Of a stretch of DNA of 36,465 nucleotides, positions 1 to 36,465 are shown piece after piece. The position numbers and the translations under genes are program-made. Every line of letters begins with the position of its first letter. Within the stretch, counting starts at the first letter, position 1. The stretch spans positions 1 through 36,465 of the forward strand of contig REDH01000122.1 in NCBI GenBank assembly GCA_007693585.1. The letters run 5' to 3'. The DNA is from Deltaproteobacteria bacterium (GTDB lineage: Bacteria; Myxococcota_A; Bradymonadia; REDH01). The notes below the pieces were generated by a model. It saw only the letters and a program-made list of their open reading frames with translations, did no database searches and had not been told where the DNA came from.

Positions 1-347
1 TCATCCCGAAACCCCGGCAGCGCCGCGCTCTTCTGGCCCGGGTGAACCATCGACAGCGAACCCTCCCCGGTCAACGGATCCACCCACCCTTCGAAGTGAC
101 CCACCGTGCGCATCGCCGGCTGCGCCAGCGACGGGGTGGATACTCCGGAGAGCAGTGACGCATCCGTCCTGGCTGAGGGCTCCTGCGCCGGCAGCAACGA
201 CACGTCAGCCGGGAGCCTTGGGTTCTCCGGAGACGGTGAGCAGGCCGCAAGGACGAACGCAAGCGCGAGGACTTGTGCAAACACAGGTGCGACAGCCCGC
301 ACCGGCGTCGCGCGGCCGACATCGGGGTTCCAGGGACAGGAGACCAT
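1..347 (-). CDS. Surface lipoprotein, N-terminal part (cut by window edge), paralogue of the gene at 791-5257
   Basis: The frame is open from an ATG at 347 down to the window edge, giving 115 codons of a longer protein. A signal peptide is followed by a lipobox (V-L-A-A-C, Cys36), so the product should be a lipid-anchored exported protein. After a low-complexity linker, residues 81-115 read MRTVGHFEGWV-D-PLTGE, then SMVHPGQKSAA and PGFRD, which matches the same region of the lipoprotein at 791-5257 almost word for word; this identifies a tandem paralogue. The function is unknown. A GTG at 302 would give a more typical 21-residue signal peptide before the Cys and is an alternative start. The gene has its own upstream region (candidate promoter 410-438, shared element 455-471). 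Whether the missing part also has fibronectin and RCC1 domains cannot be seen. Confidence 0.8.
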   Translation of the reverse strand, partial: MVSCPWNPDVGRATPVRAVAPVFAQVLALAFVLAACSPSPENPRLPADVSLLPAQEPSARTDASLLSGVSTPSLAQPAMRTVGHFEGWVDPLTGEGSLSMVHPGQKSAALPGFRD

Positions 348-381
348 GAGAGACCTGCTCGGACCGAGGGTTGTGGACAGT

Positions 382-398
382 ACATGCCATATGCATGT
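382..398. promoter_or_regulatory. Inverted repeat, operator-like (ACATGC-N5-GCATGT)
   Basis: A perfect 6-bp inverted repeat, ACATGC CATAT GCATGT, lies 35-51 bp upstream of the start codon of the partial lipoprotein gene and just downstream of its candidate promoter. It stands out as an AT-richer island in GC-rich DNA. Size and position fit a repressor site, but no known regulator is recognised and the second lipoprotein gene lacks it. Confidence 0.4.
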
Positions 399-409
399 TT
401 CTGTCTTGT

Positions 410-438
410 GGCATACCATCCAGGCGCGAAGTGCGCAA
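410..438 (-). promoter_or_regulatory. Candidate promoter of the partial lipoprotein gene
   Basis: On the minus strand TTGCGC and TATGCC are separated by 17 bp, giving a transcript start near 403 and a leader of about 55 nt. The TGGTATG at the -10 position also occurs upstream of the second lipoprotein gene, at nearly the same distance from the shared 17-bp element (53 and 54 bp). The match to a sigma-70 consensus is weak, so the support comes mainly from conservation between the two paralogues. Confidence 0.4.
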
Positions 439-454
439 GCTTCAACAATCCATG

Positions 455-471
455 CACTTGTCGCACATCCA
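455..471 (-). promoter_or_regulatory. 17-bp element shared by both lipoprotein genes (copy 1)
   Basis: The minus-strand sequence TGGATGTGCGACAAGTG is identical to 5369-5385. It lies 107 bp upstream of the ATG at 347; the other copy lies 111 bp upstream of its ATG. The flanking bases differ, so the identity is not merely a trace of duplication over the whole region. An activator or alternative sigma factor site is the likely role. Confidence 0.55.
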
Positions 472-588
472 GCCCCATCCTCCCGCCCGACACGGGCTGC
501 CTTCGCAGGGGGGGCCTCCTGACGCGGCGCGGTTCGCGTCCCCCGGGAGCCTGAATGGGGGCACGGACCGCTGTTCACGACTGAGGGG

Positions 589-610
589 TCGAGCGCGCGC
601 GCGCGCTCGA
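589..610. repeat. Perfect 22-bp palindrome with alternating GC core
   Basis: TCGAG, then an uninterrupted alternating C/G core, then CTCGA forms a perfect palindrome without a loop. It lies about 180 bp downstream of the stop of the RCC1 lipoprotein gene. No T-run follows on either strand, so it is not a classical terminator. An alternating purine-pyrimidine GC tract of this kind can adopt Z-DNA or extrude as a cruciform; a role here is unproven. Confidence 0.5.
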
Positions 611-640
611 GGCGACCGACACGAGGCGACACGGTACAGG

Positions 641-790
641 GGGGATGTGGCCGATGACCCTCACCGTCCCGGGGCCGACGTCGCCGTCGGACACGCAGCA
701 GCGGAAGCGGTCCTGGCCGGGGAGCCGGAGCTTCGGGTGGCTGGTGGCGGAGTGCCCCTGGAGGGTGACCGGGCCGACCTCCGCTTCGGC
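641..790 (-). other. Coding-like, in-frame continuation after the stop of the RCC1 lipoprotein gene
   Basis: Directly behind the TGA at 791-793 the same minus-strand frame remains open. Its first 50 codons (790 down to 641) end in G or C in all cases but one (GAA); after that the bias fades (CCT, GTA). The translation contains LQGHSATSHPKLRLPGQDRF, a Cys-Cys pair and GDVGPGTVRVIGH, and looks like ordinary protein sequence. There is no ATG in this part and no ribosome binding site, so a separate gene is unlikely. It may be a lost C-terminal extension behind a recent stop, the remnant of a deleted paralogue, or a readthrough product. The frame itself finally closes at 441-443. Confidence 0.45.
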
Positions 791-3700
791 TCAGGGGTCG
801 CTGACCTCGACCGGGGTCGGGTCGGAGCTTGCCGGGCCTCGTCCGAGGCCGCCGTCGGCATTGGAGCCCCAGCACCACAGGCGCCCAACGAGGGTGTCCG
901 CGGTGTCGCCCTCGACGATGCACTGGGTCGCCAGGCCTCCACCGACGCCCTGGAAGAAGCGGTTGGCGCTTGTGGTCCCAAGCCCTGCGGTGACGGCCTG
1001 TGGTGATGTAAAGTCGCCGCCCATGCTGCCGTTTCCGATTTGCCCGTCTTCGTTGTTGCCCCAGCAGCGCAGGGCGCCATTGGTGCGGGCGGCACAGGTG
1101 TGGTTGGTGCCGACCATGACACGCTCGGTGGTGCCGCTTCCGAGGTTGAGAACCGGCTGGGGGGAGTTGTGGCCGTTGTTGCTTCCGCAGCAGTTTCCGC
1201 CCAGGGTGCCCCGTCCGATCTGACCGTGGTGGTTGCGGCCCCAGCAGTGGGTCGATCCGTTGGCGCGGACCCCGCACGTGTGGTGTCCGTTGGCGGAGCG
1301 GTCCACGGTCAGCCAGGTTCCCCCCCCGTCGACCTCCCGGGGGATGCCGCCGTTGTCGCACGTGGCGTTGAGGGCCGTGCCGTTTGCCCCGTAGAGGTTG
1401 TAGCCCCAGCAGTAGAGTCGGTCCGCGGTGGAAATCGCGCATCCGCCGCGCCAGCCCATCGAGACGTCTCGCCAGGAGAGGGAAGGGTTGGTGATCTGGA
1501 GGGGATACGACCGGATCGAACCGCCGCAGTTTCCGTTTCCGATGCCACCGTCGCTGGTCCACCCCCAGCAGTAGAGGTTGCCGTTGCTCCGGATCAGGCA
1601 CGCGCTCGTGGTTCCGGAGCTGACGGTCACGACGTCGCTGAACGGCGGGTCGTTGAACTCCGCGTTGCGGACCGGCGTGGGCACGACCACGTTGGTGGTG
1701 TTGCCAACGCCGAGCTGGCCGTACTGGTTGTTGCCCCAGCAGTAGGCCTGGCCGTTGCCGCGCAGGCCGCAGAACTGCCGCTGGCCGCCGGACACGCTGA
1801 TCCAGTCGGTGTGTCCGCCCGCCACCTCGGTGGGGGTGTCCCGGTTGTCGGTGTCTCCGTTGCCGAGCATGCCGTCCTGTCCGGAGCCCCAGCAGTGGAG
1901 TCGCCCGGAGGATCGAATGCCACAGGAGGCGGAGGCGTTGGAGGCGATCGACACCCACCGCTCGGGTTCGGCGCGAAAGCCCGTGGCGAGGTTGGAGGTG
2001 ACGACACCGGAGACACCGGAGGCCTGGATCTCGGCCACGTAGGTCTGCGGCGTCTCGTCCACAGGGGCGTCGGTGTCGTTGAAGGTGTTCGACGAGCCCC
2101 ATCCCCGGACCTGCTGGAAGCTTGTGCCCCCCATGAACTGGAGGAAGCGGTACTGAAGCGGTCCGGCGACCCGGGACGCCGTGCTGCTGCTGGACCAGGG
2201 CCCGTCTCCGGTGTTCGTGAGGACACGCACACGGTAGGTCCGGGGGTCTCCCGGGGAGGTCGCGAAGCCGGAGGCCTCGAGGGCGATGTGCTCCGAGCTC
2301 GTACCTTCCGAGGCGGTGAGGGTGCCGGCGTTGATGGTGGGTGCAGGCGCGTCCGAGTCGAGATACATCTCAGCGAGGGGCGGGCCGCCCAGGTTCAGGA
2401 TGTCGTCGGAGGTGTCGAGCTCGATCGCGGTGATGGTGGGTGCGGCGCGCCAGCCGGTGCGCTCGGGTGACTCGGCGCTTCCCGAGCCGTTGACGGCGAC
2501 GACCTGATAGGTTCGCGAGGCGCCGGACTGGGGGTTGGGGTTGTTCCAGGTGACGGTGATCCGGGTGGCGCTGCCGAAGGTCTGGAGCACCGTCGGCGAG
2601 GAGACGGTTCCGGCGGGCGCGCCGCCGTCGTCGTAGCTCGTGCTGGTGCCCGGGACCGTGTCGAGCAGGTCGCCGTCCCGGTAGATTCGGTAGCTGTCGA
2701 CGACCTGGCCCGGGTTGTGCTGCCAGGTGAGCGCGACGTGCGCGTGGGATCCGCCCTGGCTGGCGAGGAAGGACGCGGGTGCGGAGGGCGGGGTGAGCCC
2801 GCTGCGCAGGTTGCTCAGCCCCTCTCCATGCATGGTGGAGGAGCGGAGCTGGAAGTCGAGGTTCCGCCCGGCAGGCAGATCCGTGAGCGGCACCGAAACC
2901 GGGCCAGGCGGGCGCACGGCAGGTGCGGCACAGGTGAAGGAGGGGTCACCCTGCAGGCGCCAGCAGGCGCGCACCTCGGCGGGCTCCGGGGCCAGGTTGG
3001 CGTGCGCTCCGTCAAGGATGGCGGTGGTCTGGCCCGTGATCTGGGCGGTGTCGAGGGTGACCTCGGGGATGGCGCCGGGGAAGCCGGTGGTCGACGGGGA
3101 CTGGACAGCGGCCAGCCCGTCGGCCTCGACGACGGCGGTATAGTGACGCGGGGGGAGGACGGGCGTGGCGTCGATGTCCTCGACGAGCCAGACCAGCGGA
3201 CCGGATTCGAAGGCGCCAACTTCCTCGGTGAGGTTGAGGATCACGTTCTGGAGGTCCCCGGGCGACTCCCCCCGGAAGAGGGTCGCGAAGAGCTCTTCCA
3301 CGTCCCGTTGGCCGGCGACGGGCTCGCCGTAGGCGGACGCGAGCTCCTCCGCATAGAGCTGGCTGATCCGATAGTCCGCGGGCTCGCCGGGCTCCGGGCG
3401 GGGAATGTTGACCTCGATCTCGACCCGTTCGAACGCGGTGCCATCGGTGGCGTCCAGCGCGGTGGGAGCGAGGAGGGTGGGCGCAGGGGCGGTGTCATCG
3501 TCGAACGTGGTCTCGCCGACGTCCACGATGAAGATCTCCACGTCTCCGCCGATGTTCCGCTCGATCCGGAAGCCGTCGAGGGTGTAGGCCGCGCGGGCCA
3601 CGGAGACGTTGACGGCGCCGAGCTCGGAGGGGACGTCGTGGGCGACGGACCGCACCCCGAAGTCCCGGATGGGGCCTGTCTGCGGCTCGTCCGGCTCGTC

Positions 3701-5257
3701 CCAGGAGAGGCGGACCTCGCCCTGACGGTCGGTGGTGGCCGTGAGCCCCGTGGGCTCGGCCGTGGGCGGCGGGGCGAGGCCCTGCACGGCCCAGGTGGTG
3801 CCACTCACCTCCTCGATGAACACGCCGTCGCGGTAGATGCGGTAGCCGGTGGCGCCGTCCGCCAGGTCCCACGTCAGCTCCGCACCCTCGTGGGTGACGT
3901 TGATCACGCTGAGCGTGGTGACCGGTGAGGGAGCGATCACGAATTCCTCGACCCCACCGTAGCGCATCATGTCGAGACCCTGGGCCCAGGCGACGTAGCG
4001 GACGCGCTGTCCCGGATCGAGGTCGTCCAGGAGGAGGTTGTACATGCCGGCCAGGGGCTGCTCGCCGCCGACCTGCGTGCAGGTGACCCCGTCCACCCCG
4101 TGGGCGGGCGTCGGGACGTCGCCGTGGCAGAACCCCCGGGCGACGACGGGCGGTTCACCCCGCTCGACCAGTGTCCCGCGGAGCGACGCGCTGCTCCCGG
4201 TCACGCCGGTGGGCGGGTCGGTCTCGACGACGGGAGCCACGCAGCCGTCGCCGGGATCGCAATCGAACTGGTCACACTGGTCGGTGTCCGGATTGCACCA
4301 CAGGGACGTACAGTCGTCATCGATGATGCAGGCGTCCCCGAGGTCGAACTGCCTGCAGCCGCTGTTGACGACGCCGTCATTGTTGTCGTCGGTCTCGGTC
4401 GTGCAGTCCTCGCGGAGCAACTCCACGAGCCGGCCCTGGAGCCGGAACGGCTGCGGATCGATCGTGCCCAGGTAGAAGTACCACTGCCGGTTGGCCACCT
4501 CGCCCGGCTCCAGCCGACCGTAGTTGAACATGCCGATGGGCGAGTACGGCTCCAGCGTCTCGAACTCTCCCGGACCGATCTCCACGGTCCGCGGCGCGAC
4601 ATCCACGTACGAGCGAACCCCGGACAGCGAAAACTGGTCGATCAGGATCCACAGGTCCCGCACCTCGTCCGGCTTGTCGTTGCGCACCCGGAAGTTCGTG
4701 CAGAACCGGTTGCCCCCGGACACCTCCGCGCTCCCGGGGCCGCCGGTGGACAGCAGCGTGAAGAACGCTTCCCGCGCCGCAGGCATCGACGCCGGGATGT
4801 AGCCGAAACGCCAGTCCGGGGCCCACCCATCGAGCCAGAACGCCTGGCACTCCTCGTCGTCCGACCCGTTGCCGGACTCGTCCTGCTGGAAGCGCAGCGT
4901 CCCCCCGCGTACGCTCTCGAAGTCCCCGTCGTCCCGGTTCTGGCGAAGATCATCCCGGAAACCCGGCTGCGCCGCGCTCTTCTGGCCCGGGTGGACCATC
5001 GACACATGCGCCTCGCCGGTGAGCGGATGCACCCAGCCCTCGAAATGCCCGACGGTGCGCAAAGCCGGAAGCGCGCGGGATTCCCCATCCAGCAGCGGGC
5101 GTTCCGGGACGGACGCGGCCTCCGTCTCGCGTGCAGGAAGCGGCGGGCTCTCCTCCCTCGGCAGTAGCTCCTCGGGGGCCGCCGAACACGCGGCGAGGAA
5201 GAAGCAGGCGACCGCTGTCGCGAAGCCCGTGGGTGACAAGCGGGGTCGAGTGGTCAT
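791..5257 (-). CDS. Large lipoprotein with fibronectin type III domains and seven RCC1 repeats
   Basis: The 1488-residue product starts with a lipoprotein signal (hydrophobic stretch ending F-L-A-A-C, Cys24), so it should be exported and lipid-anchored. Residues 67-100 carry the RTVGHFEGWV...MVHPGQKSA region shared with the neighbouring partial gene. A Cys-rich acidic stretch (DNNDGV, IIDDDC, NPDTDQC) follows, then several fibronectin III-like domains with the typical L-T-W...Y-R-I-Y-R-D-G pattern. From about residue 1100 to the end there are seven RCC1-type repeats, each with a Cys, about ten residues, then C-W-G, as in CGIRSSGRLHCWG. Seven such repeats would form a closed beta-propeller, here probably with one disulfide per blade. 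RCC1 propellers bind proteins or inhibit enzymes in other systems; the partner here is unknown. The ATG at 5257 was chosen because it gives a clean signal peptide; the frame is open to 5332. Confidence 0.85.
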   Translation of the reverse strand: MTTRPRLSPTGFATAVACFFLAACSAAPEELLPREESPPLPARETEAASVPERPLLDGESRALPALRTVGHFEGWVHPLTGEAHVSMVHPGQKSAAQPGFRDDLRQNRDDGDFESVRGGTLRFQQDESGNGSDDEECQAFWLDGWAPDWRFGYIPASMPAAREAFFTLLSTGGPGSAEVSGGNRFCTNFRVRNDKPDEVRDLWILIDQFSLSGVRSYVDVAPRTVEIGPGEFETLEPYSPIGMFNYGRLEPGEVANRQWYFYLGTIDPQPFRLQGRLVELLREDCTTETDDNNDGVVNSGCRQFDLGDACIIDDDCTSLWCNPDTDQCDQFDCDPGDGCVAPVVETDPPTGVTGSSASLRGTLVERGEPPVVARGFCHGDVPTPAHGVDGVTCTQVGGEQPLAGMYNLLLDDLDPGQRVRYVAWAQGLDMMRYGGVEEFVIAPSPVTTLSVINVTHEGAELTWDLADGATGYRIYRDGVFIEEVSGTTWAVQGLAPPPTAEPTGLTATTDRQGEVRLSWDEPDEPQTGPIRDFGVRSVAHDVPSELGAVNVSVARAAYTLDGFRIERNIGGDVEIFIVDVGETTFDDDTAPAPTLLAPTALDATDGTAFERVEIEVNIPRPEPGEPADYRISQLYAEELASAYGEPVAGQRDVEELFATLFRGESPGDLQNVILNLTEEVGAFESGPLVWLVEDIDATPVLPPRHYTAVVEADGLAAVQSPSTTGFPGAIPEVTLDTAQITGQTTAILDGAHANLAPEPAEVRACWRLQGDPSFTCAAPAVRPPGPVSVPLTDLPAGRNLDFQLRSSTMHGEGLSNLRSGLTPPSAPASFLASQGGSHAHVALTWQHNPGQVVDSYRIYRDGDLLDTVPGTSTSYDDGGAPAGTVSSPTVLQTFGSATRITVTWNNPNPQSGASRTYQVVAVNGSGSAESPERTGWRAAPTITAIELDTSDDILNLGGPPLAEMYLDSDAPAPTINAGTLTASEGTSSEHIALEASGFATSPGDPRTYRVRVLTNTGDGPWSSSSTASRVAGPLQYRFLQFMGGTSFQQVRGWGSSNTFNDTDAPVDETPQTYVAEIQASGVSGVVTSNLATGFRAEPERWVSIASNASASCGIRSSGRLHCWGSGQDGMLGNGDTDNRDTPTEVAGGHTDWISVSGGQRQFCGLRGNGQAYCWGNNQYGQLGVGNTTNVVVPTPVRNAEFNDPPFSDVVTVSSGTTSACLIRSNGNLYCWGWTSDGGIGNGNCGGSIRSYPLQITNPSLSWRDVSMGWRGGCAISTADRLYCWGYNLYGANGTALNATCDNGGIPREVDGGGTWLTVDRSANGHHTCGVRANGSTHCWGRNHHGQIGRGTLGGNCCGSNNGHNSPQPVLNLGSGTTERVMVGTNHTCAARTNGALRCWGNNEDGQIGNGSMGGDFTSPQAVTAGLGTTSANRFFQGVGGGLATQCIVEGDTADTLVGRLWCWGSNADGGLGRGPASSDPTPVEVSDP

Positions 5258-5322
5258 GGAGAACCGGAACGAACGGGGGCATGAAGATCCGGAACGCGTG
5301 GCTTCGGCATTCGGTGGCGGCG

Positions 5323-5351
5323 CCCATACCACCGGACATGAAAACCTTCAA
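5323..5351 (-). promoter_or_regulatory. Candidate promoter of the RCC1 lipoprotein gene
   Basis: TTGAAG and TATGGG are spaced by 17 bp on the minus strand, inside an AT-richer patch. Transcription would start near 5316, with a leader of about 60 nt. The TGGTATG around the -10 is shared with the paralogous gene. Confidence 0.4.
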
Positions 5352-5368
5352 GACTCCCTTATTCCAAC

Positions 5369-5385
5369 CACTTGTCGCACATCCA
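5369..5385 (-). promoter_or_regulatory. 17-bp element shared by both lipoprotein genes (copy 2)
   Basis: This sequence is identical to 455-471 and lies 111 bp upstream of the start codon at 5257 and 17 bp upstream of the candidate -35 hexamer. That position suits an activator site. Confidence 0.55.
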
Positions 5386-5621
5386 CCCTCATGACCCCAT
5401 CCCGTCCGGGAGGGCGCCCCCTTCCGGGCGGTGAGCGGGCCTCTGGCGCGGTGCCGCCGGAAGCCTTCTGAACCTCTGAGCGGAAGGACGGATCCCACTC
5501 CACCACGGGCGGCGCGCGCACCCGAAACGCTTGACATCCGGACCACCGCCGCAGGAACCCAGCACGAGGCGGGGCGATCGGCCCCGCCACCCCGCTCTCT
5601 CCCCGCCCCCCGAACGCGACC

Positions 5622-7577
5622 ATGCAACCAGGCCTCCTTCGCGCCCTCCGGGACGGCTACGCCACCCTTGGCGAGTCCGTCCGACCCGGGCGAATGCTCC
5701 GCTTCGCGCTCATCGGCTTCGGGATTGCATTCCTGGTCCCGCTCGTCGCCGGCATTGCCCTCTCGGTGCTCGGCCACGACCTCGACGCCGTGGTCAACCC
5801 CACGCGCAGCGCGTTCGCGGAAGGCGCCGAGGCGGATCCGGGCGGGGGGCTCCCGGCGGACCCTGAGGCAGACGCGGCGCATGCCACCGAAGCCGATCCG
5901 CCGGCTGCACCGGAGGATAGCCCGGCACCGGAGCCGGATCCGGACGCGGGAGTCGACGCCGACGGCGGTCCGGGCGACGGGGCGGGCGGACTTCCCCCCA
6001 CCGGCGCCACCCTCCCCGCCGAGGAGACCAGCGCGCGGGACGACGTCACCGCCGAGGTCGTGGGGGACGGCGCGTCGCCGGATGGCGAGGATGCGGAGCC
6101 CGCGGCGTACGACTTCCGGGTGGAGCTCGAGAGCGGCTCCGTGCCGTTCTCCTGGCGCATCCAGTCGCTCTTCGGTGTGCTCGGCTTCCTCGGGCTGGCC
6201 TTCCTGATGAGCAACAACCGGCGGCGCATCAACTGGCGGATCGTGGCTGTGGGCCTGTCCCTGCAGTTCGGGTTCGCCGTCTTCATCCTGAAGACGCCCA
6301 TCGGCCGTCCGATCTTCGAGGCGGCCTCCGGGGCCTTCGTCAAGCTGCTGTCCTTCACGAACGAAGGCTCCCAGTTCCTGTTCGGGTCCTATGCCCTCGG
6401 CAACGAGATCCACCCGTCGCTGATCAACTTCGTCTTCGCCGTCCTCCCGACGATCATCTTCTTCTCGGCGCTGATGACCCTCCTCTATCACCTCGGCGTG
6501 ATGCAGCGGATCGTCGCCGTGGTCGCCTGGGCCATGCAGCGCACGATGGGCACGTCGGGTTCGGAGACGACCAGCGCCTCCGCCAACATCTTCGTGGGGC
6601 AGACGGAGGCCCCCCTCATGGTCAAGCCCTTCGTCGCCACGATGACGATGAGCGAGCTGATGGCCGTGATGACCGCCGGCTTCGCCACCGTGGCCGGCGG
6701 GGTCCTCGCCCTGTACGTGCAGTTCCTGAGCCCCTGGTTTCCGGGCATCGCCGGCCACCTGATGGCCGCCTCCGTCATGGCCGCCCCCGGGGCCCTCGTC
6801 ATCGCCAAGATCGTCTTCCCGGAGACGGAGGACTCCCCCACCCGGGGCGGGGTCAACATCGAGATCGACTCCCCCGACGCCAACGCCATCGACGCCGCCG
6901 CCCGGGGTGCTGCCGACGGGCTCTCCCTCGCCCTCAACGTCGCCGCGATGCTCCTCGCCTTCATCGCGCTCATCGCGATGTTCGACTTCCTCATCGGCAT
7001 CCCTGCCTACCTGCAGCACGGACGGGCCCTCGCGAGCCTCCTCGAGCAGACCGCCGTCGCGGGTGTGGCCCTGCCCGCGGAGTTCCTCGAACGCTGCGAC
7101 ATCCGCACCCTCTCCGTGGCCTTCGAGGACCGGATCGTCTGCATCCAGGAGCTGCGGGCGACCCTCCCCGAGGAGGCCGCCATCGCCGCCAGGACCTGGC
7201 CGACCTTCGGCCTCGAGACGATGTTCGGCTATCTCTTCTTCCCCATTGCCCTCCTGATGGGCGCCCCCATCGCCGAGTGCGTCCACCTCGGCCAGCTTCT
7301 CGGTCAGAAGATGGTCGTCAACGAGCTCTACGCCTACCTGAACCTCTCCCTGATGATCCAGGATCCGGAGGTCACCCTCTCGCCCCGGACCGTCATCCTG
7401 GCCACCTACGCCCTGTGCGGATTCGCCAACTTCGGATCCATCGCCATCCAGATCGGGGGCATCGGCTCGATCGCACCCAGCCGGCGCAGCGACCTCGCCC
7501 GGCTGGGCCTCAAGGCGATGGTCGCCGGCTCCCTCGCCTCGTTCATGAACGCCACCATTGCCGGGATCGTGCTCTGA
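5622..7577 (+). CDS. nupC: NupC-type concentrative nucleoside transporter with N-terminal extension and Cys-containing insertion
   Basis: This inner-membrane protein should import nucleosides by cation symport. The core matches the CNT family: LFGVLGFLGLAFLMSNNRRR at about residue 180, the gate segment GTSGSETTSASANIFVGQTE, then APLMVKPF, and near the end LSPRTVILATYALCGFANFG. It is 651 residues long against about 400 in the usual family. The extra length comes from an additional N-terminal membrane segment (residues 27-49) with a 120-residue acidic, Ala/Pro-rich linker, and from an insertion of roughly 50 residues between membrane helices (about 465-520) that carries Cys492 and Cys507. The neighbours punA and cdd act on nucleosides and support the substrate class. 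The ATG at 5622 has no clear ribosome binding site, as for several genes here. Family assignment is firm; cation and exact substrates are not visible. Confidence 0.93.
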   Translation: MQPGLLRALRDGYATLGESVRPGRMLRFALIGFGIAFLVPLVAGIALSVLGHDLDAVVNPTRSAFAEGAEADPGGGLPADPEADAAHATEADPPAAPEDSPAPEPDPDAGVDADGGPGDGAGGLPPTGATLPAEETSARDDVTAEVVGDGASPDGEDAEPAAYDFRVELESGSVPFSWRIQSLFGVLGFLGLAFLMSNNRRRINWRIVAVGLSLQFGFAVFILKTPIGRPIFEAASGAFVKLLSFTNEGSQFLFGSYALGNEIHPSLINFVFAVLPTIIFFSALMTLLYHLGVMQRIVAVVAWAMQRTMGTSGSETTSASANIFVGQTEAPLMVKPFVATMTMSELMAVMTAGFATVAGGVLALYVQFLSPWFPGIAGHLMAASVMAAPGALVIAKIVFPETEDSPTRGGVNIEIDSPDANAIDAAARGAADGLSLALNVAAMLLAFIALIAMFDFLIGIPAYLQHGRALASLLEQTAVAGVALPAEFLERCDIRTLSVAFEDRIVCIQELRATLPEEAAIAARTWPTFGLETMFGYLFFPIALLMGAPIAECVHLGQLLGQKMVVNELYAYLNLSLMIQDPEVTLSPRTVILATYALCGFANFGSIAIQIGGIGSIAPSRRSDLARLGLKAMVAGSLASFMNATIAGIVL

Positions 7578-7594
7578 GCCGGACATTTCCCGGC
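7578..7594 (+). terminator. Short hairpin directly after the nupC stop
   Basis: GCCGG and CCGGC flank a 7-nt loop beginning one base after the TGA. The stem is only five pairs and no T-run follows, so it may attenuate or protect the mRNA end rather than terminate fully. Confidence 0.25.
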
Positions 7595-7707
7595 CAGGCG
7601 AGCCCCCGCACGTCCGGGCCCCGCCATCCGGTCCCGATCACGCGCTGCATCATCGCCCATCGGCGTCCGCTCCGGGTCACCGCTTGCGCCAGCCCGGTCC
7701 GGCGTTA

Positions 7708-7721
7708 TCCCCGGAAGGGGA
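7708..7721 (+). promoter_or_regulatory. Stem-loop with GGAA tetraloop in the punA leader
   Basis: TCCCC-GGAA-GGGGA folds into a 5-bp stem closed by a GNRA-type tetraloop, 124 bp before the punA start codon, in a 268-bp gap that holds no gene. No purine riboswitch consensus is recognised. It may be an mRNA leader structure or chance in GC-rich DNA. Confidence 0.25.
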
Positions 7722-7833
7722 CCACCACGCGTGCGAGCCTGCAGCGCGTCGAGTCACGCCTGGCGCGGCCGGCACGCCCCGTACCCCCGCCCTGCACCCT
7801 GGCGGAACACGCCACCTGCCCAGCCCATCCTTC

Positions 7834-7838
7834 AGGAG
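7834..7838 (+). promoter_or_regulatory. Ribosome binding site of punA
   Basis: AGGAG lies 7 bp in front of the ATG at 7846. It fixes this start over the upstream end of the open frame at 7558, which would overlap nupC. Confidence 0.75.
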
Positions 7839-7845
7839 AACCCGC

Positions 7846-8694
7846 ATGAGCAGCGCCTTCGAGCGCTCCGTCGAGAGTGCCGACTTCGTCCGTTCACACG
7901 CCCCGAGCACCCCGGACATCGCCGTCATCCTGGGCTCCGGACTCGGCGCATGGGCGGACGGACTCGATGAGGTGAGCTTCGTCAACTATTCGGACATCCC
8001 CGGGTTCCCGACTTCATCGGTCGAAGGTCACGCCGGCCGGTTCGCCATCGGGCGACGGCACGGGAAGACGTTGATCGCGATGCAGGGCCGCGTCCACCTC
8101 TACGAGGGCTACGACCCTCCGGAGGTCGCCTTCCCGCTGCGCACGATGTGGCAGCTCGGCGCGCGCAACCTCATCGTCACCAACGCCGCCGGGAGCCTCC
8201 ACGACGGGCTCGCCCCCGGCGACCTCATGCTGATCCGCGACCACATCAACTGGACCGGGAAGAACCCGCTCGCCGGCGAGAACGACACGCGCTTCGGCAC
8301 CCGGTTTCCCGACATGACCCGCGCCTACGACCCCGAACTCCGGGAGCGCGCGCACGCGGTCGCCGAGGCCCTGGGCATCTCCCTGAGCGAGGGCGTCTAT
8401 GTCGGCATGCTCGGTCCCACCTACGAGACCCCGGCAGAGATCCAGATGCTGCATCGTCTCGGGGGCGACACCGTCGGCATGTCCACCGTCCCCGAGGTCA
8501 TCGTCGCGCGCCACCTCGGCATGCGGGTCCTCGGCCTCTCGTGCGTCACCAACATGGGCGCAGGGCTCGGGGCGGGCACCCTCGACCACAGTGAGGTGCA
8601 GGATACGGCCGACCGTGTGCATCGGACGTTCGTCAGTCTCCTCGACGCGCTCGTGAAGGACTTTCCGATCGCCGCAGAGGAGGACTCGTCGTGA
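7846..8694 (+). CDS. punA: Purine nucleoside phosphorylase (trimeric, PNP/MTAP family)
   Basis: The enzyme cleaves purine (deoxy)nucleosides with phosphate to the free base and (deoxy)ribose 1-phosphate in the cytoplasm. The 282-residue length is normal for the family. Visible motifs are VILGSGLG at residues 27-34 (phosphate loop), EGHAGR, the RVHLYEGY segment, NAAGSL, GPTYETPAE with the base-binding Glu near residue 195, and CVTNMGAG with the purine-contacting Asn236. An Asn at this site is typical of 6-oxopurine (inosine/guanosine) specificity, so adenosine is probably a poor substrate. The gene lies 268 bp after nupC and overlaps cdd by 4 bp, which makes a salvage function likely. The start is set by AGGAG at 7834-7838. 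Confidence 0.95.
   Translation: MSSAFERSVESADFVRSHAPSTPDIAVILGSGLGAWADGLDEVSFVNYSDIPGFPTSSVEGHAGRFAIGRRHGKTLIAMQGRVHLYEGYDPPEVAFPLRTMWQLGARNLIVTNAAGSLHDGLAPGDLMLIRDHINWTGKNPLAGENDTRFGTRFPDMTRAYDPELRERAHAVAEALGISLSEGVYVGMLGPTYETPAEIQMLHRLGGDTVGMSTVPEVIVARHLGMRVLGLSCVTNMGAGLGAGTLDHSEVQDTADRVHRTFVSLLDALVKDFPIAAEEDSS
8676..8684 (+). promoter_or_regulatory. Ribosome binding site of cdd inside punA
   Basis: AGAGGAGGA lies within the last codons of punA, 6 bp before the GTG at 8691. It is the best Shine-Dalgarno match in the window and decides for the GTG start. Confidence 0.75.
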
Positions 8695-9209
8695 ACCGGG
8701 ACGCTGTCATCCTCGACGAGCTCGAGCAGGACGCCCGGGAGGTGGCGAAGCGCGCCTACGCCCCGTACTCCGGGTTTCGCGTCGGCGCTGCCCTGCGCAC
8801 GCGCAGCGGCCGGACGTTCACGGGCTGCAATGTGGAGAATGCCAGCTACGGGGCCACCACCTGCGCCGAGCGCAACGCCATCGCGGCTGCCGTCGCCGCC
8901 GGCGAACAGCAGATCACGCACATCGCCATTCACACCCCGACGCCCCACCCGGTGAGCCCCTGCGGCATCTGCCGACAGGTCCTCCTCGAGTTCGGTCGCG
9001 ACATCGTGGTCCGGTCCAGTTGCGACGGAAGCGGTATCCTCCTGGTGACCTCCGCGGACCTCCTGCCCCACGCCTTCACGAGCGAGGATCTGGCCGGCGA
9101 GTCCAGCGCCTCGGCCACCGAGCCCGCCAGCCGTGCGGATGATCCCTTTGGCGATGACCCCCGGACGGAGGTGATTCGTCCCCCGGGAGTCCGCACTCCA
9201 CAGGACTGA
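8691..9209 (+). CDS. cdd: Cytidine deaminase
   Basis: The enzyme hydrolytically deaminates cytidine and deoxycytidine to uridine and deoxyuridine. The zinc site of the tetrameric class is complete: Cys58-Ala-Glu60 (catalytic Glu) and P-C-G-I-C with Cys91 and Cys94. The substrate loop YAPYSGFRVGAAL (residues 23-35) and the GCNVENASYG segment are also present. The GTG start overlaps the punA stop (GTGA), a sign of translational coupling. The product has 172 residues; the family usually has 130-140. The excess is a tail of about 40 residues after the conserved SEDL, rich in Ser, Ala, Asp and Pro and probably disordered. With nupC and punA it forms a nucleoside salvage unit. Confidence 0.95.
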   Translation: MNRDAVILDELEQDAREVAKRAYAPYSGFRVGAALRTRSGRTFTGCNVENASYGATTCAERNAIAAAVAAGEQQITHIAIHTPTPHPVSPCGICRQVLLEFGRDIVVRSSCDGSGILLVTSADLLPHAFTSEDLAGESSASATEPASRADDPFGDDPRTEVIRPPGVRTPQD

Positions 9210-9213
9210 CCGG

Positions 9214-9323
9214 CGCCGGGCCGATGCCGGAGCCGCGGTGGAGGGGCAGCTCCCTGCGTCACGGACGGCCGCCGTCACGTCCCCCCGCCGGGCCGAGGCC
9301 GGAAGCCGCGGTGGAGGGGCAGC
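9214..9323. repeat. Pair of direct repeats between convergent genes cdd and the MshEN-HEAT gene
   Basis: 9214-9250 and 9286-9323 are nearly identical (37 and 38 bp; one substitution and one inserted A) and share GCCGCGGTGGAGGGGCAGC. Their start-to-start spacing is 72 bp. Between them GACGG-CCG-CCGTC (9264-9276) forms a small hairpin on either strand. The whole 130-bp gap between the two stop codons is made of this structure. A bidirectional end-of-transcript element is a reasonable guess. Confidence 0.7.
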
Positions 9324-9339
9324 CCATCGGCCGGCAGCG

Positions 9340-12300
9340 TCAGGACGCGAAGGAGCCCTGCTGCTGGTACCAGTGCTCGACGACCCGCTTGGCCACCAAC
9401 TGGTCCCGTCGCGACGCATCCGGGTGATAGTCGACCTGGAGCCCGGGGAGGTCCCGGAGTGCCCGGGCGACATTCTCGCGAACCCGCGGCGAGGTGTGGG
9501 TCATGGCTTCCAGAAGCCAGGACAGTCTGCCGTCGTGCCCGTGGCGAGCGTACCAGCGGGACCAGGGGGCGGGATGGGGATCGAAGTCCATGCAGGTGAG
9601 TCTCCCCAGCACCTGGTGGGCCCTGCGCTGCACGCGGGCACTGGGGTGCTGGAGGAGCTCGATGAGGACGGGGACGGACTCCTCGTCGCGGAAGTGGAGC
9701 AGGGCGGAGAGGGCGAGTTCCTGTTCGCGCGAAGCGCCCTCGAGGGCCCTTCGTCGGAGCCAGTCGAGCAGGAGGTCGAAGGCCCGCGTTCCTCGGAGGC
9801 CTTCGAGCAGGTGAAGCGCGAAGTTGCGCAGCGGTGGGTCCGAGTCGAACACGAGGGTTCGCGCGTATCGGGCCTGCGCGGTGATGTCGAGGTGTCGAGC
9901 GAGCAGGCGGAAGGCGTAGTAGCGGGCCTCGTCGGAGCCGTGGCCGAGGACTTCCACGAGTCCGTTGCCGAAGGCCGTGATGTTCCGGTCCATGAGACGG
10001 AGGAGTGGTCCGTGCTCGTCCACGGGACGGCGGGCCTCGTTGGGTGCATGGCGGTCGAGAAACAGTCGACCCGGGAATGCGCGCAGGATTTCCGCGCCCC
10101 ACTCGCCTGCGCCGAGGGCGTCCTGGAGGTTCTCGATGCGCTTGTCGGCGAGGGGTTCGCGGGCATTGAGCGCCTCGAGCTGTTCGCGCAGCTGTTGCCG
10201 CGCCTCCCGGGTTCGTTCGTCCTCGTTGGCGGTGAGGACACCGGGCTGGTCGATGTCGAGGTCCTGCACCGGCCGGGCGAGTGCTTCGGCATCGACGACG
10301 GGCACGTCCCGGGAGAACGATACCGTTCTCCCCGGGGCCACGGTGGACACCTCGGCGGCACCACGCATGAGCTCGTCCTCGATGAGGACGGTGGCCTGTC
10401 GCGGTGCCGGTCTCAGGTTGCCTGCGGGAGAGGGGTCGACCGGCACGTTCTCGATCATGGAGAGGGTGCGGCCGGTGGCGCGATCCGTCTCCCCGGCCGG
10501 CAGGCCGCCATCGAGGGTGACCGTGTGTCCGGTCTCGCCGCCAGCCGTGGTTGCGGACTCGACAGCGTCGCGCGACATGGACAACGTGCTGCCGGGCGGG
10601 TCCGCGGCGCCGGGGGACGGCGCTCCGGGACCGGCAGCGTCTGCGTCGAATTGCGCAGCAAGTTCGTCGCGAGACAGCGACAACGTGCTCCCGGGCGAGT
10701 CCGCGGCGCCGGGGGACGGCGCTCCGGGACCGGCAGCGTCTGCGTCGAATTGCGCAGCAAGTTCGTCGCGAGACAGCGACAACGTGCTCCCGGGCGAGTC
10801 CGCGGCGCCGGGGGACGGCGCTCCGGGACCGGCAGCGTCTGCGTCGAATTGCGCAGCAAGATCGTCGCGGGACAGCGACAACGTGCTCCCGGGTGACTCA
10901 AGGCTCTCGGCCGAACGCGCGTCGAGCGACACGGGCAGCTCGTCGCGAGAAACCGACAATGTGCTCCCGGGTGACTCGGAGGCCCGCGAGTCGTCGGACT
11001 CGACGGGCCGGGAGGCCTGGTTCCAGGACGCGCGGCTCAGGCCGAGTCCGCCGGGCCGTGACCCTCCCGGGTCGGTCGGTGCTTCGTGCGCCAGCGCTTC
11101 GGCGTCCGCGAGACCAGGGGCGTTGGGCAGCACGCCCGCCGGCTCAGCCGTCTCTTCCTCACCTGCCTCGTCGGCCCTGGCCGCTTCCGGGGACTGTTCG
11201 ACCGGATCCTCGCGTCGCGCGATCAGGGTGGTGCTGCTCCGGGAACGAACCGCGCGCTGCCTTGGGCGGCGGAAGGTCATCGCATCCGGCAAGCTCTCGG
11301 CGGAGGCTTCGTCCGGCGCGGAGGCTTCGTCCGGCGCGGAATCCTGGTTCGGCACGGAGACTTCGTCCGGCGCGGAATCCTGGTTCGGCACGGAGACTTC
11401 GTCCGCGGCGAGGGGGGTCGATACGGGAGAGCTCACACCCACAAGGGTGGTCGACGCGGACCGCTTCAGGTGGGCGTCGCGGTCGGAGCGTTCGTTGGCG
11501 GCCTCACGTGCGGCGAACGCGGCGGCTTCCTGGGCGGCGGCTTCCGCGGCGAGGGCACGCGCGAGGGCGACACCCGGATCCAGCCCGGGTGCGGTGGCGT
11601 ACCGCTCGGATGCGTCGACGACCACCTGATCACCCGTCACGTTCATTGGCCGGGTCACGCGCGGGTTGCGATGGAGGGTCGACGGAGTGGGCTCGGGGGC
11701 GAGTTCGAAATCCCAGTCGTCTTCCGCCTCCCAACCGCTTCCCGCGGGCTCGCTGGCCGCCTCCGCGGACTCCGCAGCGATCTCGTCGCCGTCCTCGATC
11801 GTGGCCGGCACCGCATCGATCGGCGGAGCGGGTTCGGTGGCCGTGGGCTCCGACGCGGGGGCGTCGGGTTGCTCCGGCGTGGTGCGCGTGGCTGGCGGTT
11901 CGTCCGGTGCATCGCGCTGCGCATCGGGGCCGGGGGTGTCCGCTGCGAGGCGCTCGGGGGTCTGGACCGGGGAGTCGGGAGCAGACGCCTCGGCGTCATC
12001 GGGGGTCGGGGTGGCAGCGGAAATCTCGGCAGACGGCTCGGACGGAGGAGTTGCATCCTCCGGGGTGGCGTCCTCCGGCGCGGCGTCCGCCGGCGCGGTA
12101 TCCTCCGGGGTGGCATCGGCGGCGTCCTCCGGCGAGGCGTCGACGGCGTGGGCCGAGTCATGGGATTCGGCGGGTGGCTCGGAGGGGGGTGCGGAGGTCT
12201 CGGATGGGGGTTCCGGGGTGGGCTCTGGTGATGGGGTGCTGTCGGCGGTGGTGGGCTGTTGTCGTTCGGCGACGATGAGGCGGGCGATGGTTTCGCCGGC

Positions 12301-13386
12301 TCGTCGGTAGAGGAGGAGGAGGGAGGGGAGGACGACGGGGTCGATTCGGTTGGGTCCCTGGTCGCCGAGGACGGCGAGGAGGGTTCGTCCGCGGGAGGGA
12401 ACGGGGAGGAGTGCGCACTCGGCGGGTTCGTCGCCGCCCATTGCGGCGACGACATCGGGTGCGCCGAGGGCCTGTGGGGTGCCGAAGGCCCATCCGCCGC
12501 GGCCGAGGACGTCGAGGAGCGGGTGGTCGTCCTTGTCGGGGAGGGGGAAGTCGTGGCGGGCGGGTTCGGGGGCGTCGGGCTGTCGGGAGCGGAAGGCGAG
12601 CAGGCGGAGCTGGTCGCCGCGGCGGGCGAGGAGGGCGACGCGGTGGAAGACCTGGAGGGAGGCTTCGAGGAGCGCGCGGACGGCGGCGCGTCGGTCGGGT
12701 GCGGACTCTACGGCGTCGATGGCGAGTCGGAGGTCGAGTCGTGGCGCGGTGTCGTCCTGTGGTTCCGGCGTGGCGGGGTTGTCGTCGGGGCGTGCGGCAG
12801 CGGCGTGGTCCTTCGGGTCGGGCGCGGGGTTGTCGGCCTGTTCCTCGGCTTCGGTGTCGTCGGCGTGGTCGTCATCGTGGGCGTGCGTGCGGCCGGGGTC
12901 GAGGAGTGAGGCGGGCGAGGGCAGGCGCTGATCGAGGGTGGCGTATCGTTCGTCGGGCGTGGAACCGTGGACGAGGGCGGCGACCTGTCGGAAGCGGAAC
13001 TCGAGGGTGACGAAGGCCTTCACGGGTGTACCGAGGGCGTCTTCGATGCGCTGTCGTTCGTCGGGGGAGAGGGGTTGGGTGACGAGCGCCTCGACCCATC
13101 CGTTTCGTTCGCGCAGGGGGAGGAAGCCGGTGTCGATCGCGGTGTCGAGGTCGATGCGTCGTGCGGTACGGGGATCGATGTCGCGGAGGAGATCGTCGTC
13201 GGCCGGGGGGAGGTTCATGACCTGGCCGAGGGTGTATCTCAGGAGGGTTTCCTCGACGGAGGAGACTTCGAGGAGGTTGGTTCCGAGGGTGCCGCCGTGG
13301 GCCTGCTGATGGCGCAGCGCGGCGTCCATGTCCCGGATGGACACGATGCGGTTCTGCACCAGCAGTGCGCTGAAACGATGCCTCAT
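9340..13386 (-). CDS. Very large protein with MshEN-like N-terminus, GAF-like domain, disordered repeat region and C-terminal HEAT repeats
   Basis: The product has about 1348 residues. Residues 1-130 resemble the MshEN/GspE N-terminal domain (two-helix units with LLxxxxIS-like leads, LGTNLLE), a family that in some members binds c-di-GMP. Residues of about 200-360 look like a GAF domain. From about 360 to 1040 the sequence is disordered and Pro/Ala/Glu/Thr/Ser-rich, with tandem DNA repeats (10580-10876, 11302-11404) and a recurrent motif of the type (S/R/H/A)-T-(L/V)-(S/T/L). The last 300 residues hold helical HEAT-like repeats (LVEVLGHGSDEARYYAFRLL, VPVLIELLQHPSARVQRRAH). No enzymatic motif is visible, so a scaffold or signalling adaptor is likely. 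The ATG at 13386 was chosen; a GTG at 13395 is equally possible. It lies about 110 bp downstream of the 393-aa membrane protein gene, on the same strand. Confidence 0.8.
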   Translation of the reverse strand: MRHRFSALLVQNRIVSIRDMDAALRHQQAHGGTLGTNLLEVSSVEETLLRYTLGQVMNLPPADDDLLRDIDPRTARRIDLDTAIDTGFLPLRERNGWVEALVTQPLSPDERQRIEDALGTPVKAFVTLEFRFRQVAALVHGSTPDERYATLDQRLPSPASLLDPGRTHAHDDDHADDTEAEEQADNPAPDPKDHAAAARPDDNPATPEPQDDTAPRLDLRLAIDAVESAPDRRAAVRALLEASLQVFHRVALLARRGDQLRLLAFRSRQPDAPEPARHDFPLPDKDDHPLLDVLGRGGWAFGTPQALGAPDVVAAMGGDEPAECALLPVPSRGRTLLAVLGDQGPNRIDPVVLPSLLLLYRRAGETIARLIVAERQQPTTADSTPSPEPTPEPPSETSAPPSEPPAESHDSAHAVDASPEDAADATPEDTAPADAAPEDATPEDATPPSEPSAEISAATPTPDDAEASAPDSPVQTPERLAADTPGPDAQRDAPDEPPATRTTPEQPDAPASEPTATEPAPPIDAVPATIEDGDEIAAESAEAASEPAGSGWEAEDDWDFELAPEPTPSTLHRNPRVTRPMNVTGDQVVVDASERYATAPGLDPGVALARALAAEAAAQEAAAFAAREAANERSDRDAHLKRSASTTLVGVSSPVSTPLAADEVSVPNQDSAPDEVSVPNQDSAPDEASAPDEASAESLPDAMTFRRPRQRAVRSRSSTTLIARREDPVEQSPEAARADEAGEEETAEPAGVLPNAPGLADAEALAHEAPTDPGGSRPGGLGLSRASWNQASRPVESDDSRASESPGSTLSVSRDELPVSLDARSAESLESPGSTLSLSRDDLAAQFDADAAGPGAPSPGAADSPGSTLSLSRDELAAQFDADAAGPGAPSPGAADSPGSTLSLSRDELAAQFDADAAGPGAPSPGAADPPGSTLSMSRDAVESATTAGGETGHTVTLDGGLPAGETDRATGRTLSMIENVPVDPSPAGNLRPAPRQATVLIEDELMRGAAEVSTVAPGRTVSFSRDVPVVDAEALARPVQDLDIDQPGVLTANEDERTREARQQLREQLEALNAREPLADKRIENLQDALGAGEWGAEILRAFPGRLFLDRHAPNEARRPVDEHGPLLRLMDRNITAFGNGLVEVLGHGSDEARYYAFRLLARHLDITAQARYARTLVFDSDPPLRNFALHLLEGLRGTRAFDLLLDWLRRRALEGASREQELALSALLHFRDEESVPVLIELLQHPSARVQRRAHQVLGRLTCMDFDPHPAPWSRWYARHGHDGRLSWLLEAMTHTSPRVRENVARALRDLPGLQVDYHPDASRRDQLVAKRVVEHWYQQQGSFAS
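10580..10876 (-). repeat. 99-bp tandem repeat, three units, in the MshEN-HEAT gene
   Basis: Three units start at 10580, 10679 and 10778 and differ at only a few bases each. Each encodes 33 residues containing PGSTLSLSRDELAAQFDAD and an Ala/Gly/Pro linker. Further diverged starts follow at 10877 and 10955 (78 bp apart). The unit length is a multiple of three, so copy-number change keeps the frame. Near-identity at silent sites points to recent expansion or gene conversion. Confidence 0.9.
11302..11404 (-). repeat. Short in-frame tandem repeats (2 x 18 bp, then 2 x 36 bp)
   Basis: Two identical 18-bp units (11302-11319, 11320-11337; DEASAP) are followed by a 36-bp unit at 11338 and a second, nearly complete one at 11374 (DEVSVPNQDSAP). 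They lie in the disordered part of the MshEN-HEAT protein. Confidence 0.85.
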
Positions 13387-13421
13387 CAATCGCACTCGTC
13401 GTCGAGGGCCCCGGCCAGGGT

Positions 13422-13433
13422 GTTCGGCCGAAC
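13422..13433. promoter_or_regulatory. 12-bp palindrome upstream of the MshEN-HEAT gene
   Basis: GTTCGGCCGAAC is perfectly palindromic and lies 36 bp before the ATG at 13386, a position where a repressor would block transcription or translation. It does not match a LexA box I know for this lineage. Confidence 0.35.
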
Positions 13434-13466
13434 GGTGTCGGGGAGGGGCTGCCCGGTACAGGTTAG

Positions 13467-13483
13467 ATCAGGCGGGCCCTGAT
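13467..13483 (-). terminator. Hairpin after the 393-aa membrane protein gene
   Basis: ATCAGG-CGGGC-CCTGAT forms a perfect 6-bp stem 12-28 bp downstream of the stop at 13495. No T-run follows, so termination would be weak; a role in processing or as a binding site is also possible. Confidence 0.35.
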
Positions 13484-13494
13484 TGTCCACGCGA

Positions 13495-14676
13495 TCAGCG
13501 TCCCGGCAGGTAGGCGGCCATGCCGGGTGTCATCTGTGCGCCGCCAGCGGCGGGGAAGAAGAGCGCATCGGTGCCGACGGTGAGGTCGACGGCGCGCTGT
13601 GCTTCGTCGAGTGGGCGTGCGACGAGCAGGGTGGCGAGTCCGGCGGCGCGGTCGGCTCGGCCGCCGATGGTGACGAGTCCGGCGAGGGGTGCACCGGGGT
13701 CGGCTTCGGCGCGGACGACGGCGCGGCCGCTGAGGTAGAGTTCCACCTGTCCGGAGTCGTCCGGGGCGCGGACGCCGACCACCCAGGGGAAGCCGGAGAA
13801 GTCTCCCGAGTAGAAGGTGATGTTTCCCCAGGACAGGGCGAAGGTGCGCAGACCTTCGTCCTGCAGTCCTGCGGCGGTGAGGTCGACGATGCGCCCGTCG
13901 GCGACGGCGCCCAGGTCGAGCCGGGTTCCGGGGTGGAGGAGTTCGACGAAGTCGCCGTCGAAGGAGAGGAGTCGTCCTTCGGGCAGGCCGGGTGCGGGGT
14001 CATCCCGTGTTGCGACGGTTTCGGCGCTGTCGTGCGACTCGGGTGCGGGGTTGCCGTCGGCGGCGGTCTCGTCGGGGGCTTCCGTCGCGTCTTCATCGCC
14101 GGCCGGTTCGTCGTCGGGCTCGGGTTCGGGGGGTGTTGCCGGGACGGGGTCGGGCTGTTGCACGGCGGAGACGAAGGCGTTTCGCGCGCTGACGGTGGCG
14201 CTGAGTTCCTCGGTGATCTCCACGGCCTGGCGGAAGCCTCGGGAGACGCGGACGGCGGTGTCTCCTGCGTGGGCGTTGAGGGCGTCGAGGCCGCCGCCGG
14301 GCCCTCCGTCGCCGTGCATTTCGTCGGCGAGCTCGGCCATTCGGTCGATCGCTCGGTCGAGGTGCGCCTGGAGGTCGGCCTGTCGCACCTGTCGGGCGGG
14401 TGCGGTGAGCGTGACGTCTTGGCCCCGGTGGGTTCCCTGGACGGTGATCGTCTCGAAGTCGGCTTCGGTCAGTGCGCCGCCGCCTCCGCCTCCGCCGGAC
14501 GGGAGGTAGGGGAGCATGTAGGCGAAGGCGAGGGCGAGGCCACCGCCGACCCCGAAGATCCAGACCATCCACTTGAAGAGCTGGCCGCGGCTGGTGTCGA
14601 TGGGCCCGTCATCGCCGTCGCCGGCGCCGCGGAACCGCTCGGGCGGGAGATCATGGAGCTGCTTGTCATCGGCCAT
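13495..14676 (-). CDS. Single-pass membrane protein of unknown function
   Basis: I do not recognise a family for this 393-residue product. A hydrophilic N-terminus of about 30 residues is followed by one membrane segment (WMVWIFGVGGGLALAFAYML), so most of the chain should lie in the periplasm. After a run of seven Gly there is a predicted helical part (about 60-165), then a Pro/Glu/Asp linker, and a C-terminal domain of about 160 residues that looks beta-rich (LLSFDGDFVELLHPGTRLDL, GFPWVVGVRA, VELYLSGRAVVRAEAD). The ATG at 14676 places the membrane segment near the N-terminus; the frame is open to 14871. It is followed on the same strand by the MshEN-HEAT gene and is divergent from secA. A link to secretion or to an envelope scaffold is only suggested by position. 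Confidence 0.7.
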   Translation of the reverse strand: MADDKQLHDLPPERFRGAGDGDDGPIDTSRGQLFKWMVWIFGVGGGLALAFAYMLPYLPSGGGGGGGALTEADFETITVQGTHRGQDVTLTAPARQVRQADLQAHLDRAIDRMAELADEMHGDGGPGGGLDALNAHAGDTAVRVSRGFRQAVEITEELSATVSARNAFVSAVQQPDPVPATPPEPEPDDEPAGDEDATEAPDETAADGNPAPESHDSAETVATRDDPAPGLPEGRLLSFDGDFVELLHPGTRLDLGAVADGRIVDLTAAGLQDEGLRTFALSWGNITFYSGDFSGFPWVVGVRAPDDSGQVELYLSGRAVVRAEADPGAPLAGLVTIGGRADRAAGLATLLVARPLDEAQRAVDLTVGTDALFFPAAGGAQMTPGMAAYLPGR

Positions 14677-14748
14677 GGTGTCCGTGGTGGTTCGGGGGGA
14701 GGGTTGGCGTGGGCGCCCCGGGTCGCCGACGGGCGTTCCTATCATGCC

Positions 14749-14760
14749 CCCCGGGGGGAT
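14749..14760. repeat. C6G6 palindrome in the secA upstream region
   Basis: Six C followed by six G lie in the 299-bp divergent region 14677-14975, about 73 bp before the 393-aa protein gene. The rest of this region holds the candidate secA promoter and a GTGCGG-T-CCGCAC inverted repeat (14846-14858); no gene is seen in it. Confidence 0.35.
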
Positions 14761-14854
14761 GGGCAAGCGTGGTGGTGCGGAAGACAGACCCTTGTGGCGC
14801 CTGCGCGTGTGGTTAGCCTCCGGGGGCCCGCGCCTGGGCCTGCGCGTGCGGTCC

Positions 14855-14876
14855 GCACCGCGAGATTGCACCGCGA
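14855..14876. promoter_or_regulatory. Two direct repeats GCACCGCGA at the secA promoter
   Basis: GCACCGCGA occurs at 14855-14863 and 14868-14876, 13 bp apart, overlapping the candidate -35 hexamer of secA. Such a pair may bind a regulator, but 9 bp in GC-rich DNA can recur by chance. Confidence 0.3.
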
Positions 14877-14894
14877 CCGGCTTTGCACTATCGC
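14866..14894 (+). promoter_or_regulatory. Candidate promoter of secA
   Basis: TTGCAC and TATCGC are spaced by 17 bp, with the transcript start expected near 14901 and a leader of about 75 nt. The same TTGCAC hexamer appears in the candidate promoters at 21817-21844 and 32589-32616. Confidence 0.45.
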
Positions 14895-14975
14895 CGCCCC
14901 CTGCCGCCGTCCGTGCCCCGCCGGGGTTTTCGGCGGCGCCGGTTTCGCTTCCCTCCCTGCCCGCTGCACACTCCC

Positions 14976-17894
<2,919 letters not shown>

Positions 17895-17918
17895 GCTGAC
17901 GTCCTCGTCCCGGCCACC

Positions 17919-19166
17919 ATGCGCACCGTTCTCTCCGGCATCGCCGCCCTCCTGGGCGGCGTTCTGCTGTTCCTGACGGCCAACGGGCTGCTCTCCACAC
18001 TGCTCGCGGTCCGGCTGAGCCTGGACGGGCTCGCCCCCGCAGCGACGGGGCTCGTCCTCGCGGCCTACTATGTGGGCTTCTTTCTGGGGGCACTGCGGGC
18101 CCAGCGCGTGCTCCGCGACGTCGGGCACATCCGGGCCTTCACGGCTTTCGCGGCCGCGATGACCGCCGCGACGCTCCTGCATGCGCTCATCCCCTCGGCG
18201 TGGGCGTGGGCGCTCCTGCGGCTGATCGCGGGCTTCGCCATGGCGGCGCTCTTTCTCATCACCGAGAGCTGGCTCAACGAGCGGGCCGACACCGAGAACC
18301 GCGGAACGGTGCTTTCGCTGTACATGGTGACAGCGCAGCTCGGCCTGGGCGGGGGGCAGCTCCTGCTCGGCGCGGCGTCGCCGATGGAGGACACGCTCTT
18401 CCAGATCGTGGCCGTGCTGTTCGCGCTGGCGCTGATCCCGGTCGCCCTCACCCGCTCGATGGCGCCCACGCCCCCGCCGGAGACGCACGTCCCGCTGCGC
18501 CGCCTGTATGCCATCTCTCCCATCGGGATGGTCGGCGCCGCCACCGCCGGGGTGGTCCAGGCGTCCTTCTTCGCCATGGGCCCCGTCCACGCGACGGGCA
18601 TCGGCCTTCCGTCGGGGCAGGTGGGCCTCTACATGGCCACGGTGGTGCTTGGTGGTGTCCTGCTGCAGTGGCCGCTGGGTGCGCTCTCCGATCGCATCGG
18701 CCGAGAGGGTGTGTACGCCGGCACGGTCGCTGCCCTGGCCTCGGTGTGTGTGGGCATGGTGTTTGCGCCGGAGTGGGGTCTGAGCGCGGTCGCAGGGGGG
18801 GCGCTCGCCTTCGGCGGGCTGCTCTTCATGCTCTACCCGCTCGCGGTCGCCCAGGCGAACGACTGGGCCACGGCCCACGAGCGGGTGGGGGTCGCGGGGG
18901 GACTGCTGATCGCGTACGGTGTGGGTGCGGTGGCGGGGCCGATGCTCGCGGGACTGGCCATCGAGTTGCTCGGTCCGGGGGGGCTGTTCCTCTTCTGTGC
19001 GGCGGCGCTGGTTCTGCTGCTGTTCTTCACCTTCGCGCAGCTCACGCGGCGGCCGCAGCTCCCGGCGGCGCTCCAGACGCCATTCGCGCCGGTGATGCGG
19101 ACGTCGACGGCGATGGTGGAGCTCGACCCGCGCATCGACGATCCACCGGCCGCCAGCTCGGACTGA
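17919..19166 (+). CDS. MFS transporter, YcaD-like
   Basis: The 415-residue product has twelve hydrophobic segments and the arrangement of the major facilitator superfamily, with YYVGFFLGAL early on and LSDRIGRE in the loop at the start of the second half. The pattern GFAMAALFLITESWLNE is typical of the YcaD-like branch, whose substrates are poorly defined. A hydrophilic tail of about 35 residues ends the protein. It starts 24 bp after secA, so it may be cotranscribed with it, though no functional link is known. The ATG at 17919 directly precedes the first membrane segment. Confidence 0.88.
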   Translation: MRTVLSGIAALLGGVLLFLTANGLLSTLLAVRLSLDGLAPAATGLVLAAYYVGFFLGALRAQRVLRDVGHIRAFTAFAAAMTAATLLHALIPSAWAWALLRLIAGFAMAALFLITESWLNERADTENRGTVLSLYMVTAQLGLGGGQLLLGAASPMEDTLFQIVAVLFALALIPVALTRSMAPTPPPETHVPLRRLYAISPIGMVGAATAGVVQASFFAMGPVHATGIGLPSGQVGLYMATVVLGGVLLQWPLGALSDRIGREGVYAGTVAALASVCVGMVFAPEWGLSAVAGGALAFGGLLFMLYPLAVAQANDWATAHERVGVAGGLLIAYGVGAVAGPMLAGLAIELLGPGGLFLFCAAALVLLLFFTFAQLTRRPQLPAALQTPFAPVMRTSTAMVELDPRIDDPPAASSD

Positions 19167-19263
19167 GAGCAGCTCTCCCGGGAGGGGTCACGCACTTCGG
19201 GTCGGGCGGGCAGTTGTCTTCGCATCCTCCCCGGACTGAGGGCAGCTATCCCCGGAGCGGTCA
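19160..19263. repeat. Pair of direct repeats between the convergent MFS and lipoprotein genes
   Basis: 19160-19190 and 19233-19263 match at 27 of 31 positions and start 73 bp apart. Copy 1 includes the TGA of the MFS gene and copy 2 ends on the stop of the small lipoprotein gene, so the pair spans the whole junction. CTCCCGGGAG in copy 1 is palindromic. The geometry resembles the pair at 9214-9323, although the sequence differs. Confidence 0.7.
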
Positions 19264-19695
19264 GGGGCGTCGGAAGACCATGAGCTGGCGTCCGTCGCGC
19301 ACGACCAGCGTCCGCGCGTCGGTGGACAGCCCCATGGGGATCTCGTCCACCTCGTCATCGAGGTGGGTGCGGATCTGCAGGTTGTACCCCTCGCGCTCCA
19401 CCAGCTCCCACGTCCCGGTGTGGGTGGTCTCCTGGCCTCTCACGGTCCGTTGCACGCGGGCGGACCCGTCGGGGCCGAAGTGCATGGCGAGGGTCATGTC
19501 GTTGACGATGCTGTTGGCGAAGGCGTGGACCTCCGGGGGAGCGTCGTCGGGGATCTGGGGCACGAGCTGCTGGAGGTCGAGGGTCCAGTCGCCGTGGAAG
19601 AGCGCGAGCACCTCGGCGGTGTCGTCGCTGCACGCGGCCGCGAGCATTCCGAGGGCGAGGAGCAGCGTAGCGAGGAGGGGGCGCGATGGGGCCAT
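19261..19695 (-). CDS. Small lipoprotein of unknown function
   Basis: The 144-residue product begins with a lipoprotein signal (LLLALGMLAAAC, Cys22, followed by Ser-Asp-Asp). The mature part, about 120 residues, reads like a small lipocalin-type beta barrel: FHGDWTLDLQQL, then MHFGPDGSARVQRTV, HTGTWELVEREGYNLQIRTH and a final TLVVRDGRQLMVFRR. This G-D-W...G-T-W order is common in lipid-anchored proteins of unknown role. The ATG at 19695 is chosen because it opens the signal peptide; an upstream ATG at 19764 would add 23 residues. A strong terminator upstream (19828-19855) suggests separate transcription from the DUF4397 lipoprotein gene. Confidence 0.75.
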   Translation of the reverse strand: MAPSRPLLATLLLALGMLAAACSDDTAEVLALFHGDWTLDLQQLVPQIPDDAPPEVHAFANSIVNDMTLAMHFGPDGSARVQRTVRGQETTHTGTWELVEREGYNLQIRTHLDDEVDEIPMGLSTDARTLVVRDGRQLMVFRRP

Positions 19696-19735
19696 GGCAC
19701 ACCTGTGGAGTGCGGGGAGGCGGGGAGCTTTCGGG

Positions 19736-19764
19736 AGCATTCCACCGCGCGGGGGCGTCGTCAA
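19736..19764 (-). promoter_or_regulatory. Candidate promoter of the small lipoprotein gene
   Basis: TTGACG and AATGCT are spaced by 17 bp, about 40 bp before the start codon. The -35 is good (5 of 6), the -10 poor. The terminator located upstream requires some promoter in this stretch. Confidence 0.3.
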
Positions 19765-19827
19765 CCGTGCGCGTCCTGGCGGTGCTGCGGTGGGTGTGGA
19801 GTCGATACGGGAGCGCGCAAGACGCGA

Positions 19828-19855
19828 GACGGCGCCCGGGTCAACGGGCGCCGTC
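19828..19855 (-). terminator. Hairpin terminator of the DUF4397 lipoprotein gene
   Basis: GACGGCGCCCG and its exact complement CGGGCGCCGTC form an 11-bp stem around a 6-nt loop, 35 bp after the stop at 19891. On the minus strand TCGCGTCTTG follows, a T-poor tail as is usual in GC-rich genomes. It is the strongest hairpin noticed in the window. Confidence 0.7.
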
Positions 19856-19890
19856 AGCAGCGGCCTGGGGACACGGGTTCCAGTGCCCGG

Positions 19891-21693
19891 TCAGTCGAGG
19901 ATCTCGATGGATTCGACCCTCCAGCCGTCAAGAGACGGAGTCTCGACCGCATTGACGGAGCCATCGGAGACCACGCCGACGGTGAACTGGTTGGAGGGTA
20001 CGTCGAAGGTCGCCACGCCGGTGCCGCACACCGCATCGCCGACCTGGTCATCGCCGACGAGATCGAAGACGATGAGGCGGTCCCAGCTGCAGGTGGCCTG
20101 GAACTCGATGCTGTGACGAATCGTGACCCGGACTGCGTTGGCACCGGGCACCTCGAACTCTCGCCAGCCGAGGTCTCCGCTGGAGTTGGTCTCGTTGTTG
20201 TCGTAGAGGACCCACTCGGAGGCGCCGGGGTAGGGGGCCTGCACGGTGGTGAAGTCGTCGGTGTCGAGCTCTCGGACACCGAACTCGACGATGGGTGGAA
20301 CCACGACGAAGACGCCGTCGCCGATGACTTCGAGGAGAAGGTTTGCTCCCGCGGCGCTGGGGTACGCGATGGCGCGCACGGTGGCGCCTGGGGCTGCGGG
20401 GATGCTGTAGAGGAGGTCGGCGTCGCCGTCGCCGTTGACGTCGAGGCCGACGGTGGCCGCGCCGGCGTCGATGACGATGAAGTCGCTGGCGGAGCCGAAT
20501 TCGACGCCTTCGAAGAGGAGGGTGTCGTCTTCCTCGCCGATGGCGAAGATGTTGACGGCGCCGACGTCCGGGGCGGCGTGCACGGCACCGATGGCGGTGC
20601 TGTCGCCGTCGACGTCGAGCGTGGGGTTGTCGAGGGACAGGACGGCTACGCCGTCGGCGGTGTCATGGGCGAGCAGGGTGATGTTGGCGCCGAGCACGAA
20701 TTCGAAGCCCTCGATGGTGAGGGCGGCGTCTTCTTCGCCGGCGGGGAAGATGCGGATGTCGACGAGTCCGCTGTCGGGGGTGATGGGTCCGACGCCGTTG
20801 CCGAGGCCGAGTCCGGTGATGGTGGTGCCGTCCTCGGGGTCCCCGCCGGCCTCGACGACGTTGATGTCGACGGAGGCGGGGGCGTTGGTGCTCGCGTGGA
20901 GGATGGTGACGGTGGTGATGGCCGCCTCGACTTCGGGGAGGGTGAAGTTGGTGGTGGCGATGGAGCAGCCGTCGGTGGCGATGAGGGCGACCATGGCGCT
21001 GGCGGTGCCCGCGGGGCCGGCGGTGACGGTGAAGGAGCCGTCGGCGCTGGCGGTGAAGGCGTGCGGTGCGGCGGTCACGAAGGAGAGCTGCAGGTCGAGG
21101 TCGGTGTCGATCTGGAGGCTGGCGGCCTCGCTCGTGCGTTCGTCGAACAGCCGCTCGGGGAGGTTGTCGATGGCATCGATCGCGAGTGCGGGCACGTCGG
21201 CGCAGGCGGCATCCGCGCCGTCTTCGCCATCGGCGCCGGTGGCGCCGTCCGAACCGTCGGCGCCGGTGGCGCCGGGCTCGCCGTCGGCACCATTGCAGAC
21301 GGTCTCGGTGCCGAGGATCTCGTCGCCTTCGAGCTCGCCGTCGCCGTCGAGGTCGACGCCGTAGGTGAAGACGAAGCCGCCGCTCGGGCACAGTTCACCG
21401 GGCTCGATCGGGGTGGTCTCGACGAGGCCGGGGGCACCGGCGGGGCCGGGATCGCCGTCATTGCCGTCGTTGCCGTCGTTGCCGGTGGGACCTGCGGGGC
21501 CCTGCGGGCCGGCGGGGCCGGCGGGACCATCGGAGCCGGCGGGTCCGGCGGGGCCGGCGGGGCCGGCGGGGCCTTCCGGTCCGGTTTCGCCGGGTGCGCC
21601 GTCGCTGCCGTCGCTGCCGCTGCAGCCAGCGGCGCCGAGGAGGAGGGCGCTGGAGAGAACGATCCAGCGGATGAGGGTGGGGGATCGACGCAT
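19891..21693 (-). CDS. Collagen-like lipoprotein with DUF4397 domains
   Basis: The 600-residue product has a lipoprotein signal (LLLGAAGC, Cys24) followed at once by about 21 collagen-type G-X-Y triplets (residues 26-88). A short Cys-bounded domain follows (C-P-S-G-G...[14 protein letters not shown]...V-C-N-G), seen in many deltaproteobacterial collagen-like proteins, and then nine more triplets. The middle holds two DUF4397 units ([20 protein letters not shown] and [19 protein letters not shown]), beta-sandwich domains of exported proteins. The last 140 residues ([30 protein letters not shown]) look CUB-like. A fibrous stalk with binding domains at the cell surface is a fair inference. GGAG 8 bp before the ATG at 21693 supports the start; the frame is open to 22035. 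Confidence 0.85.
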
Positions 21694-21804
21694 GCGATGA
21701 CTCCGGAATGGGGTTGGGGAACGTGAAATGGCTTGAGAGGGTCGGGTGTCCCCGCGTCGCCGTGGACATGCACGCCGACCGGGGACGGAAGGGGTCCGGT
21801 CTCT

Positions 21805-21816
21805 CTCTGGCCAGAG
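21805..21816. promoter_or_regulatory. 12-bp palindrome at the transcript start of the DUF4397 lipoprotein gene
   Basis: CTCTGGCCAGAG is perfectly palindromic and abuts the candidate -10 hexamer on its downstream side, a typical repressor position. Confidence 0.4.
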
Positions 21817-21844
21817 CGTGTAAGCGCGCCTGAGGAAGGTGCAA
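21817..21844 (-). promoter_or_regulatory. Candidate promoter of the DUF4397 lipoprotein gene
   Basis: On the minus strand TTGCAC and TACACG are spaced by 16 bp, about 125 bp before the start codon. The -35 equals those proposed for secA and the kinase gene at 32671; the -10 is weak. Confidence 0.35.
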
Positions 21845-21904
21845 CCCGGTGGTTTCGCGTCCCGTGACGATTCTGCGACACCGGGGGTGCTGGCGCCGGG
21901 GTTC

Positions 21905-22549
21905 TCAGGTGCTGGCGGGTCGCCAGGGCTTGAGGGGCTTGGGGAGGAAGCGGACGGCGCCGGCGTGCTGGTAGCGGGAGGCGCCGTCGTAGGCGGCGTG
22001 GGTGGGGGTGGCGTAGTGGAAGACGACCTGTGCAATGGGGGTGCCGACGGCGACGGCGACGGCGCCGCAGTCGACGACGCGGACTTCGAGGGCCCAGCGG
22101 CTGACGTAGCCGACGTCGCCGAGACCGGCGCACAGGGCGACGGTGAGGCCCTGGCGACCGACGGTGGACCGGGCCTTCATCTCGGGGACGATGGCCTGGC
22201 CGTCTTCGGCGCCGCCTTCGAGGGCGCGTGCGCCGATGGCCTCGAGGGTGGTGGCGAGGTAGAAGCCGCCGCTGTCGAGGATGAAGCAGGGGTCGTCGTC
22301 GTGGAGGGTGGGTGCCACGAACGAGGGGTGACGTTCGCGGATGCGTCCTGCGGGGACGGTCTCGACCTTCTCCCACTGTTCGGGGCGGTCGCTGTAGAGG
22401 TCACGGAAGCCGTCGTTTCGGAGGCGGAAGAGGTCGGCTCCGAGTCGGACATCGACGGAGTTGATGCCGACGAGGCCTTCCTCGAAGGGTTCGATGACGA
22501 TGTGACCATCCTCGCGCTTGCGGAGGATGTCTTCGCGGCAGAGGATCAT
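21905..22549 (-). CDS. dcd: dCTP deaminase family protein
   Basis: Enzymes of this family deaminate dCTP to dUTP, some also hydrolysing it to dUMP, as a source of thymidylate precursors. The 214-residue chain keeps the family order: NSVDVRLG (residues 30-37), FYLATTLE, ARSTVGRQG (126-134, nucleotide-binding Arg/Ser), RWALEV with Glu155 at the place of the catalytic Glu, G-T-P-I-A-Q, and a C-terminal R-Y-Q. The segment before the Glu reads AGLGDVGYVS instead of the usual DPGWSG, so activity on dCTP is likely but a related substrate cannot be excluded. AGGAA 6 bp before the ATG supports the start. It is the next gene after the sensor of the potassium cluster, with a 124-bp gap, and may be transcribed separately. 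Confidence 0.85.
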   Translation of the reverse strand: MILCREDILRKREDGHIVIEPFEEGLVGINSVDVRLGADLFRLRNDGFRDLYSDRPEQWEKVETVPAGRIRERHPSFVAPTLHDDDPCFILDSGGFYLATTLEAIGARALEGGAEDGQAIVPEMKARSTVGRQGLTVALCAGLGDVGYVSRWALEVRVVDCGAVAVAVGTPIAQVVFHYATPTHAAYDGASRYQHAGAVRFLPKPLKPWRPAST

Positions 22550-22673
22550 GGCGTGTTCCTGCTCGGGCTGGGGCCTGGAGGGGCCGTGGGGTCGGGCCTC
22601 GGGCGGGAGCCGTGGGCCACGCTGGTTCGCTTCGGCTGATTACCGGGCGGGCGCGCGGCGGGCAAGGGTGGAC

Positions 22674-23798
22674 TCAGGTGGGGGAGTCATCGTCACGGTT
22701 GAGGAGGTCGCTGGCGGTGGCGGAGGTCGGTCTTCGTCTGGGGATGCTCTCGACGAGCCATCCGACGGGTCGGGAGGGGGGGGCGATGAGGAGGGTGACG
22801 CGGAGGTCGGGTCGTCCGGATGCGGCGAAGGTGCGTTCGATGGGGTCGACGTGGTCCATGTCCATGACTTCGCGGCGGCCCTGTTCGCGGATCCAGGTGG
22901 CGACGTCGGAGAGGCGGTTGAGCATGCGGTCGGGGCAGGACTCGGCGATGAGTTCGCCGTCGAGGCCGAGGAGTGCGGAGCCGATGGCGCGGGAGTCGAC
23001 GAGGGCGAGGAGGATCTGTCGTTGCTGGTTGAGCTGTCCGCGGACGCGTTGTTCGAGTTCCTGTTGTCGGTCGAGGGCGAGGTTGAGCTGTCGGGCGAGG
23101 AGTCCGAGTTCGTCGTTTCGGTCTGCGGGCATGCGTCGGCCGGTTTCGCCGGAGGCGATGGCGGAGGCGGCGTCACGGGCTTCGGCGAGTCGCTGGAGGA
23201 ACTCGACCTGGAGGGCGCGGGAGAGGAAGCCCATGGAGAGGAGGGCGAGGACGACGATGAGGCCGAGGGCGATGGAGGAGCGCTGGGCGGCGACGCGGGT
23301 CTCGTCGTCGGCCTGGAGCATGGCGAGGTGGTGTGCGTCGAGGAGGGTGTGGAGGAGGTCTCGGGTTTCGCGCAGGGGCGCGGAGAGCTGCTCCTCGTAG
23401 GTGGCGAGGGGGATGGGGCCGGCGTTGTCGAGGACGCGTTCTCGGGTGGTGCGCAGCGTGGTCCATCGATCGACGAGTCTGGCGATCAGTTCGGTCTCTT
23501 CGTCGATGCGGGTGAGTTCGGCGGCCTGGTGGAGGAGATCCTGGACGGCGAGGTCGGATCGCCGGAGTTCGTCGTGGACGTCGGTGCCGGCGAGGAGGGC
23601 GGTGAGGGTGGCGGAGTCCTGCCGCTCGATCTCTTCGAGCATGCGCATGGTGATGGTGACGGCGCTGACGTTCTCGCCGAGGATGCTGTCGAGTCCGGCG
23701 CTGATGCGCTGGAAGGCGACGTTGGCGGTGACGGCGGTGAGCAGGAGGAGGAGGACGAGGTAGGCGTAGCCGAGGAGGACGCGGGTCTGGAGGTTCAT
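22674..23798 (-). CDS. Membrane sensor with four-helix-bundle and HAMP domains, without kinase domain
   Basis: The 374-residue product has two membrane segments (residues 8-28 and about 170-190) that enclose a helical periplasmic domain of about 140 residues of the 4HB type. The second segment continues into a HAMP domain (LQRLAEARDAASAIASGETG...RNDELGLLARQLNLALDRQQ) and a coiled coil. The last 110 residues (SALLGLDGELIAESC, VTLLIAPPSRPVGWLVES) resemble a small PAS or roadblock-like fold. No histidine kinase, methyl-accepting or cyclase motif follows. The start lies only 3 bp after the ktrA stop, so it is probably cotranslated with the potassium channel genes and may sense membrane or ionic conditions for them. 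This link is inferred from position. Confidence 0.8.
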   Translation of the reverse strand: MNLQTRVLLGYAYLVLLLLLTAVTANVAFQRISAGLDSILGENVSAVTITMRMLEEIERQDSATLTALLAGTDVHDELRRSDLAVQDLLHQAAELTRIDEETELIARLVDRWTTLRTTRERVLDNAGPIPLATYEEQLSAPLRETRDLLHTLLDAHHLAMLQADDETRVAAQRSSIALGLIVVLALLSMGFLSRALQVEFLQRLAEARDAASAIASGETGRRMPADRNDELGLLARQLNLALDRQQELEQRVRGQLNQQRQILLALVDSRAIGSALLGLDGELIAESCPDRMLNRLSDVATWIREQGRREVMDMDHVDPIERTFAASGRPDLRVTLLIAPPSRPVGWLVESIPRRRPTSATASDLLNRDDDSPT

Positions 23799-23801
23799 GG
23801 T

Positions 23802-24458
23802 TCAGGCCCGTGCGGCGAGTCGTCGGATGGCGTCGTGGTTGCCGATGACGAGGAGGATGTCTCCGGAGCGGAGCTTCTCGGTGGCCCTGGGGTTGGAGAC
23901 GACGTCGTCGACGCGTCGGATGGCGACGACGGAGACATGGTAGCGGTTGCGGATGTCGAGTGACATGAGGGATTCGCCGACGAACGCTTCGGGGGTCTCG
24001 ACCTCGGCGAGTTCTGCGTTGTGGCCGAGGGCGAGGCGGTCGATCAGGGAGGGCTGGGCGAGTTTCATGGCGACGCGAGCGCCCATTTCGTCTTCGGGGT
24101 TGATGATCTCGTGTGCGCCGACGGCGGTGAGGACGCGGCCGTGGAGCTCGGAGACGGCGCGGGCGACGATGCGCGGGGTGCCGCGTTGTCGGAGCAGTGC
24201 GGTGGTGAGGATGGAGGCTTCTCGGCTTTCGGCGCCGATGGCGACGATGACGGTGCCGATGCGGCCGAGCCGCAGCTCGTCGAGGACGTTCTCCTGGGTG
24301 GTGTCCGCGGTCATGGCGGCGTCGACTTCGTCGGCGAGGCGCTCGACGCGGTCTTCGGAGACGTCGATGGCGAGGACGCTCTGTCCCTGTCGGGCGAGAT
24401 TGAGGGCGAGGGAGGTGCCGAAGCGTCCGAGCCCGATGACGGCGAATTCTCCGTGCAT
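23802..24458 (-). CDS. ktrA: Ktr potassium uptake regulatory subunit (RCK protein)
   Basis: This cytoplasmic gating subunit binds nucleotides and controls the K+ channel subunit KtrB. It has one RCK_N Rossmann domain (GLGRFG at residues 9-14, acidic residue in AIDVSED after the second strand) and one RCK_C domain from about residue 135 (VETPEAFVGESLMSLDIRNR...LRSGDILLVIGNHDAI). The length of 218 residues fits KtrA; TrkA has two such units. It begins 28 bp after the ktrB stop, with an AGGA in between, so the two are one operon. Confidence 0.93.
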   Translation of the reverse strand: MHGEFAVIGLGRFGTSLALNLARQGQSVLAIDVSEDRVERLADEVDAAMTADTTQENVLDELRLGRIGTVIVAIGAESREASILTTALLRQRGTPRIVARAVSELHGRVLTAVGAHEIINPEDEMGARVAMKLAQPSLIDRLALGHNAELAEVETPEAFVGESLMSLDIRNRYHVSVVAIRRVDDVVSNPRATEKLRSGDILLVIGNHDAIRRLAARA

Positions 24459-24486
24459 GGGGAGGGTCCTGTGGGGTTGGGGTGGT

Positions 24487-26565
24487 TCAGCCGACCATGA
24501 TGTCGGTCTCCGGGTAGCGGATGTGCCGCTCGACGGTCTTGAGGAGGAAGAGCGCGATGGTGAGGGGTCCGGTCCGTCCGATGAACATGATGGAGGAGAC
24601 GAGGAGCTTTCCGCCTTCGGAGAGGTGTTCGGTGGCGCCGAGGGAGAGTCCGACGGTGCCTGTGGCGCTCATGGCTTCGAAGGCGAGGACTTCGAAGGGG
24701 AGGTCCATGGTGACGAGGAAGGTGAGGAAGGTGAGGAGGAAGATTCCGGCGAAGATGACGGCGATGGCGGCGGCGCGGTAGACGGCGGACTGGGCGATGC
24801 GGCGACCGCCGAGGACGACGCGCGGTTCCCCTCGTCCGATGGCGGGGATGGCGGCGAGCAGGAGGATGAGGGTGGTGGTCTTGATGCCGCCTGCGGTGCT
24901 TCCCGGGGAGCCTCCGATGTACATGTAGACGATCGAGAGGAGGACGGTGGCGGGTTCGATGGTGTCGAGGTCGACGGAGTTGAAGCCTGCGGTGCGGAGG
25001 CTGACGCCCATGAACATGGCGTTGGTGAGGCGATCGAGGGTGGGGAGTCCGGCGAGGGTCGCGTTCCATTCGAGGGCGGCGTACCAGGCGATGGCGGAGA
25101 GGGCGAGGAGGGCGGTGGTGGCGAGGACGATTCGTCCGTGGAGCGAGAGGTTGGCGCGTCCGCCGCGGACCCGTTTCTGGAGGTAGAGCCACAGCGCGGA
25201 GAGCACGAGGAATCCGGTGCCGCCGAGGAGGATGAGGATGCTGAGGACGGTGAGCGCGAGGGGGTCGTCGCGGAAGAGTTCGACGGAGTCGGACTGGAGG
25301 GCGAAGCCGGCGTTGCAGAAGGCGCTGATGCTGTGGAAGACGGCCTTCCACAGGGCGTCGGGGAGGGCTTCTCCCTGGAGGTGGAAGGCGCGGGTGAGGA
25401 CGGCGGCGCCCGCGCCCTCGATGGCGAGGGAGGCGAGGACGACGAAGCGGGTGAGGCGGTAGGCGCCGGCGGGTCCGCGCAGGTCCATGAGCTCGGTCAT
25501 TCCGGCTTCGCCGCGCAGCCCGAGTCGCCCTCCGACGAGGAGGGTGGCGAAGGTACCGAGCACCATGATGCCGAGTCCTCCGGCCTGGATGAGCAGGAGG
25601 ATGACGACGTGGCCGAAGGTGGAGAAGTCGGTGGGGGTGTCGAGGACGATGAGCCCGGTGACGCAGGCGGCGCTGGTGGCGGTGAAGAGGGCGTCGATGG
25701 GGGCGACGGGGGCCCCGGAGGCGGAGGCGGCGGGGAAGGAGAGCAGGAGGGTGCCGAGGAGGATGAGGCTGGCGAAGGTGGAGAGGACGAGGAGGCCGGG
25801 TCGGGTGAGGAAGTGGCTGACGAGTTCGCGGACGAGCGGCCCCTTTCCGACGAGGAGGACGAGGAGGATGCTCTGGTAGAGGGCGAGGACGGCGAGGGTG
25901 AGCTGGGGGTTGAAGGGGAACCATCCGATGGCGAGCAGGGGGAGTGCGAGGAGGGTGACGCGTCGGCGGCCGTCCACCCAGTAGAGCCGCCACATGGGCG
26001 TGGTGGAGAGGAGCGCGAGCAGGTTGAGGGCGAGGCATCCGATCTGGGCGACGAGGTTGTCGGGTGCGGCGAAGCCGGTGATGGCGATGGTGGCGATGAC
26101 GGTGACGCCGGTGAGGTGTCGGGCGATCTGGCCGTCGTGGGCGAACCAGTGAGCGATGCGTTCCTCGAAGGGGTCGTCGGCGGCGGGTACGGGGCTGGCG
26201 CGGGACGCTCTGGGTGGGGGGAAGAAGGCTCGCGCGAGGAGCATCAGGCACCAGAGGACGACGATGCCGGAGACGAGCGGATCGTGGGCGAGGGCGGGGA
26301 GGAACGCACCGATGTGGAGGGCGAGCACAACGGGGGTGGCTCGGCGCACGAGTGCGGGCCGGGGTCGGCGCAGCGCGGCGAGGGCGAGTCCCGTGGTGAC
26401 GGCGAGGGTGCCGTAGATCTCGCCGAAGCGGGTGGTGTCGTCGGCGAGGCCGAAGTACCCTCCCGGCATGTCGACGAGGAGCTGGGCAAGGGCGGCGATG
26501 AAGCCGATGCCGAGCAGGCGCGCGGCGTCGAGGCGCGCCTGCAGGCTGTGGTCCGGGGAGGGCAT
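24487..26565 (-). CDS. ktrB: Ktr/Trk potassium transporter subunit with extended N-terminus
   Basis: The last 450 residues form a TrkH/KtrB channel: four pore loops are visible (SAACVTGL, SAFCNAGF, SLRTAGFN and SATGTVGL), as well as the intramembrane loop GGSPGSTAGGIKT that gates the pore. In front lie about 240 residues that KtrB lacks: two groups of hydrophobic segments separated by a polar linker (DDPFEERIAHWFAHDGQIAR). With them the protein has 692 residues instead of about 450. Extended TrkH proteins are known from other phyla, but the role of the extra membrane part is not clear to me. Its gene leads the ktrB-ktrA-sensor cluster and is divergent from prkA across a 211-bp gap. K+ uptake is secure; Na+ dependence cannot be judged. 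Confidence 0.92.
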   Translation of the reverse strand: MPSPDHSLQARLDAARLLGIGFIAALAQLLVDMPGGYFGLADDTTRFGEIYGTLAVTTGLALAALRRPRPALVRRATPVVLALHIGAFLPALAHDPLVSGIVVLWCLMLLARAFFPPPRASRASPVPAADDPFEERIAHWFAHDGQIARHLTGVTVIATIAITGFAAPDNLVAQIGCLALNLLALLSTTPMWRLYWVDGRRRVTLLALPLLAIGWFPFNPQLTLAVLALYQSILLVLLVGKGPLVRELVSHFLTRPGLLVLSTFASLILLGTLLLSFPAASASGAPVAPIDALFTATSAACVTGLIVLDTPTDFSTFGHVVILLLIQAGGLGIMVLGTFATLLVGGRLGLRGEAGMTELMDLRGPAGAYRLTRFVVLASLAIEGAGAAVLTRAFHLQGEALPDALWKAVFHSISAFCNAGFALQSDSVELFRDDPLALTVLSILILLGGTGFLVLSALWLYLQKRVRGGRANLSLHGRIVLATTALLALSAIAWYAALEWNATLAGLPTLDRLTNAMFMGVSLRTAGFNSVDLDTIEPATVLLSIVYMYIGGSPGSTAGGIKTTTLILLLAAIPAIGRGEPRVVLGGRRIAQSAVYRAAAIAVIFAGIFLLTFLTFLVTMDLPFEVLAFEAMSATGTVGLSLGATEHLSEGGKLLVSSIMFIGRTGPLTIALFLLKTVERHIRYPETDIMVG

Positions 26566-26762
26566 GGGGCGGCTGGGCGGCGGCGTACTTCGGGGAGAAT
26601 CCCGGGGTCATCCCTTGCGCGACGGGCTTTGCGTGGCAAGAAAATCCGGGAAGGGAAGGGCAGCCCGTGCCGGGGACCGGGAATGAAAGCCGGCCGGTGG
26701 GCGTCCTTCTTCCTGAAGCCCGGCCGGGTGATCGGCCGTGGCCGCCCTCAGCCGAACCGACG

Positions 26763-26769
26763 AAGGGAG
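26763..26769 (+). promoter_or_regulatory. Ribosome binding site of prkA
   Basis: AAGGGAG lies 7 bp before the ATG at 26777 and excludes the in-frame ATG at 26738 as the main start. Confidence 0.65.
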
Positions 26770-26776
26770 ATCGCGC

Positions 26777-28831
26777 ATGGCATCCAGCTCGCTACTGTCC
26801 CGGCTCGCCCCCCTGCAGGACCTGGAGCAGTACCAGGACCTCCACTGGTCGGGATCGTTCGACGACTATCTCGCCCTTGTGCGGGAGGATCCGCGGGTGG
26901 TGCGCACCGCCTACCAGCGGGTGTACGACATGATCCTGTCGCACGGGAAGGAAGAGTACATCGACAACAAGAAGCGCATCGTGTCGTACGCCTTCTTCCG
27001 GGACGAGCGCAACGGGGGCAAGGACGCGATCTACGGGCTGGACATTCCGCTGATGCGGCTTGTGAACGTGCTTCGTTCGGCGGCGGAGGAGTACGGGGCG
27101 GAGAAGCGCATCATCCTGCTTCACGGTCCGGTGGGGTCGTCGAAGTCGACCATCGCCCGTCTGCTGAAGAAGGGCATCGAGGCGTATTCGCACACGGACG
27201 ACGGGCGGCTGTACACGTACGAGTGGGTCCTTCCTGAGGACCTGCGGGGGATCTCCGGGGGTCAGGAGGTGTTTCCGTGTCCGATGCATGACGAGCCGCT
27301 GAAGCTGATCCCGGCGGAGTGGCGGTCGCGGGCGTTCGAGGCGCTGGGTCTGCATGACAACCCGTTCGCGCACCGCGTCCGGGGCGATCTGAATCCCGCG
27401 TGCCGGTACATCTTCAACGCGCTGATGGCGCACTACGCGGGCGACTGGACGAAGGTGATGCAGCACGTCCGGGTGAAGCGGCTGCTGCTGTCGGAGCGGG
27501 ATCGGGTGGGGATCGGGACGTTTCAGCCGAAGGACGAGAAGAACCAGGACTCCACGGAGCTGACGGGCGACATCAACTACCGGAAGATCGCGATCTTCGG
27601 CTCCGACTCCGATCCGCGGGCCTTCAACTTCGATGGCGAGTTCAACATCGCCAACCGGGGGATCATCGAGTTCATCGAGATTCTGAAGCTGGACGTGGCG
27701 TTCCTCTACGACCTGCTCGGTGCGACCCAGGAGCGGAAGATCAAGCCGAAGAAGTTCGCCCAGACGGACATCGACGAGGTGATCATCGGCCACACGAACG
27801 AGCCGGAGTACCGGAAGCTGTTGAACAACGAGTTCATGGAGGCGCTCCGGGACCGCACGGTGAAGATCGACATCCCGTACATCACGCGGTACCAGGAGGA
27901 GATCCGGATCTACAAGAAGGACTACAATTCCGAGCGTATCGGGCGGCACATCGCGCCGCACACGATCGAGATGGCGGCGCTGTGGGCCGTGCTGACGCGC
28001 CTCGAGGATCCGAAGAAGCACGACCTGACGCTGATGCAGAAGCTGAAGCTGTACGATGGTCGGACGATCACGGGCTACACGCAGGATCACGTCAAGGAGC
28101 TGCGCAAGGAGACCGAGCGGGAGGGGATGGTGGGCATCTCCCCGCGCTACGTACAGGACAAGATTTCGAACGCGCTGGTCAGCGACAAGGCGGACGGAGC
28201 GATCAACCCGTTCATCGTGCTCGCGGAGCTGGAGAGCGGCCTGCGCAACCACTCCCTGATCACCGGGGAGGAGGACCGGAAGCGCTACACGGTGCTGCTG
28301 GCGGAGGTCCGCCGGGAGTACGAGGACATCGTGAAGAACGAGGTCCAGCGCTGCATTTCCGCGGACGAGGACGCGATCAGTCGGCTGTGCGCGAACTACA
28401 TCGACAACGTCAAGGCGTATACCCAGCGCGAGAAGGTGCGGAACAAGTACACGGGTCAGTACGAGGAGCCGGACGAACGGCTGATGCGCTCGATCGAGGA
28501 GAAGATCGACATCCCCGAGAGCCGCAAGGACGACTTCCGTCGCGAGATCATGAACTATATCGGCGCCCTGGCGATCGAAGGCAAGCAGTTCGACTACCGG
28601 ACGAACGATCGTCTGAAGAAGGCCCTCGAGATGAAGCTGTTCGAGGACCAGAAGGACACGATCAAGCTCTCGAGCCTCATCTCGAACGTGGTGGACAAGG
28701 AGACCCAGGAGAAGATCGACGTGGTGAAGCAGCGGATGATCCGCAACTTCGGCTACAACGAGGAGTCGGCGACCGACGTGCTCAACTTCGTGGCGAGCAT
28801 CTTCGCCCGGGGCGACAGCAAGGACGGATGA
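26777..28831 (+). CDS. prkA: PrkA/YeaG-type serine protein kinase with AAA+ domain
   Basis: PrkA proteins combine an AAA+ ATPase domain with a C-terminal kinase-like region and act in sporulation or stress and nutrient-limitation responses. The 684-residue chain has Walker [10 protein letters not shown] at residues 117-125, with Ser-Ser in place of the more common Gly-Gly, and the family's segments [40 protein letters not shown] and the HTNEPEY motif. Length is close to the 640 residues of E. coli YeaG. It heads an operon with yeaH (34-bp gap) and spoVR, the arrangement found in many bacteria. The start is fixed by AAGGGAG at 26763-26769. Confidence 0.96.
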
Positions 28832-28865
28832 GCTCCCCCTCGCTGCGTTGCGCGCCGGAGGCTGC

Positions 28866-29972
28866 ATGAAGATTCGTCAGGACCACAACCGCTTCAAGGA
28901 GATCGTCCGGGGGCGCATCAAGAAGGAGCTGCGCCGCTACATGGCCAACGGCGAGCTCATCGGCCGCCAGGGGCAGAAGGAAGTGCGCATTCCGGTGCCC
29001 CGGATCGACATCCCGCGGTTTCGATACGGATCGAAGGATCAGGGCGGCGTGGGGCAGGGCGAGGGGGAGGTCGGTGACTCCCTCGGCGACGGCGATGGGC
29101 AGGAGGGCCCGGGTCAGGGGGAAGCCGGAGAGCAGGAGGGCGCCAAGGAGCTCGAGCTCAGCGTCACCCTCGACGAGCTCGCCGAGATCATGGCCGAGGA
29201 GCTGGAGCTGCCGAACATCCAGCCGCGCGGCGAGCAGCGCATCGCTTCCACCCGCGCCACCTATCGAGGGTTGCGTCCGGTGGGACCGGACGCGCTCCGG
29301 CACATGAAGCGGTCCTACAAGGAAGCGCTCAAGCGGATGATCTCCACCGGGGAGTACGACCCGGACAACCCGGTCGTCATCCCCCGTCGGGAGGACATGC
29401 GCTACCGGTCGTGGGCGGAGGAGGAGATCCCGGCCACCAACGCGGTGATCGTGTACATGATGGACGTGTCGGGATCGATGGGCGACGAGCAGAAGGAGAT
29501 CGTCCGCATCGAGTCCTTCTGGATCGACACGTGGCTGCGCACCCAGTACCGAGGCATCGAGTCACGGTACATCATCCATGACGCGACCGCGCGCGAGGTC
29601 GATCAGCACACGTTCTTCCATACCCGGGAGAGCGGAGGAACGATGATCTCGAGCGCCTACAGGCTGTGCATCGACATCCTCGAGGCGGACTATCCGGCCA
29701 GCGAGTGGAACATCTACCCCTTCCACTTCTCGGACGGCGACAACTGGTCGGTGGATGACACGGCCCAGTGCATCCAGCTCCTGCGGGGCGGGATCCTGCC
29801 CCGGGCCAACATGTTCGGCTACGGGCAGGTGGAGAGCCCCTACGGCTCCGGACAGTTCATCAAGGACCTGCGGGAGCACTTCGGCAAGGAGGAGCGGATG
29901 GTCCTCTCGGAGATCAAGAACCGCGACATGATCTTCGACAGCATCAAGACCTTCCTCGGCAAGGGCATGTGA
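28866..29972 (+). CDS. yeaH: YeaH/YhbH family protein with VWA-like MIDAS motif
   Basis: YeaH is the conserved partner of PrkA; its biochemical role is not settled. The 368-residue product starts with [17 protein letters not shown], typical for the family, has a Gly/Glu-rich linker (about 60-95), and a C-terminal domain of von Willebrand A type with an intact D-x-S-x-S (DVSGS, residues 200-204), a metal-dependent adhesion site. E. coli YeaH has about 427 residues, so this is a compact version. GGAGG 4 bp before the ATG at 28866 supports the start. It lies between prkA and spoVR; the moxR gene further downstream encodes a possible AAA+ partner for the VWA domain. Confidence 0.93.
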
Positions 29973-30030
29973 TGCCGTCGCCGTCGCCCCCTCCCGCCGG
30001 ATCCACCCGACGACAGCCCCGGACGAGATC

Positions 30031-31529
<1,499 letters not shown>

Positions 31530-31533
<4 letters not shown>

Positions 31534-32552
31534 ACTCCCTCATCGCGCCACACGCCGTTTCGCAGCCCGTCGACACCGACTCCGCCCCGAATGCCGGCCC
31601 CCTCGATCCCGAGCGGGCCGGCCAGCTCCTGCAGCGGTTGCGGCGACACGTCGGCACCGTCTTTCAGGGCAAGGCACCGGTCGTCGACCGGGCCCTCACC
31701 GGACTCGTCGCCGGCGGGCACCTCCTGATCGAGGACGTGCCGGGCGTCGGCAAGACCCTGCTCGCCCAGGCGCTGGCCATCAGCGTCGGGCTGCGGTTTC
31801 ACCGCATCCAGTTCACCAGCGACCTCCTCCCCGCCGACATCATCGGGGTGAACATCTTCGATCAGCGCAGCTCCGAGTTCGTCTTCAAGCCCGGTCCGGT
31901 GTTCGCCAACGTCATCCTGGCCGACGAGATCAACCGGACGGCGCCCCGGACCCAGTCCTCCCTGCTCGAGGCCATGAGCGAAGGCCAGGTGTCCATCGAG
32001 GACGTGACGCACCCGCTGCCGAGGCCGTTCCTCGTCATCGCCACCCAGAACCCGCTCGAGAGCCATGGCACCTACCCGCTGCCGGACTCGCAGCTCGACC
32101 GGTTCCTGATGCGGCTCGCGGTCGGGTATCCAAGCCGTGGCGTGGAGCGCGAGATCCTCCTGCACCGTGGCCAGCGCAACCCGGTCGACGACCTGCAGCC
32201 CGTTTTCGACGCCGATACCCTGATTCGCCTGCAGGCCACCGTGGACACCGTGCGGTTCGACGAGAGCCTGGCGGACTACATCATGGACATCGTCGAGGCC
32301 TCCCGTCAGTCGGCTCGCCTGACGCTCGGCGTCTCGACGCGCGGCGCGCTCGCCCTGCAGCGGGCGTGTCGCGCCCAGGCCCTCGTGCAGGGACGTACCT
32401 TCGTGACCCCCGATGACGTGCAGCAGCTCGCGGTTCCCGTGCTCGCGCATCGCATCGCCCTCGGAACCGGCGAGACCGTCGTGGGTTCCACCCGCCTCGC
32501 CGCCGAAGCGGTCGTGCAGGAGCTGGTGAGCCGGGTGCCCGTCCCGGTGTAG
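31530..32552 (+). CDS. MoxR-type AAA+ ATPase
   Basis: MoxR ATPases act as chaperones that insert cofactors or mature complexes, usually with a VWA-domain protein. The 340-residue product has Walker A GVGKT at residues 72-76, Walker [10 protein letters not shown] (128-136), the GPVFANV segment between them, and sensor 1 ATQNP at 171-175. The GTG start overlaps the spoVR stop (GTGA), so translation is coupled; the frame also runs far upstream inside spoVR, but that part is only its shadow. The usual MoxR neighbours (DUF58, VWA-BatA) are absent. The only VWA-type protein in the cluster is YeaH. A role as its partner is inferred. Confidence 0.92.
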
Positions 32553-32575
32553 CTGCGGTGTCCGGGGGGAGCCCC

Positions 32576-32596
32576 ATGTGCGCACCCCTTGCACAT
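32576..32596. promoter_or_regulatory. Inverted repeat over the -35 of the kinase gene (ATGTGC-N9-GCACAT)
   Basis: Perfect 6-bp arms separated by 9 bp give a 21-bp site that covers the -35 hexamer at 32589-32594. This layout fits an operator for a dimeric regulator. Confidence 0.5.
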
Positions 32597-32616
32597 CGGT
32601 TCCGCTCCGCTAGAGT
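32589..32616 (+). promoter_or_regulatory. Candidate promoter of the kinase-ATPase-TPR gene
   Basis: TTGCAC and TAGAGT (4 of 6 to the -10 consensus) are spaced by 16 bp in the 118-bp gap after moxR. Transcription would start near 32623, giving a leader of about 48 nt to the GTG at 32671. Confidence 0.5.
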
Positions 32617-32670
32617 GCGGCCCCGGGCTCGCGCCCTCCATCCTGTCCCGCCTCCGCCCCCGGACACCCC

Positions 32671-35600
32671 GTGACCCAGGGCCTCACGACGACGTCCCTG
32701 ATGCTGGGACCGTTCGAGATCGACCGCCGCATCGGGCAGGGGGGAATGGGTGCGATCTATCGTGGACAGCACCGTGACTCGGGCACGCCGATCGCCATCA
32801 AGGTCATCCTGTCCGACCAGGCCCGAAACCCGCAGTACTACGAGGACTTCCTCAGCGAGATCAGGAGTGTGGCCCGACTCGACCACCCCGGAATCATCCG
32901 CGTCCACGACTACGGCATGATCCCCGGACACCTCGACGCCGCCACGGACGGCGAGCTCGCGGCGAACAGCCCGTGGCTCGCCATGGAGCTCGCGCACGGC
33001 TCCCTGGAGGATCGCTCGTTCGCCGGACGCCACGGGGACGTCGTCCACACGCTGCTCCCCATCCTCCGCGCCGTCGGCCACGCTCACGCACGGGGCGTCA
33101 TCCACCGGGACCTGAAACCCGGCAACGTCCTGCTGGTGCGCCGCGGCGATGGCGAACGCATCGCCCTGAGCGACTTCGGCATCGCCCACGCCTCCGAGCG
33201 ACACGCGGCGAGCGCTCCCCTCGAAAGCAACGCCCTTCACGAAACGCCCATCGGGACACCGGCCTTCATGGCACCCGAGCAGTTCCACGGACAGTGGCGC
33301 GACTACGGGCCCTGGACGGACCTCTACCAGCTCGGCATCATGGCGTGGCAGATGTTCACCGGCCACCTGCCCTTCCAGGGGCGCTCCCACATGGAGCTGG
33401 CCTTCGCCCACATGCGTGCGCCCCTTCCGCCGCTGGCCCATCACCGCGTGGAGGCCCCACCGGGACTCGACGCATGGCTGCAGCGCATGTGCGCGAAGGA
33501 GCCCGGCGCACGGTTCCGACGGGCCGCTGACGCCGCATGGGTCCTGCGAGACATCGCCTTTCGCGCAGGACTGCTCGACCGCTCGACCTCCCTCGACACG
33601 ACCGCCACGAGTGCAATTCCTCCCCGAATCCACTCCGAGAGCACGGGACCTGACCCCGGACCACCGCACACCGGGAACACCGCACCCGACGGCACATTGC
33701 GTCTCGGAGAGGCGCTCGACAACGCCCATGCCTCGCCACTCCCGGCCACGGCCGAACGCACGCGATCCCTCGGACATACCGCACCTGTCGGCGTGCAGGC
33801 GGAGGAACCCGAAGAGGCGGCGACGCCCGTCGACGCCCGGACCATCCGGGATCCCCTTCGACTGCCCGGGCAACCGCCCTGGCCCGATCACCCCCCCGAG
33901 GACACCGACGGCCATCGCGATGCCCTGCTCAGCGGCGCGGGGGCCGGCCTGTTCGGACTGCGCTCGATCCCCCTCGTCGACCGCGAGCAGGCGCGCCAGG
34001 CACTCTGGGACCAGCTCGGCGAGGTGCGACGCTCCCTCCGACCGAAGCTGTGCCTGATCCAGGGAGGGCCGGGGGTCGGCAAGAGCCGGCTCCTCCAGTG
34101 GCTCTGCGAGACCGTCCATGCCTCCGGGCTCGCCACCCCCATGCGCGCCATCCATGAGCGGACGAGAGGCCCCGCCCACGGCCTGCCGCGCATGATCGCC
34201 AATGTCCACCGGGCGGTGGGACTCCCGCGGGACACCCTGCTGCAACGCCTGCAGGCCGAGCTGCAGCGCGAGCACGTCGACAGCACCTACGAGTGGGAAG
34301 CGCTGACCGAGCTTCTCGTCGATACCGCATCGGGGACGAACGCACCGGGCGCCGGACCGAGCGAGCGCCGCATCCGCTTCTCCGACGACTCGGAGCGACA
34401 CGCGCTCATCCACCGGTTCCTCGAGCGACAGTGCATGGAACGGCCCATCGTCGTCTGGCTCGACGACCTCCACTTCGGATCGGATACCCTCGGCTTCCTG
34501 CGACACATCCTGCTCGACGGGCCACCCCCGCTCCTCCCGGCCCTCTTCGTCGCCACCATCCGCGACGACCTCCTCCAGGAACGACCACTCGAACAGTCGC
34601 TTCTCCAGGAGTTCGACACCCGGGGCGACGTCCGGCGGCTCGCGCTCGACGTCCTCGAACCACAGGATCACCAGACCCTCGTTCGCAATCTCCTCGGCCT
34701 CGAACCCCGCCTGGCCCAGCAGGTCCATGCCCGGGCCGCAGGCAACCCCCTCTTCGCCATTCAGCTGGTCGGGGACTGGGTCGAGCGACGTGTCCTCGAA
34801 CCCACCCGGCACGGCTTCCGCCTGCGCTCCGGGTCCGGAGCAGGCCTGCCCGACGACCTGCACCACCTGTGGAACCAGCGCATCGACTACGTGCTCCGTG
34901 ACGTCCCCCCCGACGCCGACACCCTCTTCCAGCTCGTCGCCGCCCTCGGCCTGAGCGCAGACCTCACCGAGCTCAGGGAGGCCGCCCGAAGAGTCGACAT
35001 TCCCGTGCGGGAAGAGGCACGACATGCCATGGTCTCCGCCGGCCTCCTCCTCACCGATGGAGACACCTGGTCCCTCGCACACCCCCTCCTGCGCGACTCC
35101 TTCGAGCGGCGCGCCGTCGAGGCCGGCCGCTGGGCCTACCTCCAGCGGGCCACCGAAGCCGCCATCCGGACCGTGCACCCGGAAGACACCCTCGGACTGT
35201 CCGCGCGCCGCGCAGGGCACCTCCTCGCCGCAGGAGACCTCGAAGACGCGCTGCCCCTCCTCGACCACGCCGTGCGCGAGGCCATCGACAACGGGAACCT
35301 CCCCGCCTCGAGACAGCTTGTCGAGCGCTACGAAGCGACCCTCGACCAACTCCGCATCCCCGAACAGGACCAGCGACGCATCCGGGGGCATGAGCTGCGT
35401 GCGGATGTCGCCCGGCTCCTGTGGGACTTCGCCGAGGCCTCCGAGCACGCCGAGCGCGCCCTGCGCCTCGCCCGGCTAAGCCGCGCCGATGACCTGCTCG
35501 GCAGGGTCCTCGTCCTGCTCGCCAACATCCGCCGCCAGCAAGCCCGCCCTCAGGAAGCCGAGGCCCTCGCCGACGAGGCCCTGGACCACTTCGGAAGACT

Positions 35601-36369
35601 CGGCGACGAGGAAGGCCTGGCACGCGCCACACTCACCCGCGCCATCCTCCATCGCGTCTGCCAGCGGCCGGAGAAGGCCAGGGAGCTCTACGAGGAGTCA
35701 CGCCGGCACTTCGAGCACATCGACGACCTGCACGGGGTCGCGGGATGCATCCAGGGGCTCGGAAACCTCGCCCGCAACCTGCGCGATCTCGATACGGCCG
35801 AAACCCACTACCGAGACTCCGCCCACCACTTTCACTCCCTCGGGCTGCTCAACGAACAGGCGCTCTCCATCAACGGCCTCGCCGAGGTCGCCCGTTTCCG
35901 CGGACAGCTCGACCGCGCCGCCGAGCTCTACGGACAGGCCCTCGACATCCAGCGGTCCCTCGGGGACCGCAGCGAGTCCATCACCCGCCTCAACCTCGCC
36001 CTCGTCCGCATCCAGAGAGAGCACATCGATGTCGCCGAGGAAGAGCTGCGAGCCCTCGAAAAGGAAATGCGCGCATCCGGTCAGACCGGGCTGCTCCCGT
36101 ACGTCCACATCGCGCTCGTGGCCTGCGCCGGACACCGCGGAGACCCCCTCGCCTGGCATCACTTCCTGCGCCTCGCCGACGAGGGCGTCACCGCGTCAAG
36201 TCTCGTGGACACGGACATCGCCCTGTGCGCCGAGATCGCCGCAAGCGCCATGCGGGCGCAGGGACAGCACGACTCCGCCGATCAGGCGCTGGCGCTGGCC
36301 ATCGCCCAGTACACCGCCCTCGGCGACACCGAGGCCCTCGACCGCCTGAACACCAACGCCACGCCGTAA
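32671..36369 (+). CDS. Ser/Thr protein kinase with AAA-type ATPase and TPR repeats
   Basis: The 1232-residue product is a three-part signalling protein. Residues 12-290 are a Hanks-type kinase with all key elements: GQGGMG (22-27), Lys44 in AIKV, HRDLKPGN at about 145-152, DFG at 168-170 and APEQ. A low-complexity Pro/Thr linker (about 300-420) follows. Residues of about 430-780 form a STAND/AAA_16-type ATPase with P-loop GGPGVGKS near 465 and Walker B IVVWLDD near 593. From about 850 to the end there are TPR repeats (for example AEALADEALDHFGRLGDEEG, AAELYGQALDIQRSLGDRSE). This plan resembles PknK-like kinases and those common in Myxococcota. No membrane segment is seen. The GTG at 32671 opens the frame; an ATG at 32701 is the alternative. 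Confidence 0.93.
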   Translation: MTQGLTTTSLMLGPFEIDRRIGQGGMGAIYRGQHRDSGTPIAIKVILSDQARNPQYYEDFLSEIRSVARLDHPGIIRVHDYGMIPGHLDAATDGELAANSPWLAMELAHGSLEDRSFAGRHGDVVHTLLPILRAVGHAHARGVIHRDLKPGNVLLVRRGDGERIALSDFGIAHASERHAASAPLESNALHETPIGTPAFMAPEQFHGQWRDYGPWTDLYQLGIMAWQMFTGHLPFQGRSHMELAFAHMRAPLPPLAHHRVEAPPGLDAWLQRMCAKEPGARFRRAADAAWVLRDIAFRAGLLDRSTSLDTTATSAIPPRIHSESTGPDPGPPHTGNTAPDGTLRLGEALDNAHASPLPATAERTRSLGHTAPVGVQAEEPEEAATPVDARTIRDPLRLPGQPPWPDHPPEDTDGHRDALLSGAGAGLFGLRSIPLVDREQARQALWDQLGEVRRSLRPKLCLIQGGPGVGKSRLLQWLCETVHASGLATPMRAIHERTRGPAHGLPRMIANVHRAVGLPRDTLLQRLQAELQREHVDSTYEWEALTELLVDTASGTNAPGAGPSERRIRFSDDSERHALIHRFLERQCMERPIVVWLDDLHFGSDTLGFLRHILLDGPPPLLPALFVATIRDDLLQERPLEQSLLQEFDTRGDVRRLALDVLEPQDHQTLVRNLLGLEPRLAQQVHARAAGNPLFAIQLVGDWVERRVLEPTRHGFRLRSGSGAGLPDDLHHLWNQRIDYVLRDVPPDADTLFQLVAALGLSADLTELREAARRVDIPVREEARHAMVSAGLLLTDGDTWSLAHPLLRDSFERRAVEAGRWAYLQRATEAAIRTVHPEDTLGLSARRAGHLLAAGDLEDALPLLDHAVREAIDNGNLPASRQLVERYEATLDQLRIPEQDQRRIRGHELRADVARLLWDFAEASEHAERALRLARLSRADDLLGRVLVLLANIRRQQARPQEAEALADEALDHFGRLGDEEGLARATLTRAILHRVCQRPEKARELYEESRRHFEHIDDLHGVAGCIQGLGNLARNLRDLDTAETHYRDSAHHFHSLGLLNEQALSINGLAEVARFRGQLDRAAELYGQALDIQRSLGDRSESITRLNLALVRIQREHIDVAEEELRALEKEMRASGQTGLLPYVHIALVACAGHRGDPLAWHHFLRLADEGVTASSLVDTDIALCAEIAASAMRAQGQHDSADQALALAIAQYTALGDTEALDRLNTNATP

Positions 36370-36397
36370 CCCCGGGCATCGGCGCGCCCCTCGCGCT

Positions 36398-36465
36398 TCA
36401 GGATGCCGCCAGCACCGCCACGTCCACCCCCTGCGCCACCAGCTCCGCCTCCGCGGCCGCCGCCC
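36398..36465 (-). CDS. Possible C-terminal end of a convergent gene (cut by window edge)
   Basis: From the window edge the minus strand reads 21-22 codons ending in TGA at 36398-36400, with the residues AEAELVAQGVDVAVLAAS at the end and only G or C in almost every third position. This fits the tail of a protein, but the piece is too short to name. It would be convergent with the kinase gene, with a 28-bp gap. Confidence 0.35.
   Translation of the reverse strand, partial: AAAAEAELVAQGVDVAVLAAS

Follow-up and report, generated by a model that had tools for sequence, protein, structure and literature searches.

A kinase-less membrane sensor is encoded as the third gene, behind ktrB and ktrA, in most Myxococcota that carry this type of ktr operon, and conservation of the operon supports counting the sensor-bearing ktrBA as a new Ktr variant for potassium uptake. 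The third protein resembles the front part of a sensor kinase but has no kinase domain, suggesting direct action of extracellular signals on the channel. From operon conservation and domain architecture we infer that the third protein may be a dedicated sensor subunit, a third Ktr component that modulates KtrAB gating at the protein level, a proposal to which we would give an even chance. The operon described here was read from a 36,465-nucleotide stretch of DNA, called the window below, in which its genes and their main parts are placed as follows.

24487 to 26565, minus strand: ktrB, channel subunit of 692 amino acids (Pfam TrkH, E 4.4e-55; TIGR00933, E 3.2e-94)
25807 to 26565, minus strand: KtrB residues 1-253, the N-terminal extension, with 8 predicted transmembrane helices
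24490 to 25806, minus strand: KtrB residues 254-692, the canonical channel core, by end-to-end alignment with B. subtilis KtrB
23802 to 24458, minus strand: ktrA, cytosolic gating-ring subunit of 218 amino acids with a single RCK unit (TrkA_N, E 3.2e-25; TrkA_C, E 3.5e-13)
22674 to 23798, minus strand: kinase-less sensor of 374 amino acids (HAMP by Pfam, E 5.6e-8; AF2 model)
23067 to 23198, minus strand: HAMP domain, sensor residues 201-244 (Pfam PF00672)
22746 to 22991, minus strand: PAS-like domain, sensor residues ~270-351, by strand and helix order in the AF2 model and by the register of kinase relatives

The three genes lie in the order ktrB-ktrA-sensor on the same strand with gaps of 28 and 3 nt, forming a tight operon, and the arrangement is not a matter of chance, because about 50 operons from other genomes show this order too. 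Promoter, terminator and Rfam scans gave empty or chance-level results. In the sequence-only reading of this DNA, the third gene had been described as a 4HB-HAMP protein beginning 3 bp behind ktrA and devoid of any output domain. Its position and its lack of an enzymatic output were borne out, but a conserved PAS-like domain follows the HAMP domain at residues ~270-351, so the description as a protein without any output domain does not hold. The enlarged KtrB of the same reading does have its extra membrane part, of 253 residues rather than the 240 that had been given.

By its core, its single-RCK KtrA and its gate elements, the ktrBA pair of the window is, as judged from sequence, a Ktr potassium uptake system. 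In the alignment with B. subtilis KtrB, residues 254-692 of the window protein pair with residues 15-445, and the core matches KtrB structures at E 7e-70. Among 11 homologues, the filter glycines G304, G420, G527 and G639 are invariant, as are the gate elements, i.e., loop lysine K562, gate (D4M2) arginine R664 and C-terminal G692; the KtrB core therefore looks canonical. Equivalents of the loop lysine, the D4M2 arginine and the C-terminal glycine are named in published work on KtrB (PMC12059179). KtrA consists of one RCK unit, shorter than the two-RCK organization that would mark a TrkA, and retains the GxGxxG nucleotide motif; its best PDB matches are B. subtilis KtrA (E 3.8e-55) and KtrC (E 2e-43).

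Conservation of the window KtrB extends over its full length, extension included, in 10 relatives. Residues 1-253 are without counterpart in the KtrB proteins of B. subtilis and V. alginolyticus. An AF2 model computed from a profile of 31 extensions (mean pLDDT 84.7, pTM 0.72) has eight helices in two sets of four, and the extension is thus modelled, with fair confidence, as an eight-helix membrane domain. The two four-helix groups may represent an internal repeat. Searches of the extension found nothing within cut-off in Pfam, no sequence match of note in the PDB and no PDB fold match at E<=0.001; that it lacks a Pfam family can be set beside the dozens of Myxococcota KtrB proteins that have such an extension. 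It sits at the site of the regulatory N-terminus of V. alginolyticus KtrB, which is short and disordered, lies between the KtrA ring and the channel, is required for ATP activation and opening, and helps relay the KtrA signal to the gate (PMC12059179).

The sensor is arranged as a first transmembrane helix, a periplasmic helical bundle, a second transmembrane helix, a HAMP domain, a coiled coil and a C-terminal part of ~100 residues with the PAS-like domain. Its HAMP domain carries a DELG motif that is invariant in 11 homologues, and a weak match to 4HB_MCP_1 covers residues 2-125 (E 2.8e-4, below the curated cut-off). Within residues ~270-351 the segments L..LDG..IA and RPVGWLV are conserved, with the RPVGW of the tail nearly invariant among the relatives aligned. 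The AF2 model of the sensor is of moderate confidence (mean pLDDT 77.9, pTM 0.44) and places strand-strand-helix-strand-strand-strand in this part, which is the order of the PAS fold. At ~80 residues the domain is shortened with respect to the 100-110 of that fold, and Pfam recognizes a PAS domain in few of 40 family members. The nearest PDB fold of the sensor is the sensor-TM-HAMP portion of NarQ (E 1.1e-4). By Pfam, HisKA, HATPase_c and MCP signalling domains are absent from the window sensor, and HisKA, HATPase_c, MCPsignal, GGDEF and PP2C/phosphatase domains from all 40 members of its family.

The closest relatives of the sensor that are not linked to ktr in the phylum are kinases of ~600 amino acids with the order 4HB-HAMP-PAS-HisKA-HATPase_c (loci L128-L141), none of which lies beside ktr in the kinase loci examined. 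Sensor residues 1-290 match these full kinases by profile with E down to 3e-34, and the Pfam PAS domain of the full-length kinases begins at residue ~264, in the same register as the PAS-like domain; the layout of the sensor is therefore that of a kinase truncated after its PAS domain. A shorter variant of the sensor (the short type) has a periplasmic motif RMxPAIExIxxEN, a degenerate HAMP domain and, in most members, the PAS-like part. Four short-type sensors (L176, L179, L184, L189) lack the PAS-like part, which argues that it is not the only contact. In three operons the third gene encodes an unrelated periplasmic part, yet is still of the 2TM-HAMP-PAS kind with no kinase (one is among the 48 KtrA-linked sensors described below and two came from a TrkH search), and the kinase-less plan is thus kept while the input differs.

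Linkage of the sensor to ktr was evident first of all within the class to which the window belongs. Sensor homologues were found in 12 of its 58 searched genomes besides that of the window, among them Lujinxingia vulgaris (Bradymonadales) and several MAGs. All 13 class sensors, the window's included, lie directly behind ktrA, two of them cut by contig ends; the adjacent ktrA products are 53-59% identical to the window KtrA, and ktrB precedes ktrA wherever the contig extends that far. An independent search with KtrA returned as the closest KtrA proteins exactly the sensor-bearing set. A contig search with the single sensor sequence gave no matches, and one with the sensor alignment gave class-type loci only.

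Across the phylum, a KtrA profile search of 379 Myxococcota genomes identified 53 places at E<=1e-50, two of them at a contig edge. A kinase-less sensor with two transmembrane helices stands behind ktrA in 48 of the 51 matches with a readable downstream gene, a count that includes two sensors cut by contig ends but recognizable (G030 and G046); most of the 48 are of the short type. From ktrA stop to sensor start the median distance is 3 nt, with 44 of 49 pairs at 50 nt or less and 15 of 49 overlapping, often by 4 nt. Conversely, a profile of the short-type sensor at E<=1e-50 identified 37 places, of which 35 are behind ktrA, one is at a contig start (G183) and one is a lone sensor (G178; L248 3484-4356, minus strand) with no ktrA or ktrB nearby. 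The next matches of this profile begin at 5e-30 and get weaker; most of them are full kinases or sensors of another type linked to ktr. The sensor is thus found beside ktr nearly everywhere it occurs. Genes 3' of the sensor vary among genomes, indicating that there is no second constant partner, and no finding of the kind that would have counted against the sequence-only reading, i.e., a sensor absent from ktr loci elsewhere or tied to something else, was made. A plasmid search for the sensor gave no match, and the best KtrB matches on plasmids from other phyla comprise the core only; in the five such regions inspected, a small sample outside Myxococcota, no kinase-less sensor is adjacent.

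The gene next to the sensor in the window (21905-22549, minus strand) encodes a divergent dCTP deaminase-like protein that is below the NCBIfam cut-off for dCTP deaminase. It was considered as a partner of the sensor and rejected, as it does not recur behind other sensors. Beyond it, at 19891-21576 on the minus strand, a surface-type protein is encoded that has DUF7151, DUF4397 and collagen-like G-x-y repeats. At 26738-31533 on the plus strand, and divergent from the ktr genes, PrkA kinase, DUF444 (YhbH/YeaH) and SpoVR genes follow in a row, which is the widespread PrkA-YeaH-SpoVR trio. A 99-bp tandem repeat of 3.3 copies (96% matches) occupies 10566-10893, in a region where a minus-strand frame has HEAT repeats.

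Sensor and channel also appear to have been inherited together. The sensor tree and the KtrB-core tree agree in setting apart three groups, those of the class, the short type and a third type. Four genomes (G013, G016, G019, G021) have two ktrBA-sensor operons each, and every sensor groups with the clade to which the KtrB of its operon belongs. Distances between sensors correlate with those between KtrA proteins (r 0.77 overall; within the short type r 0.34, a value reached in 5 of 2000 permutations), both values including whatever species kinship contributes; KtrB distances were left out as unreliable, since some cores had been covered in part. By hydropathy, an extended KtrB was scored in 48 of 50 operons with a sensor and 6 of 13 without one, before correction. 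One of the two exceptions with a sensor (L233) was then dropped as cut by a contig end, the window was added, and another (L234), scored as extended solely through residues ahead of its likely start, was corrected, giving 49 extended and 1 not extended with a sensor, and 5 extended and 8 not extended without. The KtrB-core tree has three changes for the extension and four for the sensor, and with so few changes a test of extension against sensor on independent pairs cannot reach significance. The pairing of the sensor with an enlarged KtrB, which the sequence-only reading had noted in this operon, is seen widely, though it derives from few independent events.

Other states of the operon exist. 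In one family (f16) all readable ktrBA operons (loci L194, L198, L200, L232) are without the sensor, and in its place behind ktrA is a gene read from its sequence as metallo-beta-lactamase/flavoprotein-like; four KtrB proteins of this family are extended, by 2 to 4 helices, yet have no sensor. Since some ktrBA operons have no sensor, the channel can work without one. In genome G064, an unextended ktrB-ktrA is directly preceded, on its own strand, by genes for a 4HB-PAS histidine kinase and an NtrC-type regulator (L251 3475-6644, minus strand), and this kinase is possibly a kinase-borne counterpart of the kinase-less sensor.

Taken as a working model, the sensor would be a dimeric membrane protein whose periplasmic helical bundle reads an extracytoplasmic cue, for which osmolarity, ionic strength or a cell-envelope ligand would be natural guesses. 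The cue would be relayed through the second transmembrane helix, the HAMP domain and the coiled coil to the PAS-like tip, which could act on the KtrA ring or on the KtrA/KtrB interface and so bias the ATP/ADP-dependent gating. The KtrB extension might be the membrane docking site of the sensor, or might supply another input to that interface, since the KtrB end that it extends helps relay the KtrA signal to the gate in V. alginolyticus. In its complete form, the model describes a channel with a built-in receptor, in which the kinase-less HAMP-PAS subunit would hand an extracytoplasmic signal straight to the channel or its RCK ring, with neither phosphorylation nor transcription, and with the eight-helix KtrB domain as the dock; we hold this full version to be plausible, at somewhat below an even chance.

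Other interpretations of the same operon have to be weighed. The principal one is that the sensor forms mixed dimers with a histidine kinase, or some other enzyme, encoded elsewhere and that it reports on or tunes transcription under potassium or osmotic stress, the operon reflecting co-regulation only. That the nearest sensor relatives are full 4HB-HAMP-PAS histidine kinases agrees with this, as does the kinase and NtrC-type regulator by ktrBA in G064, a layout indicating that such sensors can be tied to ktr through transcription. However, the genes behind the kinase-less operons include no recurrent kinase or regulator, and in the two-operon genomes the sensors sort with their own KtrB type, and we consider an unlinked enzyme partner unlikely. 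Nearly the same low probability is assigned to a third protein that serves the structure or assembly of the enlarged KtrB, as a membrane scaffold built on an old HAMP fold and carrying no signal. Such a role would fit the co-occurrence of sensor and extension, the degenerate short-type HAMP domain and the loss of the PAS-like part in some members; most members nevertheless keep both the periplasmic domain and the PAS tip, and the exchange of the periplasmic part while HAMP-PAS is kept speaks for an input role.

Signal flow might also be reversed, the KtrB extension being the true sensor and driving the HAMP protein, which would read out the state of the channel. In favour of this, extension and channel are a single fused protein, and the HAMP protein could pack its two transmembrane helices against the extension, much as transducers do with sensory rhodopsin; the HAMP protein, however, has no output domain with which to pass such a reading on, and reversed flow seems improbable. 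Lastly, the gene could be the decaying remnant of a histidine kinase beside ktrBA, as its layout of a kinase cut off after the PAS domain might imply. The kinase-less reading frame is intact in about 50 operons, which span dozens of families, and the HAMP domain and the C-terminal tail have invariant residues; this makes decay very improbable.

HAMP domains are, to our knowledge, among the commonest bacterial signal relays, and nearly all that we know of end in a kinase, chemotaxis domain, cyclase or phosphatase. A HAMP sensor without enzymatic output that is operon-linked to a potassium channel across much of a phylum thus offers a testable case for direct gating. A full-text search, with most subscription journals outside its scope, found no paper joining KtrB or RCK with a HAMP domain. 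The 4HB/HAMP/PAS histidine kinases share the sensor's order of helical bundle, second transmembrane helix, HAMP, coiled coil and PAS, whereas the window sensor ends before HisKA. Another potassium uptake system with its own membrane sensor is kdpFABC with KdpD/KdpE, where KdpD is a kinase acting through transcription; the window operon resembles it in having a membrane sensor of its own and differs in having neither kinase nor regulator. The TrkH-TrkA systems belong to the same channel and RCK superfamily, but TrkA has two RCK halves (~460 amino acids), and the Trk loci L219-L230 have no sensor of the window kind. In Synechocystis KtrABE, a third component, KtrE, is required for uptake (cited in PMC11078986); KtrE is not described as a HAMP sensor, a contrast with the window sensor in description rather than in sequence. 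The KtrAB systems of V. alginolyticus and B. subtilis (PDB 4j7c, 5but, 7zp9, 8k1s) share the KtrB core, having the same filter glycines, loop lysine, gate arginine and C-terminal glycine and a single-RCK KtrA; they have no described sensor gene, and their KtrB proteins, of ~445-455 amino acids, have a short N-terminus where the window KtrB has a membrane domain. The HAMP sensor kept in the operon also pairs naturally with recent evidence that KtrA-to-gate signalling involves the N-terminus of KtrB.
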